Of a stretch of 64,000 bases of DNA, positions 1-64,000 are shown one piece after another. Every line of letters begins with the position of its first letter. The first letter of the stretch is position 1. The notes below the pieces were generated by a model, which had not been told where the DNA came from, made no database searches, and saw only the letters and a program-made list of their open reading frames with translations. This DNA is from Cupriavidus basilensis (GTDB taxonomy: Bacteria > Pseudomonadota > Gammaproteobacteria > Burkholderiales > Burkholderiaceae). The stretch spans positions 434,001 to 498,000 of the forward strand of contig NZ_CP062803.1 of the NCBI RefSeq assembly GCF_008801925.2, given 5' to 3'. A program made the position numbers and the translations under genes.

Positions 1-675
1 GCGGTTGCGGTTGGGCTGGCGGATCTTGTTGTAGGTGAATTCCTTCTGCGAGTACATGCTGTAGTACTCGGGGAAGTCCTTGATGATCCGCGTGGTCAGC
101 GTGGCCAGGTCCATGGCCGTGGTGTAGTGGTTCGGATCGGGGATGCCGTCGGTGTTGCTGAAGTGGGTGTTCTTCATGCCCATGCGCTGGGCCTCGCGAT
201 TCATCATCGCCACGAAGCCCTCTTCCGAGCCGCCCACGGCTTCGGCCAGCGCCAGCGCCGCGTCATTGCCCGATTGCACGATCAGGCCCAGCAGCAGGTC
301 CTGCACGCTGACCGGCTTGTTGGCTTCCAGGAACATGCGGGATTCGTCGCTCTTGACCTTCTGCACGATCGTGGTCGGCACCACGGTCTGGTCCAGCGTG
401 AGGCGCTTTTCCTTGAGTGCCGAGAAAGCCAGGTAGGCGGTCATCAGCTTGGTCAGCGAAGCCGGCTCGATGCGCACATCGGCGTTCTGCGAAGCCAGGG
501 CCTGGCCGCTGGTGACGTCAAACAGCATCCAGGACTTGGCCGCCACCTGCGGCATCGGCACGCCCTGGGCGCGCACGGGAGCCGGGGCAAGCACCACGGC
601 GGCGCCGACGATGGCTGCCGTGACCAGGGCGGAAGTGTTGGCGGACGCGAAAAGCGGCGTGGCTCTATTCAACAT
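1..675 (-). CDS. D-alanyl-D-alanine carboxypeptidase (PBP5/6 family), truncated by the window edge
   Basis: Serine peptidase S11 family enzyme that trims the terminal D-Ala from peptidoglycan pentapeptides in the periplasm. The first 225 residues are present and the C-terminus lies beyond base 1. An N-terminal signal peptide ends near residue 36 (PVRAQ). The catalytic SxxK tetrad is Ser73-Leu-Thr-Lys76, and the SGN motif is at 135-137. The KTG motif should lie outside the window. The start is the ATG at 675. The family assignment is firm; which paralogue (dacA or dacC type) cannot be told from this part. Confidence 0.93.
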   Translation of the reverse strand, partial: MLNRATPLFASANTSALVTAAIVGAAVVLAPAPVRAQGVPMPQVAAKSWMLFDVTSGQALASQNADVRIEPASLTKLMTAYLAFSALKEKRLTLDQTVVPTTIVQKVKSDESRMFLEANKPVSVQDLLLGLIVQSGNDAALALAEAVGGSEEGFVAMMNREAQRMGMKNTHFSNTDGIPDPNHYTTAMDLATLTTRIIKDFPEYYSMYSQKEFTYNKIRQPNRNR

Positions 676-746
676 GTTTCAGTTTCCGACAAAAAAAAGG
701 GCGTGGAGTGCATCCGGTGACATGGCGGGGCGGCGCGCCGCCCCCG

Positions 747-1391
747 TCACCGGTCCCACGCATTGACGACGAGCTGCTTGATCAGGTGCAGCTTGCGGTG
801 AAAGAAGTGGTCGGCGCCGGGGATCACGATCACCGGCAGTTCCTGCGGGCGGGCCCAGTCGAACACGCTCGCCAGCGGCACGGTATCGTCCTGCTCGCCG
901 TGGATGACGATGGTGTCGGCCGGCACGTTGGCGACTTCCCAGCGGCTGGCGGCGGTGCCCACCATGGCCAGGCGCTGCACCGGCGTGCCTGCCTCGGCCA
1001 GGCGCCTGGCGACGTGGCTGGCGACGAAGCTGCCGAACGAGAAGCCGGCCAGCGCCAACGGCAGCGTGGCGGCATCCGGCGACCACGCGGACTGGGTGCG
1101 CATCCAGTCGATGACAGCCAGCAGGTCGTCCTGCTCGCCCACGCCGTTGTCATGGCTGCCGGCGGTGCCGCCGACGCCACGGAAGTTCGGGCGCACGGTG
1201 GCGTAGCCAAGCTGCACGAAACTGCGTGCCAGCGTCTGCGCTACCTTGTTGTCCTTGGTGCCGCCGAACAGCGGGTGCGGGTGGGCCACCAGCGCGAGCC
1301 CGCGCGGGGCGCCGGCCTGGGGCAGGTCGACTGAAACGTCGATGGCGCCGACGGGGCCGGTGACGGTAAGTACCTGGGTATGCGCGTTCAT
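747..1391 (-). CDS. alpha/beta hydrolase (dienelactone-hydrolase-like)
   Basis: A 214-residue cytosolic alpha/beta-hydrolase. The nucleophile elbow GFSFG places the catalytic Ser at 118. The acid is one of the Asp residues in HGEQDD (about 168-169), and His195 sits in GADHFFH. The HPHPLFGG segment near residues 37-44 is typical of the small bacterial family often annotated as alpha/beta family hydrolase or COG2945. The substrate is unknown. It lies 71 bp upstream of the carboxypeptidase on the same strand, so the two could be co-transcribed, but no functional link is evident. Confidence 0.88.
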   Translation of the reverse strand: MNAHTQVLTVTGPVGAIDVSVDLPQAGAPRGLALVAHPHPLFGGTKDNKVAQTLARSFVQLGYATVRPNFRGVGGTAGSHDNGVGEQDDLLAVIDWMRTQSAWSPDAATLPLALAGFSFGSFVASHVARRLAEAGTPVQRLAMVGTAASRWEVANVPADTIVIHGEQDDTVPLASVFDWARPQELPVIVIPGADHFFHRKLHLIKQLVVNAWDR

Positions 1392-1483
1392 GGAAACAGG
1401 AAGCAGGGTGGCTGGCTCAGGCGCCGTGGCGCCCGGGTTTCAGTGATTCAGCGTTTCAGCTTTTCAGCCGGGGCCCAGGTCAA

Positions 1484-1804
1484 TCAGTGATCGACCATCA
1501 GGCGTTCGACCGGCTTGCCGCCCACCAGATGGCTCTCGATGATCTCGTCGATGTCCTGCTCGTCGACGAAGGTGTACCAGACGGCCTCGGGATAGACCAC
1601 CAGCACTGGCCCGAGTTCACAGCGGTTCAGGCAGCCAGCCTTGTTGATGCGCACGCGGCCTTCGCCGCCGGAGATGCCAAGCGCCTTGCAGCGCTTCTTG
1701 GCGTATTCCTGCATGGCCTGCGCGTTATGCGCGCCGCAGCAGGCGCCGCCGTCCTCGCGCTGGTTGAGGCAGAAGAAAACGTGGTGCTGGTAGTGGCTGC
1801 TCAT
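1484..1804 (-). CDS. (2Fe-2S) ferredoxin domain protein, thioredoxin-like fold
   Basis: A 106-residue protein with the cysteine pattern of thioredoxin-like [2Fe-2S] ferredoxins. Cys12 and the Cys22-Cys23 pair lie near the N-terminus, and Cys58-x3-Cys62 (CLNRC) follows. It resembles the NuoE C-terminal domain and stand-alone ferredoxins next to hydrolases in Burkholderiales. The start is the ATG at 1804 (MSSHYQ); an in-frame upstream start at 1843 adds only low-complexity Pro/Arg sequence. Its redox partner is not evident. The adjacent same-strand hydrolase is a frequent neighbour of this family (recalled, not checked). Confidence 0.85.
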   Translation of the reverse strand: MSSHYQHHVFFCLNQREDGGACCGAHNAQAMQEYAKKRCKALGISGGEGRVRINKAGCLNRCELGPVLVVYPEAVWYTFVDEQDIDEIIESHLVGGKPVERLMVDH

Positions 1805-2002
1805 GCGTGGTGGGCGTATCGGCGGCGGCAACGCAGGCGGCAAAGTGTGCCCGGGGCGCGCGCCGGCCGCCAGGAATAGGTGGAAGGGCTGAATTATACG
1901 GCGTCATGGGGGTCGGTTCGACGCTTTGGCGACCCGCTTCGATGCCGCGCGTACCGCGCCCGCGCCACGGGTGGCGTAGCGCGCACCCACGCCGGCCGGG
2001 TC

Positions 2003-2041
2003 GTCCGGATCTCCGGACGGCTGGATTCCGGAATTCCGGAA
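2003..2041 (+). promoter_or_regulatory. tandem palindromes upstream of dctA, candidate DctD binding sites
   Basis: Two dyads share TCCGGA half-sites. GTCCGGATCTCCGGAC at 2003-2018 pairs 7 + 7 around a mismatched centre. TTCCGGAATTCCGGAA at 2026-2041 is a perfect 16-bp palindrome. Their centres are 23 bp apart, about two helical turns. They lie roughly 100-130 bp upstream of the predicted sigma-54 start, where an enhancer-binding protein would sit. DctD is encoded downstream, so it is the likely ligand (inference). Nothing else was recognised in the 412-bp gap 1805-2216 apart from these and the promoter. Confidence 0.6.
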
Positions 2042-2112
2042 AATCGGAGTGAGGCGTTGTCCGCTTTTTCAGCTTCCTTTTGAAATCAGTCACTTGGCGA
2101 CGCCGGCCGGCC

Positions 2113-2127
2113 TGGCACGACGGTTGC
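2113..2127 (+). promoter_or_regulatory. sigma-54 promoter of dctA
   Basis: TGGCAC-N5-TTGC matches the -24/-12 consensus: GG at 2114-2115 and GC at 2126-2127, separated by 10 bases. It predicts a start near 2139 and a leader of about 78 nt before the dctA ATG. This fits control by the sigma-54 activator DctD encoded by the same locus. Confidence 0.85.
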
Positions 2128-2216
2128 GATGCTTAAGGCAGACGCGCTCCATTTGCAGGGCGCGCGAACCTGCCGCTGTGCGGCGGCGGGCACGGTCAAA
2201 TACCGAGGACGACATC

Positions 2217-3515
2217 ATGAGGAAACCCTTTTACAAGATCCTGTACGTGCAGGTGCTGTTCGCCATCGCGGTGGGCATCGTGCTCGGGCATTTCTGGCCC
2301 GCTACGGGCGTAGCCATGAAGCCGCTGGGCGATGGCTTCATCAAGCTGATCAAGATGATCATTGGCCCGATCATCTTCTGTACCGTGGTGTCCGGCATCG
2401 CCGGCATGCGCGACATGAAGAAGGTGGGCCGGGTCGGCGGCAAGGCGCTGCTGTACTTCGAGGTGATCTCCACCTTCGCGCTGCTGATCGGCCTGCTGTC
2501 CGCGCACCTGCTCAAGCCGGGCGTGGGATTCAACATCGATCCGGCCACGCTCGACACCAAGGCGATCTCGCAGTACGTGACGCAGGCGCATGGCCAGAGC
2601 ACGGTCGAGTTCTTCATGCACATCATCCCGGACACGATGGTCAGCGCGTTCGCCAATGGCGACATCCTGCAGATCCTGCTGATTTCCCTGTTCTTCGGCT
2701 CGGCACTGGCGGCCATGGGTGACCGCTCGAAGATCGTGTTCGACTTCGTCGAGCAGGTCTCCAAGGTGTTCTTCCACATCGTGCATGTGATCACCAAGGT
2801 GGCCCCGCTCGGCGCGTTCGGCGCGATGGCCTTCACCATCGGCAAGTACGGCCTGGGCTCGCTGGTGCCGCTGCTCAAGCTGATCGGCACGTTCTACTTC
2901 ACCGCGATCGTCTTCGTGGTGGTGGTGCTGGGCACGGTGGCGCGGCTGACGGGCTTCAACATCTTCCGCTTCATCGCCTACATCAAGGAAGAACTGCTGA
3001 TCGTGCTGGGCACCAGCTCGTCGGAAGCCGCGCTGCCGCACCTGATGGAAAAGCTGGAAAACCTCGGCTGCTCCAAATCGGTGGTGGGGCTGGTGGTGCC
3101 CACGGGTTACTCCTTCAACCTGGATGGCACCAACATCTACATGACCATGGCGGTGCTCTTCATCGCCCAGGCCACCGGCATCGAGCTCACGCTGCTGCAG
3201 CAGCTCACCGTCCTGGGCGTGGCGATGATCACCTCCAAGGGCGCCAGCGGCGTGACCGGCTCCGGCTTCATCACGCTGGCCGCCACGCTGGCGGTGGTGC
3301 CGGATATTCCGGTGGCGGGCATGGTGCTGATCCTGGGCATCGACCGCTTCATGAGCGAATGCCGCGCGCTGACCAATATCATCGGCAATGGCGTGGCGAC
3401 GGTGGTCATGTCGGCATGGGAGCATGAACTTGACCGCGCGCAGCTTGACCGCGCGCTGCGCCGTGGCGGCGATGAAACGGCCGAACTTGCCGAAGCCGGC
3501 CCCGGCGTCCGCTGA
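2217..3515 (+). CDS. dctA: C4-dicarboxylate:cation symporter DctA
   Basis: A 432-residue inner-membrane transporter of the DAACS family that imports succinate, fumarate and malate. Recognisable marks are the N-terminal [12 protein letters not shown] segment, the serine-rich hairpin [10 protein letters not shown], the substrate-binding region [14 protein letters not shown], and the later [12 protein letters not shown] and [12 protein letters not shown] segments. The ATG at 2217 is chosen because the upstream in-frame extension overlaps the promoter. dctB follows 82 bp downstream on the same strand. Regulation is very likely by sigma-54 and DctD. Confidence 0.97.
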
Positions 3516-3597
3516 GGTCCCGGCCTCCGGAGCGGCGGCGCCAGCCGGCGCCGCCCGCCAGCGGGTATCATCGGCGCGTGTCCCTTCGCATGCGCCG

Positions 3598-5583
3598 ATG
3601 CCACATTCCGACGATTTCCTCGCCGTGCATGATCCCGCTTCTGCCCGCCTGGTGCATGCGCCAGGCGATGGCGGCGGAACCTGGCGGGGCTTTGCCGCCG
3701 CGCTCGCCGTCGGCCTGGTCATCCTGTGCTCGCTGACCTGGCTGGTATCGGTGCAGCGCGGCATCGACGGGCTGCAGCAAGCCACGGCCACCCGCGCCGA
3801 TCGTTACGCGGCCACGCTGGAAAGCACGCTCGACCGCTACGAGTTCCTGCCCGCGCTGGTTTCGCTCCATCCCTTTGTCCATGACCTGCTGGCCGCGCCG
3901 GGCGATCCCGTGCGCGTGGCGGCGGCCAACCGCTACCTTGCCGAAGTCAACCGCCGCGCGCGGGCTTCGGCCACCTATGTCATTGCCGCCAGCGGCCTCG
4001 CGCTGGCCGCCAGCAACCATGACGAGCCGGGCAGCTTTGTCGGCACCGACTATCGCTTCCGTCCTTACTTCCAGAGCGCATCGCGCGGGGAGATCGGGCG
4101 CTTCTACGCCATCGGCATCACCAGCGATGAGCCCGGCTACTACATTGCGCAGCCCGTGAAGGTGGCGGGGCGCGTGGTGGGCGTGACCGTGGTCAAGCTC
4201 AACCTGGAGTGGTTCCAGCGCGCCGGCGCCGGCGGCGCCGAGCCGGTGATGGTGAGCGACGAGCATGGCGTGATCTTCCTTTCCTCGGTGCCGGCCTGGC
4301 AGTACCGCACCTTGCAGCCGCTGCCAAGCGAGCTGCAGACCGAGCTGGACCGCACGCGCCAGTACCATGACCAGGAGGTCCGGCCGCTGCCGCTGGAGGC
4401 GCTGCAATCCCCGGTTACGCAATGGCTCGGCCGGACCGTGCTGGGCGAGGGCGCGCGGCTGGTGCGCATCGGTACCGGCGGCAACGCCGAGCGCTACCTC
4501 GAGATCAGCCGCAAGGTGGGCCCGGCCGGCTGGACCATGCAGGTGATGGCCGCGCTGGACCCGGTGCTGGCCAGCGCGCGCAATGCCACCGTCGGGGCGG
4601 CGCTGGCCTATGCCTGCATGTGCCTGCTGCTGTTCAACTGGCGTCAGCGCCGGCAGCGCGCCCGCGATATCGAATATGGCCGGCGCCTGCTCGAAGCCGC
4701 CTACGACGAGCTGGAGCGCCGGGTGGAGGCGCGCACCGCCGACCTGATGGCCATCAACGAGCAGCTGGAAGCCGAGGTGGCCGAGCGTACCCGCGCCGAG
4801 AGCGAGCTGCGCGCGGCGCAGGATGAACTGGTGCAGGCCAGCAAGCTGGCGGCGCTGGGCCAGATGGCAGCCGGGATCACGCATGAACTGAACCAGCCGC
4901 TGGCGGCCCTGCGCACCTTTTCCGACAACACCCGCGTGCTGCTCGAGCGCGGGCAGCTCGATGCGGCCGCGGGCAACCTCGTTGCCATCGCCGACCTCAC
5001 CACGCGCATGGGCAAGATCACCGGGCAGCTCAAGCTGTTCGCCGGCAAGGCGCGCCAGCGCCGGCACGCGGTGCATGTGCGCGCCGCGCTGGACCACGTG
5101 CTGGCGCTGATGGCCCCGCGCCTGGCCCATGTCGCGCTGAAGGTGGAGGGCTTGTCCCAGCCGCCCGGGCCGGCGGTGTGGGCCGACGAGCTCAAGCTCG
5201 AGCAGGTGCTGCTCAACCTGATCGGCAATGCGCTCGATGCGCTGGCAACCGCGGCGCCGCACGCGCCTTGCGTGGAAGTGGCGGTGAGCGAGCATGGCGG
5301 CACGGTCAGCATCGCGGTGCGCGACAATGGCACCGGCATCGCGACCGATGCCTTGCCACGACTGTTCGAACCCTTCTTCACCACCAAGGAGATCGGCCAG
5401 GGACTTGGCCTGGGACTGGCCATTTCGTCGTCCATCGTGCGCGAGTTCGGCGGGCAGCTGAGCGCGGCCGACCGGCCCGGCGGCGGCGCGGAATTCGTGG
5501 TGATGCTGCGGCGCGCGCCCGCGCCCGAAGGCGCCGCGCCCCGCGACGCCGCCACTTCCATCTCTCCCACCCATACTGAGTGA
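3598..5583 (+). CDS. dctB: C4-dicarboxylate sensor histidine kinase DctB
   Basis: A 661-residue membrane sensor kinase. A transmembrane helix near residues 30-52 is followed by a periplasmic double-PAS-like sensor region of about 270 residues, a second helix near residue 330, a coiled coil, and the HisKA box with phospho-acceptor His429 (ITHELNQPLA). The ATPase domain shows the N box (NLIGNALDAL), the G1 box (DNGTGI) and the GLGLGLAIS G2 box. It should sense external C4-dicarboxylates and phosphorylate DctD. The start at 3598 gives the first sensible N-terminus. Its stop is immediately followed by dctD. Confidence 0.95.
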   Translation: MPHSDDFLAVHDPASARLVHAPGDGGGTWRGFAAALAVGLVILCSLTWLVSVQRGIDGLQQATATRADRYAATLESTLDRYEFLPALVSLHPFVHDLLAAPGDPVRVAAANRYLAEVNRRARASATYVIAASGLALAASNHDEPGSFVGTDYRFRPYFQSASRGEIGRFYAIGITSDEPGYYIAQPVKVAGRVVGVTVVKLNLEWFQRAGAGGAEPVMVSDEHGVIFLSSVPAWQYRTLQPLPSELQTELDRTRQYHDQEVRPLPLEALQSPVTQWLGRTVLGEGARLVRIGTGGNAERYLEISRKVGPAGWTMQVMAALDPVLASARNATVGAALAYACMCLLLFNWRQRRQRARDIEYGRRLLEAAYDELERRVEARTADLMAINEQLEAEVAERTRAESELRAAQDELVQASKLAALGQMAAGITHELNQPLAALRTFSDNTRVLLERGQLDAAAGNLVAIADLTTRMGKITGQLKLFAGKARQRRHAVHVRAALDHVLALMAPRLAHVALKVEGLSQPPGPAVWADELKLEQVLLNLIGNALDALATAAPHAPCVEVAVSEHGGTVSIAVRDNGTGIATDALPRLFEPFFTTKEIGQGLGLGLAISSSIVREFGGQLSAADRPGGGAEFVVMLRRAPAPEGAAPRDAATSISPTHTE

Positions 5584-5591
5584 GCATTGCC

Positions 5592-6908
<1,317 letters not shown>

Positions 6909-7022
6909 CGCTTCCGGCGTTTTCTGCGTTTCCTGCGTTTCCGGGCGAACCGGCCGCTGCGCGCTTCGTGTCAACATCTCTTGATACACTCGCGGGCCCG
7001 AACAGCTCACCCGGAACACGCA

Positions 7023-8657
7023 ATGAACGAGGTATCCAGCCAGCACGCATCCAGCCGCCTGGGCGGCACGGCCGTCGAGGTCGATGGCCGGCAACTCACC
7101 GCCGCCGCGCTGGCGCAGGTGGCGCAAGGCCGTCGCCCGGCCAGCCTCGACCAGGCTACGCGTGCTCATGTGGCGGATGCGCGTGCGCGTTTCGAGGAAC
7201 TAGCCTCGTCCAATATCCCCATCTACGGCGTGTCCACCGGCTTTGGCGAGCTGGTGCATAACTGGGTGGATATCGAGCATGCCGGCGCCCTGCAGGAAAA
7301 CCTGTTGCGCAGCCACTGCGCTGGTGTGGGCCCGCTGTTCGGGCGCGAAGAGGTGCGCGCGATGATGGTTGCGCGCGCCAATGCGCTGGCGCGGGGCTAT
7401 TCGGCGGTACGCCCGCTGGTGATCGAGCAATTGCTGCGTTATGTCGAGGCGGGCATCACGCCCGCCGTGCCGCAGGTGGGCTCGCTCGGCGCCAGCGGCG
7501 ACCTCGCGCCGCTGTCGCATATTGCCATCACACTGATCGGCGAAGGCAAGGTGCTGCTGGCCGACGGCACCACCGCGCCCACCGCGCAGGTATTGCGCGA
7601 GCATGGCATCGAGCCGATCAAGCTGTCCCACAAGGAAGGGCTGGCCCTGATCAACGGCACCTCGGCCATGACCGGCATGGCGTGCCTGCTGCTGGAAACC
7701 ATGCGCGCCCAGGTGACGCAGGCCGAGATCATCGCGGCGCTGGCGCTGGAAGGGCTCAACGCCTCGGCCGACGCCTTCATGACCCACGGCCACGACATTG
7801 CCAAGCCGCATCCGGGCCAGGTGCAATCGGCGGCCAACCTGCGCGCGCTGCTGGCGGGTTCCACGCGCCTCTCGGGGCATGGCCAGCTGGCGGGGGAAAT
7901 GAAGACCCGCGCCGGCGACGAGAAAAACACCGGCACCGGCGTGTTTATCCAGAAGGCCTACACGCTGCGCTGCATTCCGCAGGTGCTGGGCGCGGTGCGC
8001 GACACGCTGGGCCACTGCGCCACCGTGGTCGAGCGCGAACTGAATTCGTCCAACGACAATCCGCTGTTCTTTGACGACGGCGAGCTGTTCCACGGCGGCA
8101 ATTTCCACGGCCAGCAAGTCGCGTTCGCCATGGACTTCCTGGCCATCGCGGCCACGCAGCTTGGCGTAGTGTCGGAGCGCCGCCTCAACCGCCTGCTCAG
8201 CCCGCACCTGAATAACGGCTTGCCGGCTTTCCTGGCGGCCGCCAACGAGGGCCTGAGCTGCGGGTTTGCCGGCGCACAGTATCCGGCCACGGCGCTGATC
8301 GCCGAGAACCGCACCATCTGCAGCCCGGCCAGCATCCAGAGCGTGCCGTCCAACGGCGACAACCAGGACGTGGTGAGCATGGGCCTGATCGGCGCGCGCA
8401 ATGCACGCCGCATCATCGACAACAACCAGTACATCCTTGCCGTGGAACTGCTCGCAGCCTGCCAGGCCGCCGAGCTGGCCGGCGCGGTGCAAAGCCTGTC
8501 GCCGGCGGGCCGCGCGGTCTTCGCCTTTGTGCGCGAACGCGTGCCATTCCTGGCGATGGATCGCTACATGACCGACGACATCGAAGCCATTGCCGCGCAA
8601 CTGCGCGCCGGCGCGCTGGTGGAGGTGGTGCGCGCGGCTGGCGCGGCGGTCAACTGA
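7023..8657 (+). CDS. HAL/PAL/TAL-family aromatic amino acid ammonia-lyase, probably histidine ammonia-lyase
   Basis: A 544-residue MIO-dependent lyase, slightly longer than typical HutH (about 510). The MIO cofactor forms from Ala157-Ser158-Gly159 in GASGDLAPLSH. YGVSTGFG near the N-terminus carries the catalytic Tyr. The selectivity position reads Ser-His (LLRSHCAGVG), as in histidine lyases rather than the Phe-Leu of PAL or the His-Leu of TAL. A Glu sits at the AENRT position, also HAL-like. However, the NGDNQDVVSMG segment resembles the PAL/TAL/aminomutase clade. No hutU, hutI or hutG is adjacent, so its role is unsettled. Confidence 0.85.
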   Translation: MNEVSSQHASSRLGGTAVEVDGRQLTAAALAQVAQGRRPASLDQATRAHVADARARFEELASSNIPIYGVSTGFGELVHNWVDIEHAGALQENLLRSHCAGVGPLFGREEVRAMMVARANALARGYSAVRPLVIEQLLRYVEAGITPAVPQVGSLGASGDLAPLSHIAITLIGEGKVLLADGTTAPTAQVLREHGIEPIKLSHKEGLALINGTSAMTGMACLLLETMRAQVTQAEIIAALALEGLNASADAFMTHGHDIAKPHPGQVQSAANLRALLAGSTRLSGHGQLAGEMKTRAGDEKNTGTGVFIQKAYTLRCIPQVLGAVRDTLGHCATVVERELNSSNDNPLFFDDGELFHGGNFHGQQVAFAMDFLAIAATQLGVVSERRLNRLLSPHLNNGLPAFLAAANEGLSCGFAGAQYPATALIAENRTICSPASIQSVPSNGDNQDVVSMGLIGARNARRIIDNNQYILAVELLAACQAAELAGAVQSLSPAGRAVFAFVRERVPFLAMDRYMTDDIEAIAAQLRAGALVEVVRAAGAAVN

Positions 8658-8679
8658 CACGCGCCTTGGCCGCGCAGCC

Positions 8680-10815
8680 TCATTTCCACATATCGCGCAT
8701 GCGCCCGGCCAGGTCGAGCCTGGGCAGCGGCGCCTTGGCCGGCGCGTCCGCTACCGGCGGGGGCGGCGGCCAGGACCGGCTGTGGAACAGCGGCATCACG
8801 CGGTTAGGCAGAAAGCGCGTGCGCGAGGCGTAGACATGGCGGTCGCCATAAGCGGTCTGCTGGTGCACATAGAACCGCTGCGGCACCACGATGTCGAGGT
8901 GGTCGCGGGCGCGGGTCATGGCGACGTATAGCAGCCGGCGCTCTTCCTCGATTTCCTCGGTGGTGCCGGTGGCCAGGTCCGAAGGCATGCAGCCATCGAC
9001 GGCATTGAGCACATAGACGGCCTTCCATTCCTGGCCCTTGGCCGAGTGGATGGTGGACAGGATCAGGTAATCCTCGTCGCGCAGCGGCACGCCGGATTCG
9101 TCGCTCGATGCGTCCGGCGGGTCGAGCGTGAGTTCCGTCAGGAAGCGCTCGCGCGACGCGTAGGTGGCGGCGATACGCTCCAGTTGCTGCAGGTCGGCGG
9201 CGCGCGCGGGCGCGTCGTCGTGCAGGCGCTCAAGGTGCGGCTGGTACCACGCCACCACCTGCTCGAAGGCGGAGGGCCACGGCGCGGCCGGGGCCATCAG
9301 GCTGCGCGCCAGCGCCAGCAGGTCGGGCCAGGCCTCGGCGGCGGCCGGCGGCGCCTCAAAGGACTCCAGGGCAAATAGCGGCTCGGTGGCAATTTCCACC
9401 GCATCGAGCACGCGAGCGGCAGTCTTGGGCCCCACGCCCGGCAATAGCTGCAGGCTGCGGAAGCCTGCCATGCGGTCGCGCGGATTTTCCAGCCAGCGCA
9501 CCACCGCCAGCACATCCTTCACGTGCGTGGATTCCAGGAACTTCAAGCCGCCGAACTTCACGAACGGGATATTGCGCCGGACCAGCTCGATCTCCAGCTG
9601 CGCGCTGTGGTCGGCGGCGCGGAACAGCACCGCCTGCGACAGCAGCGCCAGCCCGGCCTCGCGCCGAGAGAGGATCTGCTCGACCACATAGCGGGCCTGG
9701 TCCGCCTCGTCGTTGACCACCACGATCTCCGGCTTCTCGGCCGAGCCGCGCTCCGACCACAGGTCCTTGGTATAGCGCTCGGCCGCCAGCCCGATCACCG
9801 CGTTGGCGGCGGCCAGGATGGGCTGGGTGGAGCGGTAGTTCTGCGACAGCGTGACCATGTCCGCGGCCGGCGTGAACTGCGCGGGGAAATCGAGGATATT
9901 GCGCACCGTGGCGCCACGGAAGGCGTAGATCGACTGGGCATCGTCGCCCACCACCGTCAGGCCGCGCCCGTCGGGCTTGAGCGCGAGCAGGATGGCAGCC
10001 TGCAGCGCATTGGTGTCCTGGTATTCGTCCACCAGCACGTGATCGAAGCGCGCGCCCATGTCCTGCGCCAGCGCGGGCTCGGCCAGTGCCTGCGCCCAGT
10101 AGAGCAGCAGGTCGTCGTAGTCGAGCACCTGCTGCTTTTGCTTGGCTTGCACATAGCCGGCAAATAGTCCGCGCAGCGCATCCGTCCACATGGCATAGCG
10201 CGGGAACCATTGCTTGAGCACGTCTTCAAGCGGCGCCTGGGTGTTGACCACGCGCGAGTAGATCGACAGGCAGGTTTCCTTGCGCGGGAACCGCGAAGCC
10301 TGGGCCGACAGGCCCAGGTCGTGCCGCACCACGTTCATCAGGTCGGCGGCGTCGCCGCGGTCGCAGATGGTGAAGCTGGGCGACAGGCCAAGCGTTTCCG
10401 CGTACTCGCGCAGCAGGCGCGCGCCGATGGCGTGGAAGGTGCCGGACCATGTGAGTGCCGCGCGCCCCGCCCCGCAGGCTTGCATGCCCAGCGCCTGGTC
10501 GACGATGCGCTCGACCCGCCGCCCCATCTCCGACGCCGCGCGGCGCGAGAACGTCAGCAGCAGGATGCGGCGCGGGTCTGCGCCGCCCAGCACCAGATGG
10601 GCAACGCGGTGCGCCAGCGTGTTGGTCTTGCCCGAGCCGGCACCGGCGATGATCAGCAGCGGCGCGGCGGGCTCGTGCGTCACGGCCGCGCGCTGTTCCG
10701 GGTTCAGGGTGGACAGGTAGGCCGGCGTGTCGGGGGCGGCGGCATCCACAGTATCGGGCTGCTTGGCGGCGGGTGCGTCGCAAAGCACGGCGCTGGAATC
10801 GGGATCGAGTAACAC
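8680..10815 (-). CDS. UvrD/Rep-family ATP-dependent DNA helicase
   Basis: A 711-residue superfamily 1 helicase. The Q motif (LNPEQRAAV, about 37-45) precedes Walker A GAGSGKT (58-64), the LLTFSRRAA motif Ia, Walker B VDEYQDTN, motif III GDDAQSIYAFRGA, motif IV QNYRST, and the C-terminal STIHSAKGQEW and VAMTRARDHL motifs. It lacks the extended C-terminus of E. coli UvrD and resembles the shorter helicases found beside true UvrD and Rep. A DNA repair or restart role is likely; the precise function cannot be assigned. It converges on the lyase gene with only 22 bp between stops. Confidence 0.92.
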   Translation of the reverse strand: MLLDPDSSAVLCDAPAAKQPDTVDAAAPDTPAYLSTLNPEQRAAVTHEPAAPLLIIAGAGSGKTNTLAHRVAHLVLGGADPRRILLLTFSRRAASEMGRRVERIVDQALGMQACGAGRAALTWSGTFHAIGARLLREYAETLGLSPSFTICDRGDAADLMNVVRHDLGLSAQASRFPRKETCLSIYSRVVNTQAPLEDVLKQWFPRYAMWTDALRGLFAGYVQAKQKQQVLDYDDLLLYWAQALAEPALAQDMGARFDHVLVDEYQDTNALQAAILLALKPDGRGLTVVGDDAQSIYAFRGATVRNILDFPAQFTPAADMVTLSQNYRSTQPILAAANAVIGLAAERYTKDLWSERGSAEKPEIVVVNDEADQARYVVEQILSRREAGLALLSQAVLFRAADHSAQLEIELVRRNIPFVKFGGLKFLESTHVKDVLAVVRWLENPRDRMAGFRSLQLLPGVGPKTAARVLDAVEIATEPLFALESFEAPPAAAEAWPDLLALARSLMAPAAPWPSAFEQVVAWYQPHLERLHDDAPARAADLQQLERIAATYASRERFLTELTLDPPDASSDESGVPLRDEDYLILSTIHSAKGQEWKAVYVLNAVDGCMPSDLATGTTEEIEEERRLLYVAMTRARDHLDIVVPQRFYVHQQTAYGDRHVYASRTRFLPNRVMPLFHSRSWPPPPPVADAPAKAPLPRLDLAGRMRDMWK

Positions 10816-10944
10816 GGAGCGGGGGCCTTAGGGGATGCCGGGCGCAAGTGCGCTGGCCAGCATGGGCGGGGAATGCTGCTGGCAACTGTATATCCATACA
10901 GCCGGGCTGCGCAAGCCGGGCATTGCGCGACGGCGCCCGGCAAT

Positions 10945-10971
10945 AAAAAAGGTGCCATGGAAGGCACCTTT
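10945..10971 (-). terminator. intrinsic terminator of the TlpA-like gene
   Basis: On the minus strand, AAAGGTGCC and GGCACCTTT pair around a 6-base loop and run into a T tract (plus-strand A run 10945-10950). It ends transcription from the gene starting at 11556. Confidence 0.85.
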
Positions 10972-11001
10972 GCGGGCGGAGGCGGTGGGCCAGGCAGTGG
11001 C

Positions 11002-11556
11002 TCAGGCCGCCTTGGCGAGCGCGCCATCGAGCAGCTTGTGCAGTGCGTCCCACTCGGGCTCGCCCACATAGCGCTTGAGGATATGGCCGTCCTTGTCGAT
11101 CACGAAGGTGGTCGGGGTCAGCTGCACTTCGCCGAATGCCTTGGCGGCCGCGCCGTCGGAATCCATCGCCACCTTGAACGGCAGCTTGCGCGTTTGCGCA
11201 TAGTTCATCACGTACATGGGCGGGTCATAGCTCATTGCCACGGCGACGAACTCCAGGCCCTTGTCCTTGAACTTGTCATAGGTGCGGACCATGTCCGGCA
11301 TTTCCTTGACGCAGGTGACGCAGCTGGTGGCCCAGAAGTTGACCAGGTAGACCTTGCCCTTGAGATCGGCGGTGCTGATTTTTTCGCCGGACAGCAGCGT
11401 GAACGTGGCGGGCGGCGCCGCATTGGCGGGCGCGATGGCGCGATAGCCAAACCAGCCCAGCACGGCAACCAGCAGCACGGCGGCGATCACAGGCCACAGC
11501 TTGCGCGTGGCGGTGCTTGCCGGGGTGGGTGCGGTGGAGGAAGCGGAGGTCGTCAT
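11002..11556 (-). CDS. TlpA/ResA-family thiol-disulfide oxidoreductase
   Basis: A 184-residue membrane-anchored thioredoxin-fold protein. A single hydrophobic helix spans about residues 20-38. The periplasmic domain contains the redox pair Cys79-Val-Thr-Cys82 in NFWATSCVTC, and the cis-proline segment appears as LTPTTFVID. Such proteins reduce disulfides in apocytochromes or copper proteins. The start at 11556 is preferred over 11580 because a GGCGAG element precedes it. A second thioredoxin-fold gene lies just upstream, suggesting a periplasmic redox pair. Confidence 0.88.
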   Translation of the reverse strand: MTTSASSTAPTPASTATRKLWPVIAAVLLVAVLGWFGYRAIAPANAAPPATFTLLSGEKISTADLKGKVYLVNFWATSCVTCVKEMPDMVRTYDKFKDKGLEFVAVAMSYDPPMYVMNYAQTRKLPFKVAMDSDGAAAKAFGEVQLTPTTFVIDKDGHILKRYVGEPEWDALHKLLDGALAKAA

Positions 11557-11679
11557 GATGCTCGCCGACAGGTCAGACAAGCCACTATTCTACTGCCGCT
11601 GCCGTGGCGCTGCCGGCTGCATGCATCGAGCTGCCGCGGATGCGACGATTGGCCGCAGCCGCGTGCTTCATCATGCGCT

Positions 11680-12210
11680 TCAATGCGCCTTGCTGGCCAA
11701 GGCCGAGCGGGCCTGGTCCAGCGCCTGTTCAAGGTAGGCGCCATAGAAATCGGGCTGCATGCCGCGCAGCGGCGTGGCCAGGGAGCGGCCGCGCGCGTCG
11801 AGGAACAGCACCGTAGGCGCTACCGCCACATTGCGGCTGCGCGCCCATTCCCGTGCGGTGGTCATGCTGCCGTCGGCGTTGCGCAGCGGCGTGTCGGCGG
11901 TCATGTCGAGCTCGCGCGCCTCGATTTCGCCCGCCGCGGCTTGCGGGCCGAGATAGTTGCGGCGCACTGTTTCGCAGTACACGCAGCCGGGCAGTGTCAC
12001 CAGTACCACCAGGGGCTCGCCCCGGCTGGCTGCAGCAGAAGCCTGGGCGGCGAGATCGTTGACAGGGGGCAGGTGGGCCGCAGCGGCCAGGGCGCTCGTG
12101 CTCGCCGCGACCAGCATGGCGCCGAGCATCGCCGCGCCGGTACGGCGTGCGGTGCCAAAGACACCCCGGGGGGATGGCTGCATTGGCTGGATCGATGGCT
12201 GGGTTTGCAT
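11680..12210 (-). CDS. secreted thioredoxin-fold protein (SoxW/DsbD-gamma-like)
   Basis: A 176-residue protein with an N-terminal export signal (hydrophobic stretch about 26-44) and a CxxC redox centre, Cys76-Val-Tyr-Cys79, in TLPGCVYCETVRRNYL. The later VAPTVLFLDARG segment carries the cis-proline typical of thioredoxins. The YCETVRR context resembles thioredoxin-like SoxW proteins. It is transcribed in the same direction as the TlpA-like gene, 123 bp ahead of it. The substrate is unknown. The exact start is uncertain because no clear ribosome site is seen; Met10 is an alternative. Confidence 0.75.
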   Translation of the reverse strand: MQTQPSIQPMQPSPRGVFGTARRTGAAMLGAMLVAASTSALAAAAHLPPVNDLAAQASAAASRGEPLVVLVTLPGCVYCETVRRNYLGPQAAAGEIEARELDMTADTPLRNADGSMTTAREWARSRNVAVAPTVLFLDARGRSLATPLRGMQPDFYGAYLEQALDQARSALASKAH

Positions 12211-12285
12211 TGACGGGCAATGTGGATGAGCGCTGGCACGCGGGTTCTACGATAATAGCGGCTTATTTCCGCATTCGTCGCGCTG

Positions 12286-12894
12286 ATGCCCCACGCCTGG
12301 TTTCCACGGTTTTTCCGCCTGCCGCAGTCCCTGCTTGCCAAAGCCATCGTCCTGGGCGCGCTCGGCGCCGGGCTGATCGCCTGTTCGCCCCGCTATGACT
12401 GGCGCACCATCCAGTCCAACGAAGGCGCCTACGCGGCGCTCTATCCCGGCAAGCCATCCGGCGCCGCGCGCGAGGTGGCGATTGCCGGGCGCAAGCTGCC
12501 CATGACGATGGACGCGGCCCGGGTCGACGAGACCTTGTTCGCCGTGGGCGTGGTGACCTTGCCCGCCGATGACGCCGGGTTGCGGCAGGCGGCGCTGGAT
12601 TCCATGCAAAAGGGCTTGCTCGGCAACCTCGGGCCGCATCCCGCCGAAGCGGTCAAGACCCGCAAGGTGACGGTGATGTCGGCCGCATCGCCGGCCGTGG
12701 CGCTGGAGGGCGTGGAGGTGCAGGTGGCCGCGGTATCGCCGCAGGACCAGTCGCCACGCAGGCTGACGGCACGGCTGGTGGCGTCGGGCGTGCACGTCTA
12801 CCAGGCGGTCGTGCTGGAGGCGGGAGAGGCCGCGCGCGACCAGCGCCAGGCGGAACAGATAGACCAGTTCCTGACGGGCTTCCATCCGTTCTGA
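12286..12894 (+). CDS. conserved hypothetical lipoprotein
   Basis: A 202-residue protein with a lipoprotein signal: hydrophobic residues 15-32 end in the lipobox LIAC, with the lipidated Cys at 33. The following SPRYDWRTIQSNEGAYAALYPGKP segment, here only partly quotable, resembles a conserved Burkholderiales periplasmic family. No catalytic motif is visible. It precedes the LysE-type exporter by 60 bp on the same strand. Function not recognised. Confidence 0.75.
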   Translation: MPHAWFPRFFRLPQSLLAKAIVLGALGAGLIACSPRYDWRTIQSNEGAYAALYPGKPSGAAREVAIAGRKLPMTMDAARVDETLFAVGVVTLPADDAGLRQAALDSMQKGLLGNLGPHPAEAVKTRKVTVMSAASPAVALEGVEVQVAAVSPQDQSPRRLTARLVASGVHVYQAVVLEAGEAARDQRQAEQIDQFLTGFHPF

Positions 12895-12953
12895 CCTGGG
12901 CACTCCAGGCTTCCAGGCAGATTCAAGACAGTTTATTTTCAAGGAGTAACGCA

Positions 12954-13604
12954 ATGCGTTGGGATGTTTGGCTGGCCTATTTCGCGGCCTGTTGGGTGAT
13001 TGCCGTATCGCCGGGTTCCGGCGCGGTGCTGTCGATGAGCCATGGCCTGTCTTACGGCCTGCGCAAGACCACCACCACGATCTTCGGCTTGCAGACCGGG
13101 CTGGTCATCATCCTGCTGGTGGCCGGCGGTGGCCTGGGCGCGCTGCTGGTGGCCTCCGAGCATGCCTTTGCCGTGGTCAAGACGATCGGTGCGCTCTACC
13201 TGATCTACATCGGCGTGCAGCAATGGCGCGCGCGGGTGGATGGCGGCCATGACGATGCCGTGCCGGGTGCGCAAGCGCCGCGCGTCGCCGCGCTGAGCCC
13301 GCGCCGGCGCTTTGCCACAGGCTTGCTGACCAATGTGACCAACCCCAAGGGCATTATCTTCATGGTGGCGGTGTTGCCGCAGTTCATCGATCCCGCCCAT
13401 GCGCTCGGGCCCCAGCTTGCCATCCTGGCCGCGACCATGTGCGGCGTGGACCTGGTGGTGATGCACGGCTACGCGCTGCTGGCCTCGCGCATGCGCGGCC
13501 TGTTCCGCAATGCGCGCGCGGTGCGCTGGCAGAACCGGATCTTCGGCAGCGTGCTGGTGGCCGTGGGCGCGGCATTGTTCTTCGTCAGGCGCCATCCGGC
13601 TTGA
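12954..13604 (+). CDS. LysE/RhtB-family amino acid exporter
   Basis: A 216-residue inner-membrane protein with five to six hydrophobic helices. The family signature is clear: SPGSGAVLSMSHGLSYGLR near residues 19-37, an IGALYLIYIG helix, and TGLLTNVTNPKGIIF in the middle. LysE-type carriers export amino acids such as threonine, homoserine lactone or lysine; the substrate cannot be predicted. An AAGGAG ribosome site precedes the ATG at 12954. Confidence 0.9.
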   Translation: MRWDVWLAYFAACWVIAVSPGSGAVLSMSHGLSYGLRKTTTTIFGLQTGLVIILLVAGGGLGALLVASEHAFAVVKTIGALYLIYIGVQQWRARVDGGHDDAVPGAQAPRVAALSPRRRFATGLLTNVTNPKGIIFMVAVLPQFIDPAHALGPQLAILAATMCGVDLVVMHGYALLASRMRGLFRNARAVRWQNRIFGSVLVAVGAALFFVRRHPA

Positions 13605-13723
13605 GGACTCGGGGCCGGCTCCGCCCCGGCCCGATCCGTCCATTTGTCTATCTATCGCTGGCTTCCCAAGAGTGCGTTTGCTTCAATAAGGTAAGACGAA
13701 GACGATCCAAGCGGAGGCAAGCA

Positions 13724-13891
13724 ATGCGAAGCTCTTCCCCCCAGCAGGCTCCACTGCGTGCGCGGCCGGTCCACACCGTGCCGCCGGTCGAAGATCCACT
13801 GCCGCCGGGCGTGCCGCCCGACCTTCCGCCGATCGAGGAGCCTCCGCCGCCGTCGGAGCCTCCTGTGGCCGTGCCGCCGCGCCGGGCGTGA
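13724..13891 (+). CDS. small proline-rich protein
   Basis: A 55-residue open frame with a good GGAGG ribosome site a few bases ahead of the ATG at 13724. About 20 of 55 residues are proline, mostly as PP pairs, mixed with acidic residues (IEEPPPPSEPP). There is no signal peptide or membrane helix, so it should be a soluble disordered cytosolic peptide. It is followed almost at once by the converging comM stop. The proline repeats would need EF-P for efficient translation. No function recognised; the strong ribosome site argues it is real. Confidence 0.6.
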   Translation: MRSSSPQQAPLRARPVHTVPPVEDPLPPGVPPDLPPIEEPPPPSEPPVAVPPRRA

Positions 13892-13895
13892 ATGG

Positions 13896-15440
13896 CTACG
13901 GTGTGCGCAAGGCGCGCCGGTACTGGATAGCCTCGCCCACATGGCTCGGCTGCAATGGCTCGGCGCCCGCCAGGTCGGCAATGGTGCGGGCGATCTTCAA
14001 TACGCGGAAATAGGCGCGCGCCGACCAGGCCAGCTTGGCCATGGCGCCGCGCAGCAATGCCTGCGCCTCTGGCGTAAGCGGGCAGTGCTCGTCGATCTCG
14101 CGACCGGACAGCGCGGCATTGGGCTTGCCCTGCCGGGCCTGCTGAACGGCCCGGGCGGCCAGCACGCGCTGGCGCACGTCGGCGCTGGGCTCTCCGGGCG
14201 GGCCGTCGAACATCTCCTGATGATCCTGCGCCGGCACTTCCACCTGCAGGTCGATCCGGTCGAGCAACGGTCCCGATAGCCTGGACTGGTAGCGCAGCAC
14301 CTGGTCCGGCGTGCAACGGCAAGGACGGGAAGGGTGCCCCTGATAACCGCATGGGCAGGGGTTCATCGCGGCGATGAACTGGAAGCGCGCCGGGAAGTCG
14401 GCTTGCCGCATGGCGCGCGAGATGGTGACGCGGCCGGATTCCAGGGGTTCGCGCAGCACTTCCAGCACCTTGCGGTCAAATTCAGGCAACTCGTCCAGGA
14501 ACAGCACACCTTGGTGGGCCAGCGAGATCTCGCCTGGCCGGGGATTGCTGCCACCGCCCACCAGCGCAGCCGCCGACGCGGTGTGGTGCGGCGAGCGGTA
14601 GGGCCGCTCACGCCAGCGGGCGGGATGGAAGCCGGCGGCGGTCAGGCTCTGCACCGCGGCGGATTCCAGCGCTTCGTCCAGGGTCATGGGTGGCAACAGG
14701 CCGGCAAAGCGTTGCGCCAGCATGGACTTGCCGGTGCCGGGCGGACCGACGAGCAGTGCCGAATGCTGGCCCGCCGCCGCGATCTCCATGGCGCGGCGCG
14801 CTTGCGCCTGGCCCCGCACGTCACGCATGTCCGGGCCGGCCGGGTCGCCTTCCGCGATCTCCACCAGCGGCTGCGCGCGCGCCAGGCGGTCCGCGGGCAG
14901 GGGGCCAAGGTGAGCACAGACTTCCAGCAGGGAGCGCGCCGCATAGACTGTGACGCCGTCGATCAGGGCCGCCTCGGGCGCGTTTTCCGCCGCCACCACG
15001 AAGCTGCGCGGCGGGCCTTCGCCGGCGGCTTGCCGTGCCGCGTTGTCGCGCCCCAGGCCCATGGCCATGGCCAGTGCTCCGCGCACGGGGCGCAATTCGC
15101 CAGACAGCGACAGCTCGCCGGCGAATTCGCTGGCATCCAGGCCATCCAGCGGGACTTGCCCGCTTGCGGCCAGGATGCCAAGCGCGATCGGCAGGTCGAA
15201 GCGCCCGGACTCCTTGGGCAGGTCGGCCGGCGCCAGATTCACCGTGATGCGCCGGCTGGGAAACTCGAGCTGGCTGTTGAGGATCGCCGCGCGTACCCGC
15301 TCGCGGCTCTCGCGCACTTCGGTATCGGCCAACCCGACGATATTGAAGGCGGGCAGGCCGTTGGCCAGGTGCACCTCGACCGACACCAGCGGTGCCTCGA
15401 GTCCGGTCAGCGCCCGGCTACGCAGGAGGGCGAGGCTCAT
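13896..15440 (-). CDS. comM: YifB/ComM-family Mg-chelatase-like AAA ATPase
   Basis: A 514-residue protein. The N-terminal Lon-protease-like S5 fold (about 1-170) contains EVHLANGLPAFNIVGL and PADLPKESGRFDLPIALG. The AAA+ module has Walker A GPPGTGKS and the FLDELPEF Walker B, followed by the C-terminal Mg-chelatase domain with CPCGYQGHPSRPCRC. ComM is a branch-migration helicase that helps integrate DNA during natural transformation. It stands alone, downstream of ubiK on the same strand and separated from it by a terminator. Confidence 0.93.
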   Translation of the reverse strand: MSLALLRSRALTGLEAPLVSVEVHLANGLPAFNIVGLADTEVRESRERVRAAILNSQLEFPSRRITVNLAPADLPKESGRFDLPIALGILAASGQVPLDGLDASEFAGELSLSGELRPVRGALAMAMGLGRDNAARQAAGEGPPRSFVVAAENAPEAALIDGVTVYAARSLLEVCAHLGPLPADRLARAQPLVEIAEGDPAGPDMRDVRGQAQARRAMEIAAAGQHSALLVGPPGTGKSMLAQRFAGLLPPMTLDEALESAAVQSLTAAGFHPARWRERPYRSPHHTASAAALVGGGSNPRPGEISLAHQGVLFLDELPEFDRKVLEVLREPLESGRVTISRAMRQADFPARFQFIAAMNPCPCGYQGHPSRPCRCTPDQVLRYQSRLSGPLLDRIDLQVEVPAQDHQEMFDGPPGEPSADVRQRVLAARAVQQARQGKPNAALSGREIDEHCPLTPEAQALLRGAMAKLAWSARAYFRVLKIARTIADLAGAEPLQPSHVGEAIQYRRALRTP

Positions 15441-15472
15441 CTCACTCCGAAAAGCATCAAGGAAGTGTTAAC

Positions 15473-15501
15473 GAAAATGGCCGCCGGAACACGGCGGCCA
15501 T
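15473..15501 (-). terminator. intrinsic terminator after ubiK
   Basis: ATGGCCGCC (15477-15485) pairs with GGCGGCCAT (15493-15501) around a 7-base loop. On the minus strand the stem is followed by TTTT. It separates ubiK from comM. Confidence 0.75.
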
Positions 15502-15569
15502 TCTGGCGGTCGAGGGCTGCGCCCGGGGTCATCGGACGCCTGGGGCAAGCTCGGGACGCGGCAAGGGTT

Positions 15570-15833
15570 TCAGCCCGAAACAGGCGTGTCGGAGCCGCCT
15601 GCCGAGCGGCTTTCTAGCGCCTGCACGCGGGCTTCCAGTTCCTCCAGGCGCGCGCGGGTGCGCGCCAGCACCTGCGACTGGACGTCGAATTCCTCGCGGG
15701 TGACCAGGTCGAGCTTGGAAAACCCCTGCGTCATCATGCTGCGAACGTTTTTTTCGATGTCCTTGGCCGGCGAATTGCGCAGGGCTTCGCTGATCTTGGC
15801 CTGGAAATCGTTGAAGAGATCGGTGGGTTTCAT
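15570..15833 (-). CDS. ubiK: ubiquinone biosynthesis accessory factor UbiK (YqiC/BMFP family)
   Basis: An 87-residue protein starting MKPTDLFNDFQAKISEALRN. The N-terminal amphipathic helix is followed by a coiled coil rich in Leu, Glu and Arg (ARTRARLEELEARVQALE). The BMFP family binds UbiJ and lipids and helps aerobic ubiquinone synthesis. The ATG at 15833 with an AAGGAG site upstream is chosen. It is divergent from the torF-glnK-amtB operon; the 378-bp gap between them holds the NtrC-like site and sigma-54 promoter listed separately. Confidence 0.9.
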   Translation of the reverse strand: MKPTDLFNDFQAKISEALRNSPAKDIEKNVRSMMTQGFSKLDLVTREEFDVQSQVLARTRARLEELEARVQALESRSAGGSDTPVSG

Positions 15834-15847
15834 ACTGGTTCTCCTTT

Positions 15848-15864
15848 TGCACCGTCCTGGTGCG
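15848..15864 (+). promoter_or_regulatory. NtrC-like binding site upstream of torF-glnK-amtB
   Basis: TGCACC-GTCCT-GGTGCG differs from the NtrC consensus TGCACC-N5-GGTGCA only at the last base. Additional GGTGC/TGCAC half-sites lie at 15894-15922 with irregular spacing. The site is about 285 bp upstream of the predicted sigma-54 start, an acceptable enhancer distance, although it lies only 15 bp ahead of the divergent ubiK start. Confidence 0.65.
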
Positions 15865-16115
15865 TATAACTGGGTGGGCGGCATTCGGCATGCTGCATCG
15901 CGGTGCACCGAAACAGGGTGCGGGCAAACGCGGTGCGTGCACGGCACTTGCCGCCGGCATGGGCCGATTATCACGCTTCAAGCGTCCCCGGGAAAGCGCC
16001 AGCGCGGGCTGGTAACACCTTTTAACGTCAGTAAGTTCGCTGGGAGACAGTCGGCCTCGTCCATTTTGATGTCTCTTTGCGCACAAAATGACTTTCTCTT
16101 GCCACGGTTCCATCC

Positions 16116-16131
16116 TGGCACGGCAGTTGCA
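16116..16131 (+). promoter_or_regulatory. sigma-54 promoter of torF-glnK-amtB
   Basis: TGGCAC-GGCAG-TTGCA is a full match to the -24/-12 consensus, with GG at 16117-16118 and GC at 16129-16130. It predicts a start near 16142, 70 nt ahead of torF. Nitrogen limitation through NtrB/NtrC is the expected signal. Confidence 0.87.
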
Positions 16132-16211
16132 GTAATGGAGACAGGAGCCTCGTTTTACAAACTACTTTCAAACACACGAGTACCGAGCCAGAGGAAAAGG
16201 AGAACAAACCC

Positions 16212-17425
<1,214 letters not shown>

Positions 17426-17442
17426 GCGAGGAGAAAAAACAA

Positions 17443-19209
17443 ATGACAAACTTCATGAGACGCTTTCTGGTGGCGTTCGCGCTGCTGTTCAGCATTTGCG
17501 GCCTGGCCCGCGCAGCCGATTTCCCTGGCGCCAAGCTGAGTTTTGAATTGGGCAAGGCCGAATTGCCCGCGGACGGCGCCGCGGCGGCCGCCAAGGTGGC
17601 AGAGTTCGTCAAGGCGAACGCGGGCGCCAAGGTCCAGGTGTCGGGCTTTACCGATACCACCGGCGACGCGGCAGCCAATGCCGAGCTGGCCAAGCAGCGC
17701 GCCCTGGCAGTGGCTGCCGCGCTCAAGGCCGCTGGCGTGCCTGACGACGCCATCGTGATGAAGAAGCCCGATGAGGTCGAAAAGGTCGGCAACGCCGAGG
17801 CAGCGCGCGTGGTGGAGATCTCGCTCGTGGCGGTAGCGCCCGCAGCGGCCGCCGCCGCCGCTCCCGCCGCCGCCGCGGCAGCGCCCGCGCCCGCACCGGT
17901 GCCCAACAAGGGCGATACCGCCTGGCTGCTGGTCTCTACGGCCTTCGTGATCCTGATGACGCTGCCTGGCCTGGCGCTGTTCTACGGCGGCCTGGTCCGC
18001 TCGAAGAACATGCTGTCGGTGCTGATGCAGTGCCTGGTGATCTTCTCGCTGGTGTCGCTGCTGTGGGCCATCTATGGCTACAGCTTCGCCTTCACCGAGG
18101 GTAACGCCTTCTTTGGCGGCACCGACCGGCTCTTCATGAAGGGGCTCAATGCCGATGCCGTGGCTGCCACCTTCTCCAAGGGCGTGGTGGTACCGGAACT
18201 GGCTTACTTCGCCTTCCAGTGCGCCTTCGCAGCGATTACCTGCGGCCTGATCATCGGCGCTTTCGCCGAACGCGCCAAGTTCTCGGCGGTGCTGGTCTTC
18301 GTGGTGCTGTGGTTCACCTTCTCGTACATCCCGATGGCCCACATGGTCTGGTTCTGGCCTGGTCCTGACCTGTACACCGACGCGGCAGCCGGCGCGGCAG
18401 CTACGGCCAAGGGCGGCTGGCTGTTCCAGAAGGGCGCGCTCGACTTCGCTGGCGGCACCGTGGTGCACATCAACGCAGCCGTGGCTGGCCTGGTGGGTGC
18501 CTTCATGTTCGGCAAGCGGATCGGCTTTGGCCGCGAGGCCCTGCGTCCGCACAGCCTGACCTTCACCATGGTGGGCGCTTCGCTGCTGTGGTTCGGCTGG
18601 TTCGGCTTCAACGCCGGCTCGGCGCTGGAAGCCAACGGCTCGGCCGCACTGGCCTTCGTCAACACCCTGCTGGCGACCTGCGCCGCCGTGCTGTCCTGGA
18701 CCTTTGGCGAATGGATCAGCAAGGGCAAGCCCTCGATGCTGGGCGGCGCTTCGGGCGCAGTGGCTGGCCTGGTGGCCATCACCCCGGCGGCCGGCTTCGT
18801 CGGCCCGATGGGCTCGATCGTGATCGGCATCGCCGCCGGTCTGCTGTGCCTGTGGGGCGTAACCGGCCTGAAGAAGCTGCTGGGCATGGACGACTCGCTC
18901 GACGTCTTCGGCGTGCACGGCGTGGGCGGCATCCTGGGTGCGCTGCTGACCGGCGTGTTCGCCGCGCCGAGCCTGGGCGGCACGGGTATCTATGACTACG
19001 TGGCCAACAAGGTCTCGGACGACTATTCGATCGTGGGCCAGGTGTGGATCCAGTTCGAAGGCGTGCTCACCACCATCGTGTGGTCGGGTGTGGTGGCCTT
19101 CGTGGCCTTCAAGCTGGTGGATATGCTGATCGGCCTGCGGGTGCCGGAAGAAGAAGAACGCGAGGGCCTGGACATCACCTCGCACGGCGAGACCGCGTAT
19201 GAGGCCTGA
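17443..19209 (+). CDS. amtB: ammonium channel AmtB with an N-terminal OmpA-like periplasmic domain
   Basis: A 588-residue protein, about 160 longer than ordinary AmtB. A signal peptide (1-24, ending ARA) leads into a domain at about 27-130 that reads like an OmpA C-terminal domain: GFTDTTGD with Asp71, a QRALAV helix, and AARVVEI with Arg122. An Ala/Pro linker (132-154) joins it to the complete 11-helix AmtB core. The core keeps the pore histidines (GGTVVHINAA and FGVHGVGG) and the DFAGG aspartate. AmtB has a periplasmic N-terminus, so the extra domain should face the cell wall. The ATG at 17443 follows GAGGAG. Confidence 0.95.
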   Translation: MTNFMRRFLVAFALLFSICGLARAADFPGAKLSFELGKAELPADGAAAAAKVAEFVKANAGAKVQVSGFTDTTGDAAANAELAKQRALAVAAALKAAGVPDDAIVMKKPDEVEKVGNAEAARVVEISLVAVAPAAAAAAAPAAAAAAPAPAPVPNKGDTAWLLVSTAFVILMTLPGLALFYGGLVRSKNMLSVLMQCLVIFSLVSLLWAIYGYSFAFTEGNAFFGGTDRLFMKGLNADAVAATFSKGVVVPELAYFAFQCAFAAITCGLIIGAFAERAKFSAVLVFVVLWFTFSYIPMAHMVWFWPGPDLYTDAAAGAAATAKGGWLFQKGALDFAGGTVVHINAAVAGLVGAFMFGKRIGFGREALRPHSLTFTMVGASLLWFGWFGFNAGSALEANGSAALAFVNTLLATCAAVLSWTFGEWISKGKPSMLGGASGAVAGLVAITPAAGFVGPMGSIVIGIAAGLLCLWGVTGLKKLLGMDDSLDVFGVHGVGGILGALLTGVFAAPSLGGTGIYDYVANKVSDDYSIVGQVWIQFEGVLTTIVWSGVVAFVAFKLVDMLIGLRVPEEEEREGLDITSHGETAYEA

Positions 19210-19262
19210 TCGTAAAGGTGTTGTGCTGGAGAGCTGATTGGGAATCTTCTCTCAGGAGTTTC

Positions 19263-19287
19263 GCCCGGCCTTGTGCCGGGCTTTTTT
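19263..19287 (+). terminator. intrinsic terminator of the torF-glnK-amtB operon
   Basis: GCCCGGC (19263-19269) and GCCGGGC (19275-19281) pair around CTTGT, followed by six T residues. Confidence 0.92.
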
Positions 19288-19381
19288 CATTTCAGGCGTC
19301 CGCCGCGGGCGGCCGGGCCAGGCGCAAGGCGGTGCCGGCGGCTTTTTCGCAAAGTGCTTAAATCCGATCTTAAAAAGCTTC

Positions 19382-19501
19382 AATTGTTTTTGAGGGGGGG
19401 CGCACATACAGTGCCATGGAGGCAGTTTCCTCCACCTGCAGAACGCTCCCCGTATCTGTCAGGCCATTTGAAAGCGCGGCTCCGGTCGCGCTTTTTTTTT
19501 T
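19382..19501 (+). ncRNA. candidate structured small RNA with its own terminator
   Basis: The 420-bp gap between the amtB terminator and gshA holds no gene but contains a folded unit. An 8-bp stem GGGGGGCG (19395-19402) pairs with CGCTCCCC (19444-19451), using one G-U pair. Inside lie two hairpins, GCAC-ATACA-GTGC (19402-19414) and TGGAGG-CAGTTT-CCTCCA (19417-19434). A terminator follows: AAAGCGCG (19471-19478) with CGCGCTTT (19487-19494) and a ten-base T run. A weak sigma-70-like pair (TTCGCA at 19346, TTAAAA at 19370) could start it near 19382. It may be a free sRNA or an attenuating leader for gshA. Confidence 0.4.
19471..19501 (+). terminator. strong intrinsic terminator with no gene upstream
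   Basis: Stem AAAGCGCG/CGCGCTTT with an 8-base loop and T residues up to 19501. The amtB operon already ends at 19287, so this terminator needs another transcript; it is the main reason for proposing the small RNA. Confidence 0.8.
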
Positions 19502-19707
19502 GCCTCCCGGCCTTGCTGGCAGGCCACCCGGAAGTGCTTCGGATTCCTCTTAGGGCCTCCCCCTTTTATTCCGGGCCCCCATCCCCATATCCGTATCCCT
19601 TATCCCTTATGCCGGCGCTCGCATATGCTTATTCAGGCGGCGCCAGCAGCCAATTGGCCGTTCCTCTACAATCTGGGCGAACGATAAAGACGATCAATAG
19701 GATGTTT

Positions 19708-21003
19708 ATGGTCCCGCATCTCATCACCGCGCTGAACGGTCCGCTGCTCGAGCTGGAAAAAAAGATCCTGGATGCGACGCCGTCCATCGAGCGCTGGTTC
19801 AGGCTGGAATGGCAGGAACATACGCCTCCGTTCTACTGTTCGGTCGACCTGCGCAACGCTGGCTTCAAGCTGGCCCCGGTCGATACCAACCTGTTCCCGG
19901 GCGGGTTCAACAACCTGGCGCCTGAAATGCTGCCGCTGGCAGTCCAGGCGGCGATGGCGGCGATCGAGAAGATCTGCCCCGACGCCAAGAACCTGCTGCT
20001 GATCCCCGAGCGCCACACCCGCAACATGTTCTACCTGCAGAACGTGGCGCGGCTGTCGCTGATCATGCGCCAGGCCGGCCTCAACGTCCGCCTGGGCTCG
20101 CTGTCCGAAGACATCACCGAACCCACGCCGATCGAGCTTCCCGATGGCCAGACGCTGGTGGTGGAGCCGCTGGCCCGCCTTGGCGCGCGTGGCCGCCGCC
20201 TGGGGCTGAAGGACTTCGATCCCTGCTCGATCCTGCTCAACAACGATCTCTCCGCCGGCATTCCCCCGATCCTGGAGAACATCAACGAGCAATACCTGCT
20301 GCCGCCGCTGCACGCGGGCTGGTCCACGCGCCGCAAGTCGAGCCATTTCTCGGCCTACGACGAGGTTGCCAAGAAGTTCGCCAAGCTGATCGACATCGAT
20401 CCGTGGATGGTCAACCCGTACTTCGCCAAGTGCGGGGGCATCGATTTCCATGAGCGCATTGGCGAGGAGGCGCTGGCCGACGCGGTCGAAGGCGTGCTCA
20501 AGAAGATCGCCAAGAAGTACCGCGAGTACGGCATCAAGGAAACGCCGTATGTCGTGGTCAAGGCCGATGCCGGCACCTATGGCATGGGCATCATGACCAT
20601 CAAGGATCCGTCCGAGATCAAGGGGCTGAACCGCAAGGAACGCAACAAGATGAGCGTCGTCAAGGAAGGCCTTGAGGTCAACGACGTCATCATCCAGGAA
20701 GGCGTGCACACCTTCGAGAAGGTCAACGAGGCGGTGGCCGAGCCGGTGGTGTACATGATCGACCGCTATGTGGTCGGTGGCTTCTACCGCGTGCATACCG
20801 GCCGCGGCAACGACGAGAACCTGAACGCGCCGGGCGCGCATTTCGTGCCGCTGGCGTTCGCGCCCAACGGCATTCCGGACAGCCATGCCAAACCGGGCGC
20901 GGCCGTGCCGAACCGCTTCTATATGTATGGTGTGGTGGCGCGGCTGGCTTTGCTGGCGGCGTCGCTGGAACTCGAGAAGACCGACCCCAATCCGATTCTC
21001 TGA
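19708..21003 (+). CDS. gshA: glutamate-cysteine ligase, proteobacterial GshA type
   Basis: A 431-residue enzyme making gamma-glutamylcysteine, the first step of glutathione synthesis. It belongs to the betaproteobacterial GshA family (TIGR02049-like), not the E. coli family. Conserved stretches include [28 protein letters not shown] and the ATP-grasp-like [14 protein letters not shown]. The ATG at 19708 has AGGA six bases upstream; an ATG at 19702 would add two residues. gshB follows 29 bp downstream, so the two form an operon. Confidence 0.95.
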
Positions 21004-21032
21004 GACAAACGCTGCGACCGGGACGAGCCAAC

Positions 21033-21986
21033 ATGCGCATTCTGTTTATTACCGACCCGCTGGACACCTTCAAGACCTACAAGGACTCGACCTACGCCAT
21101 GATGGTCGAGGCGGTCGAGCGTGGCCATGAGTTGTTCGCCTGCCTGCAGTCGCAACTGTCGCTTTCGGCCCATCAGGTCGAGGCGGTGGTGCGCCCGCTG
21201 CAACTAACGGGCGATGCCCATGACTGGTACCGCGCGGGCGAGCCCTGCCTGCAGCCACTGACCGGCTTCGATGCGATCGTGATGCGCAAGGATCCGCCCT
21301 TCGACATGGAGTATGTGACCAGCACCTGGCTGCTGGAGCTGGCCGAGTCGCAGGGCGCCAATGTGTTCAACAAGCCGCAGGCGATCCGCGACCACTCCGA
21401 AAAGCTGGCGATTGCCCGCTTTCCCGAATACATCACGCCGACCCTGGTCACCCGTGACGAGGATCGGATTCGCGCGTTCCACGCGGAGCATCGTGATGTG
21501 ATTCTCAAGCCGCTTGATGGCATGGGCGGGATGGGCATCTTCCGGGTTGGCGCGGATGGGCTGAATCTTGGCGCCATCATCGAGACGCTGGGGGAAAACG
21601 GTGCGCGCACGCTGATGGTGCAACGTTATATTCCCGAGATCAAGGACGGTGACAAGCGCATCCTGCTGATCGGCGGCGTGCCCGTGCCGTACTCGCTGGC
21701 GCGTATTCCCAAGGACGGCGAAGTGCGCGGCAACCTGGCTGCGGGCGGCACCGGCCGCGCCCAGGAGCTCTCGGCGCGCGATCGCGAGATCGCCGAGGCG
21801 CTGGCCCCGGGCCTGTGGGAACAAGGCCTGCTGCTGGTCGGGCTGGACGTGATCGGCGACTACCTGACCGAGGTCAATGTGACCAGCCCGACGTGCTTCC
21901 AGGAAATCACGCAGCAGACCGGGTTCCAGGTGGCTGCCATGTTCATCGACGCCCTCGAGCACGCTGTACAGGCGCGTTCGCGCTGA
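21033..21986 (+). CDS. gshB: glutathione synthetase
   Basis: A 317-residue ATP-grasp enzyme that adds glycine to gamma-glutamylcysteine. It shows [16 protein letters not shown] at the N-terminus, the [11 protein letters not shown] segment, the glycine-rich ATP loop [13 protein letters not shown], and [18 protein letters not shown] near the end. The ATG at 21033 is immediately preceded by the gshA stop region. Length and motifs match the E. coli enzyme closely. The next gene, EIIA, is only 52 bp downstream, so read-through is possible. Confidence 0.97.
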
Positions 21987-22038
21987 ATCACGGGCGGGCT
22001 GCCTGCTACAATCGCGTCAATCCAACGGATTCACCAAC

Positions 22039-22494
22039 ATGGCAGGCATCCTGATCATCGCGCACGCCCCGCTGGCTTCGGCATTGCGCGAGTGCGCCGC
22101 CCACGTCTATTGCGGCCAGCCCCAACGGCTCGAGGCGATCGACGTCATGCCGGATGCGGAGCCCGCCGCCGTGCTGGCCGAGGCCCGGCGCCGCCTGGCC
22201 GAAGTCTGCGAAGACAACGGCGCGCTGGTGTTGACCGATATCTTTGGCGCCACGCCGGCCAACATTGCCGCGCGCCTCGCCGAGCCGGGCCGCGTCAAGG
22301 TGCTTGCCGGCGTCAACCTTCCCATGCTGGTGCGGGCCATCTGCTACCGTGCCGAGAAACTCGACCAGCTCGCCCTCAAGGCACTGGCGGGGGGCTCGCA
22401 GGGTGTGCTGCAGGTAGGCTCCACCACCGTCCAGAACCAAATCGCAAATCATCCCGACAAATATGCTGCAGAGGGACACCAACATAATCAATAA
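22039..22494 (+). CDS. PTS EIIA component, mannose type
   Basis: A 151-residue cytosolic EIIA(Man)-like domain. The phosphorylatable histidine is His9 in GILIIAHAPLASAL. LTDIFGATPANIA is the family's second signature. No EIIB, EIIC or EIID gene is nearby, so it probably works as a regulator rather than in sugar uptake. Its C-terminus overlaps the ptsH start by 32 bp in another frame, implying translational coupling. Confidence 0.92.
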   Translation: MAGILIIAHAPLASALRECAAHVYCGQPQRLEAIDVMPDAEPAAVLAEARRRLAEVCEDNGALVLTDIFGATPANIAARLAEPGRVKVLAGVNLPMLVRAICYRAEKLDQLALKALAGGSQGVLQVGSTTVQNQIANHPDKYAAEGHQHNQ

Positions 22495-22732
22495 GCTTGG
22501 GCTGCATGCTCGTGCTTCCGCCAAGTTGACGCAACTGGCGGGCAACTTCGTCAGTCAGGTCAAGATGTCGCGCAATGGTCGGCAGGTTGACGCCAAAAGC
22601 ATCATGGGTGTGATGATGCTGGCCGCCGGCATCGGCTCCACCGTGACCATCGAGACCGACGGGCCCGATGAGCAAGAGGCCATGGACGCGTTGCTGGCGC
22701 TCATCGCCAATCGCTTCGGCGAAGGGGAGTAG
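22463..22732 (+). CDS. ptsH: phosphocarrier protein HPr
   Basis: An 89-residue HPr with the PEP-dependent phosphorylation site His15 (KLGLHARAS) and a serine at position 46 (DAKSIMGVM), the site used by HPr kinase in organisms that have it. It takes phosphate from EI and passes it to the EIIA upstream. The start ATG at 22463 lies inside the EIIA gene. ptsI follows 136 bp later on the same strand. Confidence 0.95.
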   Translation: MLQRDTNIINKLGLHARASAKLTQLAGNFVSQVKMSRNGRQVDAKSIMGVMMLAAGIGSTVTIETDGPDEQEAMDALLALIANRFGEGE

Positions 22733-22868
22733 GAGGCCGGTATGGGATAAAGGCGGCGGCCCCGAGCGCCGCGGCGGGCCTGGCCGGGGCCGCCTTGCCG
22801 CATCCTGAAGCCGTTTCCAAGGTGGCTGGCCCTGGCCAGATTTTTTAACGTTCCTGACGGAGCGGTAC

Positions 22869-24644
22869 ATGCCATTTGCCCTGCACGGCATCCCGGTTTC
22901 GCGCGGCGTCGCCATCGGGCGCGCGCATTTGCTGGCGCCTGCCGCGCTTGATGTCTCCCATTACCTGGTCGACGAAGACCGGCTTGATGCCGAGGTCGAG
23001 CGCCTGCGTTCGGCGCGCGCGGCGGTGCGGGCCGAGCTGGTCACGCTCAAGCGGGATCTGCCGCGCGAGGCGCCGGAAGAACTGGGCGCCTTCCTCGACG
23101 TGCATGCCATGATCCTCGATGACGAGGCGCTGGCGCGTGAGCCCGAAGCGCTGATCCGCAACCGGCGCTACAACGCCGAATGGGCGCTGACCACGCGGCT
23201 CGAAGAGCTGATGCGCCAGTTCGACGAAATCGAGGACGAATACCTGCGCGAACGCAAGGCGGACATCCGCCAGGTGGTCGAGCGCATCCTCAAGGTGCTG
23301 GCCGGCGCGGCCGTGCTGGCTCCGGCCCCGGTGCCGCCTTCCTCCCTGGCTCCTGACGGCGAGCCCGCGCCCGGCGTGATCGTGGTCGCCCACGACATCT
23401 CGCCGGCCGACATGCTGCAGTTCCGCCACACCGTGTTCCACGGCTTTGTGACCGACCTTGGCGGACGTACTTCCCATACCGCCATCGTGGCACGCAGCCT
23501 CGACATCCCCGCCGCCGTAGGCGTGCAGAGCGCCAGTGAGCTGATCCGCCAGGACGATTGGGTCATCATCGACGGCGATGCGGGCCTGGTCATCGTGGAT
23601 CCGTCCGCGATCATCCTCGAGGAGTACCGCCACCGGCAGAGCGAGCGCGCGCTGGAAAAGAAGCGCCTGCAGCGCCTGCGCCATACGCCTGCGGTGACGC
23701 TGGACGGGCTTGAGATCGACCTGCTGGCGAACATCGAGATGGCGGAAGATGCCACCGCGGCGCTGACCGCGGGTGCGGTTGGCGTGGGCCTGTTCCGCTC
23801 CGAATTCCTGTTCATGAACCGGCGCGGCGAGTTGCCCGACGAGGAGGAGCAATTCGAGGCGTACCGCGGCGCGGTGGACGCCATGCACGGACTGCCCGTC
23901 ACGATCCGCACGATCGACATCGGCGCCGACAAGCCACTGGATGGCCGCGACGGCCGGGATGGCCGCGGCGACGATTTCGAGACGGCCCTCAATCCGGCGC
24001 TGGGCTTGCGCGCGATCCGCTGGTCGCTGTCCGAGCCGGCCATGTTCCTGACCCAGTTGCGCGCGCTGCTGCGTGCCTCGGCCTTTGGCCCGGTGCGGCT
24101 CCTGATCCCGATGCTCGCGCATGCCCGCGAGATCGACCAGACCCTGGACCTGATCGCGCAGGCCAAGCGCCAGCTCGATGCGCGCGGCCAGGCGTTCGAC
24201 CCCAACATCAAGGTCGGGGCGATGATCGAGATCCCGGCCGCCGTGTTGATGCTGCCGCTGTTCCTGCGGCGCATGGATTTTCTCTCCATCGGCACCAACG
24301 ACCTGATCCAGTACACGCTGGCCATCGACCGTGCCGACAATGCCGTAGCGCATCTCTACGACCCGCTGCACCCGGCGGTGCTGCAACTGATCGCCCGCAC
24401 CATCCGCGAGGCCAACCGCGCCGGCGTGCCGGTGGCGGTATGCGGCGAGATGGCTGGGGACCCCGCCATGACCCGCCTGCTGCTGGGCATGGGGCTGCGC
24501 GAGTTCTCGATGCATCCCTCGCAATTGCTGCGGGTCAAGCAGGAAGTCCTGCATGCCGATTGCGAGCGGCTGGAGCGGCTGGTGGAGCAGGTGCTGAGCG
24601 CTTACGAGCCGGAGGAACTGGCTTGCGCGTTGAAACTGCTCTGA
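22869..24644 (+). CDS. ptsI: phosphoenolpyruvate-protein phosphotransferase (enzyme I)
   Basis: A 591-residue EI. The HPr-binding N-terminal part is followed by the active-site histidine in LGGRTSHTAIVARSL and the PEP-binding TIM barrel, with GVGLFRSEFLFM, IRTIDIGADKPL and MIEIPAAVLM. The C-terminal loop carries the conserved cysteine in VPVAVCGEMAGD. It feeds phosphate into HPr and, with no permease present, into the regulatory EIIA. A short Gly/Asp/Arg repeat (DGRDGRDGRGDD) replaces the usual linker after the DKPL motif. Confidence 0.97.
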   Translation: MPFALHGIPVSRGVAIGRAHLLAPAALDVSHYLVDEDRLDAEVERLRSARAAVRAELVTLKRDLPREAPEELGAFLDVHAMILDDEALAREPEALIRNRRYNAEWALTTRLEELMRQFDEIEDEYLRERKADIRQVVERILKVLAGAAVLAPAPVPPSSLAPDGEPAPGVIVVAHDISPADMLQFRHTVFHGFVTDLGGRTSHTAIVARSLDIPAAVGVQSASELIRQDDWVIIDGDAGLVIVDPSAIILEEYRHRQSERALEKKRLQRLRHTPAVTLDGLEIDLLANIEMAEDATAALTAGAVGVGLFRSEFLFMNRRGELPDEEEQFEAYRGAVDAMHGLPVTIRTIDIGADKPLDGRDGRDGRGDDFETALNPALGLRAIRWSLSEPAMFLTQLRALLRASAFGPVRLLIPMLAHAREIDQTLDLIAQAKRQLDARGQAFDPNIKVGAMIEIPAAVLMLPLFLRRMDFLSIGTNDLIQYTLAIDRADNAVAHLYDPLHPAVLQLIARTIREANRAGVPVAVCGEMAGDPAMTRLLLGMGLREFSMHPSQLLRVKQEVLHADCERLERLVEQVLSAYEPEELACALKLL

Positions 24645-24791
24645 CAACCCTGATTCCCTTAAGGTTTTTACGAAAATCCAACGCCACGCAGATGGTTTTT
24701 GGGGCACCTTTCTGTCGGTTGTGATGTTCCCTGTCTCTGCAATCCCCGGGCTAAGTGCCGCGTTCTTGGCATGTGCCCTTTGTGGCTTAAT

Positions 24792-24825
24792 GGGAATTGT
24801 TATCATTTTCGATCTCTGATATTCT
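24792..24825 (+). promoter_or_regulatory. Fur box overlapping a sigma-70-type promoter of bfd
   Basis: The stretch at 24792-24810 ends in TTATCATTTTC, matching 10 of 11 bases of the Fur half TTATCATTATC and about 14 of 19 overall. It overlaps a plausible promoter, TTGTTA at 24797-24802 and TATTCT at 24820-24825, spaced by 17 bases. Fur-iron repression of bfd, and perhaps bfr, follows. Confidence 0.65.
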
Positions 24826-24878
24826 GACGTACATCGCGGGTGACATGCCGGTGTCACCCCTCTCCCAAGGAGGGATTT

Positions 24879-25175
24879 GTGTACGTTTGCATCTGCAATC
24901 AGGTTACCGACCGAGAAATTCATGGTGCTGTGCATCTAGGGGTGTCCACGCTCGACGAGCTGGCTGAAACGCTAGGTGTCGGCACCTGCTGTGGCCGCTG
25001 CCGCGAATGCGCCCAACAGGTGCTGTGTGAAGGTGTCGCGGCGGTACGCAGCGTCAAGGTCTCCACCATCCAGGTCGTGCCCATTTCTTCCTGTTCGTCG
25101 TCGGGCCCACGTGCCATAATGGACACTCGGGACCCGGCAGTCGCGAACGACCAGCGCACTGAGCTGGTTGCTTAA
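24879..25175 (+). CDS. bfd: bacterioferritin-associated ferredoxin Bfd
   Basis: A 98-residue [2Fe-2S] protein that reduces bacterioferritin so that stored iron can be released. The cluster ligands are Cys4-x-Cys6 and Cys38-x2-Cys41. The start is GTG at 24879 with a strong AAGGAGG site; no in-frame ATG matches the conserved N-terminus (MYVCICNQVTDREI). It is about 35 residues longer than E. coli Bfd, with a low-complexity C-terminal tail rich in Ser and Val. bfr is the next gene, and the Fur box upstream fits an iron-starvation response. Confidence 0.93.
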   Translation: MYVCICNQVTDREIHGAVHLGVSTLDELAETLGVGTCCGRCRECAQQVLCEGVAAVRSVKVSTIQVVPISSCSSSGPRAIMDTRDPAVANDQRTELVA

Positions 25176-25287
25176 ATTCGCCCGTAACTATCAGGTTGCG
25201 GCGCGTGTTCGCTTGTTTTGACTGCCTGCGGCGCGTCTTGCGCCGCTTCGCGTTTTTGCGGGGGTCCGTTGCAACAAGGAGCCTCCA

Positions 25288-25767
25288 ATGAAAGGTGACA
25301 AGAAGGTCATCCAGCATCTGAACGCGCAGCTGAAGAACGAGCTGACCGCGATCAACCAATACTTCCTGCACGCTCGCATGTACCGCCACTGGGGCCTGAA
25401 GAAGCTCGGCGATATCGAGTACAAGGAATCCATTGGCGAGATGAAGCATGCCGATCGCCTGATTGACCGCATCCTGATGCTTGACGGTCTGCCCAATCTG
25501 CAGGACCTCAACAAGCTGCTGCTGGGCGAAGACACCCCGGAAATGCTCAAGTGCGACCTGAAGCTGGAGCAAGGCGCACATGCCACCGTCAAGGAAGGCA
25601 TTACGTATTGCGAATCGGTGGGCGACTACGTCAGCCGCGAGATCCTGGTCGAGATCCTGACCGATACCGAAGAGCACATCGAATTCCTCGAGACGCAGCT
25701 CGACCTGATCGACAAGGTTGGCCTGCCGAACTATCTGCAATCGCAGATGGAGCCGGGCGAGCAATAA
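25288..25767 (+). CDS. bfr: bacterioferritin
   Basis: A 159-residue 24-mer iron-storage subunit. The ferroxidase ligands are visible as Glu18, Glu51, His54, Glu94, Glu127 and His130. Met52 (GEMKHADR) is the residue that binds heme at the dimer interface, so this is a heme-type bacterioferritin. A strong AAGGAG site precedes the ATG. It follows bfd by 112 bp. Confidence 0.96.
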
Positions 25768-26030
25768 GCCGCCCAGCAGCCGGCCGCGAGTTCGCTAGAA
25801 CCCAGTGGCCGCAACCGCGCGGCGCCATTCGGTGCTGCCGGTTCCGCCCGTATCCAGGCGGTAACCCTTATCATTCAGATTCCCATTCTTCCCCCCGGCG
25901 GCGTCGCCCTTGCCAGGACCGGTGCTCGCGCCAGCTTGAGCGCGGGCCGCCTATGCTGCGGAGGAGGGAGCCGAATCGGCATCGCACAACGCAACACACC
26001 ACGCCAAACCAAACGACAGGAGCCAGCATC

Positions 26031-27098
26031 ATGGCAGACCCGATCCGCCTGACGCAGTACAGCCATGGTGCCGGCTGCGGATGCAAGATTTCGCCGCAGG
26101 TGCTTGACGTGATCCTTGCCGGCAGCGGCAACCAGCATCTTGATCCGCGCCTGTGGGTCGGCAATGCCTCGCGCGACGATGCGGCGGTTTATGCATTGGA
26201 TGGGCTGGAGGAGGGCCGTGGCGTGGTCTCCACCACCGATTTCTTCATGCCGATCGTGGATGACCCGTTCGATTTCGGACGCATCGCTGCCACCAACGCC
26301 ATCAGCGACATCTATGCAATGGGGGGCGATCCCTTGCTGGCCATCGCCATCCTCGGCTGGCCGGTCAAGCTGCTGCCTCCCGAGGTGGCGCGCGAAGTGG
26401 TGGCGGGTGGGCGCCGTGCCTGCGAGGAAGCGGGCATCCCGCTTGCCGGCGGGCACTCCATCGATGCGCCGGAGCCCATTTTCGGGCTTGCAGTGACTGG
26501 CGTGGTTGACCGCGCGCACCTGAAACGCAACGACACGGCGACCGCCGGCTGCCGTCTGTACCTGACCAAGCCGCTGGGCATCGGCGTGCTGACCACCGCC
26601 GAGAAGCAGGGCAAGCTGCACACCGAGGATATCCACCTGGCGCGCGACTGGATGTGCGTGCTCAATCGTCCCGGCAGCCGCTTCGGCAAGCTGGCCGGCG
26701 TGCGGGCCATGACAGATGTGACCGGCTTTGGCCTGCTCGGGCACCTTGTCGAGATGGCGGACGGCAGCCGCCTCACAGCGCGTCTTGACCACGCCGCCGT
26801 GCCGTTGCTGCCGGAAGTGCTGCGCTACGTCGAGGCCGGTTGCGTGCCCGGCGGCACACAGCGCAATTTCGATAGCTACGGCGCGCGGATCGGCGCCGGG
26901 ATCGACAACCAGGGCGGCGCGTTGAGCGAGGTGCAGCGCGCCTTGCTGTGCGATCCGCAGACCAGCGGCGGCTTGCTGGTGGCGGTCGAGCCCGCCGGCG
27001 AGGCCGGTTTCCATGCTGCCTGCGCGGAGTTTGGCCTGGCACTGGCGCCGGTCGGCGAGTTCGTCGAGCAGGGCCGGTACGCCGTCGAGGTGATCTGA
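26031..27098 (+). CDS. selD: selenide, water dikinase (selenophosphate synthase)
   Basis: A 355-residue enzyme that makes selenophosphate from selenide and ATP. The N-terminal catalytic stretch is [11 protein letters not shown], with Cys16, Cys18 and Lys19. It uses cysteine, not selenocysteine, at the active position. [15 protein letters not shown] motifs appear as [12 protein letters not shown], and DPQTSGGLL is near the C-terminus. The stop overlaps the mnmH start by one base (TGATG), so the pair is co-translated. Selenophosphate is used directly by the next gene. Confidence 0.96.
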
Positions 27099-28222
27099 TG
27101 CGCGAGGATACGGCCGACTTTCGCCAGATCTTTCTGTCCGGCGTGCCGTTGCTCGATGCGCGCGCGCCGGTGGAGTTCGCGCGCGGCGCGTTTCCGGGTG
27201 CAGTCAACCTGCCGCTGATGGACGATGCCGAGCGGCACCAGGTTGGCTTGTGCTATGAGGAGCAAGGGCCGCAGGCCGCGCTCGCGCTGGGCCACCAGTT
27301 GGTGACCGGCGAAATCCGCGCGGCGCGAACCGCGGGCTGGGCGGCCTTTGCGCGGGCGCATCCCGACGGCTACCTGTATTGCTTCCGCGGCGGCCTGCGC
27401 TCGCAGATCGTGCAGCAATGGCTGCGAGAGGATGCCGGCATTGCATATCCGCGTGTGACGGGCGGCTACAAGGCGATGCGCAGCTTCCTGATCGAGACCC
27501 TGGATGCGGCCGCCGCCGAATGCAGCCTGCTGGTGCTGGGCGGCATGACGGGGAGCGGCAAGACCGAGCTGATCGCCGACCTGGTCACGGGCCCGAGCGG
27601 CAGCCGGGACGCCGCCATCGACCTGGAGGGCCAGGCTCGCCACCGCGGGTCCAGCTTTGGCCGGCGCACGGTGGCGCAGCCCACGCAGATCGATTTCGAG
27701 AACGGCCTGGCGATTTCGCTGCTGCGCCATCGCGCGGCCGGGCTGCCGGCGCTGGTGGTCGAGGACGAGGGGCGCTTCATCGGCGCGCGCAACCTGCCGC
27801 AGGCCTTCTACCAGGCGATTCAGGTAGCGCCGCTGGTCTGGCTCGAGGAATCCTTCGAGGCGCGCGTGCACCGCGTGCTGGAAGACTACGTGCTTGGCTT
27901 GTCGGCGGAATTCATGGCGGCACTGGGTGCGCAGGCGGGTTTCGCCGCTTACGCGGCGCGCCTGCGCGATGCCATGGCAGCCATTGCCAAGCGGCTCGGC
28001 GGCACGCGCTACGAGCGGCTCTCGGACTTGCTGGACCAAGCGCTGGCGCGCCAGGAGGAAACAGGCGAGACCGACCTGCATCTGGGCTGGATCGCCTTGC
28101 TGCTGCAGCAATACTACGACCCGATGTACGCCTACCAGCGCGAACAGCGCGAGGCCAGGATCGTGTTCCGCGGCGAGCGCGCCGCGGTGCTGGCTTTCCT
28201 GCGTGAGCGCACCCGCGCCTGA
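27098..28222 (+). CDS. mnmH: tRNA 2-selenouridine synthase
   Basis: A 374-residue enzyme (SelU/YbbB) that converts 2-thiouridine at the tRNA wobble position to 2-selenouridine. The N-terminal rhodanese domain holds the active Cys95 ([12 protein letters not shown]). A P-loop domain follows, with Walker A GMTGSGKT at 149-156 and [10 protein letters not shown]. It overlaps selD by one base, an arrangement that matches enzyme and selenium donor. selA and selB are not seen in the window. Confidence 0.95.
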
Positions 28223-28237
28223 ACGCGCGCAGGCCGC

Positions 28238-29005
28238 CTAGGGGGCGGCTTGCGCGTGCGCACCACCGCAGACTTCGCAATCGGCCACGCGCGCGAGGCG
28301 CATCGTGGTCCATTCCATGCCAAGCGCATCGACCATCAACAGGCGGCCGGCCAGGGTGGTGCCGACGCCCATCAGCAGCTTGAGGGCCTCGGCCGACTGC
28401 ACCGTGCCCACCATTCCCACCAGCGGCGCGAACACGCCCATGGTGGCGCATGCCACTTCCTGTGCCGGCTGCGAGGGCGGGAACAGGCAGGCATAGCAGG
28501 GCGCGCCCGGCTGGCGGTGGTCGAACACGCTGATCTGCCCGTCGAAGCGCAGGGCCGCGCCGGACACCAGGGGCACGCTGTGCTGCACGCAGGCGCGGTT
28601 GACGGCCTGGCGCGTGTCGAAGTTGTCGCAGCAATCGAGCACCACGTCGGCGTCGGCCACCAGGCGCGCTAACTCTGCGGCGCCCACGCGCGCTTGGACC
28701 AGGCGCACGTCGATGCCCGGGTTGATGCGCAGCATGCCCTCCCGCGCCGATTCCACCTTCGGGCGTCCGACATTGGCGGTGGTGTGGATCACCTGGCGCT
28801 GCAGGTTGGTCAGGTCGACCACGTCGTCGTCGACCACGGTGATCGTGCCCACGCCGGCCGAGGCCAGGTAGGGCAGGGCGGCAGCGCCCAGGCCGCCCGC
28901 GCCAATCACCAGCGCGTGGCTGGCGAGCAACCGGCTCTGGCCCTCGATGCCGAGTTCGTCGAGCAGGATATGCCGCGAATAGCGCAGCAGTTGATCGTCG
29001 TTCAT
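28238..29005 (-). CDS. HesA/MoeB/ThiF-family adenylyltransferase
   Basis: A 255-residue E1-like enzyme that adenylates the C-terminus of a small sulfur-carrier protein (MoaD or ThiS type). The nucleotide loop is VIGAGGLGAA (33-42). DDDVVDLTNLQRQ carries the Asp and Arg residues for ATP. Zinc-binding CYAC and CEVC pairs frame the C-terminal half. The likely partner is MoaD, but a ThiS role cannot be excluded because neither is nearby. Confidence 0.92.
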   Translation of the reverse strand: MNDDQLLRYSRHILLDELGIEGQSRLLASHALVIGAGGLGAAALPYLASAGVGTITVVDDDVVDLTNLQRQVIHTTANVGRPKVESAREGMLRINPGIDVRLVQARVGAAELARLVADADVVLDCCDNFDTRQAVNRACVQHSVPLVSGAALRFDGQISVFDHRQPGAPCYACLFPPSQPAQEVACATMGVFAPLVGMVGTVQSAEALKLLMGVGTTLAGRLLMVDALGMEWTTMRLARVADCEVCGGAHAQAAP

Positions 29006-29028
29006 GCGTCGTTCATGCCGTGCAATGC

Positions 29029-29050
29029 AAAAGCGGCCCCGCAGGGCCGC
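29029..29050 (-). terminator. weak hairpin terminator between the MoeB-like gene and ctpA
   Basis: On the minus strand GCGGCC and GGCCGC pair around a 6-base loop and are followed by only four T residues. It would end transcripts from ctpA before the next gene. Confidence 0.5.
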
Positions 29051-29067
29051 TGTTCTTCATCAGGATT

Positions 29068-30657
29068 TCAGGGAGCCTTGCCGGTCGGTGTGCCCAGCGG
29101 CGTTCCGATCGGGGTGCTGGCCGGCTGCGCCCCGGCCGGTGCCTTGGTGGCCGGCTTGGCCGGGGTAGCCGCCTTGGTTGCCGCAGACTTGGACGGCTTG
29201 TCCGACGTGGCCGCGGCTTCGAGCTTGGACTTGGAGCGCTTGACCGGCTGGCCTTCGAGCTGGGCGATGGCTTGCTGCAGCATGAAGTCCTCGGCCGAGC
29301 CGAACTCGATCGGCTTCTTCTTGCGTTCCTTGTCGCGCTCTTCCGGCGTCTTCTTGGCGTTTTCTTCCTCGAGGCGGCGCAGTTCCTCGACGCGGCGCTG
29401 TTCGCGCTCGTTCATCTCGGGCTCTTCCGATTCCTGCTTGTTGTGCAGGTGGCGCTCGGTGTCGATCTCGCGGGTGATCAGCGCGTCGTCAGGATCGCCT
29501 TCCGGGTTCTGGTCGACCGGGATGTCCGGGCGGATGCCCTTGGCCTGGATCGACTTGCCCGTCGGCGTGTAGTAGTACGCGATGGTCAGCTTGATGCCGG
29601 TGTCGTTGGTGAGCGGGCGCACGGTCTGCACGGAGCCCTTGCCGAACGTGGTCTTACCCATGATCAGAGCGCGCTTGTGGTCTTGCAGCGCGCCGGCAAC
29701 GATTTCGGAGGCCGACGCCGAGTAGGCGTTGGTCAACACCACCATCGGGATCTTTTTATACAGCGCCGGCAGGTCCTTGAGCGGATCGTCCTCGAGCGAG
29801 GACAGCCGGTAGTTGCTGAACGTGGTCTTGTAGACGCGCTTGGCATCTGGCACCTGGCCATTGGTCGAGACCACGGTCACGTCGTCGGGCAGGAAGGCCG
29901 CCGCCACGCCGACCGCGCCTTGCAGCACGCCGCCGCCGTTGTTGCGCAGGTCCAGGATCACGCCCTTCAGGTTGGGGTTCTTCTGGGCCAGTTCGTCCAG
30001 TTTCTTGCCCAGGTCGGCCACCGTGCGTTCCTGGAAGCTGGTCAGGCGCACCCAGGCGAGGCGGTCATTGTCGATCAGCTTGGCCTTGACCGACTGCACG
30101 CGGATCTCCGCACGCGTGATCGACACCGGGAAGGTGCGTTCGTCGCTCTTGCGATAGATGGTCAGCGTGACCTTGGTTCCCGGCTCGCCGCGCATGCGCT
30201 TGACTGCCTGCTCCAGCGGCAGGCCGCGCACGGGCTTGTCGTCGATGCGGGTGATCAGGTCGCCGGGCTGGATGCCGGCGCGGAAGGCGGGGGTGTCTTC
30301 GATCGGGTTGATCACCTTGACCAGCCCTTCTTCCTGCGAGATTTCGATCCCCAGGCCGGCGAAGCGTCCGCGCGTGCCTTCCTGCAGTTCCTTGAAGTCC
30401 TTCTCGTCCAGATAGGCCGAATGCGGATCCAGGCTGGCGACCATGCCTTTGATGGCTTCGGTCAGCAGCTTCTTGTCATCCACCGGCTCAACATATTCGC
30501 GCTTGATCTGGCCGAAGATGTCGGCCATCAAGCGCAACTGCTCCAGCGGCAGCGGTCCCGGCGAATTCTGCGCCGTGGCCGATAGTTGCAGCGTGGCGAG
30601 CACGCCGGCAACGAGTCCGGCAGTAACAAGACTGATGTTCTTGAGCGTCTTACGCAT
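29068..30657 (-). CDS. carboxyl-terminal processing protease (S41 family)
   Basis: A 529-residue periplasmic serine protease. A signal peptide or anchor covers residues 1-30. A PDZ domain lies around 95-170 (GLGIEISQEEGLVKVI). The catalytic Ser is in NAYSASASEIVAGAL and the Lys in GKTTFGKGSVQ, the Ser-Lys dyad of CtpA/Prc. The C-terminal 120 residues are a low-complexity tail rich in Lys, Ala, Pro and Thr. CtpA-type enzymes trim periplasmic or lipid-anchored proteins and cell-wall hydrolases. The ATG at 30657 is preferred over 30711 because it leads straight into the signal peptide. Confidence 0.93.
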   Translation of the reverse strand: MRKTLKNISLVTAGLVAGVLATLQLSATAQNSPGPLPLEQLRLMADIFGQIKREYVEPVDDKKLLTEAIKGMVASLDPHSAYLDEKDFKELQEGTRGRFAGLGIEISQEEGLVKVINPIEDTPAFRAGIQPGDLITRIDDKPVRGLPLEQAVKRMRGEPGTKVTLTIYRKSDERTFPVSITRAEIRVQSVKAKLIDNDRLAWVRLTSFQERTVADLGKKLDELAQKNPNLKGVILDLRNNGGGVLQGAVGVAAAFLPDDVTVVSTNGQVPDAKRVYKTTFSNYRLSSLEDDPLKDLPALYKKIPMVVLTNAYSASASEIVAGALQDHKRALIMGKTTFGKGSVQTVRPLTNDTGIKLTIAYYYTPTGKSIQAKGIRPDIPVDQNPEGDPDDALITREIDTERHLHNKQESEEPEMNEREQRRVEELRRLEEENAKKTPEERDKERKKKPIEFGSAEDFMLQQAIAQLEGQPVKRSKSKLEAAATSDKPSKSAATKAATPAKPATKAPAGAQPASTPIGTPLGTPTGKAP

Positions 30658-30818
30658 GAGGGCTGCCTGAACGTGTGAGGATTGTGCTGTGTCGGAGCCG
30701 GCCTGGCGCATCGCACCGGCCGGATTTGTCCGACAGTATAAGAGGGAGCAGCAAAAAAGGCCTGGTCCACTGCCTGAGGCGGCCGGGCGAGCCTCGCGGC
30801 GCTTGCCCGGCCTGGGCC

Positions 30819-31565
30819 TCAGTTTGCCTTGCCTTGGTTCGCCACGGCGGCCAGGGAGGCTGCGATGGCTTCCTGGTCGCCCAGGTAGTAATGACGCAGC
30901 GGGCGCAGGTCGGCGTCCAGCTCGTACACGAGCGGGGTGCCATTGGGGATGTTGATGCCAACGATGTCGTCATCCGAGATCTGGTCCAGGTATTTCACCA
31001 GCGCGCGGATGCTGTTGCCATGGGCGGCAATTACCACGCGCTTCCCCGCTTTGATGTCGGGGGCGATGGATTCGTTCCATAGCGGCAGCACGCGCTCGAC
31101 CGTGTCCTTCAGGCATTCGGTCAGCGGAATCTGCTCGCGCGGCACTTGAGCGTAGCGCGGATCGTCGTAAGCCGCACGCGGATCGTCCGCTTCGAGTGCC
31201 GGCGGCGGGGTGTCGTAGCTGCGGCGCCATACCAGCACCTGCTCGTTGCCGAACTTGGCGGCGGTCTCGGCCTTGTTCAGGCCGGACAGCGAACCATAGT
31301 GGCGTTCGTTCAGGCGCCATTCGTTCCGGACCGGAATCCACATCAGGTCCATTTCGTCCTGCACGTGCCACAGCGTGCGGATGGCACGCTTCAACACCGA
31401 GGTGTAGGCTACATCGAAGGCCAGCCCTGCCTCGCGCAGCAGCTTGCCGCCCAGCTTGGCCTGGGCCACGCCGGTGTCGGTGAGGTCGACGTCGACCCAG
31501 CCAGTGAAGCGGTTTTCGAGATTCCACGTGGATTCGCCGTGGCGGATGAGAACGAGTTTGTACAT
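30819..31565 (-). CDS. gpmA: 2,3-bisphosphoglycerate-dependent phosphoglycerate mutase
   Basis: A 248-residue glycolytic enzyme. The phospho-histidine is His9 in [10 protein letters not shown], and the second active-site histidine is in [15 protein letters not shown]. Conserved NRFTGW and RRSYDTPPP segments are present. The start at 31565 ([10 protein letters not shown]) matches the family; a 41-residue in-frame extension upstream is not typical and is not used. It is divergent from the rhodanese gene. Confidence 0.97.
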
Positions 31566-31705
31566 GCTGCTTCCAAAGCGTGAGAAACCTGTGTGCGCCC
31601 TGCCACATACCGCCGCACATGTGTCAACTAGGAGACAATAGCGGGTCGCGGGCGCCAAACCGTCTATTTTATAATGCCGCCGACTCAACCCACCGGAATG
31701 CCAAC

Positions 31706-32119
31706 GTGAATTTCTTCGCCGACTACAACAACCTTGCCTTGATCGCCCTCGCCGTCGTGTCGGGCGGCCTGCTGGCGTGGCCCGCCATCTCGCGCGGAAC
31801 CTCCGGCAAGACCGTCAATCCGGCCGCCGCTACCCAGCTGATCAACAAGCGCAATGCCGTGGTCGTGGATATCCGGGAGGCCACCGAATACGCCAAGGGC
31901 CACCTGCCGCAAGCCAAGAGTGCGCCACTTTCGGACCTGGCAAGCCGTGCCGCCAGCCTTGCAAAGGACAAGTCCGTCCCCATCATCGTCGTGTGCCAGA
32001 CCGGCCAGCGTTCGGGCAAGGGCCAAGCAGCCCTGAAGGAAGCCGGTTACAGTGAGATCTATTCGCTCGAAGGTGGCCTTGCCGCCTGGCAGCAAGCCGG
32101 TCTGCCCGTCGTCAAGTAA
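31706..32119 (+). CDS. membrane-anchored rhodanese-like sulfurtransferase
   Basis: A 137-residue protein. An N-terminal hydrophobic helix (about 8-26) anchors a single rhodanese domain with active-site Cys97 in [12 protein letters not shown]. It resembles the YibN family, which sits beside grxC and secB in many proteobacteria; that order is present here. The start is a GTG at 31706, because no in-frame ATG precedes the conserved helix. It may move sulfur or relay redox at the inner membrane. Confidence 0.88.
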
Positions 32120-32224
32120 GCGGCGCAGGCAAGCGGCGCCGGGGGCACGTCCTTCGTTGCCGCCGCTGTCCCGGCTTGCGAGCACCCGACCAAATTCCGG
32201 ATTCCGTTTTTCAAGGAGATGCGC

Positions 32225-32482
32225 ATGGCCCGCGTTGTAATGTACAGCACGGTAGTTTGTCCATATTGCCAGATGGCCGAGCGCCTTCTGAAGGCCAAGG
32301 GCGTGGAGGCGATCGAGAAGATCCTGATTGACCGCGAGCCCGGCAAGCGCGAGGAAATGATGAGCCGCACCGGTCGCCGCACCGTGCCGCAGATCTACAT
32401 CGACGAGACCCATGTCGGTGGCTTCGACGACCTCTCGGCGCTCGATCGCCAGGGTGGACTGGTGCCGTTGCTGGCCGCCTGA
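32225..32482 (+). CDS. grxC: glutaredoxin 3
   Basis: An 85-residue glutaredoxin with the dithiol centre Cys12-Pro-Tyr-Cys15, a TVPQIYI cis-proline motif and GGFDDL for glutathione binding. It uses glutathione made by GshAB elsewhere in the window. The ATG at 32225 sits 6 bases after AAGGAG. It lies between the rhodanese and secB genes. Confidence 0.95.
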   Translation: MARVVMYSTVVCPYCQMAERLLKAKGVEAIEKILIDREPGKREEMMSRTGRRTVPQIYIDETHVGGFDDLSALDRQGGLVPLLAA

Positions 32483-32646
32483 AGCGCCGCCTGCCTCGCC
32501 GCGGGTGAATTCGCCACCCGCGTCATGTACCATATACGTTTTCCAACCGGGTGCCGACCCGGGCCGTGACCCTGGGCCAATTCCGCCCAGGGTGCCAATG
32601 TCCCGCACGCCTGGCCCCCAACGCCCATTTTTTCCGGAAGCCTTTC

Positions 32647-33165
32647 ATGAGCGACCAGCAGAACAATCAGCAGGAAGACCAGCCGTTCTTCAACATCCAG
32701 CGCGTGTACCTGAAGGACATGTCGCTCGAGCAGCCGAATTCGCCCGGCATCTTCCTCGAGACCGAAGCGCCGGCCGTGGAAGTGCAGGTGAACGTGGGTG
32801 CCTCGCAGCTCCAGGATGGCATCTTCGAGGTCGTGGTGACCGGTACCGTGACCACCAAGGTGCAGGACAAGGTTGCCTTCCTGGTGGAAGCCCACCAGGC
32901 CGGCATCTTCGATATCCGCAACGTGCCGGTGGAGCAGCTCGACCCGCTGCTGGGCATTGCCTGCCCGACCATTCTCTACCCGTACCTGCGTAGCAATATC
33001 GCCGACGTGATCACCCGCGCCGGCTTCCAGGCCATTCATCTGTCGGAAATCAACTTCCAGGCCCTGTACGAACAGCGCCTGCAGGCCGCGATGGAAGAAG
33101 CGGAAGCTGCGCAAGGTGGCAACAGCGGCATCGTGATGCCCGACGGCAGCCAGGCTCGTCACTGA
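32647..33165 (+). CDS. secB: protein-export chaperone SecB
   Basis: A 172-residue cytosolic chaperone that holds unfolded preproteins for SecA. Family features include [19 protein letters not shown] at the N-terminus, the core AHQAGIFDI, and [18 protein letters not shown] near the middle. The terminator after the gene ends this small rhodanese-grxC-secB group. The ATG at 32647 is supported by the conserved N-terminus. Confidence 0.97.
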
Positions 33166-33185
33166 TCCTGCTGCAGGATGTCGCA

Positions 33186-33215
33186 AAGACGGGGCTTCGG
33201 CCCCGTTTTGTCTTT
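33186..33215 (+). terminator. intrinsic terminator after secB
   Basis: CGGGGC (33190-33195) and GCCCCG (33200-33205) form a stem with a TTCG tetraloop, followed by TTTTGTCTTT. Confidence 0.9.
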
Positions 33216-33282
33216 CCGGTTCGCGTCATTCGTGGCGCGCAAGGCTTAAGGCTTCGAGGCCGAACAAGCGAGGCAAACCGCC

Positions 33283-34299
33283 ATGAAAATCACTGTCTTC
33301 GGTGCAGGTGCCTGGGGCACCGCGCTCGCCAGCCATGCCGCCGCGGCCCACGATGTGGTGTTGTGGGGGCGTGATGCCGCCCAACTGGCCGCTATTGGCG
33401 CCGACCGCGTCAATGCTGCCTACCTGCCCGGCGTGCCGCTGTCCGGGCGGCTCGTGGTGGAACCGGATTTCGCGCGGGCCGCGGCGCATGCCGATGTCGA
33501 ACCCGATGGCCTGGTGATCGTCGCTACGCCGGTCTCGGGCCTGCGTGAAATGACGCGCAGGCTGGCTGCGAGCCAGGCCGGGGGCTTGCGCATGCTCTGG
33601 CTGTGCAAGGGCTTCGAAGCCGGCACCAATGCGTTGCCGCACCAGATGGTACGGGAAGAGCTCACCGCCGCCGGCCGTCTCGCCGATACCAGCTACGGCG
33701 TGCTGACCGGCCCCAGCTTTGCACGGGAAGTGGCGCTGGGCCTGCCCTGCGCGCTGACCGTGGCGGGCACTTCGCCGGCGCTGTCCGAACTGGCTCAGCA
33801 GGCTTTCCATCACCATGCCATGCGCATCTACGGCAGCGATGACCTGGTCGGCGCCGAGGTGGGGGGCGCAGTCAAGAACGTGCTGGCGATTGCCACTGGC
33901 GCCAGCGATGGCCTGGGCCTTGGACTGAACGCGCGCGCCGCGCTGGTGACGCGCGGCCTGGCCGAGATGACCCGGCTCGGCATGGCATTGGGAGGGCGCG
34001 TCGAAACCTTCATGGGCCTGGCCGGTATGGGCGACCTGATCCTGACCGCCACGGGAGACCTCTCGCGCAATCGCAAGGTCGGCCAGCAACTGTCGCAGGG
34101 CAAGACGCTGGCGCAGATTCTGGCCGAGCTTGGCCACGTTGCCGAAGGCGTGCGCTGCGCGCAGGCCGTGGCGGCGCTGGCCGCGGCCAAGGGCGTCGAC
34201 ATGCCGATCACGCGCGCAGTATGTGCCGTGCTCTTCGAGGGGCTGCCCGCCGCCGATGCGGTGGCGCGGCTGCTCCAGCGCGATGCGCGCGATGAGTGA
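33283..34299 (+). CDS. gpsA: NAD(P)-dependent glycerol-3-phosphate dehydrogenase
   Basis: A 338-residue enzyme making glycerol-3-phosphate for phospholipids. The Rossmann loop is [23 protein letters not shown], the catalytic lysine segment [11 protein letters not shown], and [11 protein letters not shown] are all conserved. Its stop overlaps the start of the Bug receptor gene by 8 bp, giving translational coupling with a functionally unrelated gene. Confidence 0.96.
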
Positions 34300-35299
34300 A
34301 CGCGCGATGGAAGATCGTCGCCGTGTCCTGAAAGCGCTTGCCGCTTTCGCCATGCCCGGCGTGGCTGGCACCGCGCTGGCTGCGCCCGCATCCGCCCAGC
34401 CCTGGCCGGTAAAGCCGATCCGCATGGTGGTGCCGTTCCCGGCCGGGTCTTCTCCCGACCTGATCGCGCGCCTGTTGACCGAGAAGCTGGCCGCAGCGCT
34501 CGGGCAAGCGGTCGTGGTGGAGAACCGTCCGGGCGCCGGCGGCAATATCGGCACCGGCATGGTGGCCAGGGCCGCCCCCGACGGCTATACCTTGCTGCTC
34601 ACCATCAATGGGCCGCTGGTCACCGCGCCCACCTTGTCGCGCCATCTCGGCTACGACCCGGTGCGCCAGCTCGCCCCTGTGTCTCTGGTGGCGACTTCGC
34701 CCAATGTGCTGGTGGTGGATGCCCGCCTGCCGGTGCATGACGTGAGGGAGTTCGTGGCCCTGGCCCGTTCCCGGCCGGGTGTGCTGAACTATGGGTCGGT
34801 AGGCAACGGCAGCGCCGCCCACCTGGCCATGGAGCAGCTCAAGGCGGCCGCCGGCATCGACCTGCAGCACATCCCCTATCCGGGGTTTGCACAGATCACC
34901 ACCGCCATGGTCGGCGGCCAGGTGCAGGCTGGCTTCATGGTGCCGGCCATCGCCATGCCGCTGGTGAACGCCGGCAAGCTGCGCATCATCGCGGTCACCA
35001 CCAGCGGGCGCACCAGCCTGCTGCCCGCGGTGCCAACCGTGGCGGAATCCGGCTATCCCGGCTTCGAGGCGATCTCATGGCAAGCGGTGCTGGCCCCGGC
35101 GGGCACCCCCGCTGCGGTGATCGACCGGCTCTATCGCGAGCTGGTGGCCATCATCGGCAGCGAGGACGTGCGCGCCAAGATGCGCGCCCAGTATTTCGTG
35201 CCGGCCGGCACCGCGCCGCAATCGCTGCGCCAGACCATGGCGAGCGAGAAGGTGCGCTGGGACAAGGTGATCCGCGCTGCGGGCGTGCAGCCGGAATAA
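34292..35299 (+). CDS. Bug-family (TctC) periplasmic solute-binding protein
   Basis: A 335-residue exported receptor of the tripartite tricarboxylate transporter type, a family greatly expanded in Bordetella and Cupriavidus. The signal peptide covers about residues 12-35. Conserved segments are [39 protein letters not shown] and DGYTLLL. No tctA or tctB membrane gene is adjacent, as is common for orphan Bug proteins. The ligand is unknown. The start at 34292 overlaps gpsA; an ATG at 34307 is an alternative. Confidence 0.92.
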
Positions 35300-35320
35300 G
35301 GAAGTGCGCCGGCGGCGGCC

Positions 35321-35791
35321 TCAGGCGCCGCCGGCAAAGCCGTTCTGGCGCCAGGCTTCGAACACCACGACCGCGACGGTATTGGAGAGATTGAGGCTGC
35401 GGTTGTCCGGCCGCATCGGCAGCCGGATGCGCTGCGCGGTGGGAAACCATTCGCGCCGCTCCGGCGCCAGGCCGCGCGTTTCCGAGCCGAACACAAACCA
35501 GTCCCCGGGCTGGAAGCTGACCTGGCCGAACGGCGTCGAGCCATGCGTGGTCAGCGCGAACATGCGGGCCGGGTCGGGTCGCTCGCTTTCCATCAGCGCG
35601 TCCCAGTTCTCGTGCACGCGCATGCTGGCGTACTCGTGATAGTCCAGGCCGGCGCGGCGCATGCGCGCGTCTTCCAGCGGGAAGCCGAGTGGCTTGACAA
35701 GGTGCAGGCGCGCACCGGTATTGGCGCACAGCCGTATCACATTGCCGGTGTTCGGCGGGATCTCGGGTTCGACCAGGACGACATTGAACAT
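35321..35791 (-). CDS. trmL: tRNA (cytidine(34)-2'-O)-methyltransferase TrmL
   Basis: A 156-residue SPOUT-fold methyltransferase. The N-terminal VVLVEPEIPPNTGNVIRLCA and the C-terminal knot (MRPDNRSLNLSNTVAVVVFE) are diagnostic. It methylates the wobble base of tRNA-Leu isoacceptors. It converges on the Bug receptor gene. Confidence 0.95.
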   Translation of the reverse strand: MFNVVLVEPEIPPNTGNVIRLCANTGARLHLVKPLGFPLEDARMRRAGLDYHEYASMRVHENWDALMESERPDPARMFALTTHGSTPFGQVSFQPGDWFVFGSETRGLAPERREWFPTAQRIRLPMRPDNRSLNLSNTVAVVVFEAWRQNGFAGGA

Positions 35792-35884
35792 GGGGGAGGG
35801 GCGGGCCTGGGGCGCCGCAGCCGTGAAACGCTGGGCAGCTTACCCTGCCGGGGGCCGGCTGTCACGCCGCGCCTGTGGGCTGCG

Positions 35885-36643
35885 CTACGGCGTGCGCAAG
35901 GCGACCACCAGCGTCACGCGCGCCGCGCCGTTGGCTTTCAGGACCCGCGCCGCTTCGCCCAAGGTGGCGCCGCTGGTCATCACATCGTCGACCAGGCCGA
36001 CATGCTGGCCCGCAACGTCATGGCCGGACCCGAGGCCGAAGGCATCCTGCAGGTTGGCCTGCCGCGCGGGCAGGTCCAGCGTGGCTTGGGCCGGGGTATC
36101 GCGCAGCCTCGCCAGCAGCGTCGGCGCCGCGCGCACACCCAGCCGGCGTGCCAGGGGCCGGGTGATTTCCCAGGACTGGTTAAAGCCACGCTCGGCAAGG
36201 CGCCGCGCGGACAGCGGGATCGGCGCCAGCACATCGGGCAGCGCCAGGCCGGATCTTCCGGACTCGGCCCGCCAGCGGCTCGCCAGTTCGGCCCCAAGCC
36301 AGTCCGCCAGCGGCAGCACGCCGCCGAACTTCAAGGCCAGCACCAGGCCGTCCTGCGGGCGGGCGTAGTCGCCCAGCACCAGCGCATCGTCAAAAGGCGG
36401 CGGCTCGTAGCGGCACTGGGCACAGAGCGAGGCTGCGCCTGGCCCGCTGCTGCGCCCGAGCGGCCGGGCGCAGCAGCGGCAACGCGGCAGCGGCGTCAGC
36501 AACTCTAGTGCGCAACCTGCGCAGACGGTTTCGTCCTGCACGGTGCCGCAAAGCGCGCAAGCCGCAGGCAGGAGCGTGCGCAGCAAGCGCCGCGCATGAT
36601 GGCGCAGGGCGCCTTCGCCCGGGCGCGCCAGGCGGCACGGCAC
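35885..36643 (-). CDS. ComF-family phosphoribosyltransferase-like protein
   Basis: About 252 residues. An N-terminal zinc ribbon shows paired cysteines (CALCG, CAGC, CRCC, CAQC). A type I phosphoribosyltransferase domain follows, with the PRPP loop LVDDVMTSGATL near the C-terminus and APIPLSARRLAERGFNQS in the middle. ComF proteins act in DNA uptake during competence. The start is uncertain: the frame has no ATG near the conserved region, so the GTG at 36643 is used, with another GTG at 36667. It is divergent from the methyltransferase gene. Confidence 0.87.
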   Translation of the reverse strand: MPCRLARPGEGALRHHARRLLRTLLPAACALCGTVQDETVCAGCALELLTPLPRCRCCARPLGRSSGPGAASLCAQCRYEPPPFDDALVLGDYARPQDGLVLALKFGGVLPLADWLGAELASRWRAESGRSGLALPDVLAPIPLSARRLAERGFNQSWEITRPLARRLGVRAAPTLLARLRDTPAQATLDLPARQANLQDAFGLGSGHDVAGQHVGLVDDVMTSGATLGEAARVLKANGAARVTLVVALRTP

Positions 36644-36814
36644 ACGGACAGCTGCCGCATGGAGCACGTCAGGGCCGTCGGCGGCAGGCCCGGCGGTGGG
36701 CGCGTATACTTGCGATCCTGTTGCGGCGCCCGCTGGCGCGCGCACCGCATGTCCGACGGGCGCATCACGCCGGCCGTCATCCTCATTCTTAGTTTCTTGC
36801 TGCCTGGTTTGACC

Positions 36815-37762
36815 GTGTCCCTGCATGACGCCGACTCCCCCGATGCCTATTTGCCGCCCACGCGGCTGACCCGCCTCGCCTTTGACCGGCGCAGCGCCGG
36901 ATTCGGCCAGCTGGACTTCCTGCTGGGCGAGATTGGCCAGCGCATGCAGGAGCGCATGCAGATGATCCGGCTGGCGCCGGCGCGCGCGCTCGATATCGGC
37001 TGCGGCCATGGGCGCGGCCTGGCCGCGCTGCGCGCCCAGTACCCGGATGCGCAGATCGCCGGCATGGATATTTCCGGCGCCATGCTGCGCGAGGCCGCCC
37101 AGCGCGATCCCCAGCGCCAGTCCGGGTGGCTGGGGCGCCTGCTTGGCAAGCGCCCGACCTTTGACCTGGTGCAGGGCGATCTTGCCACATTGCCCTTCGC
37201 CCCGGCCAGCTTCGACCTGTTGTGGTCCAACCTGGCGCTGCACTGGCACCCCGAGCCGCACCGGGTCTTCCCGGAGTGGCACCGGGTCACCCGCGACGAA
37301 GGCCTGGTCCTGTTCTCGCTGTTCGGGCCCGATACGCTGGCGCAATTGCGCGCTGCCTTTGCCGAAGTGGACGGCGACACCCACACGTTGCGCTTCGTCG
37401 ACATGCACGATATCGGGGACATGCTGGTGCACAGCGGCTGGTCCACGCCCGTCATGGACATGGAGACCTTGACGATCACCTATGAATCGCCGCGGACCCT
37501 GCTGCGCGAAGTGCAGGCCTTCGGCGGGCTGCGCCTGCCGGCTGGCGCGAGCCAGGCAGGGCTGCGCGCTCGCCGCTGGCACGCAGCGCTGCTGGCCGCG
37601 CTGGAGCGCCAGCGCAATGCCGAGGGGCTGATCCCGCTGACGTTCGAGATCGTCTATGGCCATGCCTGGAAGCTGGCGCCGCGCGGCAAGCAGGCCGTCG
37701 ATGAGCTCGGCCACGCCGTGGTTCCGCTCGACAAGATCGGGCGTGCGCGGCAGCGCAAGTAA
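36815..37762 (+). CDS. class I SAM-dependent methyltransferase (BioC/NDUFAF5-like)
   Basis: About 315 residues. The SAM-binding motif I is LDIGCGHGRGLAAL near residues 62-75, followed by GMDISGAMLREA and the DLLWSNLALHWHPEP motif. The segment FSLFGPDTLAQLRAAF is typical of BioC malonyl-ACP methyltransferases and of the related NDUFAF5 proteins. The GTG at 36815 gives the expected N-terminus (SLHDADSPDAYLPPTRLTR). An ATG at 36749 would add a 22-residue hydrophobic stretch. No biotin genes are adjacent, so the BioC function is tentative. Confidence 0.82.
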   Translation: MSLHDADSPDAYLPPTRLTRLAFDRRSAGFGQLDFLLGEIGQRMQERMQMIRLAPARALDIGCGHGRGLAALRAQYPDAQIAGMDISGAMLREAAQRDPQRQSGWLGRLLGKRPTFDLVQGDLATLPFAPASFDLLWSNLALHWHPEPHRVFPEWHRVTRDEGLVLFSLFGPDTLAQLRAAFAEVDGDTHTLRFVDMHDIGDMLVHSGWSTPVMDMETLTITYESPRTLLREVQAFGGLRLPAGASQAGLRARRWHAALLAALERQRNAEGLIPLTFEIVYGHAWKLAPRGKQAVDELGHAVVPLDKIGRARQRK

Positions 37763-37873
37763 CGTCCGCGGCGCTGCTGCACGCATCGGCGGCGCAGTCA
37801 AGCGGCCGATGGCGAGCACCGTACCGATGCACAAAAACTTGTCGCGCGCTAGCCCCTTGGTCAAGTAGCGGCC

Positions 37874-37902
37874 TTGTCCGAGTAGGCGAAGCGCCCTATA
37901 AT
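37874..37902 (+). promoter_or_regulatory. sigma-70 promoter of the cytochrome oxidase cluster
   Basis: TTGTCC at 37874-37879 and TATAAT at 37897-37902 are separated by 17 bases. A start near 37909 would give a leader of about 120 nt before the DUF2244 gene and transcription into coxB. Confidence 0.75.
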
Positions 37903-38006
37903 GCGCCAGTTTGTCGCAGTGGTCTCCCTGGCACAATTTGCCCAAAATCGCACTTCAATGGTGCGTCCCAGGCGCAATCGTCCAGGCGTGCATCCAGCGC
38001 AGAGTA

Positions 38007-38034
38007 GTTGGCGATGCAAGGTTGGCGATGCAAG
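38007..38034 (+). repeat. 14-bp perfect tandem duplication at the DUF2244 gene start
   Basis: GTTGGCGATGCAAG occurs twice with no gap (38007-38020 and 38021-38034). Each copy holds an ATG (38014 and 38028), but only the second is in the gene's frame. Because 14 is not a multiple of three, gain or loss of a copy would shift which ATG is used. Confidence 0.85.
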
Positions 38035-38537
38035 ACTTGGGTATCGCACTCCAGACGGCGCAAGGCAAATCCGGCGGCAGTTCCGACGGATTTGGCCCGC
38101 CGGACAAAGACTGGCTGATGAAGCGGAATTGTTCGCTGTCTCCGCGCCAGGTTGGCTGGTTTTACCTCTCAATCGTCAGCGTTTCGCTCGCCATCGCTTT
38201 GTTCTTCGCGTGGCGAGGGTCATGGCTCGTGCTTCCCTTTGCCGGGCTGGAACTGCTGGGGCTGGGCATCGCCCTGCTGGTGCACGGGCGGCATGCGTCG
38301 GACTACGAGCGCGTCAGCCTCGTCGACGGCAGGCTGGTAGTGGTTTCGGTCAGTGCAGGGCAGCTGACACGGCATGAATTCAACCCGCTATGGGTGCGGG
38401 TTGAACCGGGTGAATCATTACGGGCGCTGGTGTTGCTGCGCTCGGGCAAGAGCGCTGTGCGGGTGGGGTGTTTTCTGGACCCGTACAAGCGGCGAAAGTT
38501 CGCGCAGGAGCTCGCAGCGGCTTTGCGTTACCTCTGA
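38028..38537 (+). CDS. DUF2244 membrane protein preceding the cytochrome oxidase genes
   Basis: About 169 residues with two adjacent hydrophobic helices (roughly 44-84) and a short soluble C-terminal part containing DPYKRRKFAQEL. The DUF2244 family is regularly found just upstream of coxB in Burkholderiales. The start is unclear: the ATG at 38028 lies in a tandem duplication, and the ATG at 38118 (MKRNCSLSP) would give a shorter protein. An oxidase-related role is inferred from position only. Confidence 0.8.
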   Translation: MQDLGIALQTAQGKSGGSSDGFGPPDKDWLMKRNCSLSPRQVGWFYLSIVSVSLAIALFFAWRGSWLVLPFAGLELLGLGIALLVHGRHASDYERVSLVDGRLVVVSVSAGQLTRHEFNPLWVRVEPGESLRALVLLRSGKSAVRVGCFLDPYKRRKFAQELAAALRYL

Positions 38538-38594
38538 GAGGCAGCGGGGGCCGGCGAGTCACAGATTTGAATCTGTAAATTGGGTAGATAACAA

Positions 38595-39857
38595 ATGAAA
38601 ATGTGGAAGAAGGCATCCGCAGCGTGTCTGGTGGGGGCGTCCCTGCTCACCGGTCATGCAGCCCTGGCAGTGGAAGACATGCCAGGTGGCCCCGCCGTGC
38701 GACAGCTCAACCTGACCGAGCCGGTCACCAAGATCGCCGAGCAGATTCACTGGCTGAACTGGATGATGCTGATCATGTGCACCGTGATCTTCATCGGCGT
38801 GTTCGCGGTGATGTTCTACTCCGTGTTCACGCACCGCAAGTCCAAGGGCGCGAAGTCGGCCTCCTTCCACGAAAGCATCACCGTCGAGGTGATCTGGACC
38901 ATCATCCCCTTCCTGATCGTCATCGGCATGGCCCTGCCCGCCACCAAGACCGTCGTGGCGATGAAGGACACCACCAACGCCGACATCACCATCAAGGCCA
39001 CCGGCTACCAGTGGAAGTGGGGCTACGACTACCTGAAGGGCGACGGCGAGGGGATTTCCTTCGTGTCCACCCTGACCACCCCGCGCGAGCAGATCAACAA
39101 CGAGGCCCCCAAGTCGAACACCTACCTGATGGAGGTGGACAACGAGATGGTGGTGCCCGTGAACAAGAAGGTCCGCATGGTGCTGACGGCCAATGACGTC
39201 ATCCATGCCTGGATGATTCCGGCCTTCGGCGTCAAGCAGGATGCCATCCCCGGCTTCGTGCGCGACACCTGGTTCAAGGCCGAGAAGATTGGCGTGTACC
39301 GTGGCCAGTGCGCCGAGCTGTGCGGCAAGGAACACGCCTTCATGCCGATCGTCGTGCGCGTCGTCTCCGACGCCGACTACGCCAAGTGGGTCGACGGCAA
39401 GAAGAAGGAGCTCGCCGCCAAGGCGGACGATCCCAACAAGACCTGGACCCTGGACGAGCTCAAGGCTCGTGGCGAGAAGGTCTACACCGCCAACTGCGCG
39501 GTCTGCCACCAGCCTAACGGCAAGGGCGGCGGCGCCTTCCCGGCCCTCGACGGCTCCAAGATCGTCAACGGCCCGGATGCCGGCCAGATGCATATCCTGC
39601 TGGAAGGCAAGGGTGCCATGCCGGTGTGGAAGCACCTCTCCGATACCGAGCTCGCTGCCGTCATGACCTACACCCGCAACAGCTGGGGTAACAAGACGGG
39701 TGAAGTGATTCAACCGAGCGATTTCGTGAATGCGCGTGCCGGCAAGTTCCGCGAAGGCGGCGGCGCACCTGGCGCGAGCGGCGACGCCGCGCCCAAGACG
39801 GAAGACAAGCCCGCTGCCAAGCAGGCCAGCGTCGCGGGCGACCGCGCCGCAGGTTGA
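38595..39857 (+). CDS. coxB: cytochrome c oxidase subunit II with a fused cytochrome c domain
   Basis: A 420-residue subunit of the aa3-type oxidase. A signal peptide (1-25) and two transmembrane helices lead to the CuA domain, with ligands in YRGQCAELCGKEHAFM. A C-terminal class I cytochrome c domain follows, with the heme motif CAVCH (in TANCAVCHQPNG). It ends in a disordered Ala/Lys tail. This caa3-like layout lets the subunit carry electrons directly to CuA. The ctaD start is 23 bp downstream. Confidence 0.97.
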   Translation: MKMWKKASAACLVGASLLTGHAALAVEDMPGGPAVRQLNLTEPVTKIAEQIHWLNWMMLIMCTVIFIGVFAVMFYSVFTHRKSKGAKSASFHESITVEVIWTIIPFLIVIGMALPATKTVVAMKDTTNADITIKATGYQWKWGYDYLKGDGEGISFVSTLTTPREQINNEAPKSNTYLMEVDNEMVVPVNKKVRMVLTANDVIHAWMIPAFGVKQDAIPGFVRDTWFKAEKIGVYRGQCAELCGKEHAFMPIVVRVVSDADYAKWVDGKKKELAAKADDPNKTWTLDELKARGEKVYTANCAVCHQPNGKGGGAFPALDGSKIVNGPDAGQMHILLEGKGAMPVWKHLSDTELAAVMTYTRNSWGNKTGEVIQPSDFVNARAGKFREGGGAPGASGDAAPKTEDKPAAKQASVAGDRAAG

Positions 39858-39880
39858 ACAGGATTTCAGGAGTTTTCGCG

Positions 39881-41485
39881 ATGAGTACTGCTACCCCGGA
39901 CGCGCTCGCCCACCCGCACGACCACGCGCATGACGATCACCACGATCAACCGCATGGCTGGCGCCGTTGGCTGTTTGCCACCAACCACAAGGACATCGGT
40001 ACGCTGTACCTGCTGTTCTCGTTCACCATGCTGCTGTCTGGCGGCGCGCTGGCACTGCTGATCCGTCTCGAGCTGTTCGAGCCGGGCCTGCAGTTCTTCC
40101 GCCCGGAACTGTTCAACCAGTTCACCACCATGCACGGCCTGATCATGGTGTTCGGCGCGATCATGCCGGCCTTCGTCGGCTTTGCCAACTGGATGATCCC
40201 GCTGCAGATCGGCGCATCCGACATGGCGTTCGCGCGGATGAACAACTTCAGCTTCTGGCTGATGCCCCCGGCAGCGCTGCTGCTGGTGCTGTCGTTCTTC
40301 GCGCCGGGCGGCGCCACCGCCGCCGGCTGGACCCTGTACGCGCCGCTGTCGGTGCAGATGGGCCCCGGCATGGACATGGCGATTTTCGCCATGCACATCA
40401 TGGGCGCGTCGTCGATCATGGGCTCGATCAACATCATCGTCACGGTGCTCAATATGCGCGCACCCGGCATGACGCTGATGAAGATGCCGATGTTCTGCTG
40501 GACCTGGCTGATCACCGCCTACCTGCTGATCGCCGTGATGCCGGTGCTGGCTGGCGCCATCACCATGGTGCTGACCGACCGTCACTTCGGCACGAGCTTC
40601 TTCTCGGCTGCCGGCGGCGGCGACCCGGTGATGTACCAGCACATCTTCTGGTTCTTCGGCCACCCCGAGGTCTACATCATGATCTTGCCGGCGTTCGGGA
40701 TCGTCTCGCACGTCGTGCCGACCTTCGCCCGCAAGCGCCTGTTCGGCTATAGCTCGATGGTGTACGCGACCGCTTCGATCGCCATCCTGTCGTTCATCGT
40801 GTGGGCTCACCACATGTTCACGACCGGCATGCCCGTGACCGGCCAGCTGTTCTTCATGTACGCCACCATGCTGATCGCGGTGCCGACGGCTGTGAAGATC
40901 TTCAACTGGATCGCCACCATGTGGCGTGGCTCGATGACCTTCGAGACCCCGATGCTGTTCGCGATCGGCTTCATCTTCGTGTTCACCATCGGTGGCTTCA
41001 CCGGCCTGATGCCGGCAGTGGCCCCGATCGACATCCAGTTGCAGGACACCTACTTCATCGTTGCCCACTTCCACTATGTGCTGGTGGCGGGCTCGCTGTT
41101 CGCGATGTTCTCGGGCTTCTACTACTGGGGTCCGAAGTGGAGCGGTTTCATGTACAACGAAACCCGCGGCCAGATCCACTTCTGGGGCTCGATGATTTTC
41201 TTCAACATCACCTTCTTCCCGATGCACTTCCTGGGCCTGGCCGGCATGCCGCGTCGTTATGCCGACTACCCGACCCAGTTCGCGGATTTCAACGCGATTG
41301 CATCGATCGGCGCACTGGGCTTCGGCCTGATGCAGGTGTATTTCTTCTTCTTCGTGGTGCTGCCGTCCTACCGTGGCGGCAAGGCAGCCGGGGACAAGCC
41401 TTGGGATGGCGCCGAGGGCCTGGAATGGACCGTGCCGTCGCCGGCCCCGTTCCACACCTTTGAAGTGCCGCCGCAAGTCAAGTAA
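39881..41485 (+). CDS. ctaD: cytochrome c oxidase subunit I
   Basis: A 534-residue, twelve-helix catalytic subunit. It contains the proton-channel and heme-binding landmarks of type A1 oxidases: the HGLIMVFGAIMPAFVG heme a ligand region, the WFFGHPEVYI segment with the His-Tyr copper site and channel glutamate, THHMFT-like AHHMFTTGMP, and HFHYVLVAGS near the end. An N-terminal histidine-rich stretch (HPHDHAHDDHHDQPH) precedes the first helix. The ATG at 39881 follows CAGGAG. Confidence 0.98.
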   Translation: MSTATPDALAHPHDHAHDDHHDQPHGWRRWLFATNHKDIGTLYLLFSFTMLLSGGALALLIRLELFEPGLQFFRPELFNQFTTMHGLIMVFGAIMPAFVGFANWMIPLQIGASDMAFARMNNFSFWLMPPAALLLVLSFFAPGGATAAGWTLYAPLSVQMGPGMDMAIFAMHIMGASSIMGSINIIVTVLNMRAPGMTLMKMPMFCWTWLITAYLLIAVMPVLAGAITMVLTDRHFGTSFFSAAGGGDPVMYQHIFWFFGHPEVYIMILPAFGIVSHVVPTFARKRLFGYSSMVYATASIAILSFIVWAHHMFTTGMPVTGQLFFMYATMLIAVPTAVKIFNWIATMWRGSMTFETPMLFAIGFIFVFTIGGFTGLMPAVAPIDIQLQDTYFIVAHFHYVLVAGSLFAMFSGFYYWGPKWSGFMYNETRGQIHFWGSMIFFNITFFPMHFLGLAGMPRRYADYPTQFADFNAIASIGALGFGLMQVYFFFFVVLPSYRGGKAAGDKPWDGAEGLEWTVPSPAPFHTFEVPPQVK

Positions 41486-41562
41486 GCCGCAGTCAGGCAA
41501 GCCGCAATAAGCACGGAAGGATGGGCACTGCCCGTCCTTCCGCGCCACGCAAGCAAGGTGTT

Positions 41563-41694
41563 ATGCAGGATCCAAACAAAAGTCCATCGCAGGCAGACCG
41601 CAAGGCCTCCAATCGTCGTCTCGGCCTGATCCTTTTCTCGATCGTGATGGTTTTCTTTTTGGGTTTCTTCGCCAAGATGATCTTTCTCGGCTGA
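41563..41694 (+). CDS. cytochrome oxidase small assembly protein (43 residues)
   Basis: A short reading frame between ctaD and ctaG. It starts MQDPNKSPSQADRKASNRRL and ends in one hydrophobic helix (LGLILFSIVMVFFLGFFAK). Burkholderiales carry a small single-helix oxidase assembly protein in exactly this place. The ATG at 41563 is followed by ctaG 17 bp after the stop. Confidence 0.75.
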   Translation: MQDPNKSPSQADRKASNRRLGLILFSIVMVFFLGFFAKMIFLG

Positions 41695-41711
41695 AGCTGC
41701 AGGGTATTGAG

Positions 41712-42326
41712 ATGAGCGCGAACCAGCAGTCAAGCAATGCCACCGACAAGAAGTTCAACCGCGGGATGATGCTGCGGCTGTTGGTGGTGGTGGCGTTGAT
41801 GTTCTCGTTTGGCTACGCGCTGGTGCCGTTGTACAAGAAGATCTGCGAGATCACCGGCCTGAACGTGGTGACCACGCGCGACCTTTACGGTGGCCAGGTC
41901 AAGAACACGCAGGTGGACAAAACCCGCACGATCACGGTCGAGTTCGACTCCAATGCGCGCGGGCCCTTTGCCTTCCGTCCGGTCAAGAGCAGCATGGAAG
42001 TGCACCCGGGCGAGATGACCACCATCGTCTACGAAGTGGCGAACGGCCAGGCACGCGATATCTCGGCGCAGGCCATCCCGAGCTACCTGCCCAAGCTGGC
42101 CACGCAGTATTTCAAGAAGATCGAGTGCTTCTGCTTCAAGGAGCAGACGCTGAAGGCGAAGGAAGCACGCGAGATGCCGGTTGTGTTCGTGATCGATCCG
42201 GACCTGCCGAAAGACGTGAAGAACATTACGCTGTCCTATACCTTCTTCGAGATCGGGACGCCGGTGGCGCAAGCGCCGCAAGGTCCCCTCGACGCGCAGC
42301 CAGCAGGCGCGGGCAAGGGCATTTGA
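41712..42326 (+). CDS. ctaG: cytochrome c oxidase assembly protein CtaG (Cox11 family)
   Basis: A 204-residue copper chaperone for the CuB site of subunit I. One N-terminal helix (about 17-38) anchors a periplasmic immunoglobulin-like domain. The copper-binding cysteines are in KKIECFCFKEQTL, the Cox11 signature. VPLYKKICEITGLN also carries the first conserved cysteine. It lies between the small assembly protein and a DUF2970 gene. Confidence 0.96.
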   Translation: MSANQQSSNATDKKFNRGMMLRLLVVVALMFSFGYALVPLYKKICEITGLNVVTTRDLYGGQVKNTQVDKTRTITVEFDSNARGPFAFRPVKSSMEVHPGEMTTIVYEVANGQARDISAQAIPSYLPKLATQYFKKIECFCFKEQTLKAKEAREMPVVFVIDPDLPKDVKNITLSYTFFEIGTPVAQAPQGPLDAQPAGAGKGI

Positions 42327-42360
42327 GTTTGCAGGCGAGGCAGGTTGCAGGGGAAAAGCC

Positions 42361-42573
42361 GTGGATGAGATGAAGGACGCGGTCAAGCGCAAGCTGTCAT
42401 TTGCGCAGACGCTGCGCGCGGTGTTCTGGTCGTTTATCGGCCTGCGCAAGGGCAGCGAGCATGAGCGCGACATGGCACAGCTCAACCCGGTCCATGTGAT
42501 CATTGCCGGCCTGATCGGGGTAGCCATCCTGATCGCGGTGCTGATCACGGTCGTGCGTGTGGTGGTAGGGTGA
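42361..42573 (+). CDS. DUF2970 single-helix membrane protein
   Basis: A 70-residue protein with a C-terminal hydrophobic helix (about 47-68). The segment VFWSFIGLRKGSEHERD is the core of DUF2970. It is a usual member of the Burkholderiales oxidase cluster between ctaG and ctaE; function unknown. The start may be GTG at 42361 or ATG at 42370. Confidence 0.82.
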   Translation: MDEMKDAVKRKLSFAQTLRAVFWSFIGLRKGSEHERDMAQLNPVHVIIAGLIGVAILIAVLITVVRVVVG

Positions 42574-42711
42574 GGCCACGCGCAGCGCAAAGCACGGGGC
42601 AGGGCAGGAGTAAGTAAAAAGAGCAGGGCAAAAGCATGCCGCCGGCCCCGTCAGGGCCGGATGTGCGGATAACGATTACTGAATCAGAGACTCTGAGCTG
42701 GAGAAAAAAGA

Positions 42712-43572
42712 ATGAGTGCGAACCGCGCAAACGCTCCGTACTACTTCGTACCGGGCCCCTCGCGCCATCCGATCACGGCTAGCTTTGGCTTGCTGCTGAC
42801 GGCTGGGGGTGCTGCTGGCTGGGTAAACGGGCAGACCTGGGGGCCATATCTGTGCGGCCTGGGCCTGCTGTGGTTCCTGTTCGTGCTCAAGAGCTGGTTC
42901 GGCGAGGCGATCAACGAATCCGAGACGGGCAAGTACGGCAAGAACATCGACCTGTCCTTCCGCTGGTCGATGGGCTGGTTCATCTTCTCCGAGGTGATGT
43001 TCTTCGCGGCATTCTTCGGCGCGCTGTTCTACGCCCGCAACATTGCCATGCCGTGGCTCGGCGATCTGAACAACAAGATCCTGTGGCCCGATTTCGCCGC
43101 CGTATGGCCGAACCTCGGGCCGGCCGGTGTCGTGGAAAGCTTCCAGACCATGGGCCCGTGGCCGATCCCCACGATCAACACCGCCTTGCTGCTGATGTCC
43201 GGCGTGACGCTGACCTGGGCGCACCATGCGCTGCTGGCCAACAAGCGCAGCCAGCTGATTCAGGGCCTGGTGCTGACCATCCTGCTGGGCGCGGTCTTCA
43301 TGTGCTTCCAGGTGTACGAATACCACCACGCGTATTCGGAGCTGAACCTCAAGCTGACCTCGGGCATCTACGGTTCCACCTTCTTCCTGCTGACCGGCTT
43401 CCACGGTTTCCACGTGACGCTCGGTGCGATCATGCTGACAGTGGTGCTGGTGCGCGTGCTCAAGGGGCAGTTGACGCCCGACCATCACTTCGCATTCGAA
43501 GGCGCCGCCTGGTACTGGCACTTCGTCGACGTGGTGTGGCTGTTCCTCTACATCGTGGTGTACTGGCTGTAA
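42712..43572 (+). CDS. ctaE: cytochrome c oxidase subunit III
   Basis: A 286-residue, seven-helix oxidase subunit. Conserved parts are the N-terminal YYFVPGPSRHPI, SEVMFFAAFFGALF, LTWAHHALLANKR, YEYHHAYSELN and the C-terminal WYWHFVDVVWLFLYIVVYW. It completes the structural set with coxB and ctaD. A bidirectional terminator follows. Confidence 0.98.
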   Translation: MSANRANAPYYFVPGPSRHPITASFGLLLTAGGAAGWVNGQTWGPYLCGLGLLWFLFVLKSWFGEAINESETGKYGKNIDLSFRWSMGWFIFSEVMFFAAFFGALFYARNIAMPWLGDLNNKILWPDFAAVWPNLGPAGVVESFQTMGPWPIPTINTALLLMSGVTLTWAHHALLANKRSQLIQGLVLTILLGAVFMCFQVYEYHHAYSELNLKLTSGIYGSTFFLLTGFHGFHVTLGAIMLTVVLVRVLKGQLTPDHHFAFEGAAWYWHFVDVVWLFLYIVVYWL

Positions 43573-43647
43573 GACACCCGATTGCAGTGCCCGCCGGCCA
43601 CGTCGGCGGCATCGCGGGGGAGGTTCTCCTCCTTCGCGAGGAACAAC

Positions 43648-43697
43648 AAAAAACAAGCGCCGCAGGGGAAGTAGCCAGCCTGCGGCGCTTGTTTTTT
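43648..43697. terminator. bidirectional terminator between ctaE and the DUF2909 gene
   Basis: A 15-bp perfect stem pairs AACAAGCGCCGCAGG (43652-43666) with CCTGCGGCGCTTGTT (43679-43693). A run of A residues lies on the left and T residues on the right, so it can stop both converging transcripts. Confidence 0.95.
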
Positions 43698-43735
43698 GTG
43701 GTTTGAGCCTGTCGCGTGGCCGGGCCGCGCCGGCA

Positions 43736-43945
43736 TCAGGGCGCCATGCGGATGCCCGTGCTTTGTATCCACCCCATCCAGTGCGAGAACAGGATGAAGA
43801 CGAACAGCGCCACCGAGAAGCCGACCCGGAACATCAGCGAGCGCATCATGTTTGGCGTCCTGCCGCGGTCGCGCATCATGAAGAACAGGGCGGAGGCCAG
43901 GCTACCGATGATGAGGAAGAACGCGATGAGGATGACGATGCGCAT
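43736..43945 (-). CDS. twin transmembrane protein (DUF2909)
   Basis: A 69-residue protein with two hydrophobic helices (about 1-23 and 40-62) joined by a short basic loop (MMRDRGRTPNMMRSL). It matches the small twin-transmembrane family found between ctaE and the SURF1 gene in Burkholderiales. It runs opposite to the oxidase genes. Function unknown. Confidence 0.8.
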   Translation of the reverse strand: MRIVILIAFFLIIGSLASALFFMMRDRGRTPNMMRSLMFRVGFSVALFVFILFSHWMGWIQSTGIRMAP

Positions 43946-44041
43946 GGAGGGCCCGCAAGCGCGGGGTCTGCTAGGGATAGAGTGCCATTATCGCATCGGC
44001 GCGCGTGGCAACGCCCTCGGGAAATGCCAGGGAGGCCGCAC

Positions 44042-44785
44042 GTGAAGCTGTGGCGCGCACTGAGCCCGTTGCCCACCATCGCCGCGCTGGTGGTGATCGC
44101 GCTCACCTGTGCCTTGGGCAACTGGCAACTGAATCGGGCCCATGAGAAAGTGGCGCGGGCCGCGCGTCTTGAGGCGCTGGCTGCCCAGCCGCCGCTGGAG
44201 ATCGGGCGCAGCCTGGTGGATGGCGCGCTGTCGGAGCGGCGCGTGCACGTGCGCGGGCGCTTCGATGCAGCGCATACGGTTTTGCTGGACAATCGCCCCC
44301 ACGGCAATGGCACCGATAGCCGTGCCGGATTCATGGTGCTGACGCCGCTGCGGGTTGCCGGGGGCGATGCGGCCGCGCCGGCCGTGCTGGTGCTGCGCGG
44401 GTGGCTGCCTCGCGATGCGCAGGATCGCACCCATATCGCGCCGTTCCCGACGCCGCAAGGTGAGGTGGAGCTGGACGGCACCGCGCTGGCGACCGTGCCC
44501 AGGGTCTTCGCCCTGGGCCAGGGCGCGAATGCCGAGGCCGGCCAGAAGATCCGCCAGAATGTCGATCTCGCCGCTTATGCCGCGGAGCTTGGCGTGCCCC
44601 TGCAGCCCTTTGTGCTGGAACAGCGCAACGACAACGGCGACGGGCTGGCGCGCGACTGGGCGCCAGCGGACATCGGCGCGGATCGCCACTATGGTTACGC
44701 CTTTCAGTGGTTCGGGCTGGCGGCGCTGACCCTGGTGCTCCTGGTGGCGTTGAGCTGGCGGCGCGCCGCCCGCATGACGGCTTGA
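44042..44785 (+). CDS. SURF1-family cytochrome oxidase assembly protein
   Basis: A 247-residue membrane protein with one helix at each end and a periplasmic domain between. The N-terminal LGNWQLNRAHEKVARAARL and the C-terminal HYGYAFQWFGLAALTLVLL are the two SURF1 signatures. The start is GTG at 44042 with GGAGG upstream. SURF1 helps insert heme a into subunit I. Confidence 0.93.
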   Translation: MKLWRALSPLPTIAALVVIALTCALGNWQLNRAHEKVARAARLEALAAQPPLEIGRSLVDGALSERRVHVRGRFDAAHTVLLDNRPHGNGTDSRAGFMVLTPLRVAGGDAAAPAVLVLRGWLPRDAQDRTHIAPFPTPQGEVELDGTALATVPRVFALGQGANAEAGQKIRQNVDLAAYAAELGVPLQPFVLEQRNDNGDGLARDWAPADIGADRHYGYAFQWFGLAALTLVLLVALSWRRAARMTA

Positions 44786-44894
44786 GCATTCTCGCGGGTG
44801 GCACCCGTATCACCCACGAACCACAGCGGCGCGTTGCGGTCAGATGAGCGCAACCGCCCCTAACGACAGACAGACGACAGACAGACGAAACACT

Positions 44895-45551
44895 ATGCAA
44901 CAGCCAGATCCCGCTTCGGCCCAGGCCGCCCGCGCCGCGCCGCAAGACTCGCGCATCGACGCCCGCACCCGTCGCGGCCGCATCCAGATGCTGCTGCTTC
45001 TGCTGGTGTGCGCTTCGCCTGTCATCGCTTCCTACCTGACGTACTACGTGTTCAAGCCCGCTGGCGGTTCCACCAATTACGGCACGTTGATCGAGCCGCA
45101 GCGCCCCATGCCCGCGCTACAGATCGGCAACGAGCGTGCAGAGTCCGTGCCGCTGGATAGTTTCAAGGGCAAGTGGCTGCTGGTAACGGCGGATGGTGCG
45201 GCGTGCGACGAAGCCTGCGCCAAGAAGCTGTTCACCATCCGCCAGATCCGCGCTGGGCAGGGCCAGGACCGCGAGCGCATCGTGCCGGTGTGGCTGATCA
45301 GTGACGACGGCCCGATCGATTCCCGCCTGTCGGCCGCCTACAACGAGCCCTATGCCGGTGTGCGCTTCCTGCGCGCCAACCGCGAGGCCATGCAGAAATG
45401 GCTGCCGGCGGAACCGGGTGCCCGGATCGAGGACAGCCTGTTCCTGATCGACCCGCTGGGCAACCTGATGATGCGCTTCCCCAAGGAGCCGGACCCCAAG
45501 AAGATGAGCTCCGACCTGAAGAAGCTGCTCAAGTACTCTCACATCGGGTGA
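44895..45551 (+). CDS. Sco-like membrane thioredoxin-fold protein
   Basis: A 218-residue protein. One helix (about 33-55) anchors a periplasmic domain of Sco/thioredoxin type. It carries Cys-Asp-Glu-Ala-Cys (DGAACDEACAKKL), matching the CxxxC spacing of Sco copper chaperones, but I see no histidine at the place expected for the third copper ligand. The segment DSLFLIDPLGNLMMRFP resembles the cis-proline region. It sits between SURF1 and ctaA. It may act as a thiol reductant rather than a copper carrier (inference). Confidence 0.78.
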   Translation: MQQPDPASAQAARAAPQDSRIDARTRRGRIQMLLLLLVCASPVIASYLTYYVFKPAGGSTNYGTLIEPQRPMPALQIGNERAESVPLDSFKGKWLLVTADGAACDEACAKKLFTIRQIRAGQGQDRERIVPVWLISDDGPIDSRLSAAYNEPYAGVRFLRANREAMQKWLPAEPGARIEDSLFLIDPLGNLMMRFPKEPDPKKMSSDLKKLLKYSHIG

Positions 45552-45558
45552 GGCGCGC

Positions 45559-46662
45559 ATGCTGCTCCAACTCGCCATCATCGGCGTCCTGATCGCGCTG
45601 TTCCCCTTGAGCTACGTGCTGGTCAAAGGGGACCGCAACAAGTACCGCAAGCTGGTCTGGATCACCGCCTTCCTGACGCTGGACCTGATCATGTTCGGCA
45701 GCTTCACGCGGCTGACGGACTCCGGCCTGGGCTGCCCTGACTGGCCGGGCTGCTATGGTCACTCCAACCCGCACGCGGCGCAGGAGCCTATCCGTGCCGC
45801 CGAGACGGCCCTGCCCAGCGGGCCCGTGACCATCACCAAGGCGTGGATCGAGATGCTCCACCGCTACTTCGCCATGGCGGTCGGCGTGCTGATCATCACG
45901 CTGATGGTGCTGGCCTGGGTCAAGCGGCGTGAGCTCAAGCAGTCGCCCTGGTTCGCCACCGGGGTGTTGCTGCTGGTGTGCGTGCAGGGTGCGTTCGGGG
46001 CCTTTACGGTCACGCTCAAGCTGCAGCCCATCATCGTGGTCACGCACCTGATGCTTGGCATGAGCCTGCTGGCAGCGTTGATCTGGCTGGGTTCGCGCAA
46101 CGATCCACCCTTGCGGGTGGCGCCGCAGGCGGTGGCGCTGCGCTGGCCGGCGCGCGTCGCGCTGGCCTTGCTGGTGCTGCAGATCTTCCTGGGCGGCTGG
46201 GTGAGCACTAACTATGCGGTGCTGGCGTGTACCGACTTTCCGCTGTGCAACGGCCAGCTCGTGCCGGACATGGACTTTCACCACGGCTTTACGTTGTGGC
46301 GCCAGCTGGGCATGACCGCCGACGGCGACTACATCCCGCACTCGGCCCTGGTGGCGATCCATTGGGTGCATCGCGGTTTTGCCTTCGTTGTGCTGGCTTT
46401 CCTGGCCTGGTTCGGGCTGCAGGCACGCCGCCATGGCGGCCTTGCGCGCAGCGCGGGCTGGTTGCTGGGCTTTCTCGCGCTGCAGCTGGCCACCGGCCTG
46501 TCGAACATCGTGTTCGACTGGCCGCTGGGCGCCGCGGTGGCGCATAACGGCGGCGCGGCGGTCTTGCTGCTGCTCCTGGTTCGCCTCAACTACAATATAG
46601 GGCTCGCGGCCCGGTCCGCTGACATTGCTACCGACGTGCCGGCCGCCGCGCGCGCCACATGA
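45559..46662 (+). CDS. ctaA: heme A synthase (COX15/CtaA)
   Basis: A 367-residue, eight-helix enzyme that oxidises heme O to heme A. Features include [21 protein letters not shown], the histidine in [14 protein letters not shown], and [15 protein letters not shown] in the second half. It is longer than the Bacillus enzyme and of the proteobacterial kind. It overlaps ctaB by 4 bp (ATGA), so the two heme steps are translationally coupled. Confidence 0.96.
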
Positions 46663-47594
46663 AAGACAAGAACTCCCCAGTGGTTACAGCTACCCACACA
46701 CATCCCCTCGGACGCGTTCGCCACCTGGTGCGCCAGTACGCCGCCCTGACCAAGCCTCGGGTGACGCAGCTTGCCGTCTTCTGCGCCATCATCGGCATGT
46801 TCCTCGCCACGCCCGGCATGGTGCCGTGGCCGGTGCTGATTGGCGGCGCCGCCGGCATCTGGCTGTTGGCGGGTGCCGCATTCGCCATTAACTGCCTGGT
46901 GGAGCAGAAGGTGGATGCGCTGATGCGCCGCACCGCGTGGCGCCCGTCGGCCACCGGCGAGATCACCACCATCCAGACGCTGGTGTTCTCCGCGGTGCTG
47001 GGCGGGGCAGGGATGTGGCTGCTGCACGTCTACACCAACGACCTGACCATGTGGCTGACCGTGGCCACCTTCGTTGGCTACGCCGTGGTGTACACCATCC
47101 TGCTCAAGCCGGCCACGCCGCAGAACATCGTCATCGGCGGCCTGTCCGGCGCCATGCCGCCGGCGCTTGGCTGGGCGGCGGTTGCGGGCGACCTGCCGGC
47201 GGAAGCGTGGTTCCTGGTGCTGATCATCTTCACGTGGACGCCGCCGCACTTCTGGGCCCTGGCCCTGTATCGCCGCGCCGACTACGCCAAGTCCGGCCTG
47301 CCGATGCTGCCGGTGACGCATGGCGAGCGCTTCACGCTGCTGCATATCCTGCTGTACACGCTGATCATGATCGCGGCCACGCTGCTGCCTTTCGTGTACG
47401 GCATGTGCGGCTATATTTACCTGGCGGCCGCGCTGATCCTGGGGGGCGGGTTCCTGGCCTACTCGTGGAAGATGTATCGCAACTACTCGGACGCGCTGGC
47501 GCAACGCACATTCCGCTTCTCGATCCTGTATCTCTCGCTGCTGTTCGCCGCGCTGCTGGTCGATCACTACTTCAAGTTCCTGCCGCAGGCCTGA
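46659..47594 (+). CDS. ctaB: protoheme IX farnesyltransferase (heme O synthase)
   Basis: A 311-residue UbiA-family prenyltransferase making heme O. The first aspartate-rich motif region appears as [19 protein letters not shown] and the second as [17 protein letters not shown]. Nine or so hydrophobic helices are visible. It supplies heme O to the preceding ctaA product. The sco gene follows after 157 bp. Confidence 0.97.
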
Positions 47595-47751
47595 GCGGTG
47601 CGTGCAGGCCCCGCGGGCTTGCGGCATCTTGTCGCGGCCCGCGCGCGTGGCGGCCTCGATCGGCGATACTGAGTGTCATCTGTTAATGTGACCTTGTCGC
47701 GTCCAGCCGCCTGCCGGGCGGCGCCGGCTCGCCAACACCACCCGAACTCGC

Positions 47752-48378
47752 ATGCCAAACCACTTCCCCTCCGGCTCCCTCCCCACCTTCGCGGCCTTCC
47801 GCCGGTTTTGCCTGCTGGCCCTGTGCGCGCTGCTGCTGGCGGCATGCGGCCAGCAGAAGGCTTCCTTCAAGAACGTCGATATCACCGGCGGCAGTGAGTT
47901 CGGCAAGGACTTCGTCCTTACCGACCACAACGGCAAGGTGCGCTCCATTGGCGACTTCAAGGGCAAGGCGGTAGTGATGTTCTTCGGCTATACGCATTGC
48001 CCTGACGTGTGCCCGACCACCATGGCCGAGCTCAAGGCGGTGATGGAACAGTTGGGGCCGGATGCCGACAAGGTGCAAGTGTTGTTCGTTACGGTGGATC
48101 CGGAGCGCGATACGCAGGCGCTGCTGGCGCAGTATGTGCCGGCCTTCGATTCGCGCTTCCTGGGCATGCGCCCGGCCGACGATGCCGCGCTGCAGAAGGT
48201 GGCGAAGGACTTCAAGGTGTTCTACGCCAAGGTGCCGGGCACGTCCCCGAACAACTACACCATGGATCACTCGGCGGGCAGCTATGTGTTCGACCCGAGC
48301 GGCAAGCTGCGCCTGTTTATCCGCCACGGCCAGGGGCCGGAGCCGATCGTGCATGACCTCAAGCAACTGCTGTCCTGA
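47752..48378 (+). CDS. SCO1/SenC-family copper chaperone
   Basis: A 208-residue lipoprotein: hydrophobic residues 18-32 end in the lipobox LLAAC. The copper site is complete, with Cys-Pro-Asp-Val-Cys in YTHCPDVCPTT and the third-ligand histidine in YTMDHSAGSYVFD. It delivers copper to the CuA centre of CoxB. It ends the oxidase biogenesis series and is followed by a bidirectional terminator shared with rpoH. Confidence 0.95.
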   Translation: MPNHFPSGSLPTFAAFRRFCLLALCALLLAACGQQKASFKNVDITGGSEFGKDFVLTDHNGKVRSIGDFKGKAVVMFFGYTHCPDVCPTTMAELKAVMEQLGPDADKVQVLFVTVDPERDTQALLAQYVPAFDSRFLGMRPADDAALQKVAKDFKVFYAKVPGTSPNNYTMDHSAGSYVFDPSGKLRLFIRHGQGPEPIVHDLKQLLS

Positions 48379-48424
48379 TGCTGCCCTTAGGCGAGCCGCC
48401 GCGGCGAAGCCGGCGGGCAAAATA

Positions 48425-48456
48425 AAACAGGGCCGGTCGCGAGACCGGCCCTGTTT
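48425..48456. terminator. bidirectional terminator between sco and rpoH
   Basis: AAACAGGGCCGGTC (48425-48438) pairs perfectly with GACCGGCCCTGTTT (48443-48456) around a GCGA loop; A and T ends serve both strands. Confidence 0.93.
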
Positions 48457-48477
48457 GACTTCTGGCGCGCTTAAGCC

Positions 48478-49407
48478 TTAGGCAAAGGCCTGCAGCGCAC
48501 CCTTCATCTTCTTCATCGCCGCGGTTTCGATCTGGCGGATGCGTTCGGCGGAGACGCCGAATTCGTCAGCCAGTTCGTGCAGCGTGGAGCCGCCCGAGCC
48601 GTCGTCGTTGACCTGCAGCCAGCGCGCCTCGATGATGCGGCGGCTACGGTCGTCGAGCTTGGACAGCGCTTCTTCCAGGCCTTGCACCTGCAGGCGGTCG
48701 TGGCGCTGCGCCTCGATCACGCGGGTGGGCTCGTTGTGGTTGTCGGCCAGGTAGGCGATGGGCGCGAAGTCTTCTTCGCCATCGTCGATCTGCCCTTCGA
48801 GCGCCAGGTCGCCGCCCGACAGGCGGGTTTCCATCTCCATCACTTCTTCCGGCTTGACGTTCAGCTCGCGCGCAACCGCGTCGATCTGTTCCGGCGTGAA
48901 GGTATGGGCACCCTGCTTGTGGCTGCGCAGGTTGAAGAACAGCTTGCGCTGGGCCTTGGTGGTAGCCACCTTGACCATGCGCCAGTTCTTCAGCACATAT
49001 TCGTGGATCTCGGCCTTGATCCAGTGCATGGCATACGACACCAGCCGCACGCCCTGATCCGGGTCGAAGCGCTTCACGGCCTTCATCAGGCCGATATTGC
49101 CTTCCTGAATCAGGTCTGCGTGGGGCAGGCCATAGCCGAGGTACTGGCGGGCGATGGACACCACCAGGCGCAGGTGCGACAGCACCATGCGGCGTGCCGC
49201 ATCGACGGAGTCGTGCTCGCGCAACTCGCGCGCGAGCCGCTGCTCTTCCTCGGGGGTAAGCAGGGGAATACGGTGGACAGCCTGGATATAGCTGTCGATA
49301 TTTCCCAGCGTTCCGGGAAAGGTCAGCGCAAACGTCCCGGCGCCCTGTGGCACCGCAGGCAGACGGTTGGTCATTTGGGTTTGGTCAGCAGATAGGACTG
49401 CGTTCAC
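48478..49407 (-). CDS. rpoH: RNA polymerase heat-shock sigma factor RpoH (sigma-32)
   Basis: A 309-residue sigma factor. Region 2 contains LIQEGNIGLMKAVKRFDPD and VSYAMHWIKAEIHEYVLKNW, and the RpoH box is QRKLFFNLR. Region 4 ends FGVSAERIRQIETAAMKKM. The start is GTG at 49407, seven bases after AAAGGAG; upstream ATG codons lack a ribosome site. A CIRCE-like element about 85 bp upstream suggests that HrcA also represses it. Confidence 0.96.
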   Translation of the reverse strand: MNAVLSADQTQMTNRLPAVPQGAGTFALTFPGTLGNIDSYIQAVHRIPLLTPEEEQRLARELREHDSVDAARRMVLSHLRLVVSIARQYLGYGLPHADLIQEGNIGLMKAVKRFDPDQGVRLVSYAMHWIKAEIHEYVLKNWRMVKVATTKAQRKLFFNLRSHKQGAHTFTPEQIDAVARELNVKPEEVMEMETRLSGGDLALEGQIDDGEEDFAPIAYLADNHNEPTRVIEAQRHDRLQVQGLEEALSKLDDRSRRIIEARWLQVNDDGSGGSTLHELADEFGVSAERIRQIETAAMKKMKGALQAFA

Positions 49408-49490
49408 TCGATAGCTCCTTTCGCATCCGGCGGGTGGGTTGCCCGCGTGTGCGGCCCTTTTCGGGGTTTCGCACTGCATTGCAACACATA

Positions 49491-49517
49491 TTAGCACTCA
49501 AGCCGGGGGACTGCTAA
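49491..49517 (-). promoter_or_regulatory. CIRCE-like HrcA operator upstream of rpoH
   Basis: TTAGCACTC (49491-49499), nine spacer bases, then GACTGCTAA (49509-49517). This differs from the CIRCE consensus TTAGCACTC-N9-GAGTGCTAA at one base. On the rpoH strand a -10-like TAATAT (49493-49488) overlaps one arm and TTAGCA (49517-49512) could be the -35. Nothing else was recognised in the 364-bp gap 49408-49771. Confidence 0.75.
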
Positions 49518-49771
49518 GTTGGAGTGCCAACAGGGTTGATAGTTCCTGGTAATCGAATGGTTCTTCTACATAGTATTTTAGTCCGACATCTTGCAGGATG
49601 TGACGAAGCCACTATCTCACGCGGGTACGCGAACGATCCGACAAAGATTAGAGGGCCGATGCCCCTGCCGGTTCTCTCGCCTGTTGAGATGCTGTGTTTC
49701 TCTAGCAGCTACACTCTTTTCATTTGTCTCAGTGATGCTGAGCGCCAGCATCGACCAAACCGGGGACCATC

Positions 49772-50647
49772 ATGTCTGTTATCGAGCACTTGTTAAAGCC
49801 GCACACCCGTGACCTCGGCGACTTTGCCGTAAGCCGTCTGCTGCCCGCCGCGGCAACCCAGACTATCGGCCCATTCATCTTCTTCGACCACATGGGCCCG
49901 GTGGCCATGCCGCCCGGAGAAGGCGCCGATGTGCGCCCGCATCCCCACATCGGCCTGGCCACGGTCACCTACCTGTTCGAGGGCGAGATCCTGCACCACG
50001 ACAGCCTGGGCAGCAAACAGGTCATCAGGCCGGGCGACGTGAACTGGATGACGGCTGGCAAAGGCATTGCGCACTCGGAGCGCTCGCCCCAGTCCGCCCG
50101 CGATGCCGGGCCGCGCCTGCACGGCATCCAGACCTGGGTGGCGCTGCCCAAGGAGCACGAGAATGTCGAGCCGTCTTTTCATCACCATCCGGCCGCGACG
50201 CTGCCCAAGCTGGAGCGCCCTGGCGTACGCATGACGGTGATTGCGGGCGATGCGTTTGGCGCCGAGGCGCCGGTGAAGGTGTTCAGCCGCACGCTCTACG
50301 TGGCCATTGAGCTCGAGGCGGGCGCCAGCCTTGAGATTCCGGCGGAGCACGCCGAGCGCGGCATCTACCCGGTGGACGGCACCATTGCCCTGGACGGCGA
50401 AGTATTGCCCGAGCGGCACCTGGCGGTCCTGGTGCCGGGCCAGCCGGTGACGTTGACGGCGCAGGTGGCGTCGCGCGTGATGCTGCTCGGCGGCGACCCG
50501 ACCGACGGCCATCGCTTTATTTTCTGGAATTTCGTTGCCAGCACCAAGGAAGCGATCGAAGCAGCTTCCCAGCGCTGGGAGGATGACCAGTTCCCGCGCG
50601 TGCCGGGCGAGAGCGATCGCATTCCGCTGCCCCAGCGCAAGCGCTAA
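49772..50647 (+). CDS. pirin family protein
   Basis: A 291-residue bicupin. The N-terminal cupin holds the metal-binding set PHPHIGLATVTYLFEGEILHH-type histidines (around residues 53-73) and the glutamate in IAHSERS. Bacterial pirins include quercetin 2,3-dioxygenases and regulators of pyruvate metabolism; this one cannot be assigned to either. It is divergent from rpoH and stands alone. Confidence 0.92.
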   Translation: MSVIEHLLKPHTRDLGDFAVSRLLPAAATQTIGPFIFFDHMGPVAMPPGEGADVRPHPHIGLATVTYLFEGEILHHDSLGSKQVIRPGDVNWMTAGKGIAHSERSPQSARDAGPRLHGIQTWVALPKEHENVEPSFHHHPAATLPKLERPGVRMTVIAGDAFGAEAPVKVFSRTLYVAIELEAGASLEIPAEHAERGIYPVDGTIALDGEVLPERHLAVLVPGQPVTLTAQVASRVMLLGGDPTDGHRFIFWNFVASTKEAIEAASQRWEDDQFPRVPGESDRIPLPQRKR

Positions 50648-50671
50648 AGGCGACTGCCTGCCGGGCCACGT

Positions 50672-51691
50672 TCAGACCGGGCTGGCCCAAGCCACGCGCG
50701 TGCCTTGCTGCAGGCAGTCGCGGATGGCGTCGATCTGCGTGGCGATCGGGCCAGGCACTGGCGCCTTGCCGTCCAGCACGAGGCGGATCCAGGCCGCGGT
50801 CTGGTCCACGTCACTGCCGGGCGGCAATTCCGGCACCTCAACGATGGAGCCCGATGTCGGGTCGACCAAGGTGCGTTGATGCCCGTCGTGCAGCCAGTCG
50901 ATGCGGCTGTTGCGCCGGGCGTCGGCCACCACCTCGCCCTCGGTGCCTCGCGCCAGCAGCACATTGGCGGGCTCGCGCGAGAAATAATCGGTCAGGGTTT
51001 CGCGGTACTCGGGGTGGGTGTAGCTATACAGCCGCAGCGCCTCGGCCGGGCTGTGCGCGCCCACAGGCTGCAACATCTTGACCACCGTATGCGCGGAGTT
51101 GCGCAAGCCGATCTGCATGCGCTTGTCCAGCATCCGCGCCAGCGCCGGCGACAGCACGTCGATCGGCAGCACCGCCAGCGGGCCGGGCTGGGCATCCTTG
51201 CCGCGCAACTGGGATTCGGCCTGCGCCACGGTGCTGCACGGCAAGATCCCCAGCGCCTCGAACAGCGAGATGCTGGTGACGCGCCCGTTGAATTGGCGGG
51301 AGCCGTGTACCAGCACCGGAATGCCCTCGCGCGCCAGCAGCAGCGCCAGCAGCGGCACCAGGTTGGGCTGCTTGCGCGCGCCGTTATAGCTGGGGATCGA
51401 CACCACGACGCGGTCCGCCGGGCCGGCCAGCGGCAGGCAATGCGCGTGCGCGGCATCGAGCATCCCGGCCAGCTCGTGCGGGGCCTCGCCCTTGATGCGA
51501 TAGGCCATCAGCACCGCGCCCAGCTCGATATCGGCCACGCGGCCTGCCAGCATCGCATCGAACAGCGCCTGGGCATCTTCGCGCGGCAGCGCGCGGGCGC
51601 CGTTGACGCCCCGGCCGATTTCCTTGATGTACTTCGCGGCAGCGAAAGCAGGGGCGGCGGGGGCCGCAGGGGACGTAGGCGTGGCGGTCAT
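50672..51691 (-). CDS. TrpD2/YbiB-family anthranilate phosphoribosyltransferase-like protein
   Basis: A 339-residue protein with the fold of anthranilate phosphoribosyltransferase: an N-terminal helical domain (LPREDAQALFDAMLAGRVADIELGA-like) and a glycine-poor nucleotide region. The PRPP-binding glycine loop typical of TrpD is replaced by SIPSYNGARKQPN. E. coli YbiB of this family binds DNA. Its position after the nitrate importer genes, on the same strand with a 126-bp gap, is seen; a link to nitrate use is inference. Confidence 0.85.
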   Translation of the reverse strand: MTATPTSPAAPAAPAFAAAKYIKEIGRGVNGARALPREDAQALFDAMLAGRVADIELGAVLMAYRIKGEAPHELAGMLDAAHAHCLPLAGPADRVVVSIPSYNGARKQPNLVPLLALLLAREGIPVLVHGSRQFNGRVTSISLFEALGILPCSTVAQAESQLRGKDAQPGPLAVLPIDVLSPALARMLDKRMQIGLRNSAHTVVKMLQPVGAHSPAEALRLYSYTHPEYRETLTDYFSREPANVLLARGTEGEVVADARRNSRIDWLHDGHQRTLVDPTSGSIVEVPELPPGSDVDQTAAWIRLVLDGKAPVPGPIATQIDAIRDCLQQGTRVAWASPV

Positions 51692-51817
51692 GGCGGGTTG
51701 GGACTATGTGGTTTGAAGTCCATGATAGCGGAGCGGGCCGGCCGTGCCCATGACAGTCGCAATGCCGGCCCGGCCTCGCCCCCGGCACGGGAGTGGCCGG
51801 CCCGTCACGGCCCTCGC

Positions 51818-52621
51818 TCAGGCGGCTTCCTTCAGGGCGGGATTGCGCTGCTTGCGGTACAGGAAGTCCAGCACTGCCGTGCGGCATGCGTGGTAATCCT
51901 TGTCCTCGGCCAGCGCCATGCGCTCGCGTGGCCGCGGCAGATCCACCTTCAGCACTTCGCCAATGGTGGCCGCGGGGCCGTTGGTCATCATGACGATGCG
52001 GTCGGCCAGCAGCACCGCTTCATCCACGTCGTGGGTCACCATCACCACCGTGCTGCGCGTTTTCGCCACGATCTTGATCAGTTCATCCTGCAGGTGCGCG
52101 CGGGTGAGCGCATCCAGCGCGCCGAAGGGCTCGTCCATCAGCAGCACCTTGGGCTCCATGGCCAGCGCCCGGGCGATGCCTACGCGCTGCTTCATGCCGC
52201 CCGAGATCTCCTGCGGATACTTGGCTTCGGCATGCGTCAGGCCAACCAAGGCAAGCGTGCCGTGCGTGCGGGCCTTCAGCTGCGCCTTGCTCTCGCTGGC
52301 GCCGAACACGCGCTCCACGCCAAGATAGACATTGTCGAAACAGGTCAGCCAGGGCAGCAGCGAATGGTTCTGGAACACCACCGCCCGATCCGGGCCGGGG
52401 CCTGCGATCTCGCGCTCGGCGCAGATCAGCGCGCCGGCGCTGGGCCGGTCCAGCCCGGCCAGCAGGTTGAGCAAGGTGGATTTGCCACAGCCCGAATGGC
52501 CGATCAGCGTAATGAACTCGCCGCTGGCGATGGTCAGGTTGACATCGCGCAGGGCGACGAACGGCCCCTTCTTGGTCTTGAAGGTCTGCCCGACATTCTC
52601 GATACGGACGAACTTTTCCAT
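51818..52621 (-). CDS. nrtD: nitrate/nitrite ABC transporter ATP-binding protein
   Basis: A 267-residue ATPase. Walker A is GHSGCGKST, the signature [13 protein letters not shown], and Walker [29 protein letters not shown] is typical of nitrate, sulfonate and taurine importers. It energises the permease encoded just upstream and ends the three-gene importer nrtA-nrtB-nrtD. The start at 52621 is preceded by AAGGAG. Confidence 0.94.
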
Positions 52622-52665
52622 GAGCTTCTCCTTGGGCGCCAGGGCGCGGTTGGCGACTTGGCGCC

Positions 52666-53604
52666 TTAGTTGCCGTAGCTGAAGCGCTTGGCCAGGCTGA
52701 GCAGCGCGTATTCGAGCAGCAGCCCGACCATGCCGATGATGAAGATCGCGATGACGATGTGTTCCACCTTCAGGTTGTTCCACTCGTCCCACAGCCAGAA
52801 GCCGATGCCGGTGCCGCCAGTGAGCATTTCCGCGGCCACGATCACCAGCCAGGCGGTACCGATGGACAGCCGCACGCCGGTGAGCATGTACGGCAGCACC
52901 GCGGGCAGCAGCACGCGGGTGAATACCTTCCATTCGGAAAGGTCGAGCACGCGCGCCACATTCAGGTAGTCCTGCGGCACACGGGTTACGCCCACCGCGG
53001 TATTGATCACCATCGGCCAGATCGAGCAGATGAAGATGGCCCAGATCGCCGCCGGGTTTGCCGATTTGAACAGCAGCAGGCCAATGGGCAGCCAGGCCAG
53101 CGGCGAGACCGGGCGCAGCAGGCTGATGATGGGCGCCATCATCGCGTTGAGAAAGGCGAAGCGGCCCAGCGCGAAGCCGGCCGGGATGCCGATCAATGCG
53201 GCCAGCCCGAAGCCTGCCGCCACGCGCGCCAGCGATGCCAGCACGTTCCAACCGATGCCCTGGTCATTGGGGCCGTTGCGGTAGAACGGGTCGGCAAACA
53301 GCGGCACGGCGGCATGCCAGGTGGCCGCCGGCGTGGGGATGGCGGGGATCATGGTGGCGATGCCGTGCCACATCAGCAGGAACAGCGCAAAGCCTGCTAC
53401 CGGCGGCATCACCTTGAGCACCACGGCGGCGATGGCGTCGCGCCGTGCCGCGCGGCGCGCCTCGGCTTGCGCGGCGAGCGCGCGGCGCTCAGCGCGTTCA
53501 TGGGCTTGCTGGTCGCCAACCACGGCAACCTCGGCATTGGTGCCGGCATCGGCAGGGGCGGCTTGGTTGGCGGCATGCGGGGCAGGCCGGGCTAGTGCAT
53601 TCAC
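52666..53604 (-). CDS. nrtB: nitrate ABC transporter permease
   Basis: A 312-residue inner-membrane permease. The N-terminal 50 residues are Ala/Arg-rich and cytosolic, followed by six or so helices. The EAA-type loop region reads [22 protein letters not shown]. The start is GTG at 53604, with AAGGAG upstream; a longer frame from 53742 would include non-conserved sequence overlapping the nrtA end. It is spaced 44 bp from nrtD. Confidence 0.93.
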
Positions 53605-53689
53605 GTCTGGCTCCTTCGGTGGCCGGCGCGTCGCCACGCCGGCGTTCAAGCGGCAATCAAAATCGGAATCACGCCGGGGCGCGTGCGCT

Positions 53690-55009
53690 TCAGGCCTTGA
53701 TCTTGAAACCGTCGGCATAGGCCTTGGGGTCCTTGCTGGCATCCCACACCACGCCGTCGATCAGCTTCGCGGTACGGAAGTCGCTCTTGGGCAGCGGCAC
53801 CTGCGCGGCCGCAGCGGCCTGTTTGTAGATGTCGATGCGATTGACCTTCTTCGCCACCTCCAGGTAGTCAGGGTGATCCTTGAGCAAGCCCCAGCGCTTT
53901 TGCTGCGTGAGGAACCACATGCCGTCGGAGAGGAAGGGATAGTTGGCGGCGCCGTCCTGGTAGAACTTCATCGAGTCCGGGTCGTCCCAGGTCTTGCCCA
54001 GGCCGTTGCTATAGCGGCCCAGCATGCGGTCCAGGATGATGTCCATGTCGGTGTTGACGTAGGACTTGGCGGCGATGGTCTCGGCGGTCTTGCGGCGGTT
54101 GGAAGCCGATGCGTCGATGTACTTCGAAGCGTCGAGCACGGCGGCCACCATTGCGCGTGCCGTATTGGGATACTTCTGAACGAATTCTGCCGTGGTGCCC
54201 AGGGTCTTTTCCGGGTGATCCTTCCAGATCGCCTGCGTGGTTTCCGCGGTAAAGCCGATCTTGTCGGCGATGGCGCGCGCGCCCCACGGCTCGCCCACGC
54301 AGAAGCCGTCCATGTTGCCCACGCGCATGTTGGCCACCATCTGCGGCGGCGGCACGGTGATGGCCTTGGCGTCCTGCATCGGGTTGATGCCGTTGGCGGC
54401 CAGCCAGTAGTACAGCCACATGGCATGGGTGCCGGTGGGGAAGGTCTGGGCGAAGGTGTACTCGCGCTTTTCCTTCATCATCAGCGCCTTCAGGCTGGCG
54501 CCGTCCTTGACGCCTTTCTCCGCCAGCTTGGATGACAGCGTGATGGCCTGGCCGTTGTGGTTCAGGTTCATCAGCACCGCCATGTCTTTCCTGGGGCCAC
54601 CAATGCCAAGCTGCACGCCATAGATCAGCCCATACAGCACATGCGCCGCGTCGAGTTCGCCATTGACCAGCTTGTCGCGCACGCCGGCCCAGGAGGCTTC
54701 CTTGGTGGGCGTGATCTTGATGCCGTACTTCTTGTCGAAGCCGAGCGTGCCGGCCATCACGACCGAGGCGCAGTCCGTCAGCGGAATGAAGCCGATCCGC
54801 ACCTCCGGTTTTTCCGGCGCGTCGGAGCCTGCCGCCCATGCGCCAGCGCGTACCAGGGGATCGACCAGGGTTATCACGCTGGCGCCGGCGATGGTAGCCA
54901 GGGCGCGGCGCCGTCCGTTGCTGGCGGGCACCGCATCGGCTCCCGTGGTGCTGGCGTCGGTGGCAACTGCTGCATGCAGCGACTTGGCAATCTTCAGGCG
55001 AGAGGGCAT
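53690..55009 (-). CDS. nrtA: nitrate ABC transporter substrate-binding protein (NrtA/CmpA family)
   Basis: A 439-residue periplasmic receptor. A twin-arginine export signal is visible (NGRRRALATIAGASVI, about residues 31-46). The mature part shows IGFIPLTDCASVVMA, EASWAGVRDKLVNGELD, HVLYGLIYGVQLGIGGP and FCVGEPWGARAIAD, all typical of nitrate binders. A downstream terminator-antiterminator leader controls the gene. The protein is exported, so it is a transporter receptor and not the soluble NasS sensor, although the two are relatives. Confidence 0.95.
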   Translation of the reverse strand: MPSRLKIAKSLHAAVATDASTTGADAVPASNGRRRALATIAGASVITLVDPLVRAGAWAAGSDAPEKPEVRIGFIPLTDCASVVMAGTLGFDKKYGIKITPTKEASWAGVRDKLVNGELDAAHVLYGLIYGVQLGIGGPRKDMAVLMNLNHNGQAITLSSKLAEKGVKDGASLKALMMKEKREYTFAQTFPTGTHAMWLYYWLAANGINPMQDAKAITVPPPQMVANMRVGNMDGFCVGEPWGARAIADKIGFTAETTQAIWKDHPEKTLGTTAEFVQKYPNTARAMVAAVLDASKYIDASASNRRKTAETIAAKSYVNTDMDIILDRMLGRYSNGLGKTWDDPDSMKFYQDGAANYPFLSDGMWFLTQQKRWGLLKDHPDYLEVAKKVNRIDIYKQAAAAAQVPLPKSDFRTAKLIDGVVWDASKDPKAYADGFKIKA

Positions 55010-55021
55010 TGACACGTCTCC

Positions 55022-55082
55022 AAATAAAAAGCGTCCTGAACTGCTCCGCTTTCGCCAGAAATGCGGGGGCAGGTCAGGACGC
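55022..55082 (-). terminator. attenuator terminator in the nrtA leader
   Basis: On the minus strand GCGTCCTGA (55082-55074) pairs with TCAGGACGC (55039-55031), and the stem is followed by TTTTTATTT. It lies between the promoter and the nrtA ATG at 55009, so it must be bypassed for the importer to be made. Confidence 0.9.
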
Positions 55083-55099
55083 CGTTGTCCCGTGATGCG

Positions 55100-55154
55100 G
55101 CGCGGCCATCGTTGGCGGCGCACATCGGTATGTGATCGGCCGTCGTTGGCCGAT
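55100..55154 (-). promoter_or_regulatory. ANTAR-type two-hairpin RNA target in the nrtA leader
   Basis: Hairpin P1 (55154-55135) has a perfect 7-bp stem ATCGGCC/GGCCGAT with hexaloop AACGAC. Hairpin P2 (55121-55100) has stem GCGCCGCC/GGCCGCGC with one mismatch and hexaloop AACGAT. Both loops have A at position 1 and G at position 4, the recognition rule for ANTAR proteins. The predicted transcript start is the first base of P1. NasT, an ANTAR protein, is encoded upstream. Confidence 0.82.
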
Positions 55155-55165
55155 GCTTCGATTAC

Positions 55166-55180
55166 GCAAGCCGCGTGCCA
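55166..55180 (-). promoter_or_regulatory. sigma-54 promoter of nrtABD
   Basis: On the minus strand TGGCAC (55180-55175), GCGGC, TTGC (55169-55166) is a perfect -24/-12 match. It predicts a start at 55154. A weaker NtrC-like site TGCACC-N5-CGTGCG lies upstream at 55314-55330. The rest of the nasT-nrtA gap shows no gene. Confidence 0.85.
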
Positions 55181-55368
55181 AGGGTCGGGAGGGCTGTTGT
55201 CGGGGTCTGACCGCCAGCGAGCGTGGGCAAGGAGCCAGAAGCGGGCGCGCCGAAGCGGCGTCCGTGCGCTGCCGGTGCGTGAAAGGTGATGCGCTCGCGC
55301 CATCCTTGTGCATTGCACCAAGCGCGTGCGGGGCGCATCGCGGCGCCCGAGCATGGTTTGTTCGGGGC

Positions 55369-56022
55369 TTAGCTCATCACATCGATGACCCGCCGTGCCG
55401 CCTCGACGAGCTTGATGCCGCGCTCCATTGCCATGCTGCGCAGCCGCTTGTAAGCCTCGTCCTCGGTCATGCCGCGCTCCTTCATCAGCAGGCCCTTGGC
55501 ACGCTCCACTTCCTTGCGCTCGGCCAGCTGCAGCCGCGTGGCATCAAGCTCCGCACGCAGTTCCTGGTCCAGTTCGAAGCGCGCATAGGCCACATCCAGC
55601 ACGGTCTTGACGCGTTCGGCGCGCAGGCCGTCGACGATGTAGGCGGTGATTCCTGCGCTCAGCGCGGCCTTGATGCGCTGGGCGTCGTCGTTGTCCGTGA
55701 AGAGCACGATGGGGCGCGGCGCGTGCTGGGTTGACACGCATACATGCTCGACCGTATCGCGCGCGGCGGACTCCGAGGCGATGATGATCAGGTCCGGCTG
55801 CCGCGCGGCGATCGCGTCGGGCAGCCGCAGGTCGGCGTCCACCGTTTCGATGTCCGTGAAGCCCGCAGACACGAGCCCGGCACGGATCGTCTCGATATTG
55901 AGCGGATCCTCGTCATGCGGATCGCGCACCAGCAAAATGCGTAGCGCGCGTGAACCCGACGCGGCGGGCGCGGGGCTGGCAGGACTCGTCGGGGCGGAGC
56001 GGGCTGGGGGGCGTCTGTTCAT
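55369..56022 (-). CDS. nasT: nitrate-responsive antitermination regulator NasT
   Basis: A 217-residue protein. A response-regulator-like receiver (about 25-140) lacks obvious phospho-relay context, followed by a coiled coil and a C-terminal ANTAR domain. The ANTAR part reads [20 protein letters not shown] and ends in a conserved helix ([14 protein letters not shown]). NasT binds two-hairpin leaders and prevents termination; NasS normally restrains it until nitrate is present. NasS is not in this window. The start at 56022 is preferred; a GTG at 56049 is in frame. Confidence 0.92.
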
Positions 56023-56230
56023 GGCGTCACTTGGAATGCCTCTTGCCACGCAAGATTCGCGCCGAGACGCCTTTCATTGTATTGCGGGGTTTCCCGGATT
56101 CAATGGCTGCCGGCGCACGCGGCCAGAACCGCCGGTGTATGCTATTGCCCTGCTGCGCGGCAGGGCGTCTACTGGCGATGCCAGCATGCTGGCGCGTAGT
56201 CTAAAACACAGAATATGCTTGGAGAGATGG

Positions 56231-56932
56231 ATGACCGAATTCGTATTTGCCCCGCCGGCGCCCAACGGCGTGCCCGTGCGCGGCAGCAGCGCTCAGTTCC
56301 CGGTACGCCGGGTCTACTGCGTGGGCCGCAACTATGCCGCCCATGCCCGTGAAATGGGTTCGGATCCCGACCGCGAGCCGCCGTTCTTCTTCTGTAAGCC
56401 CGCCGACGCCGTGAGCTATGTGGCCGACGGTACCGTAGGCGCCTTCCCCTATCCGCAGGGCACCAGCAATTGCCACTACGAAGTGGAGCTGGTCGTTGCC
56501 ATCGGCAAGGGCGGCAAGGACATTGCCGAGGCGGATGCCGCGAGCCACGTCTTTGGCTACGCGCTCGGCCTCGACATGACGCGCCGCGACCTGCAGAACG
56601 AATCGAAGAAGACCGGCCGCCCCTGGGAAACCGGCAAGGCCTTCGACAAGTCCGCCCCGATCGGCCCGATCGTGCCGGTGTCCGCCATCGGCCATCCGGA
56701 GAAGGGCGCGGTCACGCTGTCCGTCAACGGCGTGGAGAAGCAACGCGGCGACCTGTCGGACCTGATCTGGTCGGTGCCCGAAATGGTGTCCTATCTCTCC
56801 AAGCTGTTCGAGCTGCAACCCGGCGACCTGATCTACAGCGGCACGCCTGAAGGCGTGGGCCCGGTGGTCAAGGGCGATGTCATGCTGTGCAAGATCGAAG
56901 GCGTGGGCGAGCTCACCGTCAAGGTAGTCTGA
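56231..56932 (+). CDS. fumarylacetoacetate/fumarylpyruvate hydrolase family protein
   Basis: A 233-residue FAH-fold enzyme. Metal and catalytic residues lie in [29 protein letters not shown] and [21 protein letters not shown] is the C-terminal signature. The size fits fumarylpyruvate hydrolase (NagK) as well as small FAHD-type hydrolases. The zeta-class GST gene starts 4 bp after the stop, and that pairing is typical of gentisate or homogentisate ring-cleavage pathways. Neither dioxygenase is in the window. Confidence 0.92.
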
Positions 56933-56936
56933 GTCC

Positions 56937-57584
56937 ATGCTCAAGCTTTACAGCTACTTTCGCAGCTCCGCCTCGTACCGGGTGCGCATTGCCTTGCAGT
57001 TGAAGGGCTTGCCTTACGAGTACCTGCCGGTGCATCTGTTGCGCGATGGCGGTCAGCAACTGCAGCCGGCCTACCGGGCGCTGAACCCCGATGCGCTGGT
57101 GCCGACCCTGCTGGATGACGATCACGTATTGATCCAGTCCGTGGCGATGGTCGAGTACCTCGACGAGACGCATCCCGAGCCGCCCCTGCTGCCGGGCAGC
57201 GCGCTCGACCGCGCTTACATCCGCGCGCTGGCGCTGGAGGTCGCGTGCGAGATCCATCCGCTGAATAACCTGCGCGTGCTGAAGTACCTCAAGCACACGC
57301 TGGGCGTGGCGGAGGAGGCCAAGGACGCGTGGTATCGCCACTGGGTCGAGCTGGGTTTCGAGTCGGTCAATACCAACCTCGTGCGCTCGGGCAAGGCTGG
57401 GCGTTTCTGCTTTGGCGATACGCCGACGCTGGCGGACATCTGCCTGGTGCCGCAGGTGTTCAACGCGCAGCGCTTCAATATCGACGTGGCCCGCTACCCG
57501 GCCATTGCCAAGGTGTTCGACGCCTGCATGGCGCTGCCCGCGTTCCAGCAGGCCGAGCCCAAGGCGCAGCCGGACGCCGAATAA
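56937..57584 (+). CDS. zeta-class GST: maleylacetoacetate or maleylpyruvate isomerase
   Basis: A 215-residue enzyme. The glutathione-binding N-terminus has the zeta signature YSYFRSSASYRVRIAL with the catalytic serines and cysteine-poor SSxSxR motif. ALNPDALVPTL and IQSVAMVEYLDETHP complete the GSH site. It isomerises a cis to a trans double bond in maleyl compounds, and the preceding hydrolase would act on the product. It is co-transcribed with that gene. Confidence 0.93.
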   Translation: MLKLYSYFRSSASYRVRIALQLKGLPYEYLPVHLLRDGGQQLQPAYRALNPDALVPTLLDDDHVLIQSVAMVEYLDETHPEPPLLPGSALDRAYIRALALEVACEIHPLNNLRVLKYLKHTLGVAEEAKDAWYRHWVELGFESVNTNLVRSGKAGRFCFGDTPTLADICLVPQVFNAQRFNIDVARYPAIAKVFDACMALPAFQQAEPKAQPDAE

Positions 57585-57621
57585 GCTGCCACGCCAGGTT
57601 CGGCAGGCCGCAATAAGCAAG

Positions 57622-57651
57622 AAGCCCCGCAAGCGATTGCGGGGCTTTTTT
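57622..57651 (+). terminator. intrinsic terminator after the isomerase gene
   Basis: AAGCCCCGCAA (57622-57632) pairs with TTGCGGGGCTT (57637-57647) around GCGA, followed by T residues. The converging ftsY transcript may use the same stem. Confidence 0.93.
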
Positions 57652-57673
57652 ACTGGCGAGCCGGGTGGGTTGC

Positions 57674-58819
57674 TCAGCCGAGCAGTGCGTCGGCGAATTC
57701 CTCGGCCTTGAAGGGCTGCAGGTCCTCGACCTTCTCGCCCACGCCGATGAAGTAGACCGGCACCGGGCGCTGGCGCGCGATCGCGGCCAGGATACCGCCC
57801 TTGGCGGTGCCGTCGAGCTTGGTCACGATCAGCCCGGTCAGGCCCAGCGCGTCGTCGAACGCCTTGACCTGGGACAGCGCGTTCTGGCCGGTGTTGGCGT
57901 CGATCACCAGCAGCGATTCGTGTGGCGCGTTCGGCATCGCCTTGGCGATGACACGCTTGACCTTCTTCAGCTCTTCCATCAGGTGCAGCTGCGTGGGCAG
58001 GCGACCCGCGGTATCGGCCATCACGATATCGATGCCGCGTGCGCGTGCCGCGTTGACCGCGTCGAAGATCACCGCCGCCGGGTCGCCACTTTCCTGCGAG
58101 ACCACCGTGACATTGTTGCGCTCGCCCCAGATGGTCAACTGCTCGCGCGCGGCGGCGCGGAAGGTGTCGCCCGCGGCCAGCAGCACGGACTGGTCATAGC
58201 TCTGGAAGTGCTTGCACAGCTTGCCGATGCTGGTGGTCTTGCCGGCGCCGTTCACCCCCGAGATCATCATCACCAGCGGCTGCTCGCGGCCCAGGGACAT
58301 GGTCTTCTCGAGCGGGCGCAGCAGCTCGGTCAGCAGCTCGCGCAGCGCGGCCTTGACGCCTTCGGCGGTTTCGATGCGTTCGGTCTTGACGCGGCGGCGC
58401 AGCGCGCTCAGCAGGTGCTCGGTAGCCTCGACGCCGGCGTCGGCCATGATCAGGGCCGTTTCCAGGTCCTCGAACAGGTCTTCGTCGACCTTGACGCCAA
58501 CAAACAGCGTGCCCAGATTGCGGCTGGTCTTGGACAGGCCGGTGCGCAAACGTTGCATCCAGCCGCGCTTGGCCTCGGCGGAGGCGGCCGGCGGCGGGGT
58601 CAGGACCAGTTCCTCGGCAGCGGCCGGAGCCGCACTCCGGACTGGCTGGATGGCGGTTGGCGGGACGGGAACGGCGGCGGCCGGGGCAGGCCCGGCCGCG
58701 GGAATGGGGGGGGGCGCGCTGGCGGGCGCCGCGGCCGGAGTGGCGGCGGGCGCCGGGCTTTGCACCTCGGGCGGCGCACTGGCCGGTTCGGCCTTGCGCT
58801 TCTTCCAGAAACTAAACAT
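57674..58819 (-). CDS. ftsY: signal recognition particle receptor FtsY
   Basis: A 381-residue SRP-receptor GTPase. The N-terminal acidic region of E. coli FtsY is replaced by a long Ala/Pro-rich linker (about 10-75). The NG domain follows, with G1 GVNGAGKTTSIGKL, DTAGRLPTQ, and TKLDGTAKGG. It brings ribosomes making membrane proteins to SecYEG. The ATG at 58819 (MFSFWKKRK) is chosen. It is divergent from the first M16 peptidase gene with only 60 bp between starts, a common arrangement. Confidence 0.95.
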   Translation of the reverse strand: MFSFWKKRKAEPASAPPEVQSPAPAATPAAAPASAPPPIPAAGPAPAAAVPVPPTAIQPVRSAAPAAAEELVLTPPPAASAEAKRGWMQRLRTGLSKTSRNLGTLFVGVKVDEDLFEDLETALIMADAGVEATEHLLSALRRRVKTERIETAEGVKAALRELLTELLRPLEKTMSLGREQPLVMMISGVNGAGKTTSIGKLCKHFQSYDQSVLLAAGDTFRAAAREQLTIWGERNNVTVVSQESGDPAAVIFDAVNAARARGIDIVMADTAGRLPTQLHLMEELKKVKRVIAKAMPNAPHESLLVIDANTGQNALSQVKAFDDALGLTGLIVTKLDGTAKGGILAAIARQRPVPVYFIGVGEKVEDLQPFKAEEFADALLG

Positions 58820-58879
58820 TGGGAAAGGGGTCAATACCCCGGTAGAATCAATCGCCAAAATTCTAGCAGACGGGGTCCC

Positions 58880-60409
58880 ATGAACCATTGTGCTGTCAGG
58901 TCCAGGTCGGGCGCCGCCCGTACCGCTTCGCTTCTTGCCGGCGCCGGCGCTGTTCGCCCGGCCGCTTTCTCCCGGCGCCTCGTTCCCACCCTCTTGTTGA
59001 TCGCGATGCCCTGGTTCGGCGCGGCCTATGCGCAGACCGCCGTGGCGCCGCCGCCGTTGCCGGCTGGCCAGGCCCCCGCCGCGCAAACCGCCGCGGCGCA
59101 GGCCGATACCACCGAGTTCAAGCTGTCCAACGGCATGCGGGTCATCGTCAAGGAAGACCATCGCGCGCCCACCGTAGCCCACCAGATCTGGTATCGCGTG
59201 GGTGGCATGGATGAGGTCAGTGGCACCACTGGCGTGGCGCACATGCTTGAACACATGATGTTCAAGGGTACACCAAAGGTCGGGCCGGGCGAGTTTTCCA
59301 AGCAGATCGCCGCACTGGGCGGGCGCGAGAACGCCATGACCAACCGCGACTTCACGCTCTATTACCAGCAGATCAGCAAGCAGTACCTGCCGAAGATGAT
59401 GGAGCTGGAAGCCGACCGCATGGCCAACCTCATCATCAAGAAGGATGAGTTCGAGCGGGAAATGAAGGTCGTGATGGAAGAGCGGCGCCTGCGCACGGAC
59501 GACTCCGCGCGCGGCACGGTCTACGAGCAGTTGCTGGCCACCGTCTACACCGCCGGGCCCTACCGGCATCCCGTGATCGGCTGGCCGGCCGACCTGGTCA
59601 ACATGCGCGTGGAAGACGTGCAGGCCTGGTACAAGAACTGGTACGTGCCCGACAACGCGCTGCTGGTGATAACGGGCGACGTCACGGCGGCCGAGGTCAG
59701 GGCGCTGGCGGAGCGCACCTACGGCAAGCTCAAGGCCCGCACGCTGCCGCTGCGCAAGGACCAGCAGGAGCCGGCGCAGAAGGGCATCAAGCGGATCTGG
59801 GTCAAGGCCCCAGCCGAGAACCCCTACGTGGTCCTGGCGTACAAGGTGCCGCGCCTGCGCGATGTCGAGAGGGACGTCGATCCCTACGCCCTGGAAGTCC
59901 TCTCCGCCGTGCTCAATGGCTATGACAACGCCCGCCTGACGCGCGACCTGGTGCGCGAGCGCCGCATCGCCGACGACGTCAACGTGGGCTACGACAGCAT
60001 CAACCGCGGCGAGTCCCTGATGGTGCTCGACGGTACGCCGGCCACCGGCCATACCACCGAGGAGATTGAGCGCGCGCTGCGCGACGAGATCGCCCGCATT
60101 GCGCGCGAAGGCGTGTCGCCCGCAGAGCTCAAGCGGGTCAAGGCGCAGGTGGTGGCGGCGCAGATCTACAAGCGCGACTCGGTGTTCGGGCAGGGCATGG
60201 AGATCGGCGTGGCCGAGATCGCCGGTATTTCCTGGCGCCAGCTCGACCGCATGCTCGACAAGATCAAGGCCGTCACGCCGGAACAGGTGCAGGCGGTGGC
60301 GGGCAAATACTTCAACGACGATAACCTGACCGTGGCGACCCTGCTGCCGCAGCCGATCGACCCGAACAAGGCGAAGGCTCCGGCCGGCGCCGCCGACTCG
60401 CTCCGCTGA
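58880..60409 (+). CDS. M16 zinc metallopeptidase, catalytic subunit
   Basis: A 509-residue exported peptidase. A signal peptide ends near AYA-QT (about 51) and is followed by a Pro/Ala spacer. The inverted zinc motif HxxEH is complete (His121, Glu124, His125 in AHMLEHMMFKGT), and the third ligand glutamate is in VVMEERRLRTDD. Two M16 half-domains can be read, the second starting near 260. It probably pairs with the next, non-catalytic gene. Substrates are unknown; such pairs process or degrade periplasmic peptides. Confidence 0.94.
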   Translation: MNHCAVRSRSGAARTASLLAGAGAVRPAAFSRRLVPTLLLIAMPWFGAAYAQTAVAPPPLPAGQAPAAQTAAAQADTTEFKLSNGMRVIVKEDHRAPTVAHQIWYRVGGMDEVSGTTGVAHMLEHMMFKGTPKVGPGEFSKQIAALGGRENAMTNRDFTLYYQQISKQYLPKMMELEADRMANLIIKKDEFEREMKVVMEERRLRTDDSARGTVYEQLLATVYTAGPYRHPVIGWPADLVNMRVEDVQAWYKNWYVPDNALLVITGDVTAAEVRALAERTYGKLKARTLPLRKDQQEPAQKGIKRIWVKAPAENPYVVLAYKVPRLRDVERDVDPYALEVLSAVLNGYDNARLTRDLVRERRIADDVNVGYDSINRGESLMVLDGTPATGHTTEEIERALRDEIARIAREGVSPAELKRVKAQVVAAQIYKRDSVFGQGMEIGVAEIAGISWRQLDRMLDKIKAVTPEQVQAVAGKYFNDDNLTVATLLPQPIDPNKAKAPAGAADSLR

Positions 60410-60433
60410 GCGCTCTAGAGGACAGGACCCAAG

Positions 60434-61795
60434 ATGCCTCTCTTTGCCCCGACGATCCCGTCGCCACGCCTGTTGCGCCGCCTGGCAGGCGCGGCTTGCG
60501 GTGCGCTTGCCCTGATCGCCTCGCAGGCCGCGCTGGCTGCGATCCCGATCGAGCAGTGGACCACCTCCACCGGCGCCCGCGTGTATTTCGTGCGCAGCCC
60601 GTCCATTCCCATGCTCGACGTCAATATGGATTTCGACGCCGGCAGCCGCTATGACCCGGCCGGCAAGGCCGGCCTTGCCACGCTCGCCTCGGCCCTGCTC
60701 GACAAGGGCGCGGCCGCGCAGGATGGCCAGCCGGCCCGCGATGAAGCGCAGGTGGCTGACGCCTTCGCCGACACCGGCGCCGACTTCGGCGGCGCCGCCA
60801 GCAGCGATCGCGGCGGCATCGGCCTGCGCACGCTGACTTCCGAGCCGGAACTCAGCCAGTCGCTCGCGCTGGCCGGGCAGCTGATCAAGGCGCCGGCCTA
60901 CCCGGACGCCGTGGTGGCGCGCGAGAAGCAACGCCTGATCACCGCCATCCGCGAGGCCGATACCAAGCCCGGCGTGATCGCCGACAAGATGGTGTCGCGT
61001 GCGATCTATCCGTCGCACCCGTATGGCGTGTCGCCGACCGAGGCCAGCGTCGAATCGATCACCCGAGCCGATATCGAGCGCTTCTGGCGGGACAATTTCA
61101 CGGCGTCGCGTGCCGTCTTGACGCTGATCGGCGCCATCGACCGCAAGCAGGCTGAGGCCATTGCCGAGCAGCTGACGCGCGGCCTGCCGGCTGGCGCCAC
61201 ACCGCCTACGATGCCCCCGGTGCAGCTCAAGATCCCGGCTAGCGAGCAGCGCGTGCCGCATCCGGCGCAGCAGGCTACGGTAGCCATCAGCCAGCCCGCC
61301 ATCGCGCGTGGTGATCCCGACTACTTTGCCCTGCTGGTGGGCAACTACGTGCTCGGCGGTGGCGGCTTCAGCTCGCGCCTGACCGACGAGGTGCGGGAAA
61401 AGCGCGGCCTCACCTACGGCGTCGACAGCTACTTCGCACCCGCCAAGCAGGCAGGCCCCTTCGGCATCAGCTTGCAGACCAAGAAGGCACAGACCAATGA
61501 AGCGCTGGCGCTGGTGCGCAAGGTGCTGGCGCAGTACGTGGCGCAAGGCCCCACCGACACCGAACTGAAGGCCGCCAAGGACAATCTGGTCAACGGCTTC
61601 CCGCTGCGCATCGACAGCAACCGCAAGCTGCTGACCAATGTGGCCAATATCGGCTGGTACGGGCTGCCGCTGGACTACCTTGACACCTGGACCGCCCAGA
61701 TCGGCAAGGTTACCCGTGCCCAGGTCCGCGAAGCCTTCCAGCGCCACGTGTTCCCGGACGCCATGGCGACCGTCATCGTGGGTGGACCGGAATAA
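60434..61795 (+). CDS. M16 peptidase-like protein, non-catalytic partner
   Basis: A 453-residue exported homologue of the preceding protein. A signal peptide covers residues 1-35. Where the zinc motif would be, the sequence reads GLATLASALLDKG, so the HxxEH ligands are missing. The second half keeps the conserved DEVREKRGLTYGVDSYF segment that lines the cleft. Heterodimers of one active and one inactive M16 protein are well known. It lies 24 bp downstream of the active gene. Confidence 0.93.
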   Translation: MPLFAPTIPSPRLLRRLAGAACGALALIASQAALAAIPIEQWTTSTGARVYFVRSPSIPMLDVNMDFDAGSRYDPAGKAGLATLASALLDKGAAAQDGQPARDEAQVADAFADTGADFGGAASSDRGGIGLRTLTSEPELSQSLALAGQLIKAPAYPDAVVAREKQRLITAIREADTKPGVIADKMVSRAIYPSHPYGVSPTEASVESITRADIERFWRDNFTASRAVLTLIGAIDRKQAEAIAEQLTRGLPAGATPPTMPPVQLKIPASEQRVPHPAQQATVAISQPAIARGDPDYFALLVGNYVLGGGGFSSRLTDEVREKRGLTYGVDSYFAPAKQAGPFGISLQTKKAQTNEALALVRKVLAQYVAQGPTDTELKAAKDNLVNGFPLRIDSNRKLLTNVANIGWYGLPLDYLDTWTAQIGKVTRAQVREAFQRHVFPDAMATVIVGGPE

Positions 61796-61872
61796 CGCAG
61801 TGACAGGAGCGGGCGCCGGGAGGCGTTCCCGGCGCTTGCGCTTTTCCGCGCCGCAGGCTCTACAATCACGGC

Positions 61873-63208
<1,336 letters not shown>

Positions 63209-63277
63209 AATAGAGTCTTGCAACATGTCGGCCGCGGCCAGTCGGGCGCGGGGCATGCTGGGTTCAAAGGAAACACC

Positions 63278-63538
63278 ATGGCACTATTGATCACCGACGA
63301 CTGCATCAATTGCGACGTTTGTGAGCCGGAGTGCCCAAACGAAGCCATTTCGATGGGGCCCGAGATCTATGAGATCGACCCCAACAAATGTACCGAATGC
63401 GTTGGGCACTTCGACGAGCCGCAGTGCCAGCAGGTTTGTCCTGTGGCTTGCATCCCGCACGATCCCAACCGCATTGAGACGCGCGAGATCCTGATGGATC
63501 GCTACCGTCTCCTTACGGCGGCCAAACGGGCAGCCTGA
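63278..63538 (+). CDS. YfhL-type 2[4Fe-4S] ferredoxin
   Basis: An 86-residue ferredoxin. The first cluster ligands are Cys9-x2-Cys12-x2-Cys15 and Cys19. The second set is Cys38-x2-Cys41, then Cys50, Cys54 and Cys58 after an eight-residue insertion, the pattern of YfhL/Allochromatium-type low-potential ferredoxins. The partner enzyme is unknown. It follows coaD in most Burkholderiales. Confidence 0.95.
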   Translation: MALLITDDCINCDVCEPECPNEAISMGPEIYEIDPNKCTECVGHFDEPQCQQVCPVACIPHDPNRIETREILMDRYRLLTAAKRAA

Positions 63539-63575
63539 GTTGCCACAGCGGCTTGCGGCACGAAGTTCGCATCAC

Positions 63576-63613
63576 AAAAAACCCCATGACCTTCGCGGTG
63601 ATGGGGTTTTTTG
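63576..63613. terminator. bidirectional terminator between the ferredoxin gene and pth
   Basis: ACCCCAT and ATGGGGT pair, with partial pairing of GACC and GGTG around TTCGC; A residues lie left and T residues right of the stem. Confidence 0.88.
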
Positions 63614-63637
63614 TTTGGGCACGCGCGTTCAGCGGTT

Positions 63638-64000
63638 TCAGCGGTTCGTATGCAGTTCCAGCATGGCGCGCTCGGACTCGCCTTTGGCCAGCAACCCAAG
63701 CGGTGCGATGCTGCGGTCGATGGCTTCGTCGATGGCCTGCTGCTCCTCGCGGCGTGGTGGCTTCAGCACGAAATTGATCACATCTTCGCGCTCGCCGCCG
63801 CCACCGGCCGCATTGCGCGGATGGCCGACGCCAATGCGCAGGCGCCAGTAGTCCTGGGTGGTCAGGTGTGCGGAAATGTCCTTGAGGCCATTGTGGCCAC
63901 CCGCGCCACCGCCACGCTTGAGCTTGACGGTGCCCGAGGGCAGGTCCATCTCGTCATGGGCCACCACGATCTCGTCCGGCAGGATCTTGTAGAAGCGTGC
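63638..64000 (-). CDS. pth: peptidyl-tRNA hydrolase, C-terminal part (truncated by the window edge)
   Basis: The last 120 residues of Pth, which frees tRNA from stalled peptidyl-tRNA. Diagnostic segments are VVAHDEMDLPSG, KRGGGAGGHNGLKDI and RLRIGVGHPRN. The N-terminal part, with the catalytic histidine, lies beyond base 64000. It converges on the ferredoxin gene across a shared terminator. Confidence 0.96.
   Translation of the reverse strand, partial: ARFYKILPDEIVVAHDEMDLPSGTVKLKRGGGAGGHNGLKDISAHLTTQDYWRLRIGVGHPRNAAGGGGEREDVINFVLKPPRREEQQAIDEAIDRSIAPLGLLAKGESERAMLELHTNR

Follow-up and report, generated by a model that had tools for sequence, protein, structure and literature searches.

In the window, i.e., the whole analysed stretch of 64,000 nucleotides from Cupriavidus basilensis, the amtB reading frame extends on the plus strand from an ATG at position 17443 to a stop codon at 19207-19209, encodes a protein of 588 amino acids and starts 17 bases past the stop codon of glnK. 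The locus comprises the following features:

17087..17425, plus strand: glnK (P-II protein), the partner gene; best NCBIfam matches are P-II/GlnK models, both slightly below their cut-offs
17426..17835, plus strand: replaced stretch (blastn); contains the ribosome-binding site, the signal peptide, the OmpA-like module and the first codons of the linker
17428..17433, plus strand: Shine-Dalgarno sequence GAGGAG (sequence)
17443..17514, plus strand: signal peptide, residues 1-24 (sequence), with a probable cleavage site, placed by inspection, between ARA and AD
17515..17826, plus strand: OmpA-like module, residues 25-128 (PF00691; predicted fold)
17653..17655, plus strand: codon of Asp71, counterpart of Asp271 in Acinetobacter baumannii OmpA (AbOmpA); identical in 118/118 non-redundant modules
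17698..17700, plus strand: codon of Arg86, counterpart of AbOmpA Arg286, 15 residues after Asp71; identical in 118/118
17806..17808, plus strand: codon of Arg122, first Arg of the RRVEI-type strand, not the diaminopimelate Arg; identical in 118/118
17827..17913, plus strand: Ala/Pro linker, residues 129-157 (composition; pLDDT below 50 at residues 131-143)
17914..19209, plus strand: AmtB channel core, residues 158-588, and stop codon (PF00909; Foldseek)

A putative porin of the TorF family is located 5' of glnK (window positions 16212-17021), and genes for glutamate-cysteine ligase and glutathione synthase lie downstream of amtB (19273-21986). The succession of signal peptide, OmpA-like domain, Ala/Pro linker and full AmtB core proposed in an earlier, sequence-only reading of this DNA was recovered in all its parts by Pfam and by inspection of the sequence, and the maximum hydropathy of the signal peptide over nine residues amounts to 3.07. 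A translation start behind the linker, which would have deprived the channel of the domain, appears unlikely from the sequence, because a signal peptide precedes the linker in plain relatives as well and because no Shine-Dalgarno-like stretch was seen on reading the sequence before the GTG of codon 153.

The channel core itself matches PF00909 over residues 160-586 (410.7 bits vs. a cut-off of 23.2, E-value 6.9e-123) and the ammonium transporter model TIGR00836 (450.9 vs. 343.3), while the score for the narrower AmtB equivalog PRK10666 (557.9) stays below the cut-off of 657. In a Foldseek comparison it aligned with AmtB from the Escherichia coli AmtB-GlnK complex (2nuu) at 55% identity and a TM-score of 0.92 by target, and His342, His492 and Asp334, i.e., the twin histidines and the pore aspartate that we take to correspond to His168, His318 and Asp160 of the E. 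coli protein, are invariant in all 62 aligned fusions. E. coli AmtB (2nuu, 1u77) resembles the protein studied here in its complete channel core and in the adjoining glnK; the matched chains from E. coli have 362-410 residues and presumably lack a comparable module. A second Amt encoded in the same genome (G000:C2:1751285-1752421, L002) is 32% identical in the core, and the match spans the core only. In addition, short matches to pieces of Amt, perhaps decayed copies, occur in two relatives (G002:C225:33366-33664 and G029:C2:1738573-1738913).

Residues 34-106 match the OmpA family PF00691 with 51 bits vs. a cut-off of 27.2 (E-value 1.9e-13) when the whole protein is searched, and the N-terminal 155 residues alone do so at 1.7e-14. 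The match ends at position 76 of the 98 positions of the profile (residue 106) and thus does not cover the profile as a whole; the last strand beyond it is seen both in the predicted models and when the profile is aligned with YiaD. None of the OmpA-type NCBIfam models was listed over its own cut-off, as is expected since these models were built for particular whole proteins, while solved chains of OmpA, Pal, YiaD and YfiB were matched by sequence. AlphaFold2 modelled the full protein on the basis of 62 aligned fusions with a mean pLDDT of 83.6 and placed residues 30-128 in a beta-alpha-beta-alpha-beta-(alpha)-beta arrangement, the order typical of OmpA. When modelled alone, the module reached a pLDDT of 78.3 and again displayed the beta-alpha-beta-alpha-beta fold. 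The best 50 Foldseek matches of this model (E-values of 3.2e-7 and weaker) were OprF, Pal, TagL, YiaD, YfiB, OmpA and like domains, and included 3td5 (E-value 5.7e-6), in which the OmpA-like domain from A. baumannii is bound to a peptide of the wall. A chance resemblance to OmpA is ruled out by the PF00691 E-value, the predicted fold and the Foldseek matches. The fusion of an OmpA-like domain with AmtB is real, and both the profile search and the structure prediction proposed with the sequence-only reading came out in favor of an OmpA/Pal-type domain. In place of the Gly-rich turn that precedes the last strand of ordinary OmpA domains the module carries a K-K-P stretch; this and the end of the Pfam match at residue 106 suggest that the edge of its pocket may differ from that of ordinary OmpA domains.

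In the portions available of two studies on A. baumannii OmpA, Asp271 and Arg286 are described as binding diaminopimelate (PMC5974059; PMC12108004). These two residues are 15 positions apart, and the same step leads from Asp71 of the AmtB fusion to Arg86 within the QRALAV helix. A profile of 16 modules likewise aligned Asp71 and Arg86 with the Asp/Arg residues of YiaD, Pal and PA0833. Spacing and alignment with solved structures together identify Arg86 as the second member of the putative diaminopimelate pair. With regard to the pair originally suggested, Asp71 and Arg122, both positions and the role of Asp71 hold, while the part of the diaminopimelate arginine passes from Arg122 to Arg86. To evaluate conservation, 241 modules, taken from 222 proteins, 18 reading frames and the AmtB studied here, were reduced to 118 at 85% identity, 70 of them on Amt and 48 on other hosts. 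In this set, gathered by shared-word searches that favor conserved stretches, Phe34, Asp71, Gly74, Asn79, Arg86, Gly98 and Arg122 are identical in 118/118 modules, Pro109 is kept in 117 and many other positions vary. Residue 123 is Arg or Lys in 59 of the 70 Amt modules and Val in the protein studied here. Judging by its invariance, Arg122 matters to the module family, yet the wall-binding arginine would be Arg86. The periplasmic place of the domain and the possible tether to the cell wall that had been put forward from the sequence are supported by the family match, by the fold and by the pair being conserved throughout; for the outer-membrane partner suggested alongside, the data speak neither way.

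With regard to its distribution, the module is a newcomer in the genus. At E-values up to 1e-8 it was found in one of 60 Cupriavidus genomes, the one studied here, and no protein of this genome other than AmtB carries it at that threshold. In relatives, e.g., L004 and L034 (C. basilensis OR16), the place of the module is occupied by a plain signal peptide followed by an Ala/Pro tail. Blastn alignment with L004 yielded 98.7% identity over positions 15993-17425 and 96.0% over 17836-19295, positions 17426-17835 remaining without match; in L004, the place of this stretch of about 410 bases is taken by about 190 bp that comprise a spacer, a plain signal peptide and the linker. On its left side the replacement starts at the stop codon of glnK; this edge falls on the identical base in comparisons with L034, L035, L036, L043, L005 and L037, while the right edge varies within ten bases. 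In the draft sequence of L034, the part of amtB that encodes signal peptide and linker is not in the reading frame of the core, owing to either a sequencing error or a broken gene.

Among 139 AmtB cores in the fetched loci (the AmtB loci of this genome excluded; 59 and 80 from two sources whose genomes may partly coincide), two carry the module, both from genome G326. The module motif was absent from any forward frame in the 600 bases before the 137 unfused cores, at least 450 of these bases being present for 129 cores and fewer for eight. Plain AmtB is thus the rule among the relatives seen. The survey of carriers that the sequence-only reading had recommended amounts to one of 60 genomes in the genus, two of 139 cores and at least 175 fusions elsewhere.

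In a phylogenetic tree of cores, for which 118 of 192 sequences were used including a hand-picked subset of the plain loci, this AmtB is located among those of Cupriavidus (SH-aLRT 100, 11 sequences), and eight changes of the fused state are needed, at least six of which are forced by well-supported branches. The module, on the other hand, groups with those of P0006, P0001 and P0003, all of them Amt fusions (support 95), in a tree that is weakly resolved (55 of 115 inner branches below 80). Two Amt modules, P0063 and P0074, fall outside the main Amt group and may represent separate fusions. Compared with 175 fusions, the core is 62-74% and the module 46-79% identical, while the core reaches up to 99% identity with plain Cupriavidus AmtB. 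Based on sequence relationships, the domain belongs with OmpA-Amt fusions of other Burkholderiales and the core with Cupriavidus. The different kin of module and core and the sharp edges of homology indicate that the module arrived by an exchange of the 5' end of the gene, with crossovers at the end of glnK and in the GCC-rich linker. An ancestral domain that was lost by the rest of the genus is rejected on the same different kinship, as seen in survey, edges and trees.

A close donor was not found among records that may not include those nearest to this genome, the best module among the proteins listed, that of P0006, being 79% identical. The module would have come from a glnK-amt operon elsewhere in the Burkholderiales; the fusion in G326 also follows a glnK, which is 78% identical to the one studied here. 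GC3 values of 0.823 for signal peptide and module, 0.884 for the core and 0.893 for glnK give no clear foreign signal. An origin from plasmids was rejected, as the module had no match at E-values up to 1e-8 in 72,556 plasmid records. In a distant DNA search run with positions 17100-18100 for the same check, 86 records matched, none of them over 80% of the query, and the annotated matches among 20 of these records were glnK/amt genes.

The module is not confined to ammonium channels. Searches with the N-terminal parts of this AmtB and of P0078 matched 171 and 492 proteins, respectively, with 120 listed in each case, and 175 of the 222 distinct proteins listed contain both module and Amt core, such fusions being numerous in metagenomes. 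Many are near-copies, the 175 fusions collapsing to 69 modules at 85% identity. Source names among the proteins listed include Rubrivivax, Piscinibacter, Sphaerotilus, Xylophilus, Albidiferax and Jeongeupia. According to Pfam (precomputed host classes, checked by hmmscan on ten representatives), the module also occurs on H+-pyrophosphatase, on CoxB with cytochrome c, on FixP-type CcoP, on cytochrome c proteins, on DUF2853 proteins and on YidB-like proteins. A survey of the order detected it in 73 of 399 sampled Burkholderiales genomes (E-values up to 1e-9). Classification of 29 loci besides our own, out of 101 entries, in six frames assigned eleven to pyrophosphatase, seven to CoxB, one to Amt (G326) and one to cytochrome c; nine had no match to the host references, and most of these are small proteins. 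The fused Amt is uncommon in sampled species: the two surveys of the order share only G000, i.e., the genome studied here, and G326 among the entries listed. In a survey of 321 sampled genomes of the class, five places gave matches above 100 bits, four of them distributed over three Burkholderiales genomes and one outside the order (G652, locus L176), the next match scoring 77 bits. The protein encoded at L176 combines a hydrophobic segment, several Ig-like-looking repeats and the module, and could be a stalk that reaches the wall.

The module is located at the C-terminus of pyrophosphatases (L116, L117, L118, L120, L121, L127, L128, L130, L136, L137 and L140; P0089) and of CcoP with a FixP_N domain (P0106) or CoxB (P0071, P0081 and P0082; L114, L119, L123, L124, L129, L131 and L138), and thus on subunits of two kinds of terminal oxidase. 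In L174 and L175, and also in L135 and L141, small proteins are made up of a single hydrophobic segment, a linker and the module, and are possible stand-alone inner-membrane wall anchors. The N-terminus of Amt and the C-termini of CoxB, CcoP and pyrophosphatase are periplasmic. Among the 48 non-redundant copies on hosts other than Amt, a hydrophobic membrane segment follows the module in none and precedes it in 46, as judged by simple hydropathy; some of these segments, e.g., those of cytochrome c proteins, could be signal peptides. The remaining two copies are P0079, with a hydrophobic stretch below threshold, and L138, whose CoxB-like frame is truncated where the locus begins.

The module resembles the C-terminal domains of OmpA and Pal (PF00691) in its predicted fold, the Asp-Arg spacing of 15 residues and an N-x2-L-x3-RA helix. 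It differs in the turn before the last strand, and also in its setting, since OmpA and Pal domains are found on outer-membrane proteins or lipoproteins and this one on an inner-membrane channel. The MotB stator and TagL, the long form of TssL in type VI secretion systems, are examples of proteins of the inner membrane that an OmpA-like domain fixes to the wall. TagL matches the module by structure and sequence, MotB weakly and by sequence. The fusion studied here likewise carries a putative wall-binding domain on the side of an inner-membrane protein that faces the periplasm. MotB and TagL anchor machines that need a fixed point, whereas no such need is evident for an ammonium channel, and in contrast to MotB and TagL the module of AmtB is N-terminal. 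A C-terminal OmpA-like domain has been described for the membrane pyrophosphatase of Paucibacter and others in a paper that, in the portions available, leaves its role open and in whose main text the word 'peptidoglycan' is absent (PMC11210485). Sequence searches assign this domain to the same module family, with the difference that it is C-terminal there and N-terminal in AmtB. A profile match on a further membrane energy complex, an unrelated host, namely residues 755-832 of the photosystem I subunit 7f4v_aB (E-value 2.8e-9), stems from what we take to be Gloeobacter, and no literature on this OmpA-like stretch was found. Neither was an account of an OmpA-Amt or OmpA-CoxB fusion in the literature searched, to which subscription journals mostly did not belong.

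Taken together, we consider it probable that the protein is a working AmtB channel bearing on its periplasmic N-terminus a non-covalent peptidoglycan anchor, and that this anchor is a transferable part that tethers inner-membrane proteins to the wall. After cleavage of the signal peptide, the OmpA-like module would fold in the periplasm, where Asp71 and Arg86 may grip the meso-diaminopimelate of wall peptides, and the connection from the module to the first membrane helix would be a flexible stretch of about 29 residues, the Ala/Pro linker. With three subunits per channel, an AmtB trimer would possess three such grips. Transport itself would presumably be unchanged; the channel would be held against the sacculus, with slower diffusion or a fixed position as the effect and presumably some benefit to the cell. 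Recombination replaced the roughly 410 bases between the glnK stop codon and the linker, presumably from a donor whose Amt already possessed the module. The module family is spread over several inner-membrane proteins of energy conservation and transport, attached to parts expected to lie in the periplasm.

An alternative that we regard as unlikely is that the module serves for docking, i.e., that its OmpA fold is used for contact with a different periplasmic protein or with further copies of itself rather than with peptidoglycan. OmpA-like folds do bind proteins, the TolB/Pal and YfiB-YfiR complexes being among the Foldseek matches, and a common partner would suit one module on different hosts. 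The complete identity of Asp71 and Arg86 among modules in which many other positions vary is, however, the expected mark of wall binding, and the lack of a second module-bearing protein in this genome (E-values up to 1e-8) speaks against docking between such proteins here. Quite improbable, in our view, is neutral baggage, a segment brought in by chance recombination whose fold persists and is useless in this strain. The single occurrence among 60 genomes of the genus, the prevalence of plain AmtB in the relatives seen and the eight changes of state on the core tree would agree with it, but the frame, the signal peptide and the seven invariant residues are all intact, and the modules of the 175 fusions still share 46-79% identity with this one. 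A periplasmic plug or sensor that alters channel gating is highly implausible. Topology does put the module on the periplasmic side of the channel, but the linker, long in fusions (15-70 residues with a median of 30 in 66 measurable cases among 70 Amt fusions; 56% Ala, 17% Pro) and modelled with low confidence, would be a poor gating lever.

Beyond the individual channel, the peptidoglycan anchor lends itself to a wider reading that we put forward tentatively and hold to be rather doubtful: Burkholderiales might pin inner-membrane energy and nutrient complexes to the sacculus via one transferable anchor, the wall acting as a scaffold that sets their positions, and lineages could pass the anchor on by exchanging no more than the 5' part of a gene. 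The complexes concerned would be the ammonium channel, the ion-pumping pyrophosphatase, subunits of aa3 and cbb3 oxidases, and cytochromes. For the organism studied here, the data do not support the idea of the wall as a scaffold for several complexes, since AmtB alone carries the module in this genome at E-values up to 1e-8.

OmpA-like anchors on inner-membrane machines are already known, and it is the fusion with Amt that appears to be new. Why bacterial membrane complexes keep their place is an open question, for which nature provides pairs of channels with cores up to 99% alike, with and without a putative wall-binding domain, so that the effect of anchoring becomes directly measurable. 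The module represents a common handle on several bioenergetic complexes, and the case of AmtB shows how a domain can be gained by replacement of only the start of a gene.
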